From the NCBI RefSeq assembly GCF_024172185.1, contig NZ_JAMZEC010000001.1:9399001-9463000 (forward strand): a stretch of 64,000 nt of DNA, written 5' to 3'. Source of the stretch: Nonomuraea roseoviolacea subsp. carminata (GTDB taxonomy: Bacteria; Actinomycetota; Actinomycetes; Streptosporangiales; Streptosporangiaceae). The translations under genes were made by a program, and so were the position numbers. The notes beneath the pieces are model-generated. The model saw only the letters and a list, made by a program, of their open reading frames with translations. It had not been told where the DNA came from and did no database searches. Positions 1 to 64,000 of this stretch are shown piece by piece (positions within the stretch are counted from its first letter, which is position 1; each line of letters opens with the position of its first letter).

Positions 1-135
1 GTGCTCAACGGATTCGTGAGCGGGCTGATGATGACCGAGCGCCGCGGCCACGTCGGCCGCGACGACCCGGAGGAGGCGGACCGCGCCTTCGAGACGGCCA
101 TCGACATGATCATCCGCGGTCTCCCCCGCCCCTGA
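1..135 (+). CDS. TetR/AcrR-family regulator, C-terminal fragment
   Basis: The first 45 codons read open from the window edge to a TGA. The peptide (LNGFVSGLMMTERRGH, then a DPEEADRAFETAIDMIIRGL helix) looks like the last two helices of a TetR ligand-binding domain. The DNA-binding half lies outside the window, so ligand and targets cannot be inferred. It converges on the beta-helix gene, with only 3 bases between the stops. The family call rests on the style of the C-terminal helices only. Confidence 0.6.
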   Translation: MLNGFVSGLMMTERRGHVGRDDPEEADRAFETAIDMIIRGLPRP

Positions 136-138
136 CCG

Positions 139-1398
139 TCAGGGCTGGTAGGCGCCCGCCGACGGCGGCGACGACAGCGGCTTGCCCGCGATGTCCGAGG
201 TCAGGGCGGTGCCGCCGAACCAGGCCGCCGACAGCGGCAGCCCGTTGCGCAGCGCCGGGGAGCCGGGCCGCAGCCGCAGGTCGGTGCGCGAGACGAAGCG
301 CGGGTCGGCCATGGCGGTCCGCGGGCCGGGCCGGAAGCGGGCCGAGCGGCCCTTGTAGACGCCGCCCGCCTCGTCGGCGCCCCTGCCGTCCTCGTAGCCG
401 GTCTGGCCGCCGACCTCGACGGCGTTGTTGCGCAGCCGCAGGACCGACGGCGAGCAGCCGCCGTGGCAGGACCAGCCGACGGTGCGCCGCCCGGCCAGGT
501 ACACCGAGTTGTGCACCGCGATCGTGCCGAGCACCGGCCCCACGACGTGCCGCGGGCCGCGGGTGACGAGGAACGAGCTCTGCTGCAGCGAGGAGGTGAC
601 GACGTTGAAGGCGAACACGTTGCCCGTGGCGGTTCTGCCCTTCATCGCCCCGAGCTCGGTGAACGTCTCGTTGTCGTGGGCGCGGTTGTAGGTGACGACG
701 TTGCGGTCGCCGTCGAAGATCTCGACGGCCGCGCCGTCGCGGCCGTAGTCGCGGCTCGCCGCGTCGCTGCCGGTGATCGCGTTGCGGGTGACGAGGTTGT
801 CGTCGCCGTTGAGCAGGATGCCGAACGCCCCGGAGTCGTTGTCGGGGGTGTCGTCGTTGACGCTCATCTTGTCGTTGTCGGCCAGGACGCTGTCGCGCAC
901 GACGTTGCGCGAGCCGGTCGGGGTGATCCAGACGCCGGCGACGTTGTGGTCGGCCCGCACCCCCGCCAGGTGGTTGCCGTCGCCGGCGACCTCGAAGCCC
1001 GCCCACAGGCATCCGGAGGCGCGCAGGCCGCTGACGCGCCAGTGGTCGCCGCTGACGACCACGCAGTTGCCCTCCTCGCCGCTGATCGTGGCGAGGGGGC
1101 CCTTGCCGTACGGCTGGACGACGATGGGCCGGGCGGCCGTGCCCTTGGCGGACAGGGTGAGCGTGCCGGTCCACCGGCTGCCGCGCTTGAGGCTGACCGC
1201 GTCACCGGGCTTCAGGTCGGCGGCGTTGACCTTGTCCAGCGAGCGCCACGGGGCGGTGGCGCTGGTGCCGGCGGCCGAGTCGTCGCCCTTGCGGGAGTCG
1301 ACGTAGTACGTCGTGCCGGCGTTCAGCGTGGCACCCGCGTTGAACGGAAGCAGGGACGACGCCAGGACGGCCGCTGACAGAAGGTTCACGCTCACCAC
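139..1398 (-). CDS. secreted right-handed beta-helix protein (polysaccharide lyase-like fold)
   Basis: A 419-residue protein. An N-terminal hydrophobic stretch (about residues 5-24) looks like a Sec signal peptide. The body carries the YYVDSRKGDD opening and repeated short N-rich turns (for example NHLAGVRADHN, NVVRDSVLADND, NLVTRNAITGSD) typical of right-handed parallel beta-helix proteins related to pectate lyases and DUF1565 proteins. I see no unambiguous catalytic signature, so the substrate is unknown. It is the last gene of the malEFG-GH13 operon, 51 bases after the GH13 stop, so it is probably co-transcribed and made with alpha-glucan uptake. The GTG start has no strong ribosome binding site; a GTG two codons downstream is an alternative. 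Confident in fold, not in activity. Confidence 0.75.
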   Translation of the reverse strand: MVSVNLLSAAVLASSLLPFNAGATLNAGTTYYVDSRKGDDSAAGTSATAPWRSLDKVNAADLKPGDAVSLKRGSRWTGTLTLSAKGTAARPIVVQPYGKGPLATISGEEGNCVVVSGDHWRVSGLRASGCLWAGFEVAGDGNHLAGVRADHNVAGVWITPTGSRNVVRDSVLADNDKMSVNDDTPDNDSGAFGILLNGDDNLVTRNAITGSDAASRDYGRDGAAVEIFDGDRNVVTYNRAHDNETFTELGAMKGRTATGNVFAFNVVTSSLQQSSFLVTRGPRHVVGPVLGTIAVHNSVYLAGRRTVGWSCHGGCSPSVLRLRNNAVEVGGQTGYEDGRGADEAGGVYKGRSARFRPGPRTAMADPRFVSRTDLRLRPGSPALRNGLPLSAAWFGGTALTSDIAGKPLSSPPSAGAYQP

Positions 1399-1449
1399 GC
1401 CCGGTTATCAAGTTGAACGCTCAAGGAGGCAGGGCGTCAACGTATCGGC

Positions 1450-3237
1450 TCACCGCGTCAGACGCCAGATCCGCAGCGCGGGTCCGTCGCCCGGGATCGT
1501 GTTCGTGTCCGAAGTGTTGTAGACGGGCGTGGCCGGCCCGGGCAGCGGCAGCGGGTCTCCGGGCGCGCGGCGGGCGCTCACGAGCAGCGTCTCGGCCTCG
1601 CTCTCGCGGGCGAACACCAGGTGGTCGGCGTCGGCGTGCAGCCAGCGCAGCCCGCCGTGGCGCAGCGCCGGCTCGGCGCGCCGCAGCCCGAACAGCTCCC
1701 GGTAGGCCGCCAGCGTGGCGAGGTCCTGGTCGGCCGGCCGCTCCCACGGCATGGGGGTGCGCGCGTGCTCGCCGTTCACGCCGGTGAGGCCGAACTCGCT
1801 GCCCGCGAACACCATCGGCGTGCCCGGCAGCGTGGCCTGCAGGCCCAGCGCCACCAGGTGGAGGGCGCGCGAGCCGGTGACGGTGCGGATGCGCGGCGTG
1901 TCGTGGGAGTCGAGGAGCTGCCAGGAGTGGACGAGCGAGCGCCACGACATGCGCGCGGCGAACGACCGGACCGCGGCCAGGGCCGCCGTGCCGTCGCGGG
2001 CGGGCACCCCGCCGGGCACGCCGAGGAACTGGGGCAGGTCCAGGCCGGGGCCGCGCAGCCAGGTCCAGACGGGCCGGGTGAAGCCGCCGTAGTTCATGGT
2101 GCCGTGCCAGCCGCCGCGGTCGAGGTCGCCGGTGGCGTCGTGGGAGTGCTCGGCGACGAGCGCCACGCCGGGCCCCAGCTCGCGCCGCAGCAGCGCCGCG
2201 ACCTCGTGCGTGAGGTCGTCCGCGCCATGGCGCCCGGTCATGTTGGCCACGTCCACGCGCCAGCCGTCGAGCGGCCCCAGCCACCGCCTGAGCACGGCCG
2301 GCACGCGGGAGCGCACGAGGTCGCTGCGCCAGTTGAGCTTGGGCAGCGTCTTGACCCCGAACCACGCCTCGTAGTCGCCGGTGTCGGGGTCGAAGAAGAA
2401 CATCTCGCGCTCGGGGGCGTTCACGTCCGACACGGCGGCGGTGAACCACGGGTGGGTGTCGCCGCAGTGGTTGGTGGTGATGTCGCCGAGCAGCCGCATG
2501 CCGCGCTCGTGCACCGCGTCCCCGAGCCGCCGCAGCGCCTCCTCGCCGCCGAGCAGCGGGTCGATCCGGTCGAACGCGGCGGCGTCGTAGCGGTGGTTGG
2601 AGCGGGCCGGGAAGATCGGCGTGAGGTAGACGGTGTCGGCGCCGAGGGCCTGGACGTGGTCGAGGTGGCGGACGACGCCGTCGAGGTCGCCACCGTAGAA
2701 CTGCTGTGAGGTGCCGGGACCGCTCGGGATGACCGGGTCGCGGTCCCAGTCGCGCGGCAGCGCCCAGTCCGGCAGCGGCCGGGAGGCGCCGGGGCGGCCG
2801 AAACGGTCGGGGAAGATCTGGTAGACGATCGCGTCGGCCATCCAGGACGGCGGCGGTTCGTCGGCGACGAGCCGGAAGTCCGTGTCGTCCGTCAGGTCGT
2901 GCGCGACCAGCCCGCCGGCGGTGAGCCACGCCTGGCCGCGCGCCGTGAGCAGCAGGAAGCGGTAGCGGGTCACCGGGTTGACGACCGTGATCTCGGCCTG
3001 CCACCACACGTCGTCGGGGCCGTACCCGGTGACGTCCGAGGACGTCCTGAGCTCGTCCACGGCGGCCTCCGTGTAGCGGGGCTCGCCGTCCTCCACCGTG
3101 CGCACGTGCACGGCGGTGACGCCGGCGGCGCGGGGCGCGCGCAGCCGGACCGTCACCCGCGAGCCGAGCGACGGCGCGAGCTCGGACACGTAGAGCGCGG
3201 AACCGTCGTGGTGCGGCTCCCCGGCGAACAGCAGCAT
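1450..3237 (-). CDS. GH13 alpha-amylase family glycosidase (neopullulanase/maltodextrin hydrolase-like)
   Basis: 595 residues. An N-terminal beta-sandwich (about 1-110) precedes the (beta/alpha)8 barrel, as in neopullulanase and cyclomaltodextrinase types. The catalytic set is intact: nucleophile D329 in GWRVDVANMTG, acid/base E363 in VAEHSHD, and D446 in LLDSHDTPRI; TTNHCGDTHPWF is conserved region I. No signal peptide is visible, so it probably acts in the cytoplasm on imported maltodextrins. The ATG lies 5 bases after the malG stop, making it the fourth gene of a malE-malF-malG-GH13 transcript. Longer open frame upstream overlaps malG and is ignored. The exact linkage specificity (alpha-1,4 versus alpha-1,6) cannot be read from the motifs. 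Confidence 0.9.
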   Translation of the reverse strand: MLLFAGEPHHDGSALYVSELAPSLGSRVTVRLRAPRAAGVTAVHVRTVEDGEPRYTEAAVDELRTSSDVTGYGPDDVWWQAEITVVNPVTRYRFLLLTARGQAWLTAGGLVAHDLTDDTDFRLVADEPPPSWMADAIVYQIFPDRFGRPGASRPLPDWALPRDWDRDPVIPSGPGTSQQFYGGDLDGVVRHLDHVQALGADTVYLTPIFPARSNHRYDAAAFDRIDPLLGGEEALRRLGDAVHERGMRLLGDITTNHCGDTHPWFTAAVSDVNAPEREMFFFDPDTGDYEAWFGVKTLPKLNWRSDLVRSRVPAVLRRWLGPLDGWRVDVANMTGRHGADDLTHEVAALLRRELGPGVALVAEHSHDATGDLDRGGWHGTMNYGGFTRPVWTWLRGPGLDLPQFLGVPGGVPARDGTAALAAVRSFAARMSWRSLVHSWQLLDSHDTPRIRTVTGSRALHLVALGLQATLPGTPMVFAGSEFGLTGVNGEHARTPMPWERPADQDLATLAAYRELFGLRRAEPALRHGGLRWLHADADHLVFARESEAETLLVSARRAPGDPLPLPGPATPVYNTSDTNTIPGDGPALRIWRLTR

Positions 3238-3242
3238 GCGTC

Positions 3243-4082
3243 CTATCCCTTCACGGCCCCGGCGGTGAGGCCGGAGACGATGAACTTCTGCAGCCAGAAG
3301 AACACGCCGACCGTCGGGATCGCGGTGATGAGGGTGCCCGCGGCGAACATGCCGAAGTTGGCGTTGCGCTGGTCCCCGGCGATCATGCCGAACATGCCGA
3401 CGGCGAGCGTCTTGCTCTCGGGGTCGCGCAGGAACACGCTGGCCATGATGAACTCGCTCATGATCCCGATGAAGGCGAGCAGCCCGGTCACCGCCAGGAT
3501 GGGGGTGACCAGCGGCAGGATGACCCGCCAGAAGATCTGCGCGTGGGTGGCGCCGTCCACGGTGGCCGCCTCGTCCAGCTCCTTCGGCACGGTGTCGAGG
3601 AAGCCCTTCATCAGCCACGTGTTCGCGCCCAGCGCCCCGCCCAGGTAGAGCAGCATGAGGCCCCACACGGTGTCGAAGCCGATCGCCGGGTACAGCTCCG
3701 TGACCCGCGTGAAGATCATGAAGATCGTCACGATGGCCAGGAACTGCGGGAACATCTGGATGAGCAGCAGCGCCAGCAGCCCGACCCGGCGCCCGCGAAA
3801 GCGCATCCGGCTGAAGGCGTAGGCGGCCATCATCGACAGCAGCAGGCTGGCGAACGACGCGGTCAGCGCGATGACCACCGAGTTGAGGAACCAGCGGGCG
3901 AACGGGTAGCGGTCGCTGGTGAACAGGTCGGCGAAGTTGCCGAGGCTCGCCCCGTTCGGCACGAGGTCGGTGGAGGCGAGCGTGCCGAGCGGGTTGATCG
4001 CCGCCGATACCACGAACAGGATCGGCACCAGGGCGAACACGCACATCAGCAGCACGAAGCCGTGCCGCAGCGCGAGCTTCAC
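3243..4082 (-). CDS. malG: maltose/maltodextrin ABC transporter permease MalG
   Basis: 279 residues with six predicted membrane segments and the permease coupling motif EAATVDGATHAQIFWRVILP (about 185-204), which contacts the shared MsiK-type ATPase. The C-terminus (AGAVKG) is typical of MalG in actinomycetes. The GTG start overlaps the malF stop in a GTGA arrangement, indicating translational coupling. With MalF it forms the membrane channel for maltose or maltodextrins delivered by MalE. No ATPase gene is in the window; actinomycetes normally use the multi-transporter ATPase MsiK encoded elsewhere (established for Streptomyces; inferred here). Confidence 0.92.
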   Translation of the reverse strand: MKLALRHGFVLLMCVFALVPILFVVSAAINPLGTLASTDLVPNGASLGNFADLFTSDRYPFARWFLNSVVIALTASFASLLLSMMAAYAFSRMRFRGRRVGLLALLLIQMFPQFLAIVTIFMIFTRVTELYPAIGFDTVWGLMLLYLGGALGANTWLMKGFLDTVPKELDEAATVDGATHAQIFWRVILPLVTPILAVTGLLAFIGIMSEFIMASVFLRDPESKTLAVGMFGMIAGDQRNANFGMFAAGTLITAIPTVGVFFWLQKFIVSGLTAGAVKG

Positions 4083-5647
4083 GCGTAGACCTCCTCCTGC
4101 TTGCGGGTGCGGCGGAAGGCCACCGCCGAGATGACGGCCACGAGGGCGAAGATGAACACCGAGATCGCCGCCGCGAAGCCGAACTGCGCGCCGCCCGCGC
4201 CGAAGGCCAGGCGGAAGGTGTAGGTGATGAGCAGGTCGGTCGCGCCCACCTGCGGGCTCTCGGCCGGGAACGGGCCGCCCTCGCTGGTGAGCTGGATGGC
4301 GTTGAAGTTGTTGAAGTTGAACGCGAACGACGAGATCAGCAGCGGCGTGAGCGCCACCAGCAGCAGCGGCAGCGTCACCTTGCGGAACCCGTACCAGGGC
4401 GAGGCCCCGTCGATGGAGGCCGCCTCGGTCAGCTCGCGCGGGATCGCCTGCAGCGCGCCGGTCGTCACGAGGAACATGTACGGGAAGCCGAGCCAGAGGT
4501 TCACCAGGATGACCGCGGCGCGGGCCGTGCCGCTCTGGCCGAGCCAGTCGACGTTCGTCCCGAAAAGCTGGTTGATCAGGCCGAAGTCGCGGTTGAACAT
4601 GTCGCGCCACACCAGCAGCATGGCGAAGGACGGCATCGCGTACGGCAGGATCAGCGCGATCCGGTAGACCTTGGTGCCGCGCATGCGGGGGTGGTGCAGG
4701 GCCAGGGCCACGGCCATGCCGAGCACGAACGTGCCGCCGGCCGAGGCCAGCGCGAAGAACAGGTTCCAGCCGAAGACGCCGAGGAAGTACCCGGAGATCG
4801 TCGGATCGGTGACGACCCGGGTGAAGTTGCCGAAGCCGACGTTCACCTGCCAGCCCTGCGCCAGGTGGTCGCCCCGGGCGTTGACGAAGTAGCCGCGCGT
4901 CTCGTCGGCCGCCCAGGGACCGCCCTCGCCGTTGACGCAGTCACAGGAGGAGTCGTAGACGAGGGCGGCGCGGCCCTCGACGGCGCGGCTCAGCCCGTTG
5001 GCCTTGATCACCCCGCCGCGGGTGGGCACGGCGAGCTTGGAGATCTCCTGCCCGCGGGCGGCGGCCTCGGGCGCCTTGAGCACGGTGAAGCCGGGGGCCC
5101 GCAGGACCTTGCCGGTGACGCCGACCTGGGCGCCGCTCACCGGGGCAAGCCCCTGGCCGGAGCCGGCCTGCACCTGCTTGGTCTTCGGGTCCACGAGCAG
5201 GAACACCAGCTCGCCGTCGCGCACCGCCGCGGTCAGCGCGTACTCGGGCGAGCCGGGGGCCTGCCGGACGGAGCCGGTCTCGATGGCGGTGACGGCCGCC
5301 GGCTTGTCGCCGCGGTGCCCGTCGCCGAAGTTGGTGAACGCGGTGCTCACCGTGTACAGGACGGGGAACACCTGGAAGGCGAGCAGGCAGACGGTGCCCG
5401 GGATGAGGTACTTCGCCGGGACGAAGCGCCGGGTCAGGTACAGGTAGGCGATGCCCGCGCTCGCCGCGCAGAGCAGCGTGAGCGACACCCACGACCCGTC
5501 GGCGGCCAGCGGCGGGGCGGCGTAGAGCAGGAGCGCGGCGGCCACGGCCAGCACCGCGACCCTGCTCACCACGAACGCCGTGGTGACCTCCCGGCGCGGC
5601 CGCGGGCCCCTGCGGGTGTCCGCGGCCGCGTGCGCGTCGTGCGCCAT
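4079..5647 (-). CDS. malF: maltose/maltodextrin ABC transporter permease MalF
   Basis: 522 residues, long for a permease because it keeps a large extracytoplasmic insertion (about residues 110-270) between early membrane segments, like the P2 loop of enterobacterial MalF that contacts the binding protein. Several N-terminal hydrophobic segments precede it. The coupling motif EAASIDGASPWYGFRKVTLP is near residue 400. The ATG lies 4 bases downstream of malE, and the 3' end overlaps malG by 4 bases. The FNFNNFNAIQLTSEGGP segment is characteristic of the MalF family. Role: one half of the maltodextrin import channel. Confidence 0.92.
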   Translation of the reverse strand: MAHDAHAAADTRRGPRPRREVTTAFVVSRVAVLAVAAALLLYAAPPLAADGSWVSLTLLCAASAGIAYLYLTRRFVPAKYLIPGTVCLLAFQVFPVLYTVSTAFTNFGDGHRGDKPAAVTAIETGSVRQAPGSPEYALTAAVRDGELVFLLVDPKTKQVQAGSGQGLAPVSGAQVGVTGKVLRAPGFTVLKAPEAAARGQEISKLAVPTRGGVIKANGLSRAVEGRAALVYDSSCDCVNGEGGPWAADETRGYFVNARGDHLAQGWQVNVGFGNFTRVVTDPTISGYFLGVFGWNLFFALASAGGTFVLGMAVALALHHPRMRGTKVYRIALILPYAMPSFAMLLVWRDMFNRDFGLINQLFGTNVDWLGQSGTARAAVILVNLWLGFPYMFLVTTGALQAIPRELTEAASIDGASPWYGFRKVTLPLLLVALTPLLISSFAFNFNNFNAIQLTSEGGPFPAESPQVGATDLLITYTFRLAFGAGGAQFGFAAAISVFIFALVAVISAVAFRRTRKQEEVYA

Positions 5648-5651
5648 GGCG

Positions 5652-6938
5652 TCAGTTCTTGAGCGAGGAGTCGATGGCCTTCTGCGCCGCCGCGGCGGAC
5701 TTGGCGGCGTCGCCGCCCTTGACGACCGCGGCCTCGGCGATGCCGAACGGCTCCCAGATGGCCGCCATCTCGGGGATGGCCGGCATGGGGAAGCCGCTCT
5801 TGCCGGCCTCCATGAACTTGCCGGCGTCGGCGTCGGACGCCTGGACCTCCTGGAGCGCGGCGGTCAGCGCCGGCGGGCGGGGGTCGGCCTCGTACAGGGC
5901 CTTGGCGACGTCCTTGTTGGTGACGTAGTTGGCGACGAACTCCTGCGCCAGCGTCTTGTTCTTGCCCTTGGCGGCGACGAAGAACGACTGCACGCCGACG
6001 AACGGGGTGGCCGGCTTGCCGCCCTTGAACGACGGGACGGCCGTGATGTCGTAGGGGAAGCCGCCCTTCTTCACATCGCCCATGGCCCACGGGCCGGAGA
6101 TGAGGAAGGCGCACTTCTTCGCGGCGAAGGTGGCGATGTAGTTCTCGTTGGTGATGGAGGTCTTGAGCGCCCCGTCACCCTTCTCGCCGAGCTCCTTGAG
6201 CCGGTCGAACGCCTTGACCGAGTCGGCCGAGCCGACCAGCACCTTCTTGGGGTCGGGGTCGCCCGTGGACGTGGTGCCGAACAGGGCGCCGCCGCCGGAG
6301 GCGAAGATCGGGTAGACGTGGAAGGCGTCGCCCTTCTGCGCGACCGGCAGGCAGAGCACCTCCTTGACCTTGCCCGCCGCCTTGAGCGCCTTGCCCTTGG
6401 CGACGAGGTCCTCGATCGTGGCGGGCGCGTCGGGCGCGAGGTCGGTGTTGCGGATCAGCGCGATGTTCTCCACCGCGTACGGCGCCGCGTAGACCTGGCC
6501 GTTGAAGGTGACGGCCTTCATGGCGATCTCGGGGAAGGCGGCTTTCTGCTCCTCGGTGAGGTTGACCGGGTCGATGGCGCCGTTCTGCACGAGGTTGCCG
6601 ATCCAGTCGTGCGCGCCGACCATGATGTCGGGGCCGCTGCCCTGCTGCGAGGCGGTCAGGAAGACCTGCTGGTTGTCCTTGCTGATCTCCTTCACCTCGA
6701 CGGTCACACCGTTCTCGGTGCCGAACTGCTCGGCGAAGGGCTTGAGGGCCTTGACCCGGTTGGGGTCGGCCCAGATCACGAGCTTGCCGCCCTGGGCGGC
6801 GGGCGCGGTGGCGCTGCTCGACCCGGTGGGCGCCGCCGAGGGCGCGGTCTTGTCGCCGCCGCCGCAGGCCGTCACGGCGACCGCCAGTGCGGAAAGGGCC
6901 GCCAGGTGTGCCGCCGTACCCATGGCTCGCTTGCGCAT
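5652..6938 (-). CDS. malE: maltose/maltodextrin-binding lipoprotein MalE
   Basis: 428 residues. Signal peptide with lipobox (VAVTACGGG), so the mature protein is a lipid-anchored extracellular solute-binding protein. A Ser/Ala/Thr linker follows, then the family 1 binding fold (KLVIWADPNRVKALKPFAEQF; GSGPDIMVGAHDWIGNL; AFLISGPWAM). The ATG is chosen because an AGGAGGT ribosome binding site sits 5-6 bases upstream. It is the first gene of the malEFG-GH13-beta-helix operon. The upstream region holds inverted CTTGCAG-type repeats resembling MalR operators, so repression by a LacI-family MalR encoded elsewhere is likely. Confidence 0.92.
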   Translation of the reverse strand: MRKRAMGTAAHLAALSALAVAVTACGGGDKTAPSAAPTGSSSATAPAAQGGKLVIWADPNRVKALKPFAEQFGTENGVTVEVKEISKDNQQVFLTASQQGSGPDIMVGAHDWIGNLVQNGAIDPVNLTEEQKAAFPEIAMKAVTFNGQVYAAPYAVENIALIRNTDLAPDAPATIEDLVAKGKALKAAGKVKEVLCLPVAQKGDAFHVYPIFASGGGALFGTTSTGDPDPKKVLVGSADSVKAFDRLKELGEKGDGALKTSITNENYIATFAAKKCAFLISGPWAMGDVKKGGFPYDITAVPSFKGGKPATPFVGVQSFFVAAKGKNKTLAQEFVANYVTNKDVAKALYEADPRPPALTAALQEVQASDADAGKFMEAGKSGFPMPAIPEMAAIWEPFGIAEAAVVKGGDAAKSAAAAQKAIDSSLKN

Positions 6939-7048
6939 CGGACCTCCTGAGGTCACGGAGGGAGCGGCGACGCGGGAGAGGCGCCGCCGCTGGAAGATCC
7001 ATATGGCCGCCTGGGCAGGCGGCTTGTGTTTCCGCGACGTTAGCGAGA

Positions 7049-7079
7049 CTTTGCAAGAATTGGAAGAACTTGCAGAAAG
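7049..7079. promoter_or_regulatory. putative MalR-type operator, malE side
   Basis: CTTTGCAAG (7049-7057) and ACTTGCAGAAAG (7068-7079) form an imperfect inverted/direct pair of CTTGCA(A/G) half-sites 110-140 bases upstream of malE. Streptomyces MalR recognises CTTGCAG-containing repeats near malE; the match here is by sequence, the assignment is inference. Confidence 0.5.
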
Positions 7080-7156
7080 CGTTACCTGATTCAGACCCGG
7101 CATGACCCCTGGTTGACCCGCGGACCTGGGCTCTGACCGGCCCGAGGGACGTCCAT

Positions 7157-7175
7157 GCAAGTTTCCGCAACTTGC
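7157..7175. promoter_or_regulatory. putative MalR-type operator, alpha-glucosidase side
   Basis: GCAAGTTTCCGCAACTTGC is a perfect 7-base inverted repeat around a 5-base centre, sharing the GCAAG/CTTGC half-site of the malE-side operator. It lies about 75 bases before the alpha-glucosidase start, immediately before a TTGACC that could be a -35 element. Binding here would co-regulate both divergent units. Confidence 0.55.
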
Positions 7176-7247
7176 GCTTGACCTCCGGCGAGCGCACGGG
7201 TCATCCTGCATCGGAACGTGAACCACCCCCGGGGGAAGAAGGACGAC

Positions 7248-8801
7248 ATGGCCAGCTTCGCGACCGACGACGACTGGTGGCGCGACGCCGTCGTGTACCA
7301 GGTGTATCCGCGCAGCTTCGCCGACACCGACGGCGACGGCATGGGCGACCTGCCCGGCGTGCGCGCCCGGCTCGGCTACCTCGCCGAGCTCGGGGTCGAC
7401 GCCCTCTGGCTCAGCCCCTTCTACACCTCGCCGCAGGCCGACGCCGGCTACGACGTGGCCGACTACCGCGACGTCGACCCCATGTTCGGCACGCTGGCCG
7501 ACTTCGACGCGCTGGTCGCCGACGCGCACGCGCTCGGCATCCGGGTCATCGTCGACCTGGTGCCCAACCACTCCTCCGACCGGCACCCCTGGTTCCAGGA
7601 GGCGCTGCGCGGCGAGCGCCGCGACCGCTACATCTTCCGCGACGCCCCCAACGACTGGGAGTCCGTCTTCGGCGGCCCGGCCTGGACGCAGACGCCGGAC
7701 GGGCAGTGGTACCTCCACCTGTTCGCGCCCGAGCAGCCGGACCTCAACTGGGAGAACCCCGAGGTGCGCGCCGAGTTCCGCGACATCCTGCGCTTCTGGC
7801 TCGACCGGGGCGTCGACGGCTTCCGCGTCGACGTGGCCCACGGCATGATCAAGGACGCCGGGCTGCCGGACGTCGGGCCGAAGGAGGGCCGCCAGGTCGA
7901 GCTGCTCGGCGACGAGCGGGTGCCGTACTTCGACCAGGACGGCGTGCACGACATCTACCGCGAGTGGCGGCCGATCCTCGACTCCTACCCCGGCGGCCGG
8001 ATGGCCGTGGCCGAGGCGTGGGTGGCCTCGCCCGAGCGGCTCGCCCGCTACGTGCAGCCCGACGAGCTGCACCAGGCGTTCTCGTTCGACTTCATGATGG
8101 CCGACTACCACGCCAAGTCGTTCCGCACGGTCATCGAGAAGTCGCTGGCCGAGGCCGAGCTGGTCGGCGCGCCCACCACGTGGGTGCTGTCCAACCACGA
8201 CAAGCCGCGCCACGTCACCCGCCACGGCGGCCTGGCCCGCGCCCGCGCCGCCACGCTGCTCATGCTGGCGCTGCCCGGCTCCGCCTACCTCTACAACGGC
8301 GAGGAGCTGGGCCTGCCCGAGGTCCTCGACCTGCCCGACGAGCTGCGCCAGGACCCGGCGTTCAAGCGCAGCGGCGAGAGCCGCGACGGCTGCCGCGTGC
8401 CCCTGCCGTGGACCACCGAGCCCGGCTGCGGCTGGCGCGAGCCCTGGCTGCCGATCCCCGAGGAATGGCGGGAGCTGTCGGCCGAGGCGCAGCAGGACGA
8501 CCCCGGCTCGACGCTGAACCTCTACCGGGCGGCGCTGCGGCTGCGCAAGGAGCACCCGGCGCTGGGCGGCGGCACCCTGCGCTGGCTGGAGGTCCCCGCT
8601 CCGGAGCTGCGCGAGGACGTGCTGGCGCTGGAACGCTCCCCCGGGCTGGCCGTCGTGCTCAACACGGGCGACGAGCCGGTATCCCTGGCCGGGCTGGGGC
8701 TGTCCGGCGAGGTCCTGCTGTCGAGCGGCCCGCAGCCCGACCCCGGCGCGGTGGCCCCCGACACCACGATCTGGCTCCAGCTCGGCTCCGCGACCTCCTG
8801 A
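7248..8801 (+). CDS. aglA: GH13 alpha-glucosidase (oligo-1,6-/alpha-1,4-glucosidase type)
   Basis: 517 residues, no signal peptide. The DWWRDAVVYQVYPRSF opening and GDL(P)GV region are typical of the oligo-1,6-glucosidase/alpha-glucosidase subfamily. Catalytic residues are present: D195 in GFRVDVAHG, E256 in AVAEAWV, D318 in LSNHDKPR; LVPNHSSDRHPWF is conserved region I. The ATG at 7248 is preferred over an in-frame GTG 30 bases upstream because AGAAGGA stands directly before it. It is divergent from malEFG and shares MalR-like operators, so it should complete breakdown of imported maltodextrin to glucose inside the cell. The gene symbol follows actinomycete aglA/malL usage and is not certain. 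Confidence 0.88.
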   Translation: MASFATDDDWWRDAVVYQVYPRSFADTDGDGMGDLPGVRARLGYLAELGVDALWLSPFYTSPQADAGYDVADYRDVDPMFGTLADFDALVADAHALGIRVIVDLVPNHSSDRHPWFQEALRGERRDRYIFRDAPNDWESVFGGPAWTQTPDGQWYLHLFAPEQPDLNWENPEVRAEFRDILRFWLDRGVDGFRVDVAHGMIKDAGLPDVGPKEGRQVELLGDERVPYFDQDGVHDIYREWRPILDSYPGGRMAVAEAWVASPERLARYVQPDELHQAFSFDFMMADYHAKSFRTVIEKSLAEAELVGAPTTWVLSNHDKPRHVTRHGGLARARAATLLMLALPGSAYLYNGEELGLPEVLDLPDELRQDPAFKRSGESRDGCRVPLPWTTEPGCGWREPWLPIPEEWRELSAEAQQDDPGSTLNLYRAALRLRKEHPALGGGTLRWLEVPAPELREDVLALERSPGLAVVLNTGDEPVSLAGLGLSGEVLLSSGPQPDPGAVAPDTTIWLQLGSATS

Positions 8802-8835
8802 CCCGGCCGTCCCGGTTCGCCGGTCGTCCCTCGTT

Positions 8836-8899
8836 ACTGCCCGGCCCCGCCCGACGCCGGCACCCGCACTGCCCGGCCCCGCCCGACGCCGGCACCCGC
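8836..8899. repeat. 32-base perfect tandem duplication
   Basis: Two identical adjacent 32-base copies (8836-8867, 8868-8899), each beginning ACTGCCCGGCCCCG and ending GGCACCCGC. No spacer and no coding sense, so it is a recent tandem duplication rather than a CRISPR-like array. Confidence 0.9.
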
Positions 8900-8916
8900 C
8901 ACGCCGCGCGCGGACG

Positions 8917-8978
8917 CTCAGTCCGGGCGCGCTCAGTCCGGGCGCGCGCTCAGTCCAGGCTCAGTCCGGGCTCAGTCC
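8917..8978. repeat. five CTCAGTCC repeats
   Basis: CTCAGTCC recurs at 8917, 8932, 8949, 8960 and 8971, most copies followed by GGGC and a GC-alternating run. Period is irregular (11-17 bases), as expected of slippage-prone minisatellite DNA. Confidence 0.85.
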
Positions 8979-9036
8979 GGGCGCGCGCTCGGTCGGGCCG
9001 GCACTCGGGCGGGCGCCCGCGCGGTCGGGCGGGCAG

Positions 9037-9092
9037 GCGTTCGGTAGGGCGGGCGTTCGGTAGGGCGGGCGTTCGGTAGGGCGGGCGTTCGG
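9037..9092. repeat. 16-base tandem repeat, 3.5 copies
   Basis: GCGTTCGGTAGGGCGG is repeated exactly at 9037, 9053 and 9069, with a half copy at 9085-9092. Perfect identity suggests recent expansion and likely length variation between strains. Confidence 0.92.
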
Positions 9093-9292
9093 ACCGGTGG
9101 GCAGGGCGCCCAGTCGCAGGGCGCGCCAGGACGCCCCGCCACCCGCCGGCGCGTCACGTCAGAGGACGGCCCACGTGCGGCCCTTCCCTGCCCGCGCCCG
9201 GGACGAGCACCCGCCGCACCACGGGCGGCGCTCGGCCCGGGCGGACGTTGCAGCGGGGAGTGGGGAGCGAGCGGTGCGGGCGGCCGGCGCGG

Positions 9293-9382
9293 GCGAGGAG
9301 TGCGAGCGCTCGGCGCGGGCCGGGGTGGGTGGGTGGCGCGGCGAGGAGTGCGAGCGCTCGGCGCGGGCCGGGATGGGTGGGT
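9293..9382. repeat. 42-base near-perfect direct repeat
   Basis: Copies at 9293-9334 and 9341-9382 begin GCGAGGAGTGCGAGCGCTCG and end GGTGGGT, differing at one base (GGGG versus GGGA), with 6 bases between. Not coding. Confidence 0.88.
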
Positions 9383-9451
9383 AGCGGGCGTTGGGCGAAT
9401 CTTTCCCTGCACGCGACTAACGGCGAATGTCACGGTTAGTAACCTCGGGTC

Positions 9452-10813
9452 GTGTCCCGCAATTGGGCACGCTCCCTGCGCGGGCGTGTCACGCTCGTCA
9501 CGACGCTCGTCGCGGCGGTGCTGCTGATCCCGTTCGGGGTCGGGGCGGTCACCGTGACGCGCGCCTGGGTCGCGGCCAGCGTGTCGCGTGACACGCGGAA
9601 CACCGCCGAGCGGATCGCCGCCGAGACCCGTACCGGAGCGTTGTGGCGGGGCGGCCGGATCCCGGTGCTCGACCCCACCGTGCCGCTCATCCAGGTCGTC
9701 AACCCGCAGGGCACGATCAGCGCGGCCAGTGACGGGGCCGCCTCCATGCCCCGCCTGAGCGACGTGTGGCCGACCCCCGACGACCGCGTCGTCACCTCAC
9801 GGCCCTGCGTGCCGGGGATGTGCCTGTTCATGACCGCCGTCCGCGTGTCCCTCGAACCGGACTCCAGCGTCGTGTACGCCGGGCGCCGGACCCCCGCCGT
9901 GCTGGCCGACCACACGCTGGAGACCGTGGCCGCGATCGAGATCGCGATCCTCATCGGCATCACCGGCTGGGCCACCTGGATGATCATGGGACGGGCGCTG
10001 CGTCCGGTGGCGGCCATGCGCGCCCAGCTCGACGAGATCAACGCCAGCGACCTGAGCCGCCGGGTGATGCAGCCGGGCGGGGACGACGAGCTGTCCGGGC
10101 TGGCCGCCTCCATCAACGGGACGCTCGCTCGCCTGGAGCGCTCGGCCCGCCAGCAGCGCCAGTTCGCCTCGGACGCCTCCCACGAGCTGCGCACCCCCAT
10201 CGCCGGGCTGCGCGCCCAGTTGGAGAGCGCCCAGCTCTACCCGGACGACACCGACCTTGACGCGCTCGTGACCGGCGCGCTGCGCGACACCGACCGGCTG
10301 GAGGCGATCATCACCGACCTCCTCCTGCTGGCCCGGATCGGCTCGCGCGTGGACGACGCGGCGAAGGAGTGGGTGGACCTCGGCGCGCTGGTCCGCGAGG
10401 AGCTGACCGTCCGCAAGGACCGGGTCCCGATCCGGCTGGCGGTCGAGGACGGCGTGGTCGTCCTGGGCGTACGGCTGCAGCTCGCCCGGCTGCTGACGAA
10501 CCTGCTCGACAACGCCGAGCGGCACGCCGACCGGTACGTCAGGGTCTCGGTGGGGTCGGAGGACGGCACGGCCGTGCTGGCCGTGGAGAACGACGGCGCG
10601 GAGATCGCCGAGGAGGACCGGGAGCGGATCTTCGAGCGGTTCACCCGCCTGGACGCGGCGCGCAGCCGCGACGCGGGCGGCACCGGGCTGGGCCTCGCGA
10701 TCGCGCGGGACGTGGCGGTGGCCCACGGCGGCGAGCTGACCGTCGAGGACTGCCAGGGCGGCGCCCGCTTCGTGCTGCGCCTGCCGTCGGCGGCCTTGCC
10801 GAAAAGCCCCTGA
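9452..10813 (+). CDS. orphan sensor histidine kinase with HAMP domain
   Basis: 453 residues. Transmembrane helix near residues 13-35, extracytoplasmic sensor about 36-155, second helix about 158-178, HAMP about 180-235, then HisKA with the phospho-acceptor in ASDASHELRTPIAG, N-box LLTNLLDNAERHA, and G2-like GGTGLGLAIARD. All catalytic boxes are intact. No response regulator is adjacent on either side, so the partner is unknown. The GTG start is preceded by TAGTAA 10-15 bases upstream and no ribosome binding site, compatible with a leaderless transcript. Signal is unknown. Confidence 0.88.
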   Translation: MSRNWARSLRGRVTLVTTLVAAVLLIPFGVGAVTVTRAWVAASVSRDTRNTAERIAAETRTGALWRGGRIPVLDPTVPLIQVVNPQGTISAASDGAASMPRLSDVWPTPDDRVVTSRPCVPGMCLFMTAVRVSLEPDSSVVYAGRRTPAVLADHTLETVAAIEIAILIGITGWATWMIMGRALRPVAAMRAQLDEINASDLSRRVMQPGGDDELSGLAASINGTLARLERSARQQRQFASDASHELRTPIAGLRAQLESAQLYPDDTDLDALVTGALRDTDRLEAIITDLLLLARIGSRVDDAAKEWVDLGALVREELTVRKDRVPIRLAVEDGVVVLGVRLQLARLLTNLLDNAERHADRYVRVSVGSEDGTAVLAVENDGAEIAEEDRERIFERFTRLDAARSRDAGGTGLGLAIARDVAVAHGGELTVEDCQGGARFVLRLPSAALPKSP

Positions 10814-10856
10814 CATCAGCGGATTCAGTGGCTACAAGTCCGTCATATCCGCAATC

Positions 10857-11687
10857 ATGGGCGCCATGATGGAGCAGGCGCCGGTGGGCATCGATCCGCA
10901 CGTTCCCAACGCGGCGCGGATGTACGACTACTTCCTCGGCGGCAAGGACAACTTCCAGGCCGACAGGGACCTGGCGGAGCTGGTGCTCAAGGTGATGCCC
11001 GACATCCGCGTCGGCACCCAGGAGAACCGCGCCCTGATCGGCCGGGTGGTGAAATACCTGTGCGACCAGGGGATCACCCAGTTCCTCGACCTGGGGTCGG
11101 GGCTGCCCGCGCGGGAGAACGTCCACGAGGCCGCCCTGCGGCACGTCCCGGACGCCCGGGTGGTGTACGTGGACAACGACCCGGTGGTCGCCACCCACGG
11201 TCGCGCGCTGCTGGCCGCCCCCGACCGGGTGGCGATGGTGCAGGCCGACGCGCGGCGGCCCGAGGAGGTTCTGAACCACCCCTCGGTGCGCGCCCTGATC
11301 GACTTCGAGCGGCCCGTGGCGCTGCTCATGATGTTCTTCCTGCACCTGGTGCCGGACGAGGACGACCCTCAGGGGTTCGTGGCCCGCTACCGCGACGCGC
11401 TGGCGCCGGGCAGCTACCTCGCGATCTCGCACGTGGGCAGCGACAGCGCGCCGGAGCAGGTGCGCCGGGTCAGCGACTTCTACAAGCAGGCCAACGCGCC
11501 GTTCTGCCCGCGTCCCGGGGCCGAGATCGCCGCGTTCTTCGGCGACTTCGCGCTCATCCCGCCCGGCCTGGCGACCGGGCTGGGCGAGGAGACCGGCTGG
11601 CCGTTCATCGACCCGGCCCACCCGCCGGTGATCGACGAGGAGATCGCCCGCATGGGATACGCGGGCATCGGCCGCAAGCCGTCCTGA
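10857..11687 (+). CDS. SAM-dependent methyltransferase (S-adenosyl methyltransferase family, PF04672-type)
   Basis: 276 residues. The N-terminus (PNAARMYDYFLGGKDNFQAD) is the hallmark of this actinobacterial family; motif I is FLDLGSGLPARENVHE and the acidic post-I motif is VVYVDNDPVV. Members are numerous in actinomycetes and their substrates are mostly unknown. Three in-frame ATGs (10857, 10866, 10869) are possible and no strong ribosome binding site decides; the first is given. The final codons (GIGRKPS, stop) are the first unit of a 41-base tandem repeat that continues past the gene. Confidence 0.85.
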   Translation: MGAMMEQAPVGIDPHVPNAARMYDYFLGGKDNFQADRDLAELVLKVMPDIRVGTQENRALIGRVVKYLCDQGITQFLDLGSGLPARENVHEAALRHVPDARVVYVDNDPVVATHGRALLAAPDRVAMVQADARRPEEVLNHPSVRALIDFERPVALLMMFFLHLVPDEDDPQGFVARYRDALAPGSYLAISHVGSDSAPEQVRRVSDFYKQANAPFCPRPGAEIAAFFGDFALIPPGLATGLGEETGWPFIDPAHPPVIDEEIARMGYAGIGRKPS

Positions 11688-11812
11688 CCCGCACGGGGCA
11701 CGCCGCCATCGGCCGCGAGCCGTCCTGACGCGCCAGGGGCACGCCGGCATCGGGCGCGAGCCGTCCTGATCCGCCAGGGGCACGCCGGCATCGGCCGCGA
11801 GCCGTCCCGACG
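11655..11812. repeat. 41-base tandem repeat grown from the methyltransferase 3' end
   Basis: CATCGG(G/C)CGC(A/G)AGCCGTC recurs at 11666, 11707, 11748 and 11789, an exact 41-base period. The first unit encodes the last residues and stop codon of the methyltransferase; the next three lie outside it and would encode near-identical GREPS-stop endings. Some copies differ by one to four bases. Confidence 0.88.
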
Positions 11813-11865
11813 TGCACGGGCCGGGCGCCCGCCGCGGGCGCCCGGCCTCGTCCCGCCGCCGCGGC

Positions 11866-13203
11866 TCAGACCGGCGACATCTCGCGGTCGGCCGGGGCCG
11901 TCGGCGGCTCCGGCTCCCGCTCGTCCTCGTCCAGCAGCGTGGCCTCGTCGAACGGGTCCTGCCCGGCCAGCACCTGAAGGGCCCGCTCCCGGTCGAACCC
12001 GCCCGTCCACGTGCCGACCAGCACGGTCGCCACGGCGTTGCCGGCGAAGTTGGTCAGCGCCCGCGCCTCGGACATGAACCGGTCGATGCCGACGATGAGG
12101 CCCACGCCGTCCACCAGCTCGGGGCGGTGCGACTGGAGCCCGCCCGCCAGCGTGGCGAGCCCGGCCCCGGTCACGCCGGCCGCGCCCTTGGAGGCGATCA
12201 TCATGAACAGCAGCAGCCCGAGCTGCTCGCCGAACCGCAGCGGGTCGCCCGTCGCCGAGGCGATGAACAGCGTGGCCATGGTCAGGTAGATGGCGGTGCC
12301 GTCGAGGTTGAAGGAGTAGCCGGTCGGCACGGTGATGCCGGCCACGGTACGGCTGACGCCCATGTGCTCCATCTTGGCGATGAGCCGCGGCAGCGCCGAC
12401 TCCGACGACGAGGTGGACAGGATGAGCAGGAACTCCCGGCCCAGGTAGCGCAGCAGCGACCACAGGTTGATCCGGGCGACCAGCCACAGCAGCGCGCCGA
12501 GCACGACGCCGACGAACAGGGCGCAGGTGAGGTAGAAGGCGGCCATGATGACGGCCAGGCTCTTGAGCGCGTCGACGCCGGTGGCGCCGACGACGGCCGC
12601 GATCGCGCCGAACGCGCCGACCGGCGCCGCCCACATGATCATGGCGAGGATGCGGAACACCAGCCGCTGGATGTGGCCGATGGCGGTGAGGACGGGCGCG
12701 CCCTTGGGCCCCATCGCCTGGAGGGCGAAGCCGGTGAGCAGCGCCACCAGCAGCGTCTGGAGCACCTGGCCCTCGGTGAACGCCGACACGAGCGTGGTCG
12801 GGATGATGCCGAGCAGGAAGTCGACGGTGTTCGTCGCCTCACCCTTCGCCGCCTCGGCCGCCGCCGCCTCCTTGGCCGCCGCGGTCAGGTGCAGGCCGCT
12901 GCCCGGGTCGATGAGGTTGCCGACGACCAGGCCGATGACCAGGGCTACAGTCGACATGACGAGGAAGTAACCGAGTGCGAGCCCGCCGACCTTGCCCACG
13001 CTGGCGGCCTTGGTGACGGAGCCGACGCCGAGCACGATCGTGCAGAAGATGATCGGGCTGATCATCATCTTGATCAGCGCCACGAATCCCGTGCCGAGCG
13101 GCTTGAGCGCCTGCCCCACGTCCGGCCAGACGAATCCGACCACGATTCCGGCCAGCACGGCCACGATGACGGCCAGGTAGAGGTAACGGGTGCGGTCACG
13201 CAT
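11866..13203 (-). CDS. dctA: C4-dicarboxylate:cation symporter DctA
   Basis: 445 residues, the usual length for the dicarboxylate/amino acid:cation symporter (DAACS) family. Eight helices plus two re-entrant loops are indicated by the serine-rich hairpin STSSSESALPRL and the conserved GYSFNLDGTAIYLTMATLF segment. It should import succinate, fumarate and malate with protons or sodium. The ATG is chosen over an upstream TTG because GGAGAG stands 7 bases before it. The C-terminal tail is acidic. It is divergent from a CitA/DcuS-like kinase and response regulator that very probably control it; a 16-base palindrome lies between them. Confidence 0.92.
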   Translation of the reverse strand: MRDRTRYLYLAVIVAVLAGIVVGFVWPDVGQALKPLGTGFVALIKMMISPIIFCTIVLGVGSVTKAASVGKVGGLALGYFLVMSTVALVIGLVVGNLIDPGSGLHLTAAAKEAAAAEAAKGEATNTVDFLLGIIPTTLVSAFTEGQVLQTLLVALLTGFALQAMGPKGAPVLTAIGHIQRLVFRILAMIMWAAPVGAFGAIAAVVGATGVDALKSLAVIMAAFYLTCALFVGVVLGALLWLVARINLWSLLRYLGREFLLILSTSSSESALPRLIAKMEHMGVSRTVAGITVPTGYSFNLDGTAIYLTMATLFIASATGDPLRFGEQLGLLLFMMIASKGAAGVTGAGLATLAGGLQSHRPELVDGVGLIVGIDRFMSEARALTNFAGNAVATVLVGTWTGGFDRERALQVLAGQDPFDEATLLDEDEREPEPPTAPADREMSPV

Positions 13204-13260
13204 GGGGGTGCTCTCCAAGGGTGTGGGCGACTGTTCTCACTGCGTGACTATGCGGCCGGT

Positions 13261-13276
13261 GGTGACGCACGTCACC
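13261..13276. promoter_or_regulatory. palindromic operator between dctA and its two-component system
   Basis: GGTGACGCACGTCACC has 7-base perfect arms around CA and sits in the 145-base divergent gap, 58 bases from dctA and 73 from the kinase start. The downstream response regulator is the obvious candidate binder; this is inference. Confidence 0.5.
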
Positions 13277-13348
13277 ATTGCGTAAGTTTCGTTCACCGGA
13301 TCCGCGACGGACGAGGTGGTGAGCGACGGAGAGGTCAGAGAGGTCCGG

Positions 13349-14842
13349 ATGCGACGGTGGAGCCTGGCGGGGCAGATGCTGCTCCTGCAACTGGTCGTGG
13401 TCGCCGTGGCCGTGGCGGGCGGCGCCGTGCTGGAGTCGGTGCTGGCGCGCGAGGTGGTCGGCGGGCAGGCCGCCGCCACCTCCCAGGCCGTGGCGCTCAG
13501 CGTCGCCGCCTCCCCCGACGTGCGGGCGGCCCTGGCCGGTCCGTCGCCGACGGCCAGGCTCCAGCCGTACGCCGAGCGGGTGCGCCTGGACACCGGCGTC
13601 GACTTCGTCACCATCATGAAGCCGGACGGCACCCGCTACACCCACCCCAACCCCGCCGAGATCGGGCGGCGCTTCCTCGGCCACACCGAGCAGGCGCTGC
13701 GGGGCCACGCGTTCACCGAGACCTACACCGGCACGCTCGGCCCGTCGGTGCGCGCCGTCGTGCCGGTCCGCGCCGGCGGCTCCGTCACGGCGCTGGTCAG
13801 CGTGGGCATCAAGGTGGAGAAGGTCAGCGCCAAGCTGTTCGTGATCCTGGTGTGGACGGGCCTCATCACGGCGCTCGCCCTCGGGCTGGGCGCCGGCGGC
13901 ACGTGGCTGGTGACCTCGCGGCTGCGCCGCCAGACCCACGGGCTGGGGCCGCTGGAGCTGAGCCGCATCCACGAGCACCACGACGCCGTCCTGCACGCCG
14001 TACGGGAGGGACTGCTGCTCGTCGGCCGGGACGGCACGCTGACGCTGTGCAACGACGCGGCCCGCCAGCTCCTGGACCTGCCGGAGGACGCCGAGGGGCG
14101 GCACGTGGCCGACCTCGGCCTGGCAGATGTGCTGACCACCCGGGAGGAGCGCGTCCACCTGGTCGGCGAGCGCGTGCTCGCGGTCAACAGCGCGGCCAGC
14201 CGCCTCGGCACGGTCGTCACCGTGCGCGACCACACGGAGCTGCAGGCGCTGGCCGGGCAGCTCGACGCCGAACGCGGCTTCGCCGAGGCGCTGCGCTCGG
14301 CGGCGCACGAGGCGGCCAACCGGCTGCACACCGTCATCACGCTGGTCGAGCTGGGCCGCACGGAGCAGGCGGTGGCGTTCGGCACGGCCGAGCTGCGGGC
14401 CGCGCAGGAGCTGACCGACCAGGTGATGGCCGCGGTGCGCGAGCCGGTGCTGGCGGCGCTGCTGCTCGGCAAGAGCGCGGAGGCGGCCGAGCGCGGCGTC
14501 GAGCTGGTCATCAGCCCGGACAGCGACCTCGACGACCTCGGCGTCGACCCGCGGGAGCTGGTCACCATCCTCGGCAACCTCATCGACAACGCCGTCGACG
14601 CGGCCTCGCGGGTGGAGGTGTGCCTGCGCGCCGACGAGGGCGAGCTGCTGATCCGGGTGGCCGACGACGGGCCGGGGCTCACCTCCGCCGAGGCGTTCCG
14701 GCGCGGCTGGACGACCAAGGGCGACGGCCACGGGCTGGGCCTGGCGCTGGTGGGCCAGGCGGTGCGGCGGCTGGGCGGCGCGATCGACGTGGAAGGCTCG
14801 GTGTTCACCGTGCGGCTCCCGGTGCCGGAGCGGGTCCGATGA
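13349..14842 (+). CDS. dctS: CitA/DcuS-family sensor histidine kinase for C4-dicarboxylates
   Basis: 497 residues. N-terminal membrane helix, an extracytoplasmic sCache/PDC domain (about 35-165) with the ligand-binding DGTRYTHPNPAEIG segment, second helix (about 170-195), PAS domain (about 215-300), then a short dimerisation region with H in AAHEAANRLHTVITL, N-box LGNLIDNAVDAA and GDGHGLGLALV. This is the DcuS/CitA/DctS plan. The ATG at 13349 is favoured by GAGAGG just upstream. It overlaps the response regulator by 4 bases (ATGA). Expected to sense C4-dicarboxylates or citrate and drive dctA transcription. Confidence 0.9.
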   Translation: MRRWSLAGQMLLLQLVVVAVAVAGGAVLESVLAREVVGGQAAATSQAVALSVAASPDVRAALAGPSPTARLQPYAERVRLDTGVDFVTIMKPDGTRYTHPNPAEIGRRFLGHTEQALRGHAFTETYTGTLGPSVRAVVPVRAGGSVTALVSVGIKVEKVSAKLFVILVWTGLITALALGLGAGGTWLVTSRLRRQTHGLGPLELSRIHEHHDAVLHAVREGLLLVGRDGTLTLCNDAARQLLDLPEDAEGRHVADLGLADVLTTREERVHLVGERVLAVNSAASRLGTVVTVRDHTELQALAGQLDAERGFAEALRSAAHEAANRLHTVITLVELGRTEQAVAFGTAELRAAQELTDQVMAAVREPVLAALLLGKSAEAAERGVELVISPDSDLDDLGVDPRELVTILGNLIDNAVDAASRVEVCLRADEGELLIRVADDGPGLTSAEAFRRGWTTKGDGHGLGLALVGQAVRRLGGAIDVEGSVFTVRLPVPERVR

Positions 14843-15507
14843 TCACCGTGCTGGTCGTCGAGGACGAGGAGATCACGGCCGAGGCCAACCGCATCTACGT
14901 GGAGCGGGTGCCCGGCTTCCGGGTGGCCGGGGTGGCCCGCTCGGGCGGCGACGCGCTGCGCTTCCTGCGGCACACGCCCGTGGACCTCATCCTGCTCGAC
15001 CTGTACCTGCCGGACATGCACGGGCTGGAGGTGTGCCGGGCCGCGCGGGCCGGCGGGCTGCTGTGCGACGTCATCGCGATCACCTCGGCGCGCGACCTGG
15101 CGATGGTGCGCTCGGCGGTGTCGCTGGGCGTCTCGCAGTACCTGCTCAAGCCGTTCGCGTTCGCGGCCCTGCGCGACAAGCTGACCCGCTACGCCGCCTT
15201 CCGCGGGGAGGCCGGCGAGATCGTCGGCCAGGGCGACGTGGACCGGGTGCTGGGCACGCTGCGCGGCACCGGCGGCGAGCTGCCCAAGGGCATGACGCAG
15301 GACACCCTCGACACGGTCGCGGCCGAGCTGCGCAGCCGGCCCGAGGGCGTGTCGGCGCAGGCCGTGGGGGCGGCGGCCGGGGTGTCGCGGGTGACGGCCC
15401 GCCGCTACCTGGAGTACCTGGTGGAGCGGGGCGTCGCGGTGCGCTTCCCCCAGTACGGCGGCGTCGGCCGTCCAGAGTTGCTCTACCGGATACCCACGGA
15501 ACGTTAA
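14839..15507 (+). CDS. dctR: CitB/DcuR-family response regulator
   Basis: 222 residues. Receiver domain 1-120 with acidic pocket E8/D9, phospho-acceptor D54 in ILLDLYLPDMHG, and K in LLKPF. The C-terminus (about 150-222) is a helix-turn-helix (GVSRVTARRYLEYL) typical of the CitB/DcuR class. Translationally coupled to the kinase by an ATGA overlap. Likely activator of dctA via the palindrome at 13261. Confidence 0.9.
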   Translation: MITVLVVEDEEITAEANRIYVERVPGFRVAGVARSGGDALRFLRHTPVDLILLDLYLPDMHGLEVCRAARAGGLLCDVIAITSARDLAMVRSAVSLGVSQYLLKPFAFAALRDKLTRYAAFRGEAGEIVGQGDVDRVLGTLRGTGGELPKGMTQDTLDTVAAELRSRPEGVSAQAVGAAAGVSRVTARRYLEYLVERGVAVRFPQYGGVGRPELLYRIPTER

Positions 15508-15578
15508 TGGCGCTGACGCTGGTCGTTCAATCCGGGCCTCTAGCTTCTGGGTGCATCCCACAGCACTGAGGAGACACC

Positions 15579-17699
15579 TTGCGAGTCCTGGCCGTAGTTC
15601 CCGCCCGCGGAGGTTCGGCGGGCGTCCCCCTGAAGAACCTCGCCACGGTCGGCGGGGTGCCGCTGGTGGCCCGCGCGGTGCGCGCCTGCCTGCGCGCCGA
15701 CCTGATCGACCAGGTCGTGGTCAGCACCGACCACGCCGGCATCGCGGAGACCGCCAGGCAGGCGGGGGCGCTCGTGGTGGACCGCCCGGAGGAGCTGAGC
15801 GGCGCCACCGCCTCCAGCGAGTCGGCGGTGCTGCACGCGCTGGACGCGCTCGGCGAGGACCCCGAGGTGGTCGTGCTCGTGCAGTGCACCAGCGCCTTCA
15901 TCGACCCGGCCGACCTGTCCGCCGCCGTGCGGCGGGTCCTCGACGGCGAGGCCGACTCGGTCGTGTCGGGGCTGCCGACGCACGAGTTCCTGTGGACGGC
16001 CGCCGGCGCCGGCGTCAACCACGACCCGGCGGTACGTCCGCGCCGGCAGGACCGCGAGCCGCAGTTCCGCGAGAACGGCGCCTTCTACGCCATGCGCACC
16101 GCCGGTCTGCGCGAGCACGGCCACCGCTTCTTCGGCACCGTCGGCGTCCAGCCCGTCCCGGCCCGGCACGGCATCGAGATCGACGACCCCGAGGACCTGG
16201 AGCTGGTCCGGGCGCTCGCCCCGTTCGTGGACCAGCCGGAGCCGATCGACGTCGACGCCGTCATCACCGACTTCGACGGCGTCCACACCGACGACCGGGC
16301 CTACGTCGACTCCGAGGGCCGCGAGATGGTCCTCGTCAGCCGCTCCGACGGCATGGGCGTCTCGCTGCTGCGCAGGGCCGGGGTGAAGGTGCTCGTCATG
16401 TCCACCGAGCACAACCCGGTCGTCGCCGCGCGGGCGCGCAAGCTCGGCGTGCCCGTCCTGCAGGGGCTCGCCGACAAGCGGACCGTGCTGCGCGACTGGC
16501 TGGCCATCGAGGGCCTCGACCCGGCCCGCGTCGCCTACGTCGGCAACGACGTCAACGACCTCGGCCCGATGGGCGAGGTGGGCTGGCCCGTGGCGGTGCC
16601 GGACGCCAACCCGAAGGTGCGGGCCGCCGCCCGCGTCGTGCTGACCCGCGTCGGCGGGGCCGGCGCGGTGCGCGAGCTGTGCGACCGGGTGCTGGCCGCC
16701 CGCCCCGCCCCGGCGCCGGCCGCGCCCGTGGCCCCGCTGGTGCCGGGCACGCCCGCCCCCTCCGCCGCGCCCACCCTGTCCTCCGCGGCCCCCGGCGGGC
16801 CCGTCCAGGCGCGGCCCAGGACCGCCCCGGCGCCGGTCGCCATCGGTGACGTGCTCGTCGGCGACGGCATGCCGGTGTACGTGATCGGCGAGATCGGCAT
16901 CAACCACAACGGCGACCTCGACATCGCCCGCCGCCTCATCGACGTCGCGGCCGACGCGGGGTGCCAGGCCGTCAAGTTCCAGAAGCGCACCCCCGCGATC
17001 TGCGTGCCCGAGGAGCAGAGGGGCCAGATCCGGCAGACGCCGTGGGGCGAGATGACGTACCTGGAGTACAAGGAGCGCACCGAGTTCGGCCTCGACGAGT
17101 ACCGGCAGATCGCCAAGTACTGCGACGAGCGCGGCCTGCACTGGTTCGCCTCGCCGTGGGACGTGCCCTCCGTGGAGTTCCTGGAGGAGATGGACGTCCT
17201 GGTGCACAAGGTGGCCTCGGCCGGCGTCGCCGACCACGAGCTGCTGCGCGCCCTGGCCGCCACCGGCAAACCGGTCATCCTGTCCACGGGCATGTCGACG
17301 CTGACCGAGATCGACAAGGCCGTCGAGATCCTCGGCACCAGCAAGCTGATCATGATGCACGCCACCTCCACGTACCCGCTGCCGCCGGAGGAGGCGAACC
17401 TGCGCACGATCACCACGCTCAAGGACCGCTACGGCGTGCCGGTCGGCTACTCCGGTCACGAGCGCGGGCTGCAGATCTCGCTGGCCGCCGTCACGCTCGG
17501 CGCGGTGTGCGTGGAGCGGCACATCACGCTCGACCGCACCATGTGGGGCTCCGACCACGCCGCCTCGCTGGAGCCGGCCGGGCTGGAGCACCTGGTGCGC
17601 GACATCCGGATCATCGAGCAGGCCATGGGCGACGGCGTCAAGCGGGTCTTCCCCGGCGAGGAGGCCCCGAAGGCCCGCCTGCGCCGCGTCACCGCCTGA
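15579..17699 (+). CDS. trifunctional nonulosonate protein: CMP-nonulosonate synthetase, HAD 9-phosphatase, nonulosonate (9-phosphate) synthase
   Basis: 706 residues with three enzymes in one chain. Residues 1-215 are a NeuA-type cytidylyltransferase (VVPARGGSAGVPLKN; QCTSAF). Residues 225-385 are a KdsC-like HAD phosphatase with D231/D233 (DFDGVHTDD), a lysine (ADKRTVL) and YVGNDVND. A Pro/Ala linker (about 388-425) leads to a NeuB TIM barrel (about 430-706): IGEIGINHNGD, KFQKRTP, GYSGHE, VERHITLDR. The chain stops about 60 residues short of usual NeuB proteins, so the C-terminal SAF (antifreeze-like) domain is absent. The HAD part suggests a 9-phosphate route (Kdn- or Neu5Ac-9-phosphate) ending in the CMP sugar. 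One conserved lysine of the NeuA signature (GSK) is alanine here. TTG start with GAGGAG upstream. The GT2 gene follows after 32 bases. Confidence 0.88.
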   Translation: MRVLAVVPARGGSAGVPLKNLATVGGVPLVARAVRACLRADLIDQVVVSTDHAGIAETARQAGALVVDRPEELSGATASSESAVLHALDALGEDPEVVVLVQCTSAFIDPADLSAAVRRVLDGEADSVVSGLPTHEFLWTAAGAGVNHDPAVRPRRQDREPQFRENGAFYAMRTAGLREHGHRFFGTVGVQPVPARHGIEIDDPEDLELVRALAPFVDQPEPIDVDAVITDFDGVHTDDRAYVDSEGREMVLVSRSDGMGVSLLRRAGVKVLVMSTEHNPVVAARARKLGVPVLQGLADKRTVLRDWLAIEGLDPARVAYVGNDVNDLGPMGEVGWPVAVPDANPKVRAAARVVLTRVGGAGAVRELCDRVLAARPAPAPAAPVAPLVPGTPAPSAAPTLSSAAPGGPVQARPRTAPAPVAIGDVLVGDGMPVYVIGEIGINHNGDLDIARRLIDVAADAGCQAVKFQKRTPAICVPEEQRGQIRQTPWGEMTYLEYKERTEFGLDEYRQIAKYCDERGLHWFASPWDVPSVEFLEEMDVLVHKVASAGVADHELLRALAATGKPVILSTGMSTLTEIDKAVEILGTSKLIMMHATSTYPLPPEEANLRTITTLKDRYGVPVGYSGHERGLQISLAAVTLGAVCVERHITLDRTMWGSDHAASLEPAGLEHLVRDIRIIEQAMGDGVKRVFPGEEAPKARLRRVTA

Positions 17700-17731
17700 C
17701 CCGTCCCCCCTCGTTCCCCGCAAGGAAAGAC

Positions 17732-18712
17732 TTGATCACTCTCTCGGTCGTCGTGCCGGTGCGGGACGGCGAGCGCTTCATCGCCGACGCGCTCGCCTCC
17801 CTGCGCCGCAACGCCCGGCGCGACTTCGAGTTCATCGTGGTGGACGACGGGTCGGTGGACGCCACCGCCGACGTCGTCGAGGACTTCCGCGGCGACCTGC
17901 CCGGCCTGTCCGTGATCCGCAACCCCGTGCCGCTGGGGCTCGCGGACGCGCGCAACGCCGGGCTGTCGGCCGCGTCGGGCCGCTACGTCACGTTCATGGA
18001 CGGCGACGACTGGCTCGCCCCTGGCTACCTGGACCAGCTCGTCGCGGCGATCGACGGGCTCGGCTGCGACTTCGTGCGGGCCGACCACGTCCAGGCCGAG
18101 GGCCGCAAACGGGTCGTGCACCGCGCTCCGCTGGCGCGGCGGGGCGTGGTGCTCGATCCCAGGAGCGCGATCCTGCCCGCGAACGTGCGCACCATGGTCG
18201 ACTACCCGTACGCGTGGGCCGGGGTCTACCGCCGCTCGCTGCGGGACCTGCTGCACTTCCCCGGGTCGCTGCACACCGCCGAGGACCGGCCGTGGATCTG
18301 GCGGCTGCACCGCGAGGCGGCCACGTTCGCCGTGGTGTCGATCGCGGGCGTCTTCTACCGGCGGCAGGTGACGGGGTCGCTGACGCAGGTCGGCGACGAG
18401 CGGCAACTGCACTTCTTCGACGCCTTCGAGCTGGTCTTCAAGGACCTGGAGGAGGAGTTCCTGCCCAAGGCGGTGCGCAACTTCTGCGCGCTGCTCGCCC
18501 ACCACCTGGAGCTGGCCGGCCGGTTCACGCCGCGGCTGCGGGCCCGCTTCGAGGAGCGCGGCGCGCAGGCGGTGCGGGCGCTGCCCGCCGGCCTGGTCGT
18601 GGACGCGGTCTCGCGGATGTCGCTCCAGCGGGAGACGGCGCTGCGGGCGCTGCTGCCGGACCTGCCCCCCAGCCCCCTCGTCCGGCCACGCCGGGATCGG
18701 GAGGATTCATGA
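17732..18712 (+). CDS. family 2 glycosyltransferase
   Basis: 326 residues. GT-A fold start VVVPVRDGERFIADALASL, nucleotide-binding VVDDGSVDAT, DXD-type motif FMDGDDWLAPGY, and acceptor-side TAEDRPWIWRLHRE. Cytoplasmic, no membrane helix. It sits between the trifunctional nonulosonate gene and the polysialyltransferase-family gene and overlaps the latter by 4 bases (ATGA), so it should add a sugar to the same surface polymer. The TTG start is chosen for AAGGAAAG just upstream. Confidence 0.88.
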   Translation: MITLSVVVPVRDGERFIADALASLRRNARRDFEFIVVDDGSVDATADVVEDFRGDLPGLSVIRNPVPLGLADARNAGLSAASGRYVTFMDGDDWLAPGYLDQLVAAIDGLGCDFVRADHVQAEGRKRVVHRAPLARRGVVLDPRSAILPANVRTMVDYPYAWAGVYRRSLRDLLHFPGSLHTAEDRPWIWRLHREAATFAVVSIAGVFYRRQVTGSLTQVGDERQLHFFDAFELVFKDLEEEFLPKAVRNFCALLAHHLELAGRFTPRLRARFEERGAQAVRALPAGLVVDAVSRMSLQRETALRALLPDLPPSPLVRPRRDREDS

Positions 18713-19962
18713 CGACGGTCTGCTACGCCTCGACGCTGTTCGGGGCCATGTCGCTGGCGGCCGCCATCGACGCCGGCCACATCGGAGGCGGCGGCTCCGG
18801 CGACGGCCGCCGGGTGCTCATCGTGTCGACGAACGCGGCGATCCCGGAGATCGCCGTGCCGCTGGACCGGGCGCCCGGCTTCGCCGCGCTGCGCTCCCGC
18901 TTCGACGAGATCCACTCCTGGAACGACCTCATCGCGCCGCTGCACCCGTCGGACTGGAAGGCCCGGGTGATCGAGGTGCCGATGATGGAGCGGCTGATCC
19001 GCGCCCATCTGGGGCTCGGCGAGGTGGACGAGCTGGTGCTGGAGTCGATCGCGGTGGCGCCGGCCCGGACGATCGCCGGGCTGGTGCGCGACTGCCCGAT
19101 CACCGTCTACTCCGACGGGCTGATGAGCTACGGCCCGACCCGCGACCCGCTGCCGGCCGACATCTTCCGCCGGATCACCCGCCTGCTCCACCTGGACCTG
19201 GTGCCGGGGCTGGAGCCGCTGCTGCTGAGCGAGTACGGGGTGCCCGCCGAGGTGCTGCCGGACGCGGCGTTCCTGTCGGTGGTGCGGGAGGTGACGGCCA
19301 CCGCGCCCGACATGATGGACGCCCGGGCGATGATCCTCGGGCAGTACCTGTCGGCGCTCGACATCGTCACGCCCGAGGAGGAGGCGGCGCTGCACGAGGC
19401 GATGCTGCGCGCGCTGGCCGCCCGGGGCCACGAGACCGTGGTGTTCAAGCCGCACCCGTCGGCGGGCCGGGCCCACGCCCGGCTGCTGCGCCCGGCGGCC
19501 GAGCGGCTCGGGGTGCGGCTGGTGGTGGCCGACGAGAGCACCCCGGCCGAGGCGTTCTTCGCGGCGCTGCGGCCGGAGCTGGTCGCCGGCTGCTTCTCGA
19601 CCGGGCTGGTCACGGCGCAGCGGTACTTCAGCCTGCCGGTCGCCTCGTACGGCACGGGCCTGGTGCTTGACCGGCTGGCCCCGTACGAGAACAGCAACCG
19701 CGTGCCGGTCACGCTCGTGGACGCGCTGCTGCCCCGGCTGTCGGACGACGGCTCGGCGACGGCGCCCCCGGCCGTGGACCTGCCAGCGCTGGTGCGGGCG
19801 GTGGGCTACTGCATGCAGGCCGAGGCGTACCCGGAACTGCGGCCGTCGGCGATGACGTTCGACCCGCGCTACTTCAAGCGCAAGCGGCTGGAGACGCTGG
19901 GGCTGGCCGGGCGGCCGACGGCCCTGGCCCGGCTGCGCCGCAAACTCGGCGCCACCCGCTGA
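18709..19962 (+). CDS. alpha-2,8-polysialyltransferase family protein (PF07388-type)
   Basis: 417 residues. Features of bacterial GT-B sialyltransferases are visible: an acidic motif (VYSDGLMSYG), the HP motif in VFKPHPSAGR and the Ser/Thr-rich motif CFSTGLVTA. The ATG follows GGGAGG and overlaps the GT2 stop. Family members transfer CMP-activated sialic acid or related nonulosonic acids; with the CMP-nonulosonate protein two genes upstream this gene likely polymerises or adds that sugar on a cell-surface glycan. Actinomycetes are known to make Kdn-containing teichulosonic acids, a plausible product. Confidence 0.85.
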   Translation: MTTVCYASTLFGAMSLAAAIDAGHIGGGGSGDGRRVLIVSTNAAIPEIAVPLDRAPGFAALRSRFDEIHSWNDLIAPLHPSDWKARVIEVPMMERLIRAHLGLGEVDELVLESIAVAPARTIAGLVRDCPITVYSDGLMSYGPTRDPLPADIFRRITRLLHLDLVPGLEPLLLSEYGVPAEVLPDAAFLSVVREVTATAPDMMDARAMILGQYLSALDIVTPEEEAALHEAMLRALAARGHETVVFKPHPSAGRAHARLLRPAAERLGVRLVVADESTPAEAFFAALRPELVAGCFSTGLVTAQRYFSLPVASYGTGLVLDRLAPYENSNRVPVTLVDALLPRLSDDGSATAPPAVDLPALVRAVGYCMQAEAYPELRPSAMTFDPRYFKRKRLETLGLAGRPTALARLRRKLGATR

Positions 19963-20161
19963 CCCCCGCCCGGCCCCACCCCCTCACCCGCCTCTCCCCC
20001 GCTCGGCGCCCTCCAGGACGCCCCCTCCCGGGAGGACCGGGCGTACGAGGCACGTGAGGTGAGGCGCGGTCGGTGAAGCGGGCTTCGTGCGGCGCTCGCC
20101 GGGTCGGCTCCCCGGAGCATCGAAGCCTTCCGCCGATCCCCGCCTTCGGTCATGATCAGGT

Positions 20162-21943
20162 ATGGCGATGACACGAGAACTGCTCGCTTGTGTACGGGGG
20201 CGGATGCCGCGCCGCACCGCCGGAGTCCGGGCGCTACCGGTGGTGCTCGCCGTCCTCGCCGTCCTCGTGACGGCCGGCGGCGGCCAGGCCGCGGCCCGCA
20301 CGGCCGGGGCCGGGGTGCCCGCCGAGGCGCGCGGTCCGTCCTCCGGCCCGCCCGTGGTGCTGCCGAGGATCGACTGCGCGGCCCTCGCCGGGCAGGACCT
20401 GTCGGGGACGCCCGACGCTCCGGCGGTCATCGGGTCCGCGACCGCGACGACCTCGCCGGACGGCTGGGCGGCCTGCGAGGTCAAGGGGACCGCGGCGCCG
20501 CAGATCCAGTTCGACGTGCTCCTCCCCACCGAGACGTGGCGGCAGCGGTATCTGCAGACCGGGTGCGGGGCGTTCTGCGGGAGCGTCGACATCTTCGCCG
20601 ACGCGACGGACGGGTGCGTGCCGCTGACCCGCGGCGACTTCGCCGTGGCCACCGGCAACGGCGGGCACGTCGGCGTCTCCGGCTTCGACGGCACGTTCGG
20701 CGCCGATCCGCAGCTCCGGGTCGACTTCGGCTACCGGTCCGACCACGTCGTCGCGCTCGTCGCCAAGCGGCTCATCGCGCTCTACTACGGGCAGGGCCCG
20801 CGCTACTCCTACTTCGACGGCTGCTCGCAGGGCGGCCACGAGGGGATGACCGAGGCGCAACGCTACCCGCGCGACTTCGACGGCGTCATCGCCGGCGCCC
20901 CGGCGTCGTTGCTGACGTCGCTCATCCTGTGGTCCACGGGCTGGCACGCCACGGCCAACACCGACGCGCGGGGCCGGCCCGTCATGACCGCCGCCAAGCT
21001 CCCCGCGCTGCACGCCGCCGTCATGCGCGAGTGCGACGCGCGGGACGGCCTGGCCGACGGCCAGATCGACGACCCGCGTGCCTGCACGTTCGATCCGCGG
21101 ACCCTGCGCTGCGCGACGGGGACCGACGGCGCGGACTGCCTCACCGACGCGCAGGTCGATGCCGTGCGCAAGCTGTACGACGGGCCGCGCGACGAGCGGG
21201 GCCGGCGGATGTACCCGGGGGGCGAGCCCGTGGGCTCGGAGGCCAACTGGGCCCGCTATGTCACCCCGACCGCCGCCGGCGCGCCGGCCGTGGCCGAGGG
21301 CAACGCGACGAACGCGCTGAAGTACCTCGTCCACCCGTCCGTCCGGCCGTCGGCGACCCTGCGCGACCTGCGCTACGACTCGGCGACGTTCCGCGAGATC
21401 CACCGGCAGGCCGGCATCTACGACGCGAGCGACCCGGACCTGACGGCCTTCCGCGCCGCGGGCGGGAAGCTCCTCCTCTGGCACGGCTGGGCGGACCAGG
21501 CGATCTCGCCGTACGGGACGATCGCCTACTACCACGCCCTCACCGAGCGCATGGGCGGGACGGACGCCACGCTGCGGTTCGCCCGCCTGTTCATGCTGCC
21601 GGGCGTCGCCCACTGCGGTGACGGTCAGGGGCCGGACGCGATCGACGCGCTGACCCCCACCGTCGCCTGGGTCGAGAACGGCGTCGCACCCGACCGGCTC
21701 GTCGCCACCAAGCGCCAGGACGACACCGTCGTACGGACCCGGCCGGTCTACCCCTATCCGACCGTCGCCCGCTACGACGGGAGCGGCAGCACCGACGACG
21801 CGGCGAACTTCGCCCCGGCACCGCCGCCCACGCGCTACGAGGACGACATCCCCTGGCTCGGGTCGTTCCGATCCGGATACGAGCAGACCTGCGGCTGGCA
21901 CGACGGCCGCTGGTCCTGCACCCTGGCGCAACGGCCGAGCTAG
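20162..21943 (+). CDS. secreted tannase/feruloyl esterase-family hydrolase
   Basis: 593 residues. Signal peptide with a long hydrophobic core near residues 22-45. Alpha/beta-hydrolase catalytic serine about residue 222 in DGCSQGGHEG; catalytic Asp in HGWADQAISPYGT; catalytic His in LPGVAHCGDG; several cysteine pairs (GCGAFCGS and others) as in fungal and bacterial tannases. Expected to cleave ester-linked gallic or hydroxycinnamic acids outside the cell. It stands alone between two glycosyltransferase groups and does not obviously belong to them. A second ATG at 20168 is equally possible. Confidence 0.88.
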   Translation: MAMTRELLACVRGRMPRRTAGVRALPVVLAVLAVLVTAGGGQAAARTAGAGVPAEARGPSSGPPVVLPRIDCAALAGQDLSGTPDAPAVIGSATATTSPDGWAACEVKGTAAPQIQFDVLLPTETWRQRYLQTGCGAFCGSVDIFADATDGCVPLTRGDFAVATGNGGHVGVSGFDGTFGADPQLRVDFGYRSDHVVALVAKRLIALYYGQGPRYSYFDGCSQGGHEGMTEAQRYPRDFDGVIAGAPASLLTSLILWSTGWHATANTDARGRPVMTAAKLPALHAAVMRECDARDGLADGQIDDPRACTFDPRTLRCATGTDGADCLTDAQVDAVRKLYDGPRDERGRRMYPGGEPVGSEANWARYVTPTAAGAPAVAEGNATNALKYLVHPSVRPSATLRDLRYDSATFREIHRQAGIYDASDPDLTAFRAAGGKLLLWHGWADQAISPYGTIAYYHALTERMGGTDATLRFARLFMLPGVAHCGDGQGPDAIDALTPTVAWVENGVAPDRLVATKRQDDTVVRTRPVYPYPTVARYDGSGSTDDAANFAPAPPPTRYEDDIPWLGSFRSGYEQTCGWHDGRWSCTLAQRPS

Positions 21944-22028
21944 CCGGGCGGCTCGGCGGGCAGGCGCGGCACGGAGAAGAGGCGGCGCGTGAGAAGGGAG
22001 CGCTCAGGACCGGGGCGGACGCGGCAGG

Positions 22029-23192
22029 TCAGGTGATGGCGCGCAGGTAGCGGCGGACGCGGCGCTTGGCGCGGTAGCCGTAACGCAGCATGGTCGGCGG
22101 CACCTCCAGCCGCAGCCGGGCCCGCCGGCGGGCGGCGGCGTGCTCGGCGCCGTCCAGCAGCGACCGGGCCGGTGTCCTGCGCCCGGCGGCCAGCCCCGCC
22201 AGCAGGCCCGTCCAGTCGTCGAGCTCCGCCGGGTGGAAGTAGTTGGCCGCGCACCACCCCGGGTCGGCGGTGCGGAAGTCGCCCTCGGCGAGCCGGTCGA
22301 GGGTCCCGAGCAGCCCGCTGCCCTCGAACACCACGTTGATCATCTCGGCGCTGACCCCGAAGTCGGCGAGCACCAGCGACGGCACGCCCTGGGCGATGGC
22401 CTCCAGCGCGGCGGTGGAGCTGACCGTCACGAAGCCGGCGGCCCGCTCCAGGTGCTCGTCCATGGGCCCGGCCGCGAAGCTCAGCCGACCGGGTTCGCCC
22501 AGCTCGCGCCAGAGCCGCTGGTAGGGGTGGCGCTCGCGGTGGGTCTGCCGTTCGCCCTCGAAGGCGCGCAGCTTGACCACGACGTCGAGGTCCGGCCGCA
22601 GTTCGGCGAGCCGCCCGAGCGCGAGCAGCACCCGCTCGCGCTCCTCCCGCTCCACCGGCACCTTGGCCTGGGTGGCGAACACCACCCGGTTGCCGCCGGC
22701 CGCGGCCCGGCCGGGGCGCAGGAACGGCAGCCGGGCCAGCCCGATCGCCCCTCCCCCGCCGAGCCGGGCGGCGATCTCCCCGAACTCGGCCACCTCACGG
22801 CGGCTGTGCAGCACGAACAGGTCGCAGCCGCTGCGGAACAGCCACGCCTTCTCGGTGGCGGGCACCGAGATGCCGGGCAGGCCGGTCGCGAACACCGGCC
22901 GGGGCCGCAGCCCGTCCAGCACCTCGGCGACCAGCACGTCCACGACCGGGCCGGTGCAGGCGACGAGGATCACGTCCGGCCGGCTCCGCTCGGCCTCGCG
23001 CCGCAGCGCGCGGGCCGACAGCACGGGCGGCGCGGGACGCCCGCCCACGGCCGCGGCGATCTGCTGCGGCGAGGGCGCGATGGGCGTGCGCACCACCACG
23101 AGGTCCGTCTCGCAGCCGGCCGGCAGGTCGCCGAGCAGGCAGGCCGCCCATTTCAGGTACGAGTCGGAGTCGGCGACCGCCAGCACTCTCAC
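22029..23192 (-). CDS. putative glycosyltransferase (DUF6716-like)
   Basis: 387 residues. The opening VRVLAVADSDSYLKWAACLL and the C-terminal half (VTVSSTAALEAIAQGVPSLVLADFG, then a His in NYFHPAEL) resemble the DUF6716 group of putative GT-B transferases that accompany nonulosonate clusters in actinobacteria. The GTG start overlaps the upstream gene by 4 bases (GTGA), so both are one translationally coupled unit. Converges on the tannase gene. Activity is inferred from fold and context. Confidence 0.72.
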   Translation of the reverse strand: MRVLAVADSDSYLKWAACLLGDLPAGCETDLVVVRTPIAPSPQQIAAAVGGRPAPPVLSARALRREAERSRPDVILVACTGPVVDVLVAEVLDGLRPRPVFATGLPGISVPATEKAWLFRSGCDLFVLHSRREVAEFGEIAARLGGGGAIGLARLPFLRPGRAAAGGNRVVFATQAKVPVEREERERVLLALGRLAELRPDLDVVVKLRAFEGERQTHRERHPYQRLWRELGEPGRLSFAAGPMDEHLERAAGFVTVSSTAALEAIAQGVPSLVLADFGVSAEMINVVFEGSGLLGTLDRLAEGDFRTADPGWCAANYFHPAELDDWTGLLAGLAAGRRTPARSLLDGAEHAAARRRARLRLEVPPTMLRYGYRAKRRVRRYLRAIT

Positions 23193-24133
23193 CCGGTCAC
23201 TCCCGTCAGATGCGATCGCAGCGCGGGGGCGGCCCCGCTGGTCCACCAGTCGTCCGGTACGGCCACCGGCTCCACCGCGACGCCGCGCGGGCCGAGCAGC
23301 ACCCGCAGCGAGGCGATGGCGGTGGAGGGCAGGCTGAGCACGCGCTGCCCGGCGGCAAGGCCGCGCAGGGTCAGCTCGGCCGGCGCTCCGCCGTCGTGCA
23401 CGGTGATGCCGGGCCGTTCGCGGATGAGGGCGACGTCCACGGGGTCCTCGCGCCGGTGCGGGTAGTAGGCGAGCGGCTCCTCGCCGGCCAGGTCGGTCAG
23501 CCAGCGCAGGTAGCGGTCGCGGTGGACGAGCCCGTTGCGGACCAGGGACGTGCCGAGCACGACGGTCCGCTCGGCCGGGCCGGGCTCGGTCGGCGGCTGG
23601 GAGCGCAGCCAGGCGAAGTCATGGCGGACGAGGCCGAACCCGGCGGCGCGGACGGCCCGGTCGAGGTCGCCGGGCACCGGCAGGGCGGTGAAGACGGTCA
23701 CGCGCCCGGCCCGCAGCCGGATCGCGGCGGCCAGCCCGAGCGCGGCGCGCAGCCGTCCCGGATGGGCGCGGGCCCGCAGCAGCGGCCGGAACGGCCCCGC
23801 CGCCAGCAGCTCCAGCAGCCGCAGCGTGGCCAGGCCGTCGTCCACGACGACGAGCCGGCCGGGCAGGGAGGTGAGCCAGCGCATCTGCACCTTGCCGGAG
23901 AAGGCGTCGCCGGCGGCGTTCACGCGGCGCGGCAGGTCCTCGGACGGCTGGGCCAGCTCCAGCCCGTCGGGCAGCGCCAGGCGGCGCAGCTCGCGGCGGG
24001 TCGCCTTGAGGGCGCGCTGACCGGCGCGGGGCACGACGACGGTGGCGGGGCCGAGCAGCCCGGCGTGGTGCGCCTCCACGGCGCAGAGCATCTGGAGGGG
24101 AGATTCCACCCAGGCCGACGCCCGTTCCGCCAC
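23189..24133 (-). CDS. sialyltransferase-like glycosyltransferase, first gene of the minus-strand pair
   Basis: 314 residues starting at a GTG with GGGGAGAG shortly upstream. SAWVESPLQMLCAVEAHH at the N-terminus is typical of polysialyltransferase-like proteins that open with a (S)PLQ motif. A YYPHRRE segment stands where an HP motif is expected and LSLPSTAIASL supplies the Ser/Thr motif; HDGGAP may be the acidic motif. The HP proline is replaced by Arg, so catalysis is uncertain. Coupled to the DUF6716-like gene. Likely part of the same nonulosonate polymer pathway as the genes at 15579-19962. Confidence 0.65.
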   Translation of the reverse strand: MAERASAWVESPLQMLCAVEAHHAGLLGPATVVVPRAGQRALKATRRELRRLALPDGLELAQPSEDLPRRVNAAGDAFSGKVQMRWLTSLPGRLVVVDDGLATLRLLELLAAGPFRPLLRARAHPGRLRAALGLAAAIRLRAGRVTVFTALPVPGDLDRAVRAAGFGLVRHDFAWLRSQPPTEPGPAERTVVLGTSLVRNGLVHRDRYLRWLTDLAGEEPLAYYPHRREDPVDVALIRERPGITVHDGGAPAELTLRGLAAGQRVLSLPSTAIASLRVLLGPRGVAVEPVAVPDDWWTSGAAPALRSHLTGVTG

Positions 24134-24256
24134 CCCTGCTCTCCCCACTCCGGGCTCACACCGGCGTCGCTGTTCGGTGCTCTGACATCGAACGACGGGG
24201 TCACGGTAGTCCGGGCGCCTGACGGCGCGAAGAACGCGACGTGAACAATGGAGGCC

Positions 24257-25072
24257 ATGAACTCGCTCAATCTCACCACTGACGGCGTCACGATCCCCCA
24301 GCTGGGTTACGGCGTCTGGCAGGTTCCCGCCGACGAGGCCGAGCGGGCCGTCACGACGGCCTTCGAGGCCGGTTACCGGCATGTCGACACCGCGAAGATC
24401 TACGACAACGAGGAGGGGGTGGGCCGGGCGGTCCGCGCGTCCGGGCTGCCGCGCGAGGAGGTGTTCGTCACCACGAAGCTGTGGAACGACGACCACCGGC
24501 GCGCCGGGCAGGCCCTCGACGAGAGCCTGGCGCGGCTCGGCCTCGACCACGTCGACCTCTACCTCATCCACTGGCCGGCGCCGAAGCAGGACGCTTACGT
24601 CGGCGCCTGGCGGGCGATGGAGAAGGCGCACCGCGACGGCCGCGTCCGGGCCATCGGTGTGTCGAACTTCACCGTCGAGGCGCTCACCCGGCTGATGGAC
24701 GAGACCGGGGTCACGCCGTCGATCAACCAGATCGAGCTGCACCCGTGGCTCCAGCAGCACGAGCTGCGGGCCTTCCACGAGGCCAACGGCATCCTCACGG
24801 AGGCGTGGAGCCCGCTCGGCCAGGGCAAGGGCCTGCTGGAGGAGCCGGCGCTGGCGACGCTGGCCGCCAAGCACGGGCGCACCCCCGCCCAGATCGTGCT
24901 GCGCTGGCACCTCCAGCTCGGCAACGTGGTGATCCCCAAGTCGGTCACGCCCGCCCGTATCCGGGAGAACTTCGACGTGTTCGGGTTCGTCCTGGACGAC
25001 GAGGACCTGGCGGCCATCGGGGCGCTCAACGCCGACCGCCGGCTTGGCCCGGATCCCACCACATTCGGGTAA
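24257..25072 (+). CDS. aldo/keto reductase (2,5-diketo-D-gluconate reductase-like)
   Basis: 271 residues. The AKR catalytic tetrad is visible: D in GYRHVDTAKIY, Y in the same segment, K in VFVTTKLWND, H in LYLIHWP. NADPH-binding residues lie in IPKSVTPARIRENF. Length and IGVSNF signature fit AKR family 5. The ATG at 24257 is chosen over one at 24248 because GGAGG lies between them. Soluble NADPH-dependent reductase of aldehydes or ketosugars; substrate unknown. It ends 19 bases before the next gene. Confidence 0.9.
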   Translation: MNSLNLTTDGVTIPQLGYGVWQVPADEAERAVTTAFEAGYRHVDTAKIYDNEEGVGRAVRASGLPREEVFVTTKLWNDDHRRAGQALDESLARLGLDHVDLYLIHWPAPKQDAYVGAWRAMEKAHRDGRVRAIGVSNFTVEALTRLMDETGVTPSINQIELHPWLQQHELRAFHEANGILTEAWSPLGQGKGLLEEPALATLAAKHGRTPAQIVLRWHLQLGNVVIPKSVTPARIRENFDVFGFVLDDEDLAAIGALNADRRLGPDPTTFG

Positions 25073-25091
25073 AAAGCTAAGATCCCTCGCC

Positions 25092-26045
25092 ATGAGGGAT
25101 CTGGCATGGGGCATCGCGGCCACAGGCGGCATCGCGCGGACCGTGGGCGCCGTCATCGCGGCGGAGCCCGGCATGCGGGTGGCCGCGGTCGGGTCGCGTG
25201 ACCTCGGCCGCGCCGCCGCGCTGGCCGCGGAGCTCGGCGCCGAGTCGGCTCACGGCTCCTACGCGGAGCTGTGCGCCGACCCGGCGGTCGACGCCGTGTA
25301 CGTGGCCACGCCCCACGCCCAGCACCTGGCGGTGGCCGAGGCGGCCATCGCGGCGGGCAAGGCCGTGCTGTGCGAGAAGCCGCTGGCCGCCTCGCTCGCC
25401 GACGCCGAGCGCATGGTGCGCCTGGCCCGCGAGGCCGGGGTGTTCCTCATGGAAGCGATGTGGATGCGCTTCAACCCGCTCATCCGGCGCATGGCCGCCG
25501 ACCCGCGCTTCGGCGAGATCCGCTCGGTTCACGCCAGCTTTGGCTTCGCTTTGCCGTTCGACCCCGAACACCGCTTGTGGGCGCCGGAGCTGGGCGGCGG
25601 GGCCCTGCTCGACCTCGGGATCTACCCGTTCGGGCTGGCGCAGTTGCTGCTGGGGGCGCCGTCCGAGGTGCGGATGACGGGCAGCCTCGCGCCGTCGGGC
25701 GTGGACGCGGAGGCGGGCGGCGTGCTCGTCTACCCCGGCGGGCGGCGGGCGATCGTGGAGACGTCTTTACTCGCGCCGTACCCGAACAGCGCGTACGTGG
25801 TGGGCACGGGGATGCGGGCCGACATCCAGGCGCCGTTCTGGGCGCCGAGCCGCCTGGTGCTGAGCGGACCGTCGATGGAGACGGAGGTCCACGAGCTCGA
25901 CCCGGCCGACAACGGCTATGCCGGGGAGCTGCGCGAGGTGCGGGACGCGCTGGCGGAGGGACGGACTGAGAGCCATGTCATGCCGCTGGACGAAAGCCTC
26001 GCCATGATGGGCCTTCTGGAGGCCGCGCGGGCCCAGCTCTCCTGA
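25092..26045 (+). CDS. Gfo/Idh/MocA-family oxidoreductase
   Basis: 317 residues. Rossmann start WGIAATGGIARTVGAVI, the signature CEKPLAASLADAERMV (K-P of the EKP motif), and GGGALLDLGIYPFGLAQLL in the C-terminal domain, as in trans-1,2-dihydrobenzene-1,2-diol dehydrogenase-like proteins. The upstream open frame overlaps the previous gene and is ignored; TAAGAT 9 bases before the ATG and no ribosome binding site suggest a leaderless message. NAD(P)-dependent sugar or diol oxidoreductase, substrate unknown. Confidence 0.88.
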   Translation: MRDLAWGIAATGGIARTVGAVIAAEPGMRVAAVGSRDLGRAAALAAELGAESAHGSYAELCADPAVDAVYVATPHAQHLAVAEAAIAAGKAVLCEKPLAASLADAERMVRLAREAGVFLMEAMWMRFNPLIRRMAADPRFGEIRSVHASFGFALPFDPEHRLWAPELGGGALLDLGIYPFGLAQLLLGAPSEVRMTGSLAPSGVDAEAGGVLVYPGGRRAIVETSLLAPYPNSAYVVGTGMRADIQAPFWAPSRLVLSGPSMETEVHELDPADNGYAGELREVRDALAEGRTESHVMPLDESLAMMGLLEAARAQLS

Positions 26046-26167
26046 CTGGGGATTTATCCACTTGTAATCCTCTTGCCGGATGTATTACCTTAAGTCCTGT
26101 TCGTCGGCTTACGTCCGGTTTGCCCGTTCGTTGCCGACCCCTCTGAAATCACTCACAGGACCCCCCT

Positions 26168-26299
26168 GTGACCGCTGAATCCGCCTGAGCGCGGAACCGG
26201 GGACCCACTTCCCTTGGGGTGAATCGGCACGTCCGCGTGCCGTAGGGCAGCTTCCACGCCCGAACCCGTCAGCTAACCCGGTAAGCGGCATGGAAGCAA
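26168..26299 (+). promoter_or_regulatory. c-di-AMP riboswitch (ydaO/yuaA type)
   Basis: Upstream of the CHAP hydrolase, the ydaO consensus blocks occur in order: CCGCTGAATCCGCC, GCGGAACCGGGGACCCAC, TTGGGGTGAATCGG, GTAGGGCAGCTTCC and CGAACCCGTCAGCTAACCCG, closing with GTAAGCGGCATGG. In actinomycetes this riboswitch commonly precedes cell-wall hydrolases and resuscitation factors and turns them off when c-di-AMP is high. Boundaries are approximate. Confidence 0.9.
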
Positions 26300-26315
26300 G
26301 GAGCATCCCTTCTCG

Positions 26316-27002
26316 ATGGCCAAGCACCGTCTCATCCGTGCCCTCACGCCCGGTACGATCCGCGCCGCCCTCGGCGCGACCGTCCTCGCCTCGGCCGCCT
26401 TCGGCGCCGTCGCGCCGGCCCATGCGGACACCCCCGAGCAGGTCGGGCCCGCCTCCCAGTCCTCCGTCGTCCAGACGGCCCAGCACGCCGCCGCCAACCA
26501 GCGGGTCAACGTGACCGCGCAGCAGGTCCTCAACGTGGCCCGCGCCCAGATCGGCACGTCCGAGAACGCCGCCGGCGGCGGCACCAAGTTCCAGAAGTGG
26601 TACGCCACCTCGCAGCGCGCGATGGAGACCGTCAAGCGTGACGGCGGCGCGCCGACCGAGTACCTCAACGCCGCCTGGTGCTCGATGTTCGTCTCCTGGG
26701 TCGGCGAGCAGACCGGCGCCCGCCCGCAGGTCGGCTGGGACGCCTACACCGTGGAGCACGCCCGCTGGTTCGCCGCCAACCACCGCTGGGGCAGCACGCC
26801 CAAGCCGGGCGCCGTGGTCTTCTTCTCCTGGAGCGGCAGCAAGAGCATCGACGACATCAACCACGTCGGCTTCGTCGTCAAGGACAACGGCGACGGCACC
26901 ATCTCCACGATCGAGGGCAACACCGGCAACGGCCGCGTCGAGGCCCGGGTCCGGCCGACCTCCCAGGTCGTCGGCTACGGCTACCCCAACTACAAGGCCT
27001 GA
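26316..27002 (+). CDS. secreted CHAP-domain peptidoglycan hydrolase
   Basis: 228 residues with a signal peptide ending near AHA (residue 37). The CHAP domain occupies about 70-228: catalytic Cys in NAAWCSMFVSWVG and His in DDINHVGFVV, followed by GDGTISTIEGNTG. Such amidase/endopeptidases cut peptidoglycan stem peptides or the glycan-peptide bond during growth or germination. It has its own c-di-AMP riboswitch in the leader and a strong intrinsic terminator after it, so it is a monocistronic unit linked to wall and turgor homeostasis. AAGGAG lies about 12 bases before the ATG, a wide spacing. Confidence 0.92.
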   Translation: MAKHRLIRALTPGTIRAALGATVLASAAFGAVAPAHADTPEQVGPASQSSVVQTAQHAAANQRVNVTAQQVLNVARAQIGTSENAAGGGTKFQKWYATSQRAMETVKRDGGAPTEYLNAAWCSMFVSWVGEQTGARPQVGWDAYTVEHARWFAANHRWGSTPKPGAVVFFSWSGSKSIDDINHVGFVVKDNGDGTISTIEGNTGNGRVEARVRPTSQVVGYGYPNYKA

Positions 27003-27046
27003 CCTCCCCCGGTCCCCCTCCCCCCTTCTCCCCCCTCCCTCTCCCC

Positions 27047-27095
27047 ACGAGCGAGCGCGCGCCATCCCCCCGGGCGCGCGCTCGCTCGTGTTTTG
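27047..27095 (+). terminator. intrinsic terminator after the CHAP gene
   Basis: ACGAGCGAGCGCGCGCC (27047-27063) pairs perfectly with the reverse complement ending at 27089 across an 9-base C-rich loop, followed by GTTTTG. A 17-base stem with a short U-run. Confidence 0.9.
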
Positions 27096-27108
27096 TAGGG
27101 TCGGCACC

Positions 27109-27624
27109 ATGCCTGACGTGATCACCGTCCACCCCGCGCAAACCGGCGACGGGGACGTCCTTGGCGAGATCCACGCCCTGTCGTGGGGCGTCTCGCACGG
27201 CCCGCTCTGCACGCCGCGGGTCGCCGCGGCCGGGATCGAGGAGCGGCGTACCAAGTGGCACGGCGTTCTGGCCGAGGGCGTGGACACGATCCTGATGGCG
27301 CGCCTGAACGAGCGGCCGGGGGCCTTCGCCCGGTTCGGGGCCTCCACGTCCCGCCCCGGCGCCGCGGAGATCCACGCCTTCTTCGCCCATCCGGACGTCT
27401 GGGGCAGCGGCGTCGCGATGGTCCTGCTGGCGGCCGTCCTGGACCGCGTGCGCGACGCCGGGTACGACGACGTGCATCTGTGGACGCTCCGGGACTCCGC
27501 CCAGGCGCGCCGCTTCTACGCCAAGAACGGCTTCGCCGAGACCGGCCGCACCCACGACCACGACTTCGGCGACGGCCCTCCGCTGGCGCTGATCGAGCTG
27601 GAGCGGGCCGTGCCCGGCCGCTGA
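27109..27624 (+). CDS. GNAT-family N-acetyltransferase
   Basis: 171 residues. Acetyl-CoA fold elements: HAFFAHPDVWGSGVAMVLLAAVLDRV (motif A region, with the V-W-G-S-G loop replacing the usual Q/RxxGxG/A), then VHLWTLRDSAQARRFYAKNGFAETG (motif B). The ATG directly follows a TAGGGT -10-like box with 7 bases between, suggesting leaderless expression right after the CHAP terminator. Acceptor substrate unknown. Confidence 0.85.
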   Translation: MPDVITVHPAQTGDGDVLGEIHALSWGVSHGPLCTPRVAAAGIEERRTKWHGVLAEGVDTILMARLNERPGAFARFGASTSRPGAAEIHAFFAHPDVWGSGVAMVLLAAVLDRVRDAGYDDVHLWTLRDSAQARRFYAKNGFAETGRTHDHDFGDGPPLALIELERAVPGR

Positions 27625-27714
27625 GCCGCTGAGACGGGGCCGCCGGTCCGACGCGAGGATGGGTGCGGGGCCCGGCCGGGTCCCGGCCGAGCGCCGCGCG
27701 AAGGAGACGGTGTC

Positions 27715-28155
27715 GTGAAGTTCATGATCGTGGGCAAGGGGAACGCCGAGACCGAGGCGGGAGCCCTGCCCGACCGCGCGTACGTCGAGGCGATGGTCGA
27801 GTACAACGAGTCGCTGGCCGAGGCCGGCGTGCTGGTCGCCGCCGAGGGGCTGCACCCCAGCTCGAAGGGGGCACGCATCGCCTACCGCGGCGGCCGGCCG
27901 ACCGTGCTCGACGGCCCGTTCACCGAGTCCAAGGAGCTCATCGCGGGATTCTGGCTCATCCAGGTGCGCTCCCGCGAGGAGGCCGTCGAGTGGGCCCTGC
28001 GGGTGCCCGTCCCGCCCGGCTGCCCGGACGGGGTCGCGCTGGAGCTGTGGCAGGTGTTCGACGTGGCGGACCTGCCGGCGGAGTCGCTGCCCCCGGAGAC
28101 GGCGGCCCGCCAGCAGGCCGTGCTCGAGTCCCTGGAACGCGACCCCGGCGCCTGA
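27715..28155 (+). CDS. DGPF/YCII-related domain protein
   Basis: 146 residues. VLDGPFTESKELIAGFWLIQV is the DGPF signature of YCII-related proteins (kept to key residues D-G-P-F). These small dimeric proteins often accompany ECF42-type sigma factors in actinomycetes; an ECF42-like sigma gene is at 33247 but not adjacent. GTG start with GAAGGAGA upstream. Biochemical role unknown. Confidence 0.85.
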   Translation: MKFMIVGKGNAETEAGALPDRAYVEAMVEYNESLAEAGVLVAAEGLHPSSKGARIAYRGGRPTVLDGPFTESKELIAGFWLIQVRSREEAVEWALRVPVPPGCPDGVALELWQVFDVADLPAESLPPETAARQQAVLESLERDPGA

Positions 28156-28221
28156 CCCGCGCCCCGCGGCCGCGACCTTCTATGCTGCCGGGCGAGAGGT
28201 CGTGAGGGGCGGGGGTTACCT

Positions 28222-28827
28222 GTGATCAGGGTGCTGTTGGCGGAGGACATGCGCATCCTGCGGGAGGCGCTGGCCGGGCTGCTGGACCTGGAGGACGGCA
28301 TCGAGGTCGTCGCCCAGGTCGAGGCCGGGGACACGATCGTCGCGGCGGCGCTCGCCACCCGCCCGGACGTCGCGGTGATCGACATCGAGCTGCCCGGCAT
28401 GGACGGGCTGACCGCCGCGGCCCTGCTGCACGAGCGCCTGCCCGAATGCCGGACGCTCGTCCTCACCGGCGTCGGACGGCCCGGCACGCTGCGCCGGGCG
28501 CTGTCGGCGCACGTCGCGGGCTTCATGGTCAAGGACACCGGGCCCGCCGAGCTGGCCGGGGCGATCCGCACCGTCGCGGCCGGGGGACGGGTCGTGGATC
28601 CGCAGCTCGCGTTCGCCGCGCTGGACGTCCAGGGCAGCCCGCTGACCGACCGGGAGACCGAGGTGCTGCGGCTGACCGCGTCCGGCGCCGAACCGGCCGA
28701 GATCGCCACGCAGGTCGGCCTGTCCTACGGGACCGTGCGCAACTACCTCGCCTCGGCCGTCACCAAGCTGAACGCCCGCAACCGGGTGGACGCCATCCGG
28801 ATCGCCACCGAGGCCGGCTGGCTCTGA
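28222..28827 (+). CDS. NarL/LuxR-family response regulator
   Basis: 201 residues. Receiver 1-120 with E8/D9, phospho-acceptor D54 (VIDIELPGMDG) and K in FMVKD. LuxR-type helix-turn-helix at about 138-200 (PLTDRETEVLRL and GLSYGTVRNYLASAVTKL). It faces the large double histidine kinase downstream (convergent, 121 bases between stops), which is the likely partner. GTG start. Confidence 0.92.
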   Translation: MIRVLLAEDMRILREALAGLLDLEDGIEVVAQVEAGDTIVAAALATRPDVAVIDIELPGMDGLTAAALLHERLPECRTLVLTGVGRPGTLRRALSAHVAGFMVKDTGPAELAGAIRTVAAGGRVVDPQLAFAALDVQGSPLTDRETEVLRLTASGAEPAEIATQVGLSYGTVRNYLASAVTKLNARNRVDAIRIATEAGWL

Positions 28828-28948
28828 GCCGCCCGCGCTGTCCGGGGCCGACCCGTTCAGGCCGCGGTCGAGACGCCGGCCCCGCGCCCGCGACTCCCGC
28901 GCTCAGGCCGCGGTCGAGACGCCGGCCGCGCGCCCGCGACTCGCGCGC

Positions 28949-31465
28949 TCAGGCCGCGGTCGGGGCGCCGGCCCGTTCGACGCCGACCGCCGCGGGCACC
29001 TCGACGGTGAGGCCGAACTCGTCCGTCCCGTCGCGGACCAGGAGGCGCCCGCCCACCTCCTCGGCCCGCGCTCGCAGGTTGGCCAGCCCCGTGCCGGAAC
29101 GCTCGCCGTCCCGGCAGCCGTGCGCCGAACCGGAACGCCACCGGACGCCACCGGGCTCACCGTCCTGAGAGTCCTGCGCCGAGCCGGAGCGCCACCCGGC
29201 GCCGCCGGCCTCTTCGTCCCCGGCGCGCACGCCGTCGTTGGTGACCCGCAGCCGGTAGGTGTCGCCGTCGCGCGACGCCTCGATGGAGCAGACGCCGGCG
29301 CGCGAATGCCGCACCACGTTCGTGACCGCCTCACGCAGCACGACCGCCAGGACGCCACCGAGGCCGGGCGGCACGGGCACGGCGAGGTCGACGCGCGCCT
29401 CGATCCCTGCGGCGGCGAGCATCGAGCGGGCCGCCGCCACCTCCTCGTCGAGCCGGAGACCGGCCGGCTCCCGGGTGATCGACCGCAGCGACGCCAGCGC
29501 GCGCTCGGCGAGCGTCGCCAGCTCGGCGAGCTGGGCGCGGCCCTTTCCCGGGTCGACGGCCAGCAGGCGTCCGGCCAGCTCGCCCTTCAGGACCAGCGCC
29601 GACAGCTGGAAGCCCAGCAGGTCGTGCACGTCCCGCGCGATGCGCAGCCGCTCCTTCACCACCGCCAGCCGGGTCGTCTCCTGGCGCGCCTCCTCCAGCC
29701 GCGCCACGACGACGGGCAGGCCGCAGAGCGCGTAGACCGGGCCGATGAACATGGCGCCGCCCACGAGCGCGTTGACCTGGGAATCCCAGGGCTTGGACGA
29801 CCAGGCGATCGCCACCGGGGCGACGAGGACGGACGCCGCCGTGATCCACGACCACGGCGGCCGGACATGGTAGAGGACGACGGCCCCGACCAGCGCGGCG
29901 TAGGACGGAGGGATGGCCTGCCCGACGACGACCAGCGCCGTGAGCAGCAGAGCGACCTGCAACGGCACCGTCACCTTCCACGCGCGCGGCGGCTCCCCGC
30001 CCGGCCGGGGGAAGACGTGCCGGAGCTGGAGGAGGGCGAGCGACGGGAGCAGCACGGCGGCCGCCCAGACCTGCGCGAGCGTCAAAGATCCGATGCCGTA
30101 GTACGCGCTGTACCTCAGGTCCAGGGCAGCCGAGCCGAGATGGTCGAGCTCGATCAGCAGCAGCACGGCGAAGGCCAGCCAGGGGGCCGCCTCGGCCGGA
30201 CGGGGCGAGCGCGCCCTGCCGCGCCCCTGCCTGACCGGGATCCGCGCCTCGATCTCCGAGCCGACGTCGAGCCGCCCGCCCAGGTCGCCGACCTCGGCGG
30301 CGGCCTCACGCAGCGCCTCCGCCATCCCCTCGGTCCACGCCCCGGGCGACCCGCCCGCCCCCCCGCCGGAGGCCCCCGCGAGTCCGCCGGTGGACCCGCC
30401 CGGATTCCCGCCGGACGACCCACCTGTGACCCCACCCACAGACCCGGCCAAGTCCCCGTCGGACGACCCCGGGGTCCCTCCGGTGGACCCGCTCCTGAGT
30501 TCGCCGAGAGGCGCGGCCGGTGGCGGCCCGGAGAAGGTCACCCGCAGACGGGCAGACCCGTCGGCCTGGATCCGGCAGTGCTCGGGCGTGCCCCGCCGCA
30601 GGACGGCGACGACCGTGCGGCGCAGCACCGCCGCGAGGGCCGCGTCGATCGCGCTGGGCAGGGCGAGCGGCGCGGCGCGGACCGTGACGCGGGTCCCGGC
30701 CGCGCCGAGGACCGTCCGCGCCGCCTCGATCTCCGCGGCGAGCGACCGGTCCCTGAAGTCGTCGGCGACCGACCGGACCTCGGCCAGTGCCGCGCGGGCG
30801 GTCCGCGTCGCGTGGGCGAGGCGTTCCCCGTCCAGGTCGGCGGCGGAGCGGCGCAGCGCCACGAGGACCTCCGCGAGGCTGCCGCCCAGGGCCGCGCCGA
30901 GCCCGCGGGCGATCCGTAAGCGTTCCCTGGCGACCTCCAGTCCCGCCGCCTCGGCGCGGGCGCGCTGGAGGTCCTGAGCGAGCTGTGTCAACCGCGCCAC
31001 GGCGAAGAAGGCGCACCCCGTGGTGCCGCTCGCGATCACGGTCCACGCCGACAGCTGCCAGCCCAGGCCGAGCAGCATCTTGATCAGGCCTTCACCGAGC
31101 GCCAGGCCCGCCGCGAGCAGCCAGGACGTCCGGCCGGTGAGGACGAGCAGCGCCGAGGCCACGGACAGCGCCGCGTACGGCCCCCATTGGGCTCCGAGCA
31201 TGACGGGCAGGCCGTAGGCCAGGAGCGCCTGGGTCAGGACGGCGTAGAGGCTCGTGTGCCGGGGCAGGCGGCGCAGCACGATCGCGACCATGAGAGCGCC
31301 CATCAGAAGGATCGCGGCCGTTCCGAGCGCTATCTGGCCGACGGGCGGCCATTGGGTCAGCGGCTTTCCGGGCGCGGCGCCGGTGATCTTGTACAGGCAC
31401 CACACGCCGATGCTGCCGAGCAGCGGCACCGTGAAACGCCGCGGCGGCAAGAGGTCACGGGCCAC
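28949..31465 (-). CDS. double NarX-type sensor kinase: degenerate first module fused to an active second module
   Basis: 838 residues made of two NarL-partner kinase modules in tandem, each with a set of membrane helices. In module 1 (1-410) the dimerisation helix reads LRIARGLGAALGG, about residue 190, with no histidine, and its ATPase region contains a Gly/Ser/Thr-rich repeat insertion (about 325-385). In module 2 (420-838) the HisKA_3 box RDVHDLLGFQLSALVLK has H614, and AVTNVVRHSRAGVC plus GTGLANLRARAEEVGG form the ATPase. A second insertion with a duplicated WRSGSA motif lies in the ATP lid. The GTG at 31465 is chosen for GGAG 6 bases before it. Module 1 looks like a regulatory pseudokinase; the response regulator at 28222 is the probable target. 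Confidence 0.85.
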   Translation of the reverse strand: MARDLLPPRRFTVPLLGSIGVWCLYKITGAAPGKPLTQWPPVGQIALGTAAILLMGALMVAIVLRRLPRHTSLYAVLTQALLAYGLPVMLGAQWGPYAALSVASALLVLTGRTSWLLAAGLALGEGLIKMLLGLGWQLSAWTVIASGTTGCAFFAVARLTQLAQDLQRARAEAAGLEVARERLRIARGLGAALGGSLAEVLVALRRSAADLDGERLAHATRTARAALAEVRSVADDFRDRSLAAEIEAARTVLGAAGTRVTVRAAPLALPSAIDAALAAVLRRTVVAVLRRGTPEHCRIQADGSARLRVTFSGPPPAAPLGELRSGSTGGTPGSSDGDLAGSVGGVTGGSSGGNPGGSTGGLAGASGGGAGGSPGAWTEGMAEALREAAAEVGDLGGRLDVGSEIEARIPVRQGRGRARSPRPAEAAPWLAFAVLLLIELDHLGSAALDLRYSAYYGIGSLTLAQVWAAAVLLPSLALLQLRHVFPRPGGEPPRAWKVTVPLQVALLLTALVVVGQAIPPSYAALVGAVVLYHVRPPWSWITAASVLVAPVAIAWSSKPWDSQVNALVGGAMFIGPVYALCGLPVVVARLEEARQETTRLAVVKERLRIARDVHDLLGFQLSALVLKGELAGRLLAVDPGKGRAQLAELATLAERALASLRSITREPAGLRLDEEVAAARSMLAAAGIEARVDLAVPVPPGLGGVLAVVLREAVTNVVRHSRAGVCSIEASRDGDTYRLRVTNDGVRAGDEEAGGAGWRSGSAQDSQDGEPGGVRWRSGSAHGCRDGERSGTGLANLRARAEEVGGRLLVRDGTDEFGLTVEVPAAVGVERAGAPTAA

Positions 31466-31668
31466 GCACACGCTCCTTTACCGAACACCCGGAATCCGAA
31501 TTATGCAGATTCCATAAGGTCCGCGTGCATTTTGCATGCCGACGACCGTGCGAAAGGGCGCCCGACGGCCACCGAACCGCATCCCGGCCGGTGCGCCAGG
31601 CACTACTGCCGGCGCGCCGCCCCCTGCCACGCTTGGGCACGTCAAACGCACCATCCCAAGGAGATCCC

Positions 31669-32820
31669 ATGACCCGTGAGGCGATCACGCCGTTCGTCAT
31701 CGACGTCCCGCAGGCCGACCTGGACGACCTGGCCGCCCGCCTGGCCGGCACCCGCTTCGCCGAGGAGCTGCCGCCCGAGGAGGTGAGCGACGGCGTGCCG
31801 CGCGGCCCGGTCCAGCCCGGCTGGGAGTACGGCGTGCCGGGGTCGTTCGTCCGCGACCTGGTCGCCCGCTGGCGCGACTTCGACTGGCGGGCGCAGGAGG
31901 CGAGGCTCAACGCGTTCCCGCAGTTCACCACCGAGATCGACGGCCAGTTGATCCACTTCGTCCACGTGCGCTCCCCGCACGAGGACGCCACGCCGCTGAT
32001 CCTCACCCACGGCTGGCCCAACACCTTCGTGGAGTACCTCGACCTGGTCGGGCCGCTCACCGACCCGGCCGCGCACGGCGGCGACCCCGCCGACGCCTTC
32101 CACGTGGTGATCCCGTCCCTGCCCGGGTTCGGCTTCTCCGGCCACACCCGGGCCAAGGGCTGGGACGCCGCCCGCACCGCCGACGCGTGGGCCGAGCTGA
32201 TGACCAGGCTCGGCTACGAGCGGTTCGGCGCGCACGGCAACGACGCGGGCGCCATCGTCAGCCCCGAGCTGGGCCGCCGCCACGCCGGCCGCGTGCTGGG
32301 CGTCCACGTCAACCAGATCTTCTCGTTCCCCTCCGGCGACCCCGCCGAGCTGACCGGCCTCACTCCGGAGGAGCAGGGGTACCTGGCGTTCCTCGGCGGC
32401 TTCGTCGAGCACGCGATCCACGACCGCGCCCAGCAGGCCCAGCCGCAGACCCTCGCCCACGCCCTGGCCGACTCCCCCGCCGGGCAGCTCGCCTGGATCG
32501 GCCAGCTCCTCGCCGGAGTCCCCGACCAGGACGTCATCCTGACCAACGCGACCATCTACTGGCTGACCAACACCGCGGCGTCCTCGGCGCGCTTCTACTA
32601 CGAGAACCACCACGCCGAGCGGGTGGCCGAGCCGACGACCTTCCCGCTCGGCCTGGCGTCGTTCGCCTACGACTTCCGCCCGCTGCGGCGCTTCGCCGAC
32701 CGCGACCACAAGAACATCGTGTCCTGGAACGAGTACGACCGCGGCAGCCACTGGTCCGCCCACGACGCCCCTGACCTGCTCGTGGACGACCTGCGCGGCT
32801 TCTTCCGCCGCTTCCGCTGA
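31669..32820 (+). CDS. epoxide hydrolase (EHN domain plus alpha/beta hydrolase)
   Basis: 383 residues. N-terminal epoxide-hydrolase domain (about 5-110; ITPFVIDVPQADLDDL), then the hydrolase core with oxyanion HGWPNTFVEY, nucleophile Asp in FGAHGNDAGAIV, tyrosines in the lid and the catalytic His in DRGSHWSAHDAP. This matches the microsomal-type EHN epoxide hydrolases, cytoplasmic in bacteria. The ATG is set by AAGGAG 6 bases upstream; the longer upstream frame is ignored. Substrate unknown; detoxification or catabolism are both possible. Confidence 0.9.
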   Translation: MTREAITPFVIDVPQADLDDLAARLAGTRFAEELPPEEVSDGVPRGPVQPGWEYGVPGSFVRDLVARWRDFDWRAQEARLNAFPQFTTEIDGQLIHFVHVRSPHEDATPLILTHGWPNTFVEYLDLVGPLTDPAAHGGDPADAFHVVIPSLPGFGFSGHTRAKGWDAARTADAWAELMTRLGYERFGAHGNDAGAIVSPELGRRHAGRVLGVHVNQIFSFPSGDPAELTGLTPEEQGYLAFLGGFVEHAIHDRAQQAQPQTLAHALADSPAGQLAWIGQLLAGVPDQDVILTNATIYWLTNTAASSARFYYENHHAERVAEPTTFPLGLASFAYDFRPLRRFADRDHKNIVSWNEYDRGSHWSAHDAPDLLVDDLRGFFRRFR

Positions 32821-33246
32821 CGCCGGCACCACGTCGGTCCGCCGCGCGCCGCGAACCGCCGGGACGTGGCGGCTCCTGCGCGACGGCGGGACGGGCCCGG
32901 CCCAGGAGAAGGCCGTGGTCCCGGCGGCGGGCGGGCCGGGCACGGCTGAAGGTGGGCTGCGCGCTCGGCCCGATCGAGGGCGGTCGAGGTTCCCGCCCGC
33001 CGGCCGGCGGGCCACGGCTACGGGCGCGGCGGGGCGGGCCGGTCAGTCGGAGAGGACAGGCCGGTCGGGGGGCCGGTCAGAAGCGGGCCGCTCGGAGGGC
33101 CGCTCCAGGGCGGGGAGTCGGCCGGTCGGGACGGCCGTGGGAGCGACCGGGGTTGCGACCCATGGCCGAGGCGAGCCAGTCGGTTGGGGCGGTTGGTTGG
33201 AGTGGTTGAGGTTGCGGGGGCGGCGGGGGGCTGGTCTCATGGGCCG
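32821..33246. other. non-coding interval, very GC-rich
   Basis: 426 bases between the epoxide hydrolase and the sigma factor gene. Open frames here give only Arg/Gly/Pro-rich translations. The middle contains loosely repeated GGCCGGTC(A/G)G and GGCCGCTC motifs (33050-33135) without exact periodicity. I see no RNA gene or clear promoter, except that the sigma factor may start without a leader. Confidence 0.55.
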
Positions 33247-34521
33247 GTGACGGGGACGGACGCGCATCGGGCGGTCGAGGCGGTGTGGCGGGGCGAGGCG
33301 GCCAGGCTCATCGCCGGGCTGGCCGGGATGGTCCGTGACGTCGGGCTGGCCGAGGAGCTGGCCCAGGACGCGCTCGTCGCCGCCCTGGAGCAGTGGCCCG
33401 CCTCAGGGGTACCGCGCAACCCGGGCGCCTGGTTGATGACGGTCGCCAAGCGGCGCGCGGTCGACCTGCTGCGCCGCGGGGAGACCTACCGGCGCAAGCT
33501 CGCCGAGGTCGGACGCGACCTCGCCCAGGGGCCGGACGCCGACCCGGCCGCGGCCCAGGCAGCGGCCGAGGCGGAGGAGGCCGACGGGGAGATCGAGGAC
33601 GACCTGCTGCGGCTGGTGTTCACGGCCTGCCATCCCGTGCTGCCGCGGGAGGCGCGGGTGGCGATGGCGCTGCGGGTGCTGGGCGGGCTGACCACGGCCG
33701 AGATCGCCCGCGCCTTCCTCGTGCCCGAGCCGACCGTGGCGCAGCGGATCGTCCGGGCCAAGCGCACGCTGGCCGGGCGGCGGATCCCGTTCGAGGTGCC
33801 CCGGGGCGCCGAGCTGGCCGAACGGCTGGCGGCGGTGCTGGAGGTGATCTACCTCGTCTTCAACGAGGGTTACGCCGCCACGGCCGGCGACGACTGGATG
33901 CGGCCCGCGCTGTGCGAGGAGGCGCTGCGGCTGGGCCGGGTGCTGGCCGGGCTGATGCCCGCGGAGCCGGAGGTCCACGGGCTGGTCGCGCTCATGGAGG
34001 TCCAGCAGTCGCGCGCCGCGGCCCGGGTGGGGCCGGACGGGGAGCCGGTCCTGTTGCTGGAGCAGGACCGTTCGCGCTGGGACCGGGTGCTCATCGGCCG
34101 CGGTCTCGCCGCGCTCGGGCGGGCCGAGGGGCTCGGCGGGGCGCGCGGGCCGTACACGCTGCAGGCGGCCATCGCCGCGTGCCACGCGCGAGCGCTCACC
34201 CCGGAGGAGACCGACTGGGAGCGCATCACCGCCCTGTACGGCGAGCTGGCCCGGCTCGTGCCCACGCCCGTCGTCGAGCTGAACCGGGCCGTGGCGCTGT
34301 CCATGGCCCGGGGTCCGGCGGCGGGGCTGGAGCTGGTGGACCGCATCGCCGGCGAGCCGGCCCTGAGGGGCTACCACCTGCTGCCGAGCGTGCGCGGCGA
34401 CCTGCTGGCCCGGCTCGGCCGGCGAGCCGAGGCGCGCGAGGAGTTCGAGCGGGCGGCCGCGCTGACCCGCAACGAGCGGGAGCGAGCGCTGCTGCTGGCC
34501 CGCGCGGCCGACTGCGACTGA
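33247..34521 (+). CDS. ECF42-type RNA polymerase sigma factor with C-terminal TPR-like extension
   Basis: 424 residues. Sigma region 2 (about 10-80: ELAQDALVAALEQWPASG, then PGAWLMTVAKRRAVDLLRR) and region 4 (about 120-185: GGLTTAEIARAFLVPEPTVAQRIVRAKRTL). The remaining 230 residues are the helical extension typical of ECF42 (VIYLVFNEGYAA; TDWERITALYGEL; VELNRAVALSMARGP). These sigma factors are usually encoded beside a DGPF/YCII protein and need no classical anti-sigma; the extension itself is thought to control activity. GTG start, no ribosome binding site visible. Confidence 0.9.
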   Translation: MTGTDAHRAVEAVWRGEAARLIAGLAGMVRDVGLAEELAQDALVAALEQWPASGVPRNPGAWLMTVAKRRAVDLLRRGETYRRKLAEVGRDLAQGPDADPAAAQAAAEAEEADGEIEDDLLRLVFTACHPVLPREARVAMALRVLGGLTTAEIARAFLVPEPTVAQRIVRAKRTLAGRRIPFEVPRGAELAERLAAVLEVIYLVFNEGYAATAGDDWMRPALCEEALRLGRVLAGLMPAEPEVHGLVALMEVQQSRAAARVGPDGEPVLLLEQDRSRWDRVLIGRGLAALGRAEGLGGARGPYTLQAAIAACHARALTPEETDWERITALYGELARLVPTPVVELNRAVALSMARGPAAGLELVDRIAGEPALRGYHLLPSVRGDLLARLGRRAEAREEFERAAALTRNERERALLLARAADCD

Positions 34522-34661
34522 AGGCTCGCCGACCGCGGCTGCAGGGGGTCGGCTCCGTCCCAAGGCGGCCGCGGCTCAACGATCCGGTCCGGCTTGAGAC
34601 TGGTGGCTCCCGTTGCAGACTCGGCTTGTCCGGTCCTGTGGCGTTAATGGTGCGGATGGCA

Positions 34662-34675
34662 TGGGAGCGCTCCCA
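34662..34675. promoter_or_regulatory. CebR box 1
   Basis: TGGGAGCGCTCCCA, a perfect 14-base palindrome identical to the CebR operator established in Streptomyces. 200 bases upstream of cebE. Confidence 0.92.
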
Positions 34676-34792
34676 GCGGGCTTATCGCGCCGTTTGCAAC
34701 GCCATGTCCCCTTTCAGGGCGGCCAATCGCCCGCGAGGTAACGGTTGCGTTTCGGGGCGTTGACGGCCCGCACGCCATGAGGGCACTCTTTG

Positions 34793-34806
34793 TGGGAGCG
34801 CTCCCA
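34793..34806. promoter_or_regulatory. CebR box 2
   Basis: A second exact TGGGAGCGCTCCCA, 68 bases before the cebE start and about 28 bases downstream of a TTGACG that could be the -35 box. CebR binding here would block cebE transcription until cellobiose or cellotriose appears. Confidence 0.93.
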
Positions 34807-34874
34807 AGACCTTCCCATCGCGGCGAGCGGGCCGCGGTGCACCTCCCACATTCACCACCCAAGAGGGGTACGGA

Positions 34875-36206
34875 ATGAAGAACCACAAGCGCTTCGTCGT
34901 GACCGGAGCCGCGATGACGGCGCTGCTGGCCATCGCGGCGTGCAGCGGCGGCGGTGGCGGCACCACGCCCTCCGGCTCCAAGAGCAGCGCGGCGGCCGAG
35001 CCGGTCACGATCAACGTGCACACCTTCGGCGGCGGCGAGAACTTCGGCTACGACGAGGCCGTCAAGAAGTGGAACGCCGAGCACCCGAACATCCAGATCA
35101 AGTACACCAACCTCACGGACCGGTTCGAGGACGTGTACCTGCCGCAACTCCTCCAGCGCCTCCAGGCGGGGGCAGGCGCCGGGGACGTCGTCGGCATCGA
35201 CGAGGGCGCGATGGGCCTCATGGCGGCCCGCCCGCAGTTCTTCACCGACCTCGGCCAGTACGGCCTGGAGAGCCGCAAGGCGGACTTCCCCGCCGCCAAG
35301 TGGGAGGCGGGCCTGAACGCGGACGGCAAGCTGTTCGCGCTCGGCACCGACATGGGCGGCATGACCATGTGCTACCGCAAGGACCTGTTCAAGAAGGCCG
35401 GCCTGCCCACGGACCGCGAGGAGGTCGGCAAGCTCTGGCCCGACTGGAACGCGTTCCTGGAGACCGGCAAGAAGTTCGAGGCCGCCAAGACGGGCGCGAA
35501 GTTCATGGACGGCCCCAACACGATCTACAACGTGATCCTCTTCCAGGAGGCGCCGAAGAACGGCAACCTCTCCTACTTCGACAAGAACAACCAGCTCGTC
35601 ATCGAGTCCAACCCGGCCGTCAAGACCTCCTTCGACTGGGTGACCACCTTCAGCAAGGCCGGCCTGACCGCCAAACTGCAGGCGTGGAGCCCGGCGTGGG
35701 ACAAGGCCATCAAGGGCGGCGGCTTCGCCACCATGGGCTGCCCGTCGTGGATGCTCGGCGTGATCGAGGGCAAGGCCGGCCCGTCCAACAAGGGCAACTG
35801 GGACGTCGCGGCGGTGCCCGGCGGCACGGGCAACTGGGGTGGCTCCTGGCTGGCGGTGCCCAAGCAGACCAAGCACCCCAAGGAGGCCGCCGAGGTCGTG
35901 AACTACCTCACCGGCAAGGAGGGCCACATCGCGGCCTTCAAGGAGGCCGGCGCGTTCCCGAGCTCGCTGCCCGCGCAGCAGGACCCCGAGGTGGCGAACC
36001 TGAAGAACGCCTACTTCAACGACGCGCCGACCGGCAAGATCTTCAGCGAGTCGGTCAAGAACCTCCAGCCGGTGTTCTTCGGCGAGAAGCACGCCCAGGT
36101 CAAGACCGCGGTCGAGAAGGTCATCGAGGGCATGGACCAGGGCGCGGTCAAGTACGACGAGGCCTGGTCGAAGTTCGTCGCGGCGGGTGTGAAGGCGGCG
36201 GGCTGA
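34875..36206 (+). CDS. cebE: cellobiose/cellotriose-binding lipoprotein CebE
   Basis: 443 residues. Signal peptide with lipobox LLAIAACSGGG, a Ser/Ala linker, then a family 1 solute-binding fold (INVHTFGGGENFGYDEAVKKW; GDVVGIDEGAMG; WAPGGTG-type hinge region). It should bind cello-oligosaccharides outside the membrane and deliver them to CebF-CebG. ATG with GAGGGG upstream. First gene of cebE-cebF-cebG-bglC-cebR behind two CebR boxes. In Streptomyces scabiei the same locus controls cello-oligosaccharide uptake and virulence; here its role is probably cellulose use. Confidence 0.92.
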   Translation: MKNHKRFVVTGAAMTALLAIAACSGGGGGTTPSGSKSSAAAEPVTINVHTFGGGENFGYDEAVKKWNAEHPNIQIKYTNLTDRFEDVYLPQLLQRLQAGAGAGDVVGIDEGAMGLMAARPQFFTDLGQYGLESRKADFPAAKWEAGLNADGKLFALGTDMGGMTMCYRKDLFKKAGLPTDREEVGKLWPDWNAFLETGKKFEAAKTGAKFMDGPNTIYNVILFQEAPKNGNLSYFDKNNQLVIESNPAVKTSFDWVTTFSKAGLTAKLQAWSPAWDKAIKGGGFATMGCPSWMLGVIEGKAGPSNKGNWDVAAVPGGTGNWGGSWLAVPKQTKHPKEAAEVVNYLTGKEGHIAAFKEAGAFPSSLPAQQDPEVANLKNAYFNDAPTGKIFSESVKNLQPVFFGEKHAQVKTAVEKVIEGMDQGAVKYDEAWSKFVAAGVKAAG

Positions 36207-36269
36207 CCCCCCGCCAAGGCGGCGGACCGATCCCCGTCACGGCGGCGGGCTGACCCCGCCCCCAAGACC

Positions 36270-36303
36270 GGGTGGCGCCCCTTCCCCTCTGCGGGCGCCA
36301 CCC
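36270..36303 (+). terminator. cebE-cebF intergenic hairpin (attenuator or mRNA-stability stem)
   Basis: GGGTGGCGCCC (36270-36280) pairs perfectly with GGGCGCCACCC (36293-36303) across 12 bases, with no U-run. Such stems between a binding-protein gene and its permeases usually raise the amount of binding protein by protecting or partly terminating the message. Confidence 0.65.
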
Positions 36304-36330
36304 CTCCCCGCCCCGGCTCGAAAGGCTTCC

Positions 36331-37281
36331 ATGACTCTCCAACTCGCGCCGCCCCGCAAGGTGCCGGGCAGGCGGACCGCCCCGTCCCGGCGGATGGCCC
36401 GCTTCGACCTCAAGGGCGTGCCGTACCTGCTGGTGTCGCCCTACTACCTGCTGTTCGCGGTCTTCGGCGTGTTCCCGCTCGGCTACACGCTCTGGGTCTC
36501 GCTCCACGACTGGGAGCTGGCCGGCGACACCAAGTTCACCGGCCTGGCAAACTACGGCGAGCTGATCACGGACGAATCGTTCTGGAACGCCGTCGTCAAC
36601 ACGCTCGGCATGTTCGTCGTGGCCACCGTCCCCCAGATCGTGCTCGCGCTGCTGCTGGCCAACGCCCTCAACAAGAGGCTGCGCGGCCGGCTGCTGCTGC
36701 GTCTCGGCGTGCTGCTGCCGCTCGTCACCTCGGTCGTCGCCGTCGCCGTCGTCTTCAGCCAGCTCTACAGCCGCGACTACGGCCTGTTCAACTGGATCCT
36801 GTCCTGGTTCGGCGTCGACCCGATCACCTGGCAGAACGAGAAGTGGTCGTCCTGGATCGCGATCTCCACGATGATCGACTGGCGCTGGACGGGCTACAAC
36901 GCGATCATTCTGCTCGCCGCGATGCAGACGATCCCGCGCGACCTGTACGAGGCCGCCGCCATCGACGGCGCCACGGCCCGCACCCAGTTCTGGCGCATCA
37001 CGGTGCCGATGCTGCGGCCGACGATCGTGTTCGTCGTGTTCATCTCGACGATCGGCGGGCTGACCCTGTTCGCCGAGCCGGTCATGTTCGAGGGCAACCC
37101 GATGATGACGGGCGGCACCACCGGCCAGTACCAGACGGTGGCCATGTTCATCGTCAAGTCCGCCTTCCGCGACTTCGAGATGGGCTACGCCGCGGCGGCC
37201 GCCTGGCTGCTGTTCGTGCTCATCCTGCTCGGCACCATGATCAACTACTGGTTCACCCGGCGCATCGGAGGGGCCAAGTGA
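36331..37281 (+). CDS. cebF: cellobiose ABC transporter permease CebF
   Basis: 316 residues with six membrane segments after a basic N-terminus. GYTLWVSLHDWELAG is the typical first-loop sequence, and the coupling motif EAAAIDGATARTQFWRITVP lies at about 210-229. AAAGG precedes the ATG. Overlaps cebG by 4 bases (GTGA). Energy is expected from the shared ATPase MsiK encoded elsewhere. Confidence 0.92.
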   Translation: MTLQLAPPRKVPGRRTAPSRRMARFDLKGVPYLLVSPYYLLFAVFGVFPLGYTLWVSLHDWELAGDTKFTGLANYGELITDESFWNAVVNTLGMFVVATVPQIVLALLLANALNKRLRGRLLLRLGVLLPLVTSVVAVAVVFSQLYSRDYGLFNWILSWFGVDPITWQNEKWSSWIAISTMIDWRWTGYNAIILLAAMQTIPRDLYEAAAIDGATARTQFWRITVPMLRPTIVFVVFISTIGGLTLFAEPVMFEGNPMMTGGTTGQYQTVAMFIVKSAFRDFEMGYAAAAAWLLFVLILLGTMINYWFTRRIGGAK

Positions 37282-38114
37282 ACAACCGCCTCTGGGACGC
37301 CGGCCTCCTCACCAAGGTCGTGCTCGGGTTCGCGCTGCTGCTGTCCGCGTTCCCGATCTACTACATGTTCATCATGGCGACGCGCACCAACGACGACGCC
37401 GTCGAGACGCCGCCGCCGCTGCTGCCCGGCGGCCACCTCGGCGAGAACATCCAGCGGCTGCTCGCCACCGAGGACGCCAACTTCGTCACCGGCCTGGTCA
37501 ACTCCGCGATCGTCGCCGTCACGGTGACGGCGTCGGTGGTGCTCATCTCGACGCTGGCCGGCTTCGCGTTCGCCAAGCTCCGCTTCCCCGGCTCCAAGGC
37601 CCTGCTCGGGCTGATCCTGGTCACGATGATGGTGCCGCTCCAGCAGATGGGCATGGTGCCGCTGTACGAGATGATGGTCAAGCTCGAATGGACCGGCCAG
37701 CTCAAGGCGGTCATCCTGCCGTTCCTCGTCAACGGGTTCGGCGTGTTCATGATGACCCAGTACACCTCCCAGGCGGTGCCCGACGAGCTGGTCGAGGCGG
37801 CCCGGGTGGACGGGGCGACCACCCTCGGGATCTACGGCCGGGTCGTCCTGCCGGCGCTGCGGCCCGGGATGGCGGTGCTGGCGCTGCTCGTGTTCATGCA
37901 GACCTGGAACGAGTTCATGTGGCCGCTCATCGTGCTGAACCCGGACAACCCGGTGGTTCAGACGTCGATCGCGGCGCTCAACTCCGCCCACGGCACGGAC
38001 TACGTGATGCTGTTCACCGGCACCGCCGCCTCCGTCCTCCCTCTCTTCGTGGTTTTCGTGCTGTTCGGCCGGCAGATCGTCGGCGGACTGATGGAAGGTG
38101 CGGTCAAGGCGTGA
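37278..38114 (+). CDS. cebG: cellobiose ABC transporter permease CebG
   Basis: 278 residues, six membrane segments, coupling motif EAARVDGATTLGIYGRVVLP (about 176-195), and the usual C-terminal GGLMEGAVKA. The GTG start overlaps the cebF stop, and the 3' end runs into the bglC start region, so cebF, cebG and bglC are translationally linked. Confidence 0.92.
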   Translation: MNNRLWDAGLLTKVVLGFALLLSAFPIYYMFIMATRTNDDAVETPPPLLPGGHLGENIQRLLATEDANFVTGLVNSAIVAVTVTASVVLISTLAGFAFAKLRFPGSKALLGLILVTMMVPLQQMGMVPLYEMMVKLEWTGQLKAVILPFLVNGFGVFMMTQYTSQAVPDELVEAARVDGATTLGIYGRVVLPALRPGMAVLALLVFMQTWNEFMWPLIVLNPDNPVVQTSIAALNSAHGTDYVMLFTGTAASVLPLFVVFVLFGRQIVGGLMEGAVKA

Positions 38115-38131
38115 CGACTCAAGAGGAGCAG

Positions 38132-39520
38132 ATGAGCTCCCACCTGCGGTTCCCACCGGGATTCGCGTGGGGCGCGGCCACCTCGGCGTACCAGATCGAG
38201 GGCGGGGTGAGCGACGACGGGCGCGGCGTCTCCATCTGGGACACCTTCACCAAGCGGCCCGGACGGGTGGTGGGCGGCCACCACGCGGACGTGGCCATCG
38301 ACCACTACCACCGCTACAAGGACGACGTCGCCGTCATGGCGGACCTCGGCCTGAGCGCCTACCGGTTCTCGGTGTCGTGGCCGCGGATCCAGCCGGAGGG
38401 CTCGGGCGCGTTCAACCACAAGGGGCTCGACTTCTACAAGCGGCTCTGCGATGAGCTGCTCGCCCGCGGCATCGACCCGTGGCTGACCCTCTACCACTGG
38501 GACCTGCCGCAGGCGCTGGAGGACGCGGGCGGCTGGCCCGAGCGCGACACCGCCTACCGCTTCGCCGAGTACGCCTTGTGCGTCCACGACGCGCTCAAGG
38601 ACCACGTGCACACCTTCGGCACGGTCAACGAGCCGTGGTGCGCCGCCTTCCTCGGCTACGCCTCGGGCGAGCACGCCCCGGGCCGGCGGGAGCCGGACAA
38701 CGCCATCAGGGCCGCCCACCACCTCAACCTCGCCCACGGGCTGGCCGTACGGGCCATGAACGCCCGGCGCGCGGGCGGCTGCGTCAACCTGTACGCGATC
38801 ACCCCGGCCACCGGCAGCGACGCCGACCTCGACGCGGCGCGGCGCATCGACGGGCTGCAGAACCGCTTCTTCCTCGACGCGCTGCTGCTCGGCCGCTACC
38901 CCGAGGACGTCCTGGCCGACCTCGGCATGGACACCGGCTTCATCCACGACGGCGACCTGGCCACCATCAACGCGCCGCTCGACGTGCTGCTCGTCAACTA
39001 CTACAGCCGCTTCACCGTTTCGGGAGCCGGAGGCGGCAAGGCGTCGGCGGCGGCGGCCCCGACGGAGACGGGTTCGCCGTGGGTCGGCAGCGAGCACGTG
39101 TCGTTCGTCAACGGCGGGCGGCCGGTCACCGCGATGGGCTGGGAGATCGACGACGCCGGCCTGCTGGAGGTGCTGCAGCGGGTGGCGCGCGAGTACCCGC
39201 CGATCCCGCTGGTGGTCTCCGAGAACGGCGCCGCGTTCGACGACGTGCTGAAGGACGGGCGCGTCCACGACGCCGAGCGCACCGCCTACCTCGACTGCCA
39301 CCTGCGCGCCTGCCGGGAGGCGATCGACGCGGGCGTGCCGCTGCAGGGCTACTTCGCCTGGTCGCTGATGGACAATTTCGAGTGGGCGTGGGGCTACGGC
39401 AAGCGGTTCGGGCTGGTCCACGTGGACTTCGAGACCCAGGAACGGGTGCTGAAGGACAGCGCACGCTGGTACAGCCAGATCATCCGGCAGAATAGGCGCC
39501 ATGAACCGACCGACTCTTGA
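38132..39520 (+). CDS. bglC: GH1 beta-glucosidase BglC
   Basis: 462 residues. FPPGFAWGAATSAYQIEGG at the N-terminus, acid/base E167 in FGTVNEPWC and nucleophile E364 in VVSENGAAF. No signal peptide, so it cleaves imported cellobiose in the cytoplasm. The ATG at 38132 has AGGAG only 3-4 bases before it; a GTG at 38111 that overlaps the cebG stop is the alternative and would add 7 residues. Its last 20 bases overlap cebR, ensuring repressor and enzyme are co-expressed. Confidence 0.92.
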   Translation: MSSHLRFPPGFAWGAATSAYQIEGGVSDDGRGVSIWDTFTKRPGRVVGGHHADVAIDHYHRYKDDVAVMADLGLSAYRFSVSWPRIQPEGSGAFNHKGLDFYKRLCDELLARGIDPWLTLYHWDLPQALEDAGGWPERDTAYRFAEYALCVHDALKDHVHTFGTVNEPWCAAFLGYASGEHAPGRREPDNAIRAAHHLNLAHGLAVRAMNARRAGGCVNLYAITPATGSDADLDAARRIDGLQNRFFLDALLLGRYPEDVLADLGMDTGFIHDGDLATINAPLDVLLVNYYSRFTVSGAGGGKASAAAAPTETGSPWVGSEHVSFVNGGRPVTAMGWEIDDAGLLEVLQRVAREYPPIPLVVSENGAAFDDVLKDGRVHDAERTAYLDCHLRACREAIDAGVPLQGYFAWSLMDNFEWAWGYGKRFGLVHVDFETQERVLKDSARWYSQIIRQNRRHEPTDS

Positions 39521-40499
39521 GGCAGTCGCGGCCCGGGCCGGGGTCGGCCGGGGCACGGTGTCCAGGGTCATCAACGGGTCCCCCAACGTCAGCGAGAAGG
39601 CGCGCGAGGCGGTCCGCCAGGCCATCGAGGAGCTGGGCTACGTGCCCAACCGGGCCGCGCGCGCCCTCGTCACCCGGCGCACCGACACGGTGGCCCTGGT
39701 GGTGTCCGAGAGCGAGCTGCGGGTCTTCGACGAGCCGTACTTCGCGGGCACGATCAGGGGCATCGGCTCGGCGCTGTCCGAGACCGGGCTCCAGCTCATC
39801 CTCGCGATGGCGCAGTCGGCCGAGGAGCACGAGCGGCTGGAGCACTACCTGACGGGGCAGCACGTCGACGGCGTGCTGCTCCTGTCGCTGCACGGCGACG
39901 ACCCGCTGCCCGGCCGGCTGGAGGCGATGGGCGTGCCCACCGTGCTCGGCGGCCGGCCGGTGGGCCCGGCCCCCTACAGCTACGTCGACATGGACAACCG
40001 GGCGGGCGCCCGGCAGGCGGTCAAGCACCTGCTGGGCCTCGGCCGGGCCTCGATCGCCACCATCGCCGGCCCCCAGGACATGGGGGTGGGCGTCGACCGG
40101 CTGGCCGGCTACCGCGACGCGCTGCTCAGCTCCGGCATGCCGGAGCTGGTGGCCTACGGCGACTTCTCCGAGGAGAGCGGCGCCTCGGCGATGCGCGAGC
40201 TGCTGGCGGAGCATCCGGGGCTCGACGCGGTGTTCACCGCCTCCGACCTCATGGCGGTGGGCGCGATGCGGGTGCTGAAGGCCGCGGGCCGCGCCATCCC
40301 GGACGACGTGGCGGTGGTCGGCTTCGAGGACTCGAAGGCGGCCGCGCACACCGACCCGCCGCTGACCACGGTCCACCAGCCGACCGAGGCCATGGGCCGG
40401 CAGATGGCGCAGCTCCTGGTGGCCCGCATCAACGGCGAGGAGGTGCGCCAGCCGGTGGTCATCCTCGACACCCACCTGGTGCTGCGCGCGTCGGCCTGA
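39501..40499 (+). CDS. cebR: LacI-family cellobiose repressor CebR
   Basis: 332 residues. Helix-turn-helix and hinge 1-60 (TLEAVAARAGVGRGTVSRVI; NRAARALVTRR), then the periplasmic-binding-protein-like effector domain (VDGVLLLSLHGDDP; FTASDLMAVGAMRVL; TTVHQPTEAMGRQMAQLL). The operator TGGGAGCGCTCCCA upstream of cebE matches the known CebR box, so autoregulation through the operon is likely; cellobiose is the expected inducer. Starts inside bglC. Confidence 0.93.
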   Translation: MNRPTLEAVAARAGVGRGTVSRVINGSPNVSEKAREAVRQAIEELGYVPNRAARALVTRRTDTVALVVSESELRVFDEPYFAGTIRGIGSALSETGLQLILAMAQSAEEHERLEHYLTGQHVDGVLLLSLHGDDPLPGRLEAMGVPTVLGGRPVGPAPYSYVDMDNRAGARQAVKHLLGLGRASIATIAGPQDMGVGVDRLAGYRDALLSSGMPELVAYGDFSEESGASAMRELLAEHPGLDAVFTASDLMAVGAMRVLKAAGRAIPDDVAVVGFEDSKAAAHTDPPLTTVHQPTEAMGRQMAQLLVARINGEEVRQPVVILDTHLVLRASA

Positions 40500-40523
40500 C
40501 CCCGGATCCGGAGGACCCCCGCG

Positions 40524-41531
40524 ATGGACAGCAGGACGAAGCGGCGCCTGTCCCCCGCCGAGCTGGACGCCCTGGCCCGGCGCGCGCTCGGCACGGGCGT
40601 GGCCGCCGCGGCGGAGCTGACCGACGGCTACGCCAACGCCGTGTGGCGGCTGACGCTCGACGACGGCCGCGCCGTGGTGCTCAAGGTGGCGCCGCCGCCC
40701 GAGCTGGAGCAGCTCAGCTACGAGCGCCACCTGCTGCGCATGGAGGCGGCGGTGTGCGAGCTGGCCGTCTCGGCGGGGGTGCCGGTGGCGGCGCTGGTGG
40801 CCGCCGGGTTCGACGACCCGGTGCTGGGCGGCGACTACCTCGTGCTGGGCGCGCTCGACGGCGTCTCCTGGAACGCCGTACCCGCCTCCGGGGGCCCGCT
40901 CGCCGCCGGCGGGCACGACGAGCTGCGGCGCGAGCTCGGCCGGCACCTGGCCCGGTTCAACGCGGTGACCGGCGAGGTGTTCGGCTACCCGCACGCGGGC
41001 ATCACCGGGGCCACCTGGCGGGAGGCGTACCTCGCCATGGCGGGGGCGCTGCTGGCCGACACCCTGCGCTACCCGACGCCGCTGCCGATGCCCGCCGAGC
41101 GGATCGCCGCCGTGCTGGCCGCCGCGGCGCCGGCGCTGGACGAGGTGACGACGCCGCACCTGGTCCACTTCGACGTGTGGCAGGGCAACGTGTTCCTGGA
41201 CCTGACGGGCCCGCCGCGCATCCAGGCGATCATCGACCACGAGCGGGCGTTCTGGGGCGACCCGCTGGCGGAGTTCGTCACGCCGACCATCTTCGGCGAG
41301 CTGCGCGAGGACGACCCGCTGCTGGCGGGCTACCGCGAGGTGACGCCGCTGGAGCTGACGCCCCGGGCGCTGGTGCGGCTCGACCTGTACCGGGCGTACC
41401 TCTACCTGATCCTGCTGGTGGAGAACGGGCCGCGCCAGTACCCGGAGGACGAGTACCGCCGCATCCGCGACCTGGCCACGGCGGCGCTCACCGAGGTGCT
41501 GGACCGCCTCGCCGCCGCCCCGCGGGCCTGA
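40524..41531 (+). CDS. aminoglycoside phosphotransferase-fold kinase
   Basis: 335 residues. Kinase-like fold: N-lobe lysine in AVVLKVAPP, catalytic loop HFDVWQGNVFLD (H-x-D-x-x-x-x-N) and metal-binding Asp in AIIDHERAFWGDP. It resembles the APH/choline kinase superfamily. It begins 24 bases after cebR with GGAGGA upstream and may be read from the ceb operon, which is odd because it has no known role in cellobiose use. Substrate unknown; a sugar or antibiotic kinase are both possible. Confidence 0.82.
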   Translation: MDSRTKRRLSPAELDALARRALGTGVAAAAELTDGYANAVWRLTLDDGRAVVLKVAPPPELEQLSYERHLLRMEAAVCELAVSAGVPVAALVAAGFDDPVLGGDYLVLGALDGVSWNAVPASGGPLAAGGHDELRRELGRHLARFNAVTGEVFGYPHAGITGATWREAYLAMAGALLADTLRYPTPLPMPAERIAAVLAAAAPALDEVTTPHLVHFDVWQGNVFLDLTGPPRIQAIIDHERAFWGDPLAEFVTPTIFGELREDDPLLAGYREVTPLELTPRALVRLDLYRAYLYLILLVENGPRQYPEDEYRRIRDLATAALTEVLDRLAAAPRA

Positions 41532-41548
41532 CGGGGAGCGCCGCGGGC

Positions 41549-42277
41549 TCAGGCCGGGGGGAGGTCGGCGAGGAGGAGAGGGCGGGTCGTGGGCCGCTCG
41601 GAGCCTCCGGCGGGCTCGACCGTGAGCCCCAGGCGCGCGTCGCCCTGGCGCACGCGGATCGGCACCGGCCCGCCCCCGGGGCCGGGGTCGATGAGGGCCG
41701 CCGGGCGGGCGCCGCCGGGGCCCGTCAGCCACAGCTCGTAGACGCGCGACGCGGGCAGCCGGGGCAGGCCCGCCGAGGCGAACACCACGCTCCCCCGCGC
41801 CCGGGAGACGACGAGCGTGCCCATGCCGCCCGAGGCGACGGGCCGCCGCACCGTGCGCGCGTCGGGGGCGGCCAGCACGGCGGCCACCTCGCGCTCCCGG
41901 GCGCGCGCCGCGTCGAGGTCGCCACGCGCGTCCCGGGCGGCCACCCCGAGCACGACGGCCACCACCGCGGCGGCGACCGACACCGCCGCCAGCGCCACCG
42001 TCGCCGCGCCCTGCCTTCGTCCTCGCCGCCCACGCCGGTGCGGGACGGGGCGGCGGGCGCGCAGGAGGCGGGCGGCGGACAGGACGCGGGGCCACAGGCG
42101 CGCCGGTGGCGGCTCGGCCAGCGGGAGCGCCAGCCGGGCGGCCGTCTCCCGCAGCCGCCGCACCTCCGCCGCGCACGCCGCGCACCCCGCCAGATGGCGC
42201 TCGAACAGCACCGCCTCCGCCTCCGGCAGCGCGTGCACCGCGTAGGCGCCGGACAGGGCGTGGAGCTCCTCGGTCAC
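41549..42277 (-). CDS. RskA-family anti-sigma factor, without adjacent sigma gene
   Basis: 242 residues. N-terminal zinc-binding anti-sigma domain with H-x3-C-x2-C (FERHLAGCAACAAEV, about 30-44), one membrane helix (about 90-115; ATVALAAVSVAAAVVAVVLG) and the extracytoplasmic RskA domain (YELWLTGPGGARPAALIDPG). Such proteins hold an ECF19-like sigma factor at the membrane. GTG start with GGGGAG 7 bases upstream. Upstream DNA is a divergent oxidoreductase rather than the expected sigma factor gene. Confidence 0.85.
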   Translation of the reverse strand: MTEELHALSGAYAVHALPEAEAVLFERHLAGCAACAAEVRRLRETAARLALPLAEPPPARLWPRVLSAARLLRARRPVPHRRGRRGRRQGAATVALAAVSVAAAVVAVVLGVAARDARGDLDAARAREREVAAVLAAPDARTVRRPVASGGMGTLVVSRARGSVVFASAGLPRLPASRVYELWLTGPGGARPAALIDPGPGGGPVPIRVRQGDARLGLTVEPAGGSERPTTRPLLLADLPPA

Positions 42278-42407
42278 GGTCGGCTCCCCACGTCGATCGG
42301 CGGCTGTCGTCCAGTACTTCGGCTCCTCCGGCCCGCCGGATGTCCGCGTGTTCGGGTGCGCTCGTACGGGGAAAGACCCGGCCAGAAGCCGCACCTGGGG
42401 ACGGACC

Positions 42408-43607
42408 ATGACCTGTGTGATCGCCGGCGGCGGCCCCGCGGGCGCGATGCTCGCCCTGCTGCTCGCCCGGGCCGGTGTCGAGGTGACGCTGCTGGAGAAG
42501 CACGCCGACTTCCTGCGTGACTTCCGCGGCGACACCATCCACCCCTCGACGCTCCAGGTGCTCGGCGAGATCGGCCTGGCCGAGGAGTTCCTGCGGCTGC
42601 CGCACCGCAAGGCGTACGAGTTCAGCGTCGTCACCGACACCGGCCCGATCAGGCTGGCCGACCTGCACGGGCTGCCCTGCGCCTACGACTACATCGCCTT
42701 CGTCCCCCAGTGGGACTTCCTGGACCTCGTCACCACGGCCGCCGCCCGCTACCCGTCGTTCCGGCTGCTGATGAGCGCCGAGGCGTACGGGCTGATCGTG
42801 GAGGACGGCGCGGTGCGCGGCCTGCGCTACCGCGACGCGGACGGCGAGCACGAGCTGCGCGCGGCGCTGACCGTCGCCGCCGACGGCCGCGACTCGGTGC
42901 TGCGCCGGGCCGCCGGGCTGGTGCCGCGGGAGTTCGGGGCGCCGATGGACGTGCTGTGGTTCCGGCTGCCGCGCGAGCCCGGCGACCCCGGGCAGCCGTT
43001 CCTGCGGCTCTCGCGCGGCCACCTGATGGTGGCGATCGACCGCGGGACGTACTGGCAGCTCGCCTACGTCATCCCCAAGGGCGGCCACGACGAGCTGGTG
43101 AAGCGGGGCATCGGCGCGCTGCGGGAGCCGGTGGCGCGGCTGCTGCCGTTCCTGGCCGAGCGGGCGGAGCTGATCGAGGGCTACGACGACGTGAGCGTGC
43201 TGACCGTGGTGCTGAACCGGCTGCGCCGCTGGCACCGGCCCGGCTTCACGGCCATCGGCGACGCCGCCCACGCGATGTCGCCGGTGTTCGGCGTCGGCAT
43301 CAACCTGGCCGTCCAGGACGCCGTGGCCGCGGCCAACCTGGTGGCCGCGCCGCTGCGGGCGTACGGGCGGGTGCCGGAGGAGGTGCTGCGGCGGCTCCAG
43401 CGGCGGCGCATGTGGCCGACCCGGGTCACCCAGGCCGCCCAGCGGGTGGTGCAGAATCTGCTGATCGGCCCGGCGCTGAGCGGCCGCGTCCCGGCCCCGC
43501 CGATCCGGCCCGACGTGACGCGGATCCCGCTGCTGAACCGGGTCCCGCGGCGCTTCATCGGCCTCGGCGTACGGCCCGAGCACGTCGAGGTGCCGTCGTC
43601 TCCGTGA
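42408..43607 (+). CDS. FAD-dependent aromatic-ring monooxygenase family protein
   Basis: 399 residues. FAD-binding GxGxxG near the N-terminus (VIAGGGPAGAMLALLLARAG), the DG motif (VAADGRDSVLRR) and the second FAD motif (IGDAAHAMSPVFGVGINLA). It belongs to the PHBH-like group A flavoprotein oxidoreductases. ATG at 42408 with GGGGACGG upstream; the upstream extension is ignored. Substrate unknown; no other catabolic or biosynthetic gene surrounds it. Confidence 0.88.
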   Translation: MTCVIAGGGPAGAMLALLLARAGVEVTLLEKHADFLRDFRGDTIHPSTLQVLGEIGLAEEFLRLPHRKAYEFSVVTDTGPIRLADLHGLPCAYDYIAFVPQWDFLDLVTTAAARYPSFRLLMSAEAYGLIVEDGAVRGLRYRDADGEHELRAALTVAADGRDSVLRRAAGLVPREFGAPMDVLWFRLPREPGDPGQPFLRLSRGHLMVAIDRGTYWQLAYVIPKGGHDELVKRGIGALREPVARLLPFLAERAELIEGYDDVSVLTVVLNRLRRWHRPGFTAIGDAAHAMSPVFGVGINLAVQDAVAAANLVAAPLRAYGRVPEEVLRRLQRRRMWPTRVTQAAQRVVQNLLIGPALSGRVPAPPIRPDVTRIPLLNRVPRRFIGLGVRPEHVEVPSSP

Positions 43608-43674
43608 AACGGCCTTCTCACAACGTGGACATCGGGTCCTGCCGGAGGGGGCCGGTGGCATACCCTCGTATGTC

Positions 43675-45012
43675 GTGAGCGCACACAGCAATCTGGATTC
43701 CTGGAGAGACCTCCCCGCGGCCCAGCAGCCCGACTGGCCCGACCGCGGCGAGCTCGACAAGGTCGTCGCCGAGCTCGGCGGCCTGCCTCCCCTCGTCTTC
43801 GCCGGCGAGTGCGACCAGCTCAAGGACGAGCTGGCCGCCGTGGCGCGCGGCGAGGCGTTCGTGCTGCAGGGCGGCGACTGCGCCGAGACGTTCGCCGGCG
43901 CGACCGCCGACAACGTCCGCAACAAGCTCAAGACGCTGCTGCAGATGGCGATCGTGCTCACGTACGCGGGCAAGGTGCCGGTCGTCAAGATCGGGCGGCT
44001 GGCCGGGCAGTTCGCCAAGCCGCGCTCCAAGGGCACCGAGACCCGCGAGGGCGTCGAGCTGCCCGCCTACCGGGGCGACATGGTCAACGGCTTCGACTTC
44101 ACCCCCGAGGCGCGCAGGCCCGACCCGTGGCGGCTGCTGAAGGCGTACCACTCCTCCGCCGTGACGCTCAACCTGGCCCGCGCCTTCGCCAAGGGCGGCT
44201 ACGCCGACCTGCGCCAGGTCCACGCCTGGAACCAGGACTTCGTCGCCGAGTCGCCGGCCGGCCGCCGCTACGAGCAGCTCGCCCGGGAGATCGACCAGGC
44301 GCTGGCGTTCATGCGCGCCTGCGGGGCCGACCCCGAGGAGTTCCACACGGTCGAGTTCTACTCCTCGCACGAGGCGCTGATCCTCGACTACGACCGGGCG
44401 CTGACCCGCATCGACTCCCGCACCGGCCTGCCGTACGACGTGTCGGCGCACATGGTGTGGATCGGCGAGCGCACCCGCCAGCTCGACGGCGCCCACGTCG
44501 ACTTCTTCGCCCGCATCCGCAACCCGATCGGCGTCAAGCTGGGCCCGACCACGACGGCGTCCCAGGCGCTGGAGCTGGTCGAGAAGCTCAACCCCGACAA
44601 CGAGCCGGGCCGGCTGACGTTCATCACCCGCATGGGCGCGCCGAAGATCCGTGAGCTGCTGCCCGGGCTGGTCAAGGAGGTCACCTCCGCCGGCGCCAAG
44701 GTGGCCTGGGTGTGCGACCCGATGCACGGCAACACGTTCGAGGCGCCGAGCGGCCACAAGACGCGGCGGCTCGACGACGTGCTCGACGAGGTGGCGGGCT
44801 TCTTCGAGGTCCACCGCTCGCTGGGCACCCACCCGGGCGGCATCCACATCGAGTTCACCGGCGACGACGTGACGGAGTGCGTGGGCGGCGGCCACGAGAT
44901 CGCCGAGGGCGACCTCGCGACCCGCTACGAGACGGCCTGCGACCCGCGTCTCAACCGGGGCCAGTCGCTCGACCTCGCCTTCCGCGTCGCGGAGCTCTAC
45001 CGCAACGCCTGA
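43675..45012 (+). CDS. aroG: class II 3-deoxy-D-arabino-heptulosonate 7-phosphate synthase
   Basis: 445 residues, full length for the plant-like/type II DAHP synthase. Metal- and substrate-binding elements are present: LQGGDCAETF, KIGRLAGQFAKPRS, HFFSSHEAL-type region (EFYSSHEALILDY), GERTRQLDGAHVDFF, VKLGPTT, CDPMHGNT and HTEFTGDDVTEC-like GGIHIEFTGDDVTEC. First step of the shikimate pathway. A TACCCT box ends 8 bases before the GTG and there is no ribosome binding site, so the message may be leaderless. Confidence 0.95.
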   Translation: MSAHSNLDSWRDLPAAQQPDWPDRGELDKVVAELGGLPPLVFAGECDQLKDELAAVARGEAFVLQGGDCAETFAGATADNVRNKLKTLLQMAIVLTYAGKVPVVKIGRLAGQFAKPRSKGTETREGVELPAYRGDMVNGFDFTPEARRPDPWRLLKAYHSSAVTLNLARAFAKGGYADLRQVHAWNQDFVAESPAGRRYEQLAREIDQALAFMRACGADPEEFHTVEFYSSHEALILDYDRALTRIDSRTGLPYDVSAHMVWIGERTRQLDGAHVDFFARIRNPIGVKLGPTTTASQALELVEKLNPDNEPGRLTFITRMGAPKIRELLPGLVKEVTSAGAKVAWVCDPMHGNTFEAPSGHKTRRLDDVLDEVAGFFEVHRSLGTHPGGIHIEFTGDDVTECVGGGHEIAEGDLATRYETACDPRLNRGQSLDLAFRVAELYRNA

Positions 45013-45033
45013 GCCGGCACTCCCCTGGCATGC

Positions 45034-45061
45034 GAAAAAGCCCCGCCGTCACGGGCGGGGC
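45034..45061. terminator. bidirectional terminator between aroG and trxA
   Basis: GCCCCGCC (45040-45047) pairs with GGCGGGGC (45054-45061). Preceded by AAAAA, which gives a U-run for the minus-strand trxA message; it can also stop the convergent aroG message. Confidence 0.8.
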
Positions 45062-45070
45062 CTGCCGGGG

Positions 45071-45448
45071 TCAGTTGTTGTTCTCGGCCTGCTTGAGCTC
45101 CTCGCTCAGCTCGCTGCGGATGGCGTCCATGTCGAGCGCGCGGACCTGGCTGATGAGGTCCTCCAGGGCGGGCTCGGGGATGGCGCCGGGCTGGGCGTAG
45201 ACGACGATGCCGTCGCGGATCGCCATCAGCGTCGGGATCGAGGTGATGTCGAAGCCCTGCGCGAGCGCCTGCTGCGCGTCCGTGTCGATCTTGCCGAAGG
45301 TGATGTCGCCGTGCTTCTGCGACGCCTTCTCGAAGATCGGCCCGAACATGCGGCACGGACCGCACCACTCAGCCCAGAAGTCGAGCAGGACGATCCCCTT
45401 GTCGGCGATGTCGTTGAAGTTGGTCTCGGTTACCTCGATGGTCGCCAC
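45071..45448 (-). CDS. trxA: thioredoxin
   Basis: 125 residues. Active site WCGPC (C29/C32) in FWAEWCGPCRMFGP, cis-Pro in ITSIPTLM, and a C-terminal charged extension ending in NNN. GTG start chosen because GAGGAG lies about 7 bases upstream; a longer frame upstream lacks such a site. General protein disulfide reductase in the cytoplasm. Confidence 0.93.
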   Translation of the reverse strand: MATIEVTETNFNDIADKGIVLLDFWAEWCGPCRMFGPIFEKASQKHGDITFGKIDTDAQQALAQGFDITSIPTLMAIRDGIVVYAQPGAIPEPALEDLISQVRALDMDAIRSELSEELKQAENNN

Positions 45449-45529
45449 AAGTGGCTCCTCGCTCGTCGTTGAAGCTGTCAACGGATAGGAACCCCTACCC
45501 GTCCTCCGTCATTCCAGCCTCGCACGCGC

Positions 45530-45564
45530 GCGGGCCCCGCCACGTCTCAGGTGGCGGGGCCCGC
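45530..45564. terminator. original terminator of the nuclease gene, now separated from it
   Basis: GCGGGCCCCGCCAC (45530-45543) pairs perfectly with 45551-45564 around GTCTCAG. It lies 25 bases past the displaced 3' end of the nuclease gene, whose own messages would read leftwards. Insertion of the mobile element moved it 11.6 kb from the functional gene. Confidence 0.85.
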
Positions 45565-45588
45565 GTCCGTCGTACGCTGCCCCCTTTT

Positions 45589-45717
45589 CTACCCCTTGCC
45601 GCCGGGCAGGGTGAGGCCGATCACGACGGGGTCGTGGTCGGAGGAGCGGTAGGCGTCCGGCCGGTAGAGGTCCGGCGGGTTGAACTCGGTGTTGTAGTCG
45701 AGGATGCGCGGCTCGTC
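45589..45717 (-). pseudogene. displaced 3' end of the host nuclease gene
   Basis: Read on the minus strand this encodes 42 residues and a stop (DEPRILDYNTEF, then YRPDAYRSSDHDPVVIG and LPGGKG). That is the normal C-terminus of ExeM/NucH-type endonuclease/exonuclease/phosphatase proteins, with the catalytic SDHD. It has no start of its own and lies directly outside the left end of the element; the rest of the gene is at 57295-58911. It is a leftover of the original gene before insertion. Confidence 0.92.
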
Positions 45718-45745
45718 TGTGTTCCGGATTGCGATAGATCATCTA
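45691..45745. other. attL of the integrated element
   Basis: Host DNA up to GATGCGCGG, core CTCGTC at 45712-45717, then the element arm TGTGTTCCGGATTGCGATAG. The same core is at 57295-57300. The element arm is the inverted partner of the arm at the right end (see attR). Confidence 0.85.
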
Positions 45746-45756
45746 TCGCGTACAGT
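45729..45756 (+). promoter_or_regulatory. integrase promoter overlapping attL, with palindrome
   Basis: TTGCGA (45729-45734), 16 bases, TACAGT (45751-45756) form a plausible promoter 42 bases before the integrase start. The palindrome GCGATAGAT-C-ATCTATCGC (45731-45749) fills the spacer and contains the integrase arm motif, so integrase or a repressor bound here would shut the promoter. Confidence 0.5.
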
Positions 45757-45797
45757 CACCCCGATTCAGAGGAGTCGGGCCGAACACAGGAGCCGCA

Positions 45798-47327
45798 TTG
45801 CCCCCGCGCAAGCAAGCCCCCCGATCCGCCGTGCCGAGCGCCACGGACGGCAAGCGCGCCTTGATCGTGATCCGTCTGTCCAACATGACGGACACGACCA
45901 CGAGCCCTCAGCGGCAGCGTGCCATCTGTGAGGACTACTGCCGGACGAACGGCCTCACGATCGTCGGCTACGCCAAAGACCTGGACATCTCCGCCACGGA
46001 GTACGCACCGTGGGATCGCCCCGAGTTGGGCAAGTGGATGTCCGACCGCGCCAGTGAGTTCGATGCCATGGTGTTCTGGCGAGCGGACCGTCTGGTCCGC
46101 AACGCTGGCGATCTGACGAGCATGGCCGACTGGTCCCGCAAGCACGGGAAGCGCCTCGTCTCCGCAAGCGAACCGAACTTCGACGTCATCACGGCAACCG
46201 GCGAGGGCATCGCCACCATCCAGGCTGTGTTTGCTCGAATGGAGTCTGAAGCCACGCGGGCGCGTGTGATGAGCGCCAAGGAGGCCCGACGTAAGCAGGG
46301 CAAGTGGAACGGCTCCAGCGCGCCCTACGGCTTCTCCCCCGTCCCTGCGCCGGACGGCGGCTATCGCCTTGAGCCTGACGAGAACCATGTCCGCATCCTC
46401 GAATGGGCGGACGCGGTGATAGGGGGCAAGTCCCGCTTTGCCATCGTGGAGGAACTCAGGGCCGCCAAGGTGCCCACGCCTGCCGACGTCAACAACGCCC
46501 GCATGGGCAGGCCCGCCAGGGGCAACCCGTGGACCCTCCAAGCCGTTACGAAGATCCTCACTTCTCGCATCCTCATCGGCGAGACGGTGCACAACGGTGA
46601 AGTCTTACGCGACGACAAGGGCGCTCCCATCCTTCGGACGAGTCCGATCATGAGTCGTGAAAAATGGCAGCGCCTTCAGGAAGCGATCAACAACAACGTT
46701 CGCGGGCAGAAGAGCACTCAGCGCAAGAACGCCTCGATGCTGCTTCGCATCGCTTTCTGTAAGTGCGGAGAACCTCTCTACACCAAGAAGGCAACAAATA
46801 AGTACAACAAGACTGACTATTACGTCTGCTACGGACGACAGAAGGGTGCTTGTGACGCCCTCTACGCCAGGAAGGACCGGCTTGAGGAGTACGTGGAGGC
46901 TACTCTTCTTGACAGACTTGGAGATGAGGAGATCTCCAGAGCCGTCCACATCCCTGGCGAAGATCACACCGCAGAATTAGCAGACGTGGCCGAACTCATG
47001 CGGAAGACGCGCGAGGAGCGCCGCAAAGGGCACTACGGCTACCCGGGCGGCGATGAGGATTTTGAACATGAGATCCAGGCACTTATAAGCCGTCGGAAGT
47101 ACCTGGCATCCCTTCCCCAGACGGAAGCACGCACGGACTATCTGCCGACCGGACAAACCTTCCGGGACTTCTGGTCCGGGCTCACACAAGAGGACAAGGG
47201 CGTATACCTGCGAGAGGTTGAGTTCAAAATTCATGTGACAGAAATGACCACCCGTTTCACGAACGTCGAAGTCACTTGGGGCTCAACCTTCGAGCACATG
47301 CTTCGACGAGTCGCGGAACACTCATAG
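45798..47327 (+). CDS. int: large serine recombinase (integrase)
   Basis: 509 residues. N-terminal resolvase catalytic domain (about 20-165) with probable nucleophile S28 in VIRLSNMTD and conserved Arg in FWRADRLVRN; recombinase domain (about 180-290; PYGFSPVPAPDGGY); zinc-ribbon (about 315-375) with C-x-C-G then YYVCYGRQKGACDALYAR; and a C-terminal coiled-coil region. TTG start with AGGAG 5 bases upstream. It should catalyse attP x attB integration into the nuclease gene. No certain recombination directionality factor is seen. Codon use is less G/C-biased than in flanking genes. Confidence 0.95.
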   Translation: MPPRKQAPRSAVPSATDGKRALIVIRLSNMTDTTTSPQRQRAICEDYCRTNGLTIVGYAKDLDISATEYAPWDRPELGKWMSDRASEFDAMVFWRADRLVRNAGDLTSMADWSRKHGKRLVSASEPNFDVITATGEGIATIQAVFARMESEATRARVMSAKEARRKQGKWNGSSAPYGFSPVPAPDGGYRLEPDENHVRILEWADAVIGGKSRFAIVEELRAAKVPTPADVNNARMGRPARGNPWTLQAVTKILTSRILIGETVHNGEVLRDDKGAPILRTSPIMSREKWQRLQEAINNNVRGQKSTQRKNASMLLRIAFCKCGEPLYTKKATNKYNKTDYYVCYGRQKGACDALYARKDRLEEYVEATLLDRLGDEEISRAVHIPGEDHTAELADVAELMRKTREERRKGHYGYPGGDEDFEHEIQALISRRKYLASLPQTEARTDYLPTGQTFRDFWSGLTQEDKGVYLREVEFKIHVTEMTTRFTNVEVTWGSTFEHMLRRVAEHS

Positions 47328-47399
47328 CGGGTACAGGGCCTGAATGGGACGCCCCCTCCCCCAGAACAGATACACGCACAAAATCACTAGTGAGGTCAA

Positions 47400-48032
47400 G
47401 TGCCCGAGGTTACGCCACGCCGACTGCTTACGGCCAGATACGACGACAAGGTGTTCTTCGAGCGAATGCTATTTGACGAGTTCGGGCAAGAGATCATGAG
47501 CCACTTCCCGGGCAACGCTCAGAACGCACGCACAACACTACTCCTGGCGTTAGCCATCCTTCGTCACGTTAACGGATCAAGCCATGTTTCTTATGTTGGA
47601 CTAAGCACGTTGGCCCAAGAGCTTGGCTACACCGGAAACGACCACAAGTTCCGAAACAAGTTGGATGTCCTGCTAAACGCAGGCTTCTACACACAGCAAG
47701 GAAAACAGGGAAGAGCTCCGATCCTGAGACCATCAATTCCCGAGCACCTTCGACAGAAGTATGCGGAGGATTTTCAGGACGGGATAGGCGAAGAGGTAAT
47801 CCGAGTCACGGACACGGGCACCCAGAAGCGCCAGGCCGACAAAGCACCTGAGCGGCCAAACAAGGTTCAAGTAGGGACTACGGCAGTAGACCCCTTCGAG
47901 GGCATCGCCGACACCCCACACTTCCCTGAGTTCGGGCCAGGCGAGTCACAGTCGATCGTGCGGCGGCGGCCGGTAAGCACTCCTGCCGCCAGCTCGGCCA
48001 GGCGGAGACCGTTCGGCGGCGATCGGTACTGA
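47400..48032 (+). CDS. unknown protein with winged-helix-like DNA-binding region
   Basis: 210 residues, not recognised as a named family. The segment YVGLSTLAQELGYTGNDHKF then RNKLDVLLNAGFYTQQGKQG (about 60-100) has the spacing of a winged helix-turn-helix. The C-terminus is basic (SSARRRPFGGDRY). GTG start with GAGG 6 bases upstream; it directly follows the integrase and ends before a strong terminator, so the two may be one unit. It could be a repressor, replication helper or directionality factor; nothing decides. Confidence 0.7.
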   Translation: MPEVTPRRLLTARYDDKVFFERMLFDEFGQEIMSHFPGNAQNARTTLLLALAILRHVNGSSHVSYVGLSTLAQELGYTGNDHKFRNKLDVLLNAGFYTQQGKQGRAPILRPSIPEHLRQKYAEDFQDGIGEEVIRVTDTGTQKRQADKAPERPNKVQVGTTAVDPFEGIADTPHFPEFGPGESQSIVRRRPVSTPAASSARRRPFGGDRY

Positions 48033-48122
48033 CATCGCCCGCCCCGGCGGGCACTAAGTATGGAGCTGCAAGTCAGAAGCTGAAAGCTTTGAGTTCCAAG
48101 GGTACTAATAACTACTCAGCCG

Positions 48123-48149
48123 AGAGCCCTGGCGATCTGCCAGGGCTCT
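48123..48149 (+). terminator. intrinsic terminator ending the integrase unit
   Basis: AGAGCCCTGGC (48123-48133), loop GATCT, GCCAGGGCTCT (48139-48149), then TTTA. Perfect 11-base stem; separates integrase genes from the HNH-capsid unit. Confidence 0.92.
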
Positions 48150-48169
48150 TTATGTAGGTCAGGAGATTA

Positions 48170-48265
48170 TTGGCCAACAAGATCTGTAATGAGACCGGCT
48201 GTCACGGCATCACTCTGCCGAGGCAAGGCAAGCGTTCCGCCCACCGCGTAAGCCGTGGGCGGTGA
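48170..48265 (+). CDS. 31-residue Cys-containing small protein coupled to the HNH gene
   Basis: TTG start with AGGAG 4-5 bases before it; the product ANKICNETGCHGITLPRQGK continues with a basic tail and stops at a TGA that overlaps the HNH GTG start (GTGA). C-x5-C-H resembles the short zinc-binding N-terminus found on many phage HNH endonucleases. It therefore looks like the detached front end of the HNH protein. Whether the two are made separately or joined by frameshifting cannot be told from sequence. Confidence 0.6.
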   Translation: MANKICNETGCHGITLPRQGKRSAHRVSRGR

Positions 48266-48594
48266 CGTCCAAGAGAAACCTGTCCAGGCCGTCAGATTGG
48301 AACCGCCGTCGCAGGGCGGTTCCCAAGCGGGACATCGCCGTCTGCTACCTGTGCCGTCTACCGGGGGCGACGGAGGTCGATCACGTCACGGCCGTAGCCG
48401 ATGGCGGCGGCTGGGAGTATGCCAATCTCCGCAGCGCCCACCGGGCATGCCATGCAGACAAGACACTCCGGGAGCGGGCCAGCAGAGGCCGCCGAACGAA
48501 CCAAAGTGGACTCGTTAGTTCGTTAGTTGTGGTCGATGGTCAGGAAGGGTGTGTGAGTGTGTCGACCCTTCCGACCTCGAAATCTCCCTACTGA
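48262..48594 (+). CDS. phage-type HNH endonuclease
   Basis: 110 residues. Core fold: YLCRLPGATEVDHVTAVADG, then NLRSAHRACHADKT: the zinc or structural cysteines (C-x2-C, then H-x2-C-H) and the catalytic His of DHV are present. Small HNH proteins are common beside phage terminase genes, where they are needed for genome packaging; here they precede capsid genes but no terminase is seen. GTG start overlapping the small gene upstream. The last 30 residues are Ser/Val-rich and may be a non-essential tail. Confidence 0.88.
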   Translation: MTSKRNLSRPSDWNRRRRAVPKRDIAVCYLCRLPGATEVDHVTAVADGGGWEYANLRSAHRACHADKTLRERASRGRRTNQSGLVSSLVVVDGQEGCVSVSTLPTSKSPY

Positions 48595-48717
48595 TCAGGG
48601 TTGCCAAAGGGCCTCCAGAGTAAGGAGACCCTCAACCTGCCCGCCGCAAACTCTGAGCCTCGTGATCTGATGACGGGCATTTTGTCCGCCGTCCCCAACA
48701 CCACATTCTCCGAAGGC

Positions 48718-48742
48718 TATGACACACGATTCGTGTGTCATA
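48718..48742. promoter_or_regulatory. 25-base palindrome, probable operator
   Basis: Arms TATGACACACGA and TCGTGTGTCATA are perfect 12-base inverted repeats around a single T. It lies 67 bases before the zinc-finger gene, with no coding sense, in the only gap of the capsid unit. Suited to a dimeric repressor; the element's own HTH protein is a candidate. Confidence 0.7.
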
Positions 48743-48808
48743 CGCAGTTTTCGCAGCTCAGCCCGACTATCACTACTGATGATGGTCGTAAGACCGAGAG
48801 GAAGAGTT

Positions 48809-49111
48809 ATGTCCTGGCATTCGCCAGATAGCTGTCTAATTCAGGTGTTCAAGTGCGGCCATTGCGACAAGCTATGCAGGGAGACCAGGAGGCCCGGCAC
48901 AGGCCGCCGTGGTGCATGGCGTAGCTATTGCTCGGTTGAGTGCCGTCAGGCCGCCAAGCGGTTACGTGACCGAGAGTACTCTCAGCAACACTACCGGCTT
49001 CGTAAGGGCTTGTGCTTAGAGTGCGGAGTGGAGCCAGGCAACCGATGTTTCCGGCCGTACTGTTCCGGGGTTTGCGAAGGGACGGACTGGGACATCTGGA
49101 CAGTGATATGA
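48809..49111 (+). CDS. small zinc-finger protein
   Basis: 100 residues. Two Cys clusters: FKCGHCDKLCRETR with YCSVECRQAAKRLRDREY (C-x2-C...C-x3-C) and LCLECGVEPGNRC...YCSGVC. The pattern resembles phage-encoded zinc-ribbon proteins of unknown role. ATG chosen because AGAGGAAGAG lies just before it; the longer upstream frame runs through the palindrome and lacks a site. Lies between the HNH and scaffold genes. Confidence 0.65.
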   Translation: MSWHSPDSCLIQVFKCGHCDKLCRETRRPGTGRRGAWRSYCSVECRQAAKRLRDREYSQQHYRLRKGLCLECGVEPGNRCFRPYCSGVCEGTDWDIWTVI

Positions 49112-49262
49112 GATTGTTACTAGGATCTTGTCGCAACATTGACATCCTTACCCCTCTAACTACCTATGCCTACGGGAATCCCTCGCGTTCCCGAGACATC
49201 CAGAAGGCCCTCGGTGACCTCGTGCCGGGGGCCTTCACCATTCAAGAATCATTAGGAGAGAC

Positions 49263-49430
49263 ATGATCGCCGTAGAGCGGCTTTGGGGCATGACCGCGAA
49301 GGAGATCGTCGCCGCTTGGCGTGATGGACGGCTTGACCCGTCCATTCGCATCGTGAGCGTGGTCGGGGAACTCGATGACCCCCGCTCCCTCACCTACGCC
49401 TCACCCAAGGCAAGCGGCTGGAAGAGCTGA
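49263..49430 (+). CDS. 55-residue protein upstream of the scaffold gene
   Basis: ATG with a perfect AGGAGAG 2-8 bases upstream, and 50 bases before the scaffold start. The product (MIAVERLWGMTAKEIVAAWR, then DGRLDPSIRIVSVVGEL) is soluble and unlike anything I can name. Codon use and position indicate a real gene of the capsid operon. Confidence 0.65.
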   Translation: MIAVERLWGMTAKEIVAAWRDGRLDPSIRIVSVVGELDDPRSLTYASPKASGWKS

Positions 49431-49480
49431 CCGGACCGGATAAGCCCATTTGCGATCGACCATCACAGAGAGGAGCCGTA

Positions 49481-49972
49481 ATGGATGACTCGCTGAACAC
49501 CACAACCGAGGCCACCACCGAAATGGATCAGGTGGCGGAAGTGCCAACAGAAGGCTCTCAGATCAACTCTGAGACCGATAAGTGGAAGAGCCTCAGCCGG
49601 GCTAACGAAGCGCGGTGGAAGGCCGCCAGCGCCGAACTGGAAGCCGCAATGGCCAAGAGCGCGGAGCTGGAGCAGGCCCTTGCCGACACGCGTAGGGATC
49701 ACGCACTCACGCTCGCCGACACCCATCTCCAGCACGCCGCTCAACAGCGCGGCATGAAACTGCCCCCGGAAGCCGTGTCCAAGCTCAACATGTCGGCCTT
49801 CCTCACCGAGGAAGGAACCGCCGACCTCGATTCGATCAACGAGTTTGTTAGTTCCCTGGGGGCTGCCGCCAAGAAGCCTACGTTCGCGCAGAACGTTGGC
49901 ATCGGCCCGCAGGGCGGCACCGACACCCCTCCTGAGCGGCCCGTTCCCCTGGATGCGCGGGCACGCCGCTAG
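49481..49972 (+). CDS. phage capsid scaffolding protein
   Basis: 163 residues, acidic Thr/Glu-rich N-terminus, a long coiled coil (about 40-90: ARWKAASAELEAAMAKSAEL, EQALADTRRDHALT) and a C-terminus with FLTEEGTADLDSINEFVSSL. The composition, size and place directly before the major capsid gene are those of actinophage scaffold proteins, which guide capsid assembly and then leave. GAGAGGAG upstream of the ATG. Confidence 0.85.
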   Translation: MDDSLNTTTEATTEMDQVAEVPTEGSQINSETDKWKSLSRANEARWKAASAELEAAMAKSAELEQALADTRRDHALTLADTHLQHAAQQRGMKLPPEAVSKLNMSAFLTEEGTADLDSINEFVSSLGAAAKKPTFAQNVGIGPQGGTDTPPERPVPLDARARR

Positions 49973-49992
49973 CCCCATCGAAAGGATTCTCT

Positions 49993-50916
49993 TTGGCAAT
50001 CACCCCTATCCCCGCATACGCGCATGCGGGCACGCACACGTTCGTGCCCACCGAGTGGAGCAACGAGCTGCTGACCCAGTTCGATCCGCTGTTGGTGTGG
50101 GCCTCGCCCCTGGTGGTGAACCACGACTATGAAGGTCACATCACCGCTCAGGGCGACCGCGTGGTGATCAACGGCCTCATCCGGCCCAACGTCGGCAAGT
50201 ACAGCGACGTGGCTGGGATGACGATCGAAGACCTCAAGACCGTCGAGCAGTACCTCGACATCTCCCAAGCCGATTACGTGGCCTTTTACGTCCGGGACAT
50301 CGAGACCGTTCAAGTAGCCGGCGCTCTGGCGTCCCCGGCCTCTCTGGAATCCATCCGCGCTCTGGCGGCCTCCACTGACACGTTCGTCGGCTCCACCATC
50401 GCAGCCTCGGCCACCGCTCTGCCTCAGGTGGACGTGAGCGGCCTGGCCGCGAGCGTCGGCAAGGGTGAGGCACTGCTGGAAGCCATCTTCGACATGATGG
50501 AGAAGCTCGACACGGGCAAGGTTCCGGCAGACCGGTACGTGGTCGTCTCGCCGAAGGCCAAGCGCTACCTGCTACGCGCTCCTGACATCGCCAACGCCGC
50601 CGCTCTCGGCGAGGCCGGAGCTACGGCGAACGGTGTGGTCGCTCGCCTGGCCGGGTTCACGGTGGTGTCCACCACGGCCATGCCCACCGGTGTGGACATC
50701 CTTGCCGGGCATCGGACGTACACCACGTTCGCCAGCCAATTCACCAATTTCCGAAGCCAGCCGGTCGAGAAGTTCCGTCGCGACCAGATTGACGCGCTGC
50801 ACCTGTATGGCGCTCGCGTGCTGTCCTTTCCTGGCGGCAAGCAGCCGACTAAGCCGGATGTTCCTGTGACGGATTCGGAAGGGCTGATCAAGGCCGCCGT
50901 GAAGTGGACCACTTAA
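49993..50916 (+). CDS. major capsid protein (HK97 fold, P22-coat-like)
   Basis: 307 residues. F(V)PTEWSNELLTQFDPLLVW, VNHDYEGHITAQGDRVVING and YVAFYVRDIETVQ match the N-arm and spine of P22-coat/actinophage major capsid proteins; the long C-terminal part includes DRYVVVSPKAKRYLLR and QPVEKFRRDQIDALHLYGAR. Full length, no frameshift. TTG start with AAAGGA upstream, 20 bases after the scaffold stop. Followed at once by a strong terminator, so the capsid unit ends here with no connector, tail or protease gene. Confidence 0.9.
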   Translation: MAITPIPAYAHAGTHTFVPTEWSNELLTQFDPLLVWASPLVVNHDYEGHITAQGDRVVINGLIRPNVGKYSDVAGMTIEDLKTVEQYLDISQADYVAFYVRDIETVQVAGALASPASLESIRALAASTDTFVGSTIAASATALPQVDVSGLAASVGKGEALLEAIFDMMEKLDTGKVPADRYVVVSPKAKRYLLRAPDIANAAALGEAGATANGVVARLAGFTVVSTTAMPTGVDILAGHRTYTTFASQFTNFRSQPVEKFRRDQIDALHLYGARVLSFPGGKQPTKPDVPVTDSEGLIKAAVKWTT

Positions 50917-50937
50917 GTTAATTCCACCGGCTCAAAT

Positions 50938-50975
50938 ATCCCCGAACAACTCACTCGGGTTCGGGGATTTTCTTT
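50938..50975 (+). terminator. terminator after the capsid gene
   Basis: ATCCCCGAAC (50938-50947) pairs with GTTCGGGGAT (50959-50968), followed by TTTCTTTG. Perfect 10-base stem. Confidence 0.93.
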
Positions 50976-51196
50976 GTTTGCGGAGCTGTGGGTTTAGTTA
51001 ATTTGTTCACCCTCGCGAAGGGTGACGCCCCAGTCCAGAGCATCTGTAGCCGCTTCACGAAAAAGTCCCAGACCCGTACTTGGTCGGAGGAAGGTACCCC
51101 CTGGCGGGGTCCGTAGGCGAATCGAAAGTGCATTACCCCAGGGTGCGGGTAGCGAACTAACAAACACCGATTTTCCTGCGGTTTCGTAGTTTTGTG

Positions 51197-51225
51197 TTGA
51201 CAGACAAAACTCGGATGGCTAGCTT
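51197..51225 (+). promoter_or_regulatory. promoter of the P-loop replication gene
   Basis: Consensus TTGACA (51197-51202), exactly 17 bases, TAGCTT (51220-51225). Transcription would start about 51232, giving a 130-base leader that includes the 51301 inverted repeat. Confidence 0.65.
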
Positions 51226-51300
51226 TCTCGGCGCTGGCTCCGATTCAACCGAGTTAACGAACAAACTCGGGACGGAGAAACCAGCTTCAGACATAGGACA

Positions 51301-51341
51301 GCCCTGAAGCGTCACAACCGCCAAGTCACGCGCTTCAGGGC
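51301..51341. promoter_or_regulatory. 11-base inverted repeat in the leader of the P-loop gene
   Basis: GCCCTGAAGCG (51301-51311) and CGCTTCAGGGC (51331-51341) are perfect arms around 19 bases, ending 24 bases before the ATG. It could be an operator or an RNA hairpin controlling translation. Confidence 0.6.
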
Positions 51342-51364
51342 CACCAAGGGAAGGCTATCAAGCC

Positions 51365-52990
51365 ATGCAGAGCAACGCTCCTGTCATCTCCAACGAGGCG
51401 TTCCACGGGCTCTTTGGCCGCATCACCGATGCGCTCGACCCCTACACGGAGGGGTCCAAGGTCGGCGTCATGGTGTCCCTCATGTCGGCTTACAGCGCCT
51501 ACATCGGCTACGGGCCGACCGTGGAGACGGGCAAGGGTTCCTCCCCGCTGGCCCTGTGGGGCGTCCTCGTGGGGCGCAGCGGTGTCGGCAGGAAGGGCAC
51601 GGCTACCGGCATCGCCAGGCGCGTGGTCGACGCGGCGTTCGCGTCCTTCGCGGAGGAGAGCGTGGTGGAAGGGCTCCCGGCCACGGGCCTGGGGTTCATC
51701 ACCGAACTGGCCGACCGCGCAGAGGGCACCCTGGCGAACCCGGTCTGGTTCATCGAAGAGGAGGGGGACGCGCTGCTGTCGAACGCGCGTCGGGATGCCA
51801 AGGTGGGCGTCTATCTCCGCAAGGCGTTCGACGCCCAGACCATCGCCCACAAGACCAAGATGGATGACCTAAGGGTGCGGCGTCCGCACCTGGGCCTCAC
51901 GATGCACGTGCAGCCGAGAAACTGGGCAGCGGTCGCGGGCGGCAAGGACGCGACCGGGGGGACGTGGAACCGCCTCCTGCCCGTGTGGGTCCAGCAGTCC
52001 AAGACTCTGCCCGTGTTCGAGTCCTCCGATGCCCACGAGGCCATCCGGCAGGCGGCGCGAGCCCTGCGGCAAGCTGGCGACTACGCCCGTCAGGTGGACA
52101 CCGTGACCGTGCCGGGCCATGTGGCCCGCGTGTTCGAGGCCAAGCACCGGCCCATCGTGGAAGCCATGATCTCCACCGAGGCCATGAGCCAGTACGCCGA
52201 ACGCGCGATGGCATACATGATCCGGCTGGCCGGACTGTTCGCCCTGTCGGAGCGGAGAGACGAGATCAGCGAACGCGACTTCGACGCTGCCCTGGCCCTG
52301 GTCTGCTACTCCATCGAGACCATCGCCTACGTGCTACCCGAGGCAGAGGCATCGGAGGAAGCCAGCCTTGCAGTCAAGGTTGAGAACTTCGTTCGTGAAG
52401 CCGGACCCGAGGGGCGGACGGCCACCGAGATCTATCGAGCGCTGAACATCAAGGCGGCCGACCTTCGGGAGATCGTGGCGCAGCTCGACACGATCGAGGT
52501 GGTTAAGGGGCACAGCGCCAAGGGCACCGGGGGCCGTCCGAGCATGCGCTACCTCTACGTTGACGCGCCGACCGCCGAAGAAACGAACGAACTGGTGGAG
52601 GAGACTCCGGAGATTCTTACGAAGGAGCCTGCCGAATCACGCAGCCGAGAGGAGGAGGCCGTTCCAGTGGCGGAGACTCCCGCCTTCTTGCCGTTCCTCT
52701 CCGATGATGAGTGGGACGAGATCGACGCTGCGGAGAGCAACACGCCTGAGCCTGAGCCGGTGGCCCAGGCCGTCGAAGAGCCCACCGTCTCGGAGGAGGC
52801 CGTCAAGGCGTTCCTGTCTTCCCCGGCCGGGGCGGAGATGCTTCAGGAGATCGTGATGTCGATGATGGCCAAGCAGGCGGCTGCCGCCACCCCTGAGGCG
52901 GGCACGGCAAGCAAGGCCAGGGCTCCTCGGAGGGGCCGGGCCAAGAGCAGCGCGGAAGCGCTCTTCCAGGCTCCTGAGGTCGCGGCCTAA
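51365..52990 (+). CDS. DUF3987-like P-loop protein, probable replication helicase/initiator
   Basis: 541 residues. A Walker A-like loop VLVGRSGVGRKGTA (about 66-79) and Walker B-like VWFIEEEGDALL (about 122-133) fall in an N-terminal ATPase region typical of DUF3987 proteins, which occur as replication proteins on mobile elements. A winged-helix segment follows (about 345-400: GRTATEIYRALNIKAADL, then GGRPSMRYLYV), then a long acidic, disordered tail and a basic end. ATG with AAGGGAAGG upstream. It probably supplies element replication after excision. Confidence 0.75.
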   Translation: MQSNAPVISNEAFHGLFGRITDALDPYTEGSKVGVMVSLMSAYSAYIGYGPTVETGKGSSPLALWGVLVGRSGVGRKGTATGIARRVVDAAFASFAEESVVEGLPATGLGFITELADRAEGTLANPVWFIEEEGDALLSNARRDAKVGVYLRKAFDAQTIAHKTKMDDLRVRRPHLGLTMHVQPRNWAAVAGGKDATGGTWNRLLPVWVQQSKTLPVFESSDAHEAIRQAARALRQAGDYARQVDTVTVPGHVARVFEAKHRPIVEAMISTEAMSQYAERAMAYMIRLAGLFALSERRDEISERDFDAALALVCYSIETIAYVLPEAEASEEASLAVKVENFVREAGPEGRTATEIYRALNIKAADLREIVAQLDTIEVVKGHSAKGTGGRPSMRYLYVDAPTAEETNELVEETPEILTKEPAESRSREEEAVPVAETPAFLPFLSDDEWDEIDAAESNTPEPEPVAQAVEEPTVSEEAVKAFLSSPAGAEMLQEIVMSMMAKQAAAATPEAGTASKARAPRRGRAKSSAEALFQAPEVAA

Positions 52991-53004
52991 CGTCCGACTG
53001 ACAG

Positions 53005-53032
53005 AGGCTCCCGGCTTGCAAGTCGGGAGCCT
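53005..53032. terminator. stem-loop between convergent element genes
   Basis: AGGCTCCCG (53005-53013) pairs with CGGGAGCCT (53024-53032); the 10-base loop can pair further. No strong U-run, but it stands between the P-loop gene and the convergent lipoprotein gene and probably serves both. Confidence 0.7.
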
Positions 53033-53089
53033 GCCTCATCCGAACGTCACCTTTCCTGTGCTTCAACTCGGGAAGCAGAGTGGAAGTGT

Positions 53090-53401
53090 TCATTTGGCTT
53101 GGAGGACCCATTTCCCGCCTTTGCAGGCGGGCGGGCCGAAGGTGAAGCGCCGTCCACTGGCCGTCTCCGCCACGATCACGTCTTTGGCTCCGTTACGCAG
53201 GCAGGCTCCGGACACGACCGCAATCCGCGACGATTCTCCGGGAGGAACCTGTCGGCCGTAGTTCGTGTCGCCGAGCCATTTCACTGACACGGTCTCGCCC
53301 GTGCGGTTCTCGAGTTCGACCCACCGGCTGACCCGTGGTTGGCAGGCGGTAAGGGCGACAATCAACACCGCGAGTGTCGCTGACCACATGATGCTTCTCA
53401 C
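53090..53401 (-). CDS. small lipoprotein carried by the element
   Basis: 103 residues. The N-terminus VRSIMWSATLAVLIVALTAC ends in a lipobox (LTAC), so the mature protein of about 80 residues should be anchored on the outer face of the membrane. The mature part has two further cysteines (GACLRNG and PPACKGG), probably a disulfide, and no named domain. GTG start with AAGGGG 4 bases upstream. A secreted accessory protein on a phage-like element suggests superinfection exclusion or another benefit to the host; this is inference. Confidence 0.7.
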   Translation of the reverse strand: MRSIMWSATLAVLIVALTACQPRVSRWVELENRTGETVSVKWLGDTNYGRQVPPGESSRIAVVSGACLRNGAKDVIVAETASGRRFTFGPPACKGGKWVLQAK

Positions 53402-53523
53402 AAGGCCCCTTGGTTGGCGGGCTGCTTGTCCCCAGAGAAGCACGTGATCCGCTAGGTGTCACTCGATGCCGCCATCTGACGAATGGACAAGAGTGCAGTT
53501 TTCTGATGGGGCGGTGCAGGGCT

Positions 53524-54165
53524 TCATGGCCGTTGCGCGGCCCAGGGCGCATCACCTTGCGTCACGGCCGGCTGCACGTCATGTAGCCGCACCACCAGCT
53601 CCCGTGCCACGCAATGGGTGATGTCATAGTCGGTGAATGGCACCAGCGCGTTGCGCTCGAACGGCACCACGGGCGGCAGGTAGGGCAGGAACACGTCCCC
53701 GCGCACGGCGTACGGGTAGTACGCCCCCACCGTGAAGACGGCCGCGTTCTGACGCAGATGCGAACACTGTGAGATCGCCGCCGGTATGCAGGCCCGGCAC
53801 GTCGGCGGGGCGTTGGTGAAGCCGTCCCCCGCCTCCTCTCCGCTTGATGAAAGGAGCCACCAGATCCGGCTCGTCTCCTGATCCACGGCCGATCCAGCAC
53901 ACACCTGACACAGCCGCTTGTCCATGCACCGCCACTGCCGACGCGTGTTGACCGTCTTGAAGTCCGGACGCCCCGTCATCTTGTGCCCCTGCCGCAAACG
54001 CAGGACACCATGGGCGTAGTCGGACGGGCGGGAGGAGGTGTAGGCCAGCTTCTCCCCGCCGCGATGCGGCCTCCACGTCAACGCGTGCTGCTGCACCTCG
54101 CCGGACCATCCGATCACGTACGGGTAGCGAAAGCCTGTCTCACTCACCCTCGTGACCAGGCTCAT
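53524..54165 (-). CDS. unknown actinobacterial protein with paired cysteines
   Basis: 213 residues. RRQWRCMDKRLCQVCAG (C-x5-C-x2-C) and PPTCRACIPAAISQCSHL (C-x2-C...C-x-H) suggest a zinc-binding pair. Similar proteins of unknown role are common in actinomycetes, often on accessory DNA. Start overlaps the upstream gene by 4 bases (ATGA), so they are translated together. I do not know its function. Confidence 0.65.
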   Translation of the reverse strand: MSLVTRVSETGFRYPYVIGWSGEVQQHALTWRPHRGGEKLAYTSSRPSDYAHGVLRLRQGHKMTGRPDFKTVNTRRQWRCMDKRLCQVCAGSAVDQETSRIWWLLSSSGEEAGDGFTNAPPTCRACIPAAISQCSHLRQNAAVFTVGAYYPYAVRGDVFLPYLPPVVPFERNALVPFTDYDITHCVARELVVRLHDVQPAVTQGDAPWAAQRP

Positions 54166-54794
54166 GACTGGCTCCGCCTGTAACCGGGGAGCAGCGAAGC
54201 CACCCGTTCGGGACAGTCGCCCGGGATCACCTCAACCTTGTCCAGGCGCGGTTCGTTGTCCTCGCCCCACTGCGCCAGCTCCACCAAGTAGCTACCGGAC
54301 CGGGGACCGATGCTGATCGTGGCGACCCGCCAGCCGCCATCCGCATAGACGACGAGGTGCGGCGGCTTACCTCTGAGCGGCTCATCGTCAGCGAGGCCGC
54401 CCGTGTGGAGCTGAGGCGTCAACTCTGAGCGCAGTAGCGGGACGACCCTGCACAGCGCGATCGTCGCCGCGCTCACCGGTTCGAGGACCGCCGTGTTCGG
54501 CCGCTTCTCCAGCAACCCAACCGACTCCGCCAGGTCGAGAAAGCTTTCGATCCCCAGACCACCCTCGACCTCGGTGATCCCGCTCTGAAGCATCCATGCT
54601 CGGTACTCGTCACGGGTCCACGACTCAGGCGCCGGCCGCTGCGGTGCGGCGTCAGGGCCGATCTCGTCCAGTTCCTCCGGCGCCAGGTCACCGACGAACA
54701 CCTTGGGCGCGGCTGCGGTCCTCACGCACGGGAAGCTGGGGGATGTCTGTCCGGGAGGCATGCATTCGACGGTAGGAGCCGTCGCTTGATGCAT
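54162..54794 (-). CDS. unknown protein coupled to the cysteine protein
   Basis: 210 residues from the first ATG, or 199 from an internal ATG at 54761; no ribosome binding site decides. Acidic, with WTRDEYRAWMLQSGITEVEG and an immunity-protein-like C-terminal half (PHLVVYADGGWRVATISIGP then YLVELAQWGEDNE). No family recognised. It lies 27 bases after the Scr1-type regulator gene and may belong to the same operon. Confidence 0.6.
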   Translation of the reverse strand: MHQATAPTVECMPPGQTSPSFPCVRTAAAPKVFVGDLAPEELDEIGPDAAPQRPAPESWTRDEYRAWMLQSGITEVEGGLGIESFLDLAESVGLLEKRPNTAVLEPVSAATIALCRVVPLLRSELTPQLHTGGLADDEPLRGKPPHLVVYADGGWRVATISIGPRSGSYLVELAQWGEDNEPRLDKVEVIPGDCPERVASLLPGYRRSQS

Positions 54795-54821
54795 CCAAGG
54801 AGTTTGCCGCTGTTTGCCGCG

Positions 54822-55658
54822 CTAACTCTGCCTGGTCTTCGCCTTGCTGATGAGCGCCTTGGCCTTCGTGCCGTACACAGCCGATGCCGCCAACTGATCA
54901 AAGGCACGCTCGTACAGCGCTACCTCGTGAGATTGGTTCAGAGCGAGGCTGGCGGCGAGGGTCTCGATCTGGACCACCCGGCGATCCAGAATCCAGAAGC
55001 CCGTCAGCGGCAGAGCCTTGTGCGGCGCGGTGGTGGGGATGATCCCCAACCTGACCGTGGGCAGATCCATGTCACGGAGGAGTTGGTCAAGTTGGCCCCG
55101 TAGCACATCAAAGGGCACCACTCCCGCCCTGAGGGCCACTTCGCAGATCACCGCATGAAAGCGATGGTTCTTACGGAAGAGGATGTGACGCCGCTCCATG
55201 CGAGCCTGGACGCCTTGGGCAACGTCATTGGGCACGCGAAGCAGCTCGACGACGCTTGTCATCACAGACGCCGCGTACTCGGGAGTCTGGAACAGACCTG
55301 GGACATAGAACGTCTCGAACATACGAAACAAACTCGTCTCGGCCTCCATCGTCAGCCGATCCCGCTGCCGCTTACGCGTTCCGACGCCGAGTTGCCTCCG
55401 CCATTCCATGTACATGGTCTCGATGGAGCGGAGAGTGGCCACCAAGTCGGCTAGCTGATCTTCGGCATGGCAGTGCTGGCACCACACCCGTAGGTCGTCC
55501 TCGGACGCGTTGCGCTTGCCGTACTCGATTCTGGAGACCTTGGAAGAGTGCCAGCCTGCCAGCATCGCCAACTCGACACCGGACAACCCCGCGTCCTTTC
55601 GGATGTCCCTCAGACGCACGCCAAGTGCCTCGCGTGCCTTCTGCGCTGGCGTAGACAC
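54822..55658 (-). CDS. Scr1-family helix-turn-helix regulator (DUF5753)
   Basis: 278 residues. XRE-type helix-turn-helix at about 10-65 (GVRLRDIRKDAGLSGVELAM, then WHSSKVSRIEYGKR), followed by the DUF5753 domain (about 95-270: FVPGLFQTPEYA; GQLDQLLRDMDLPTVRLGII; VALYERAFDQL). Such proteins are paired with DUF6879, DUF397 or similar partners and are labelled antitoxin-like regulators in actinomycetes. The GTG at 55658 follows the DUF6879 stop by 8 bases. It may repress its own operon or the element's lysogenic control. Confidence 0.88.
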   Translation of the reverse strand: MSTPAQKAREALGVRLRDIRKDAGLSGVELAMLAGWHSSKVSRIEYGKRNASEDDLRVWCQHCHAEDQLADLVATLRSIETMYMEWRRQLGVGTRKRQRDRLTMEAETSLFRMFETFYVPGLFQTPEYAASVMTSVVELLRVPNDVAQGVQARMERRHILFRKNHRFHAVICEVALRAGVVPFDVLRGQLDQLLRDMDLPTVRLGIIPTTAPHKALPLTGFWILDRRVVQIETLAASLALNQSHEVALYERAFDQLAASAVYGTKAKALISKAKTRQS

Positions 55659-55666
55659 CGGAGCGA

Positions 55667-56185
55667 TTACGCGACGTACTGAGCGTAGGGAATGGCCCTC
55701 GCCCACACCTGGTCTCGCACCGCGCGGCATTGCTGAAGCAGCCCGGGATCAGCGATCTGTGCGAAGCCCCCCGAGGAGCCGTCCGGCATGAACAAGCTGA
55801 GGACCAAGGTGTCCTCGTCAAGCAGCCAGTAGTCCTCTCCGGGCAGGTGGATGTCGGCCGCCTGATGCCGGGGCAGATAGCGGATGTCCTCTCCTGCCTC
55901 GATGTTCTGCGGGTCGATGGTCATGGCCCATTTGATGTAGTCACTCAAGGGCTCGGTCACGATCCGGGCCCGCTGGATGGCTGTGCCTCGGCGGGTGGAC
56001 CTCCGGGCGAAGGACAGCCAGGACTGGTGCCACTGGTAGTCGTCCGGCTCGCCCAGAAGCCACCTGCGAAATGGTCCCTCTTCGTCCTCGACGCCGTAGG
56101 AGTCCCTCAGCTCCAGATGGAAGGCCCGCCGACGCCTGAGCCACAGCGCCCGGAAGTCGTCACGGGTTAGGCGCCGCGTCTCCAT
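55667..56185 (-). CDS. DUF6879 family protein
   Basis: 172 residues. LTRDDFRALWLRRRRAFHLEL, RDSYGVEDEEGPFRRWL and DIRYLPRHQA then LPGEDYWLLDEDTLVLSLF are the family's marks. It is the usual partner of Scr1/DUF5753 regulators. Biochemical role unknown. It overlaps the 76-residue gene upstream by 26 bases and is followed by the regulator. Confidence 0.85.
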   Translation of the reverse strand: METRRLTRDDFRALWLRRRRAFHLELRDSYGVEDEEGPFRRWLLGEPDDYQWHQSWLSFARRSTRRGTAIQRARIVTEPLSDYIKWAMTIDPQNIEAGEDIRYLPRHQAADIHLPGEDYWLLDEDTLVLSLFMPDGSSGGFAQIADPGLLQQCRAVRDQVWARAIPYAQYVA

Positions 56186-56390
56186 GTTCGAGCCACTCCT
56201 TGGGTAGATGCCGCATCAGTTCCCTGGGAACCTCCAAGAACGTCTCGTGGTCCGGTACGTCCTTGAGCGTTTCGAGAGCCTCGCGATCCGTGATCTTCCA
56301 TCCTTGCACCACTATGGTGCCTCGGTCGGTGGCGTACAGGGTTGGGGACTGATCTCCCGTGGTCTCCTTGCCGAGGAACGTCAGTTTCAT
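56160..56390 (-). CDS. 76-residue protein leading the DUF6879-Scr1 operon
   Basis: Compact beta-rich protein (KLTFLGKETTGDQSPTLYAT, GTIVVQGWKITDREALETL). GGAGG lies 8 bases before the ATG. Similar short proteins are, to my knowledge, often found directly upstream of DUF6879 genes in actinomycetes; no function is assigned. The three genes are tightly packed and overlap, so it is likely a fixed three-part module. Confidence 0.72.
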   Translation of the reverse strand: MKLTFLGKETTGDQSPTLYATDRGTIVVQGWKITDREALETLKDVPDHETFLEVPRELMRHLPKEWLEHGDAAPNP

Positions 56391-56683
56391 GATCCTTACC
56401 TCCGCTGGGACTTTGCCGCCATTTGCTCGACTTCGTGATCGTCAGCCCAGGTCGAGGATGCGTCAACCCCTACCGGCAAAAGCGGTCTTGCTCGGCCGCG
56501 AAGCCTGCCATGGGAGTCTCTGCTGGCGCGGTCAAAGCCAGTGCTGCGGACATCCCTAACATCGCCTGGAACAGCAAGAAGCCCCAGCTCCCGGCATGCG
56601 CCACGAGCTGGGGCTTCCCTTCGGTTGCCGCTACGATCTCGGCCCTGATCGCCCGTCTGTGCGATCAGCGGGAGGTCTCTGCA
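56391..56683. other. short spacer with the operon promoter region
   Basis: 293 bases before the 76-residue gene. No gene seen. It contains the terminator at 56578 and, on its left side, the ribosome binding site and presumably the promoter of the Scr1 operon; no clear -35/-10 pair stands out. Confidence 0.5.
56578..56617 (-). terminator. terminator after the 161-residue gene
   Basis: GAAGCCCCAGCTC (56578-56590) and GAGCTGGGGCTTC (56605-56617) are perfect 13-base arms around 14 bases. On the minus strand it is followed by TTGCTGTT. It would end read-through from the host nuclease and the 161-residue gene. Confidence 0.85.
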
Positions 56684-57169
56684 TCACTTCTCGGCAATGG
56701 TCTTCGCGAACTCCACGGCCAGCGAGAAAGCGTTTCGGTCGGCGGCCGGTGCATCTTCCCAGACGGGCCCGTCAACGGGTGCGTCTTGTGCCACGGACAG
56801 CACCAGCCGGGCGATCTGCTGGATAGCTTCGTCCGACGCTTCGTGAATCTGCAAGGCGTCCGCTACATCGCATACGCCGTCGAAAGAGAGGTCCGGCCGC
56901 ACGCTGGCGGCCCGGAGCCCTCTGCGGAGCAGGGCCACGTCCGGCGTGGCGGGGTCGAGGGATAGACGGGCGATCACGTCCGGAGGAAGGTCCAGGACTC
57001 TCGCGGCGTGGTCTATGTCGCCGTCCACACACTCTTTCGCTGCGGCCATCAACTCGTCCCCCAACTGATCCACGACGGCGCGCATGGCCCGGTAGATCTG
57101 GGAAACTGACCGCAGCCGCTCCGCAGGAGGGAGGGACACGAGGTCCCGAGTGAAGGACTCGATGTCCAC
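56684..57169 (-). CDS. 161-residue unknown protein directly behind the host nuclease
   Basis: Helical, acidic protein (DIESFTRDLVSLPPAERLRS; YRAMRAVVDQLGDELMAAA) with a C-terminal part resembling nothing I can name. Its ATG is 2 bases from the nuclease stop, so the element gene is placed to be transcribed from the host nuclease promoter. Ends before a strong terminator. This arrangement exists only because of the insertion. Confidence 0.65.
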   Translation of the reverse strand: MDIESFTRDLVSLPPAERLRSVSQIYRAMRAVVDQLGDELMAAAKECVDGDIDHAARVLDLPPDVIARLSLDPATPDVALLRRGLRAASVRPDLSFDGVCDVADALQIHEASDEAIQQIARLVLSVAQDAPVDGPVWEDAPAADRNAFSLAVEFAKTIAEK

Positions 57170-57171
57170 GG

Positions 57172-58911
57172 CTAGGACTTCCCTCCCGGCAGAGTCAGGC
57201 CGATGATCACCGGATCGTGGTCCGACGACCTGTAGGCGTTGGGTTCGTACAGGTCAGGGCGGGTGCCTTGACCTATCGCACTTAGGAACCTAGCCTCGTC
57301 GGCGTTGATGTGCCAGATCGTGGTGCTGGTGACCCGCTTGAGGAGCTGCTGGCCGGCGAGGGCGTGGTCGAGCTCGCCGGACATCCCGTCGAACAGGTAG
57401 CTGTAGCGCAGCGGCGCCGGCACGAACCGCTTGGTGAGGCTGGTCAGGCCGCCCGCCTCCAGCGTGTCGATCGGGTCCTCCTCGCCGTAGGCGTTGAGGT
57501 CGCCGAGGACGAGCGGGTTGGGCAGGTCCTCGACGAGCCCGAGCAGGGCCTGCGCCTGCTTGACGCGGGTGGCGTTCCAGCAGCCCTGCCCGTCGCCCTG
57601 GTCGGCGTCGGGCCCGCCGCCGGCGGGGCAGCTGCCCTTGGACTTGAGGTGGTTGACGACCATGGTGAACGGCTGGCCGCCGCCCGTGCGGCGGAAGGTC
57701 TGGATGAGCGGCGGCCGGCTGAACACCGGGTCCTGCGAGGCGCGCGGCTCGCCGACGGGCTCCAGCTTGGCGGGCTTGTAGATCAGGGCGACCTGGATGG
57801 CGTCGGTGCCGGGGTACGGGTGGGTCAGCGCCGCGTACGTGCCGGCGCCGACCTCGGCGTTGACGGCGTCCACGAGCGTCTGGAGGGCGGTCTGGCCGTT
57901 GTTCTCGACCTCCATGAGGGCGACGGCGTCGGCGTCGATGCCCTTGAGGGCCGCCACCAGCTTGGCGAGCTGGCGCCGCTGCTCCTCGGCGTTGCTCGCG
58001 CCGCGTGAGCCGACGGTGGTGAACCAGTTGAGCGTGTTGAACGAGGCGACCTTGACGTTGCCGACCACCGGGAACGGCTTGGGCAGCCGGGGGTTGGCGT
58101 CGAGGTAGGAGACCGGCCGGGTGGGCTGGAGCCGGTAGGTGTCGAAGCCGTAGCCGAGGACGCCGGTGAGGCCGACGGCCACCTCGCCGGTGCGCACGAC
58201 GGGCGGCAGCGTGGCGGGGTTCTGCCGGGTGGAGCCGTCGTCGATCAGCAGCGTGCGGGCGCGCTGATCGGGGTCCACGCCGGGGCGGTCGGTGGGCTGG
58301 AAGAGCCGGCCGCCGGCCGAGACGGTGACCTCGCCGAAGCGGCCGAGGTTGTAGTGGTCCGTGACGGTGAGCGGCTGCGGGAACGTGAGCAGCATGTTCT
58401 CGACCCGCTCCAGCCCGTCGCCGGGCAGCGTGTACGGCCGGGCGGGCACGGTCCCGGTGCCGCAGACGTCCACGGCGGTCACCGGCGACAGCTCGGTCCA
58501 GCCGTTGTACTCGACGGCCTTGCCGGTGACGAGCACCCGGTCGCCGGGCTTGACGTCCTTGAACGTGTCGCGGGCGAAGGCGAACAGTCCCTCGGAGGTG
58601 GCCGGGTCGGCGTCGGGCTTCGGGTCCTGCAGGAAGAAGCCGCTGAGCTGGTCGGAGCGCTGGAAGTCGCCCGTGACGACGCCTTCGACGCGCACGGTCT
58701 GCCCGGCGAGCGGGGTGGCGTCGCCGCTGCCCTGGACCTGCGAGATCCGGTGGGTGGCGGGGGTGTCGCAGGAGGCGGCCGCGGCTTCCGGCACGGCGGG
58801 GGCGTCCGGCGTGGCGGGTGCGGGGGACGCCGCGACGGCGGGGACGGCCAGGACGGCGGACAGGACGGCCGCTCCGAGGGCGGCGAGAGTGGCCCGGGGT
58901 AAAACGCGCAT
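57172..58911 (-). CDS. secreted ExeM/NucH-type nuclease with element-supplied C-terminus
   Basis: 579 residues. Signal peptide ending near AASP (about 28), an OB/lamin-type N-domain (HRISQVQGSGDATPLAGQTV; VEGVVTGDF) and an endonuclease/exonuclease/phosphatase core (VKVASFNTLNWF, ALMEVENNG, VVNHLKSKG, PLVLGDLNAYGEEDP, GELDHAL, YRSSDHDPVIIG). Extracellular or wall-attached DNase. The last 42 codons (57172-57300) come from the mobile element: compared with the displaced host end at 45589, 28 of 42 residues agree and length is identical; SDHD is kept. Residues just after the junction (RFLSAIGQG) differ most because that DNA is also the attP arm. Confidence 0.92.
   Translation of the reverse strand: MRVLPRATLAALGAAVLSAVLAVPAVAASPAPATPDAPAVPEAAAASCDTPATHRISQVQGSGDATPLAGQTVRVEGVVTGDFQRSDQLSGFFLQDPKPDADPATSEGLFAFARDTFKDVKPGDRVLVTGKAVEYNGWTELSPVTAVDVCGTGTVPARPYTLPGDGLERVENMLLTFPQPLTVTDHYNLGRFGEVTVSAGGRLFQPTDRPGVDPDQRARTLLIDDGSTRQNPATLPPVVRTGEVAVGLTGVLGYGFDTYRLQPTRPVSYLDANPRLPKPFPVVGNVKVASFNTLNWFTTVGSRGASNAEEQRRQLAKLVAALKGIDADAVALMEVENNGQTALQTLVDAVNAEVGAGTYAALTHPYPGTDAIQVALIYKPAKLEPVGEPRASQDPVFSRPPLIQTFRRTGGGQPFTMVVNHLKSKGSCPAGGGPDADQGDGQGCWNATRVKQAQALLGLVEDLPNPLVLGDLNAYGEEDPIDTLEAGGLTSLTKRFVPAPLRYSYLFDGMSGELDHALAGQQLLKRVTSTTIWHINADEARFLSAIGQGTRPDLYEPNAYRSSDHDPVIIGLTLPGGKS
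57270..57325. other. attR of the integrated element
   Basis: Element arm GACCTATCGCACTTAGGAAC, then CTAGC, core CTCGTC (57295-57300), then host DNA. The arm is the inverted counterpart of the attL arm (consensus GAYCTATCGCANTNNGGAAC), with equal spacing to the core on both sides; the symmetry centre falls between T and C of CTCGTC. Confidence 0.85.
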
Positions 58912-58983
58912 GACCCGCACTTTAGAGGGACAGCGCTTGCATATTTCGACATAAATGTGGAGAGAGGATGAAATTAGTAAATC

Positions 58984-59010
58984 TTGACACGTGGGCGGCC
59001 GGGGTATGAC
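58984..59010 (+). promoter_or_regulatory. promoter of the pentapeptide-like gene
   Basis: TTGACA (58984-58989) and TATGAC (59005-59010) with a short 15-base spacer; the ATG follows 6 bases later, consistent with a leaderless message. Confidence 0.5.
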
Positions 59011-59016
59011 GACTCC

Positions 59017-60426
59017 ATGGACTGGGTCACCTGCGCGCACTCTGCTGCCTGCACGGGCATCGCACGCCGGCCGTACAACCTCTGCCTGGCGCATCTGCCC
59101 CCCGACCAGCTCGCCGCCGCGATCGGCGAGATGGCCCCCGGCCGCCTGCTCGACCTGCGCGGGACGGTCGTCGGCGGCGACCTGCTCTCCCGCCTGATCG
59201 AGGCCACCGGCGCCCGGCTGGGCCGGGCCCGCCTCGACCGGGTGCGGTTCACCGGTGACGTGCGCCTGTCCGGCGTCACCTTCGCCGGGGACGTGTCGCT
59301 CGACGGCGCCGTCTTCGAGCGACTCGCGTCGTTCTTCGGCGCCCGCTTCGAGGGCAACCTCTCCCTCGCCGACGCCCGCTTCTCCCGGGAGCTGTCGATG
59401 CACGGCGTGACCGTGCGCGGCCACGTGTCGCTGGACCGGGCCGTCATGGCGCGCGACGCGCTGTTCAGCCAGGCGTCGTTCGGGCGCGGCCTGTCGTGCG
59501 AGCGGGCCAGGTTCGACGGGTACGCCACCTTCGACGGGGCGCGGCTCGGCGACGGCGCGACGTTCCGGGGCGCCCGCTTCGGGCGGACGCTGTCGTTCCG
59601 CAAGGTCGTCGGCGCCGCCGGGTTCGACGCCGCGCACTTCGCCGCCAACGCCTACCTGTCGGCCACCGGCCGCCTGTCGGCCGCGCGCGCCCGCTCCGAC
59701 GCCTCGCTCGACGTGTCGGTCACCGGCTGCGGGGTGGACCTGCGGCGTCTGGACGTCGCCGGGGCGACCACGCTGCGGCTGACCGGCTCCCACGCCGACC
59801 TGGAGGGCGCGGTGCTGCGCGGCCCGGCGACGGTGACCGGGCGCGGCGGCGCGGCGCTCACCTCCCTGCGGCACGTGGACGCCCGCAGCCTCGCGCTGTA
59901 CGGGCTGGATCTGTCGGCCTGCCGCTTCGCCGGGCTGGCGCACCCGGCGGGGGTGCGGCTGAAGGACTGCCGGTTCGCGCTCACCGGGCGCGGCGTGCGG
60001 GTGAGCATGCGGCGGCCGATGCTGCGCTGGTTCTCGCGGCGCAGCCTCCTCGCCGACGAACGGGCCTTACGCGGCGGCCCCGGCCTGGAGGAGTCCGGCC
60101 CCTCGCTGCCGCCCGGTGAGCCGCGCGACGCCGCCGACCTGCGGGCCGGCTGGCTCGCCACCCTGTACGCGGAGCTCGGCCGGCGCGTCGACGACCGCGG
60201 CCTGTCCCTGGACTTCGCCTTCGCCGCCACGGAGATGCGCCGCCTGGCGGGCCACCGCTGGTGGGGCTCCGCCTCCTGGCCGCTGGTCACGGCCGGCGTC
60301 CGCGTGGGGCGGGCGGCCGGGTGGCTCGTGCTGATGACGGCCATCGCCGCGGGCGCCATGCTGCTGTCCACGGCCCAGCACGCCGCCCACGGCGCGCCGC
60401 ACCAGCCCCCGGCCGTCCACCACTGA
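59017..60426 (+). CDS. pentapeptide-repeat-like membrane protein
   Basis: 469 residues. Starts with a short Cys motif (CAHSAACTGIARRPYNLCL), then repeated A-x-L/F-x-x and F-x-G-D-V-type units (RLDRVRFTGDVRLSGVTFAG; DARFSRELSMHGVTVRG; RFDGYATFDGARLGDGATF) that should build a right-handed quadrilateral helix, and ends with one membrane helix near 435-460. The ATG at 59017 is preferred to one 33 bases upstream, since the promoter lies between. Function unknown; some pentapeptide proteins mimic DNA and protect gyrase, but nothing here shows that. Confidence 0.72.
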   Translation: MDWVTCAHSAACTGIARRPYNLCLAHLPPDQLAAAIGEMAPGRLLDLRGTVVGGDLLSRLIEATGARLGRARLDRVRFTGDVRLSGVTFAGDVSLDGAVFERLASFFGARFEGNLSLADARFSRELSMHGVTVRGHVSLDRAVMARDALFSQASFGRGLSCERARFDGYATFDGARLGDGATFRGARFGRTLSFRKVVGAAGFDAAHFAANAYLSATGRLSAARARSDASLDVSVTGCGVDLRRLDVAGATTLRLTGSHADLEGAVLRGPATVTGRGGAALTSLRHVDARSLALYGLDLSACRFAGLAHPAGVRLKDCRFALTGRGVRVSMRRPMLRWFSRRSLLADERALRGGPGLEESGPSLPPGEPRDAADLRAGWLATLYAELGRRVDDRGLSLDFAFAATEMRRLAGHRWWGSASWPLVTAGVRVGRAAGWLVLMTAIAAGAMLLSTAQHAAHGAPHQPPAVHH

Positions 60427-60560
60427 CCCGCGCCCGTCCCGTACCTGCCTGCGCCCGCGCCCGTGCCCGCCCGGACCCTTGCTCCCGGCGGGCGCGGGCG
60501 ACACCCTTGACGGGTCCACGTCCCGCGGGCGGGACACGTCCCCTCAGAGCTGGAGGCACG

Positions 60561-61343
60561 ATGAACCTGGAGCCGATCCCCACCGACCGGCTGACGTTCC
60601 GGTTACCGCAGAAGTTCGAGGACGTGGCGGACGAGCGCCGTCACCGCCAGGAGCGGCTGGTGGCCGCGCTGCGCCTGTTCGGCCGGTTCGGCTTCGAGGA
60701 GGGCGTGGCCGGGCACATCACCGCCCGCGACCCCGAGCACCCCGACCACTTCTGGGTCAACCCGTTCGGCATGAGCTTCAAGCACATCAGGGTGAGCGAC
60801 CTCATCCTGGTCAACCACGAGGGCCAGGTGGTCCACGGCTCCTACCACGTCAACCAGGCCGCGTTCGCCATCCACTCGATGGTGCACCAGGCCCGGCCCG
60901 AGGTGGTCGCCGCCGCCCACTCCCACTCGGTCCACGGCAAGGCGCTGTCCTCGCTGGGCGTCAGGCTGGAGCCGCTGACCCAGGACGCCTGCGCCTTCTA
61001 CGAGGACCACGGCCTGTTCGACGACTACACCGGCGTGGTGGTGGACGTCGAGGAGGGCAGGCGCATCGCCCGGGCGCTCGGGTCGTACAAGGCCGTCATC
61101 CTGCGCAACCACGGCCTGCTGACCGTGGGCGACTCGGTGGACGCCGCCGCCTGGTGGTTCATCACGATGGAGCGCTCGTGCCAGGCGCAACTGCTGGCCA
61201 AGGCCGCGGGCCCGCCCGTGCGCATCGAGCACGAGCAGGCCAAGCTCACCCACGGGCAGGTCGGCAACGACCTGGTCGGCTGGATCAACTTCCAGCCGCT
61301 GTACGACCGAATCGTCCGCTCCGATCCGGACCTGTTCGACTGA
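60561..61343 (+). CDS. class II aldolase/adducin-family protein
   Basis: 260 residues. Zinc-binding histidines in AAAHSHSVHGKAL and LRNHGLLTVG, and VAGHITARDPEHPDHFWVNP at the N-terminus, as in L-fuculose-phosphate aldolase relatives and fungal-type decarboxylating members. ATG with TGGAGG upstream. Substrate unknown; no sugar-kinase neighbour. Confidence 0.9.
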   Translation: MNLEPIPTDRLTFRLPQKFEDVADERRHRQERLVAALRLFGRFGFEEGVAGHITARDPEHPDHFWVNPFGMSFKHIRVSDLILVNHEGQVVHGSYHVNQAAFAIHSMVHQARPEVVAAAHSHSVHGKALSSLGVRLEPLTQDACAFYEDHGLFDDYTGVVVDVEEGRRIARALGSYKAVILRNHGLLTVGDSVDAAAWWFITMERSCQAQLLAKAAGPPVRIEHEQAKLTHGQVGNDLVGWINFQPLYDRIVRSDPDLFD

Positions 61344-61463
61344 GGCCGGGACGGCTTCGGCCGAGGGGCCCGGACGGCGTTGATCTTACCTGTTTGGGGA
61401 TTGTTGGGTGTTTCGCGGCTTATGTCCGCCTTACGCTGGGTGGAGATGGCCCGAGGAGGACCC

Positions 61464-61712
61464 ATGAGCAAGTTCATCGACGTCCATCACGGCATGGTCG
61501 GCATCACCGCCGACCAACTGCAGCAGGCGCACGACGCCGATCTCGCGATCCAGGGTGAGGAGAGGGTGACCTTCGAGCACGCCTGGGCCGACCCCGACAC
61601 GGGCGTCGTCTACTGCCTGTCGGAGGCGCCCAGCGCCGAGGCGGTGCAGCGCATCCACGAACGCGCCGGCCACCCGGCCGACGAGATCCACGCCGTGCCG
61701 CTCGACGTCTGA
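61464..61712 (+). CDS. DUF4242 family small protein (SCO4226-like)
   Basis: 82 residues. FIDVHHGMVGITADQLQQAH then YCLSEAPSAEAVQRIHERAG, ending EIHAVPLDV, is the DUF4242 pattern; a Streptomyces member binds nickel through conserved histidines, and HH, H and H are present here. ATG with GAGGAGG upstream. Ferredoxin-like dimer expected; physiological role unknown. Confidence 0.85.
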   Translation: MSKFIDVHHGMVGITADQLQQAHDADLAIQGEERVTFEHAWADPDTGVVYCLSEAPSAEAVQRIHERAGHPADEIHAVPLDV

Positions 61713-61835
61713 CCGGCCGCTCATCGCTCCCCCCGCAGTCCCGGCCTTCCCTGGCGGGCGTTTGCCTTGACGCCGGTGACAGGGTTCTAACCTGTCGCCG
61801 TCGTCAACGGCCGGCCCACCCCAGAGGAATGCCCC

Positions 61836-62705
61836 ATGAAGTACGCCATCAGCTACAGCACGCCCCACTGCGGGGTGGACCCGGACGCGATCGCGGCGTT
61901 CGCCCGGCACGCGGAGGCGTGCGGCTTCGAGGCGCTGTACGTGCCGGAGCACGTCGTGCTGTACCGCGGCGCCAGGCTCGGACCCTGGGAGATCCCGACG
62001 TCGCTGCCGTACGCCGACCCGCTCGACACGCTGACGTTCGTCGCCGCGGCCACCCGGCGGCTCCTGCTGGGGACCGCCGTGCTGCTGCTGCCGTACCACC
62101 ACCCCGTGACCCTGGCCAAGCGGCTGGCCACCATCGACCTGCTGTCCAAGGGCAGGATGCGGCTGCTGACCGTGGGCGTCGGCGCGCTGCCGGGCGAGGC
62201 CCGGGCCGTGGGCGTCGACTTCACCACCCGGGGGCGGCGCGCGGACGAGGCGATCGACGTGCTGCGGCTGCTGTGGGCGGGCGGGGAGGAGGGCGTCTCG
62301 TACGACGGCGAGTTCTTCTCCTTCGAGGACCTGTGCAGCTTCCCCAAGCCGGTCGGGGACGCGGGGCTGCCCATCCACGTCGGCGGGTCGAGCGACGCGG
62401 CGGCCCGCCGGGCCGGGCGGCGCGGCGAGGGCTGGTTCCCCGGCGGCCGGCTGAACGCGGCCGAGCGCGCCGCCCAGTGGGAGCTCGTCCGCTCCTCCGC
62501 CGCCGAGGCGGGCCGCGACCCGGACGCGCTCGACCACACCCGGTGGGGCACGATCGACATGACGCCCGAGCGGGCCGAGGAGCTCGCGGCGGCCGGCGTG
62601 ACCCGCGTCGTCGTCTCGCCGGCCTCCCTCGACCTGGACGAGCAGTGCGAGCAGATGTCCGACTTCGCCCGCCGATTCGGCCTCGCGGGCACCGAATCCT
62701 CCTGA
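61836..62705 (+). CDS. LLM-class F420-dependent oxidoreductase
   Basis: 289 residues. Luciferase-like TIM-barrel sequence: FARHAEACGFEALYVPEHVV, GTAVLLLPYHHPVTLAKRLA, LLSKGRMRLLTVGVGALPGE, IHVGGSSDAAARRAGRRGEGW. This subgroup of actinobacteria uses coenzyme F420. ATG with AGAGGAA upstream. Substrate unknown. Confidence 0.9.
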   Translation: MKYAISYSTPHCGVDPDAIAAFARHAEACGFEALYVPEHVVLYRGARLGPWEIPTSLPYADPLDTLTFVAAATRRLLLGTAVLLLPYHHPVTLAKRLATIDLLSKGRMRLLTVGVGALPGEARAVGVDFTTRGRRADEAIDVLRLLWAGGEEGVSYDGEFFSFEDLCSFPKPVGDAGLPIHVGGSSDAAARRAGRRGEGWFPGGRLNAAERAAQWELVRSSAAEAGRDPDALDHTRWGTIDMTPERAEELAAAGVTRVVVSPASLDLDEQCEQMSDFARRFGLAGTESS

Positions 62706-62766
62706 ACGGGCATCGGATCCTCCCGAACGCGCCCACCGTCCGCGCTCGTCCGGCTACGGTTCCGGC

Positions 62767-63096
62767 ATGGGCGACAGAAACGAGGACCCGGACCGGGAGG
62801 CCTCGATGGCCGGAGCGGACATCTGCCACGGCTGCGCGGGCCGCAAGGTGCAGCGGCTCGGCCGGCTGTTCCTGCTGTGCGTCGTGTGCCGGGGGCGCGG
62901 CTGGGTGGGCGGAGAGGACCCCGGGCCGTGGCCGGAGCCGGACAGCCCGCCGCCGGTGTGGGAGGACCCGCGGTGGCTGGACCCGATGGTCGCCGCCGCC
63001 TTCGCCTGCCGCTACTGCCTGGGCAACGGCTCGGTGCAGCACGTTGACCGCGGCCGGAAGCTCATGGTGACCATGCCGTGCGCGTGCGGCGCCTGA
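62767..63096 (+). CDS. small DnaJ-type zinc-finger protein
   Basis: 109 residues with four short Cys motifs spaced like the DnaJ central domain: ICHGCAGRK, CVVCRGRGW, CRYCLGNGS and CACG (C-x2-C-x-G-x-G in most). No J domain. ATG follows GGTTCCGGC without a clear ribosome binding site. May be a redox or zinc chaperone; function unknown. Confidence 0.6.
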   Translation: MGDRNEDPDREASMAGADICHGCAGRKVQRLGRLFLLCVVCRGRGWVGGEDPGPWPEPDSPPPVWEDPRWLDPMVAAAFACRYCLGNGSVQHVDRGRKLMVTMPCACGA

Positions 63097-63252
63097 GGGG
63101 CTGACGGACGCAGACGTCCGGCCGGGGCGCGGCACCGGCCAGGAACCGGTCCACGTCGAGGTCCTGCCGGTGGGGGCGGGCGGTGGCGGGTCAGCCATCA
63201 AAGCACTTAGCATGCTGATGCAAATCACTCGCAATAGCCGGGCGGAGTTCCC

Positions 63253-64000
63253 ATGCACGATGCGTCTGACGGCGGTGCGCCCGTGCGACGGTCGCTGTTC
63301 CTCCACGCGCCCCTCCGGCGCAGGCCGCGCGCGATGCTGGAGCAGATGCTCCGCCTGGTGGACGAGGACACCCCGCCCGACGGCCCCGACGGTCCCGTGG
63401 CGGTGCTGGAGCGCCGGCTGGCCGGCCTGCTCGGCAAGGAGAGCGCCCTGTTCTTCCCGAGCGGGACGATGGCGCAGCAGGTCGCGCTCCGCGTCCACGC
63501 CGACGCGCGCGGACGCCGCACCTTCGCCGCCCACCCGCAGTCACATCTGGACGTGTGGGAGGAACAGGGCTACAACGCCGTCCACGGCCTGCGGTTCCGC
63601 CGCACCGGCGACCCCTTCGAGCTGATGACGGCACGCGACCTCGCGGCGATCGGCGAGCCCCTCGCGGCGGCCGTCTGGGAGCTGCCGCAGCGCGACCTCG
63701 GCGGCCTGCTCCCCGAGTGGGACGACCTGTGCGACCAGGTCGCGCTCGTGCGGGCGTCCGGTGCCGCCGCGCACCTGGACGGCGCGCGGCTCTGGGAGGC
63801 GCAGACGTACTACCGGCGGCCCCTCGACCAGATCGCCGGCCTGTTCGACACGGTGTACGTCTCGCTCTACAAGAGCCTGCAGGGCGTCCGCGGCGCCGTG
63901 CTCGCCGCGGACGCCGACACGGTGCGCGCCGCCGCGGTGTGGCGGCAGCGGCTCGGCGGCGGCATCGCGGACGCCTGGCCGCTCGCCCTGGCCGCCATGG
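63253..64000 (+). CDS. threonine aldolase/beta-eliminating lyase family enzyme (3' end outside window)
   Basis: The first 249 codons of a PLP-dependent lyase run off the window edge. Fold type I marks: LGKESALFFPSGTMAQQVAL, an Asp after AAAHLDGARLWEA and the PLP lysine in DTVYVSLYKSLQGVRG. L-threonine or L-allo-threonine cleavage is the usual family activity; beta-elimination is possible too. ATG with GGCGGAG about 6 bases upstream. Confidence 0.82.
   Translation, partial: MHDASDGGAPVRRSLFLHAPLRRRPRAMLEQMLRLVDEDTPPDGPDGPVAVLERRLAGLLGKESALFFPSGTMAQQVALRVHADARGRRTFAAHPQSHLDVWEEQGYNAVHGLRFRRTGDPFELMTARDLAAIGEPLAAAVWELPQRDLGGLLPEWDDLCDQVALVRASGAAAHLDGARLWEAQTYYRRPLDQIAGLFDTVYVSLYKSLQGVRGAVLAADADTVRAAAVWRQRLGGGIADAWPLALAAM

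Follow-up and report, generated by a model that had tools for sequence, protein, structure and literature searches.

A conserved NeuA-HAD-NeuB protein without a SAF domain as a likely CMP-Kdn enzyme of Actinomycetota

The window analyzed here is a stretch of 64,000 nucleotides from Nonomuraea roseoviolacea subsp. carminata. On its forward strand lies a gene in which a NeuA-like CMP-nonulosonate synthetase, a HAD phosphatase and a NeuB synthase barrel are joined in a single open frame, together with two transferase genes downstream. The features of the locus are as follows:

15579..17699, + strand: NeuA-HAD-NeuB fusion gene, an open frame of 706 aa (~75 kDa) with a TTG start
15568..15573, + strand: Shine-Dalgarno-like GAGGAG 5' of the TTG start, found by sequence inspection
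15579..16223, + strand: NeuA-like CMP-nonulosonate synthetase domain, residues 1-215 (PF02348, 82.3 bits)
15618..15620, + strand: Ala14 at the Lys position of the GSK signature, from the alignment of related NeuA domains
16239..16703, + strand: KdsC-like HAD phosphatase domain, residues 221-375 (match to 3mmz, E 1.3e-48; motif columns)
16704..16832, + strand: Pro/Ala-rich linker, residues 376-418 (composition; pLDDT <50 at 378-414)
16833..17696, + strand: NeuB (beta/alpha)8 barrel without SAF, residues 419-706 (PF03102, 279.3 bits)
16983..16988, + strand: Lys469-Arg470, invariant in SAF-less synthases, a proposed 6-phosphate site
17640..17687, + strand: conserved basic C-terminal tail, residues 688-703, at the position where SAF would be expected (conservation; low confidence in the full-length model)
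17732..18712, + strand: GT2 glycosyltransferase gene (PF00535, 107.8 bits)
18709..19962, + strand: polysialyltransferase-family gene (PF07388, 96.5 bits), overlapping the GT2 gene by 4 bases

An earlier note on this DNA had proposed a NeuA, a HAD and a NeuB domain in one chain without SAF, and an Ala in place of the Lys in the GSK signature of NeuA. The open frame, Pfam and phmmer bear out this architecture, and the alignment places Ala14 at the Lys position. In Pfam searches CTP_transf_3 matched residues 5-212 (82.3 bits, cut-off 22.6) and NeuB (PF03102) residues 453-688 (279.3 bits, gathering cut-off 22.1), while the HAD region was marginal (PF08282 scored 21.2 bits with a cut-off of 20.9, and PF00702 fell short of its own cut-off). 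With phmmer, residues 220-373 matched the HAD structure 3mmz, named as from Streptomyces avermitilis, with 169 bits (E 1.3e-48). No SAF match was obtained with Pfam at E 0.01 in the 706 residues, and the frame stops 18 residues past the end of the NeuB profile. The protein therefore falls outside the SAF-containing sialic acid synthases of the NANS/NeuB/PseI type, which have a C-terminal SAF domain with an active-site Arg. The equivalog model for N-acetylneuraminate synthase NeuB (TIGR03569) scored 269.1 bits against a cut-off of 399.65, although the missing SAF alone would lower this score. A TTG start is common among the relatives: with starts taken from matches, 26 compared genes begin with TTG in 21 cases, GTG in five and ATG in none.

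The architecture survey that the earlier note had suggested was carried out as a scan of public genomes, which yielded 584 relatives; the best 80 of these entered the comparison. The three domains lie in a single frame in 72 of these 80 loci, and because the whole arrangement is kept to this extent, chance is excluded. The remaining eight loci have NeuA-HAD and a separate neighboring NeuB gene (Thermobifida, Actinorugispora, four Promicromonospora, Glutamicibacter and another member of the Micrococcaceae). Between 0 and 14 residues follow NeuB in all 80 loci, which is too short for SAF. The linker of the 72 fusions is 14-63 residues long (median 22) and contains 41% Pro and Ala. In a class sample of 197 genomes, eight carry the triple fusion, namely seven fetched loci and the window's own. 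Many Actinomycetota share the triple chain in conserved form; it is not a peculiarity of one genome. A sequencing or gene-calling artefact could draw on the separate halves in eight of the 80 loci, but one open frame with a Pro/Ala linker of variable length recurs in 72 of the 80 public records, which leaves such an artefact a negligible probability. On the best tree (a quick tree of 90 rows) the fused or split state changes at least five times; with weak support for 25 of the 87 inner branches, this makes it likely, but does not show, that joining or splitting happened repeatedly. In all eight split loci both halves are in the same reading frame, probably because a single tblastn match served to rank the loci. 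Stop-codon readthrough in these eight was considered and rejected, as each NeuB begins at an ATG of its own, located shortly downstream. The gene set as such is known; for the triple fusion itself no published description was found in literature searches of open PMC papers.

Homologues of both transferase genes, with PF07388 at most 1.5 kb after GT2, occur in 69 of the 80 best loci, and one or both are missing from the stretch examined in the other 11. In 66 of the 69 loci GT2 starts no more than 1 kb downstream of NeuB; in the other three it lies 2-4 kb after NeuB (L036, L083) or 7 kb before it (L070). The operon was taken as three genes, because the two-component genes upstream are present in only 23 of the 80 loci and the tannase downstream in none. 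Within the window, positions 11866-15507 hold a gene of the dicarboxylate symporter family together with genes for a sensor kinase and a response regulator, again a combination seen in 23 of 80 loci; these genes are probably unrelated to the fusion operon.

In five loci (L090-L094) NeuA-HAD and a separate SAF-less NeuB were found beside GT2 and PF07388 homologues on the opposite strand, the latter with 51-56% (GT2) and 45-50% (PF07388) identity. The five are from genomes of one genus, probably Streptomyces. The NeuB of Streptomyces coelicolor is SCO4881 (PMC2367054), and SCO4873-SCO4882 have been termed teichulosonic acid genes controlled by PhoP (PMC13011467), teichulosonic acid being described as a polymer of galactose and Kdn (PMC11481543). 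Planobispora rosea genes matched to SCO4877-4882, including a sialic acid synthase, were reported to show expression like that of PhoP-activated genes and are labelled teichuronic acid genes in the same source (PMC8269224). Judged through the probable Streptomyces loci, the S. coelicolor region SCO4873-SCO4882 resembles the window in having NeuA-HAD, SAF-less NeuB, GT2 and PF07388 together, but there NeuA-HAD and NeuB are encoded by two genes, and the transferases are transcribed in the opposite direction. With respect to these four genes, which were the ones compared, the window carries the teichulosonic acid gene set, and the two-gene version of the arrangement belongs to the gene set already tied to the Streptomyces Kdn polymer. 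The Streptomyces-type gene set, the SCO4881 region and the presence of Kdn in teichulosonic acid together make Kdn the probable product. A PHO-box was not found within 160 bases before the fusion gene at up to 4 mismatches, a threshold at which the whole window contains 45 such sites. In several relatives (L031, L035, L036, L038, L043, L054 and L083) a recurring stretch starting GTTCAGC lies ~90-115 bases before the start; it is possibly a PhoP-type repeat and is absent before the window's gene.

The NeuA domain combines the CTP_transf_3 profile with Arg10 and Lys19 and lacks the Lys of GSK. Among 117 related domains R10, K19 and N20 are kept in 116, the remaining one showing a gap. Position 14 is Ala in 44 of them, Val in 35, Lys in 27 and Gln in six, so that Ala, Val or Gln stand at the GSK Lys position in 85 of the 117 domains. 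The Ala, which the earlier note had pointed out, is thus ordinary in this subfamily, and inactivity of NeuA through Ala14 was rejected on these grounds and since PpNeuA (9t4z), the nearest solved NeuA (E 1.3e-33), has Val at this position. We take PpNeuA, titled CMP-Kdn synthetase, to be the Prymnesium parvum enzyme. According to PMC6200933, the recombinant P. parvum CMP-Kdn synthetase made CMP-Kdn from Kdn and did not accept Neu5Ac, and the Kdn-9-P synthetase of the same species accepted Man-6-P and not ManNAc-6-P.

The HAD domain of the fusion carries D231, D233, K300 and G322-N-D-V-N-D327, that is the DxD, Lys and GNDxND motifs of a KdsC-type HAD. D231 and D324 are kept in 119 of 120 HAD domains, and D233, K300 and D327 in all 120; these are presumably the catalytic residues. 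If the domain were a relic without phosphatase activity, as is thought for the tail of vertebrate CMAS, the route would be phosphate-free. Its scores lie below the NCBIfam cut-offs for KdsC (TIGR01670, 90.0 against 106.95 bits) and for KDN-9-P phosphatase (NF058599, 87.4 against 180), and one genome has two SAF-less NeuA/NeuB pairs with no HAD; yet such a relic is very unlikely in view of the near-invariant motifs and of the Lys-Arg pair in the barrel, which accompanies HAD in most but not in all cases. All three domains are most probably active. In Rhizobium sp. 32-5/1 (L172 4870-6088) the HAD portion of NeuA-HAD falls into two reading frames, through a frameshift or a sequencing error.

To compare the barrels, 161 sequences were aligned, 124 without SAF (117 distinct) and 37 with SAF, some named loci recurring among the other genomes. 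Residues E438, K466, Q468, K544, S547, Y599, S625, H627, E646, H648 and D659 are kept in all 124 SAF-less barrels and match meningococcal E25, K53, Q55, K129, S132, Y186, S213, H215, E234, H236 and D247. Position 549, which aligns with meningococcal Glu134, carries Glu or Asp in all 37 SAF synthases and is never acidic in the 124 SAF-less barrels (Ser 103, Gly 11, Cys 5, Thr 3, Met 2), with Gly in the window's synthase. Lys469-Arg470 is present in every SAF-less barrel and in 3 of 37 SAF barrels; the corresponding counts are 124/124 against 1/37 for Trp527 and 124/124 against 3/37 for Gly626, and Trp656 occurs in 119 of the 124. The SAF enzymes with the Lys-Arg pair are L099, the only SAF synthase seen beside a HAD, L095 and L151. 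The latter two are second NeuB proteins in two probable Streptomyces-group genomes, with SAF and Lys-Arg and no HAD in the stretch, and could be SAF-type 9-phosphate synthases.

The meningococcal enzyme forms a dimer with swapped domains, in which the SAF residue Arg314 extends into the other active site; it is thought to place the N-acetyl group, and R314A is inactive (PMC6795526). An acceptor without an N-acetyl group would need no placement by Arg314, so the SAF domain could be dispensable. Three glutamates have been proposed to stabilize the intermediate (PMC7591256). Glu134 is presumably one of the three, and its replacement in the SAF-less barrels speaks against the CMP-Kdn reading given below. 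On our reading of the alignment, the SAF Arg and the carboxylate at 549 would belong to N-acetyl recognition and have been lost together, while Lys469-Arg470 would hold the 6-phosphate of the acceptor and go with the phosphatase. The missing SAF role has then probably been made unnecessary by the changed pocket and not been filled by another domain. The pocket changes shared by the SAF-less barrels rest on one or two events. More tentatively, these barrels may form a SAF-independent synthase class in which the SAF Arg and the Glu134 carboxylate are replaced by a 6-phosphate grip of Lys469-Arg470 and packing of Trp527 and Trp656, so that the acceptor could be read from the sequence, and whose route has been joined, perhaps more than once, in Actinomycetota; as part of the same tentative proposal, a one-chain CMP-Kdn route may pass its intermediates along.

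Predicted alone with AF2, the barrel reached a pLDDT of 87.7 and a pTM of 0.85. Its top structural match is 6ncs, a NeuB chain of Leptospira borgpetersenii (Z 35.2, rmsd 3.9, 274 aligned), and further matches are meningococcal NeuB (Z 34.1-34.4), NeuB relatives (28-32) and, at 11-18% identity, DAHP and KDO8P synthases (22-25), which are SAF-less barrels that take phosphosugars. 6ncs is likewise a barrel without SAF, although this is a solved chain and maybe not the full-length protein, but it has no Lys-Arg pair and an Asp at the Glu134 site; because it shows neither change, the coupling of SAF loss to the changed pocket is not universal. The full-length model has a pTM of 0.45 with low confidence in the linker and the last 23 residues, for which reason domain packing and any SAF stand-in are unreadable from it.

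The earlier note had named a separate SAF-containing synthase nearby as an alternative source of activity. None was found: apart from the fusion, the genome has a single full-length NeuB match (G000 C1:2481093-2482031; L002, L164), which has SAF and lies ~6.9 Mb away. It scores 430 bits with the PseI model (cut-off 340.25), lacks the Lys-Arg pair and adjoins a PseG-like gene (115.8 against 153.55) on the opposite strand; the locus is a probable pseudaminic acid route. A third, weak NeuB match was discarded as a DAHP synthase, and the other SAF match in the genome scores 26.1 bits. That the fused synthase receives a SAF from another protein, or is inactive with a separate synthase doing the work, would agree with the essential Arg314 of the meningococcal enzyme (PMC6795526) and with the existence of a second NeuB with SAF. 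However, the PseI model identifies this second NeuB as a pseudaminic acid synthase, and it lies 6.9 Mb off and has no Lys-Arg. The pocket residues do not vary among the 124 SAF-less sequences, and SAF-less NeuB beside HAD also occurs in Alphaproteobacteria and Methylomagnum, so that we consider this alternative distinctly unlikely.

The presence of SAF was also compared with that of a nearby phosphatase. The class sample of 197 genomes gave 65 full-length or partial NeuB matches, of which 62 loci were fetched. A HAD lies within 3 kb of 32 of the 34 SAF-less synthases (in L123 2 kb away on the opposite strand) and of none of the 28 SAF synthases, two of which were assigned SAF by tail length alone. 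Fourteen further barrels from a phylum sample comprise ten with SAF and without HAD, one with both, two without SAF and with HAD, and one with neither. Outside the phylum, the pairing of SAF-less NeuB and HAD is found in Azospirillum (NeuB of 280 aa, the next gene encoding a HAD of 192 bits behind a weak NeuA match of 25 bits), Sinorhizobium meliloti (NeuB 312 aa, NeuA-HAD 389 aa) and Methylomagnum (NeuB 301 aa, HAD 175 aa). SAF-less synthases without a nearby HAD are L132, L138, L102 and the 293-aa NeuB of Hymenobacter (L169), for which 8.8 kb were examined. L132 and L138 both come from one genome, G324; in each, NeuA is paired with a SAF-less NeuB and no HAD adjoins. On the tree SAF changes twice, with one change forced by the starred branches, and nearly all SAF-less/HAD cases fall into one clade. 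Because there are only two SAF changes and one or two pairs in a paired test, the association is strong in numbers and not independent; a statistical argument that HAD gain precedes SAF loss was dropped.

The chain is rather likely to be a three-activity CMP-Kdn enzyme, with the route mannose-6-P to Kdn-9-P to Kdn to CMP-Kdn, serving a wall polymer of the teichulosonic acid type. In this route the NeuB barrel would condense mannose-6-phosphate, an ordinary metabolite, with PEP to Kdn-9-phosphate, the HAD domain would remove the 9-phosphate and the NeuA domain would convert Kdn and CTP to CMP-Kdn, which the GT2 and PF07388 proteins would build into the cell-wall polymer. The synthase could work without SAF as its acceptor has no N-acetyl group to be held, the 6-phosphate being gripped instead, probably by Lys469-Arg470. 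The single-chain route through a 9-phosphate put forward by the earlier note is the best reading of the HAD motifs, the invariant K469-R470 and the lack of a NeuC above cut-off, and we regard passage through a 9-phosphate as highly likely; of the two acceptors that it had named, mannose-6-phosphate, leading to Kdn, is favored over ManNAc-6-phosphate. A search of the genome for NeuC gave no match above cut-off (two sub-threshold matches, 81.7 and 60.2 against 235.9 bits), which makes a supply of ManNAc unlikely.

Were the chain to make CMP-Neu5Ac from ManNAc-6-phosphate, it would hold the vertebrate-like route in one protein. The vertebrate Neu5Ac route also passes through a 9-phosphate, a route of this kind via a NeuB fusion has been proposed for Leptospira (PMC3438082), and the NeuB and NeuA families act on Neu5Ac too. 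Production of Neu5Ac is nevertheless unlikely given the absence of a NeuC above cut-off and of the SAF Arg, the Kdn in the Streptomyces polymer (PMC11481543) and the CMP-Kdn synthetase as nearest solved NeuA. The Kdn pathway of Bacteroides thetaiotaomicron and P. parvum likewise leads from Man-6-P over Kdn-9-P and Kdn to CMP-Kdn, but with separate proteins (PMC6200933). The Leptospira NeuB is comparable as a synthase fused to a further domain, a proposed phosphatase in a 9-phosphate route, but this extension is C-terminal and described as endonuclease-like, and no NeuA is mentioned in the chain (PMC3438082). The window's arrangement is genuine and conserved, a variant form of a gene set that is already known, and its value lies in the SAF-less pocket and the one-chain route. 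Vertebrate CMAS shares the NeuA-HAD order and the 9-phosphate route with the fusion, and NANS is a separate protein with SAF. If the CMP-Kdn reading is right, a single gene would lead from mannose-6-phosphate to CMP-Kdn and be useful for glycan synthesis, it would be clear when a sialic acid synthase can dispense with SAF, with named residues as targets for exchange, and a Kdn wall polymer would be predicted in many actinomycetes.

Two further loci were observed among the compared sequences. On pSymB of S. meliloti (L167 3983-9081) a SAF-less NeuB, NeuA-HAD and an annotated alpha-2,3-sialyltransferase lie together, a cluster that could make a Kdn-type surface sugar. L148 (1944-4286) encodes a NeuB of the SAF type that has a CBS match at its N-terminus and, following SAF, a xylose-isomerase-like barrel (PF01261 AP_endonuc_2, 68.6 bits). 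This extension resembles the isomerase-like one reported for Serratia NeuB (PMC9000132), and the 'endonuclease-like phosphatase' of Leptospira may be this extension too rather than a phosphatase.
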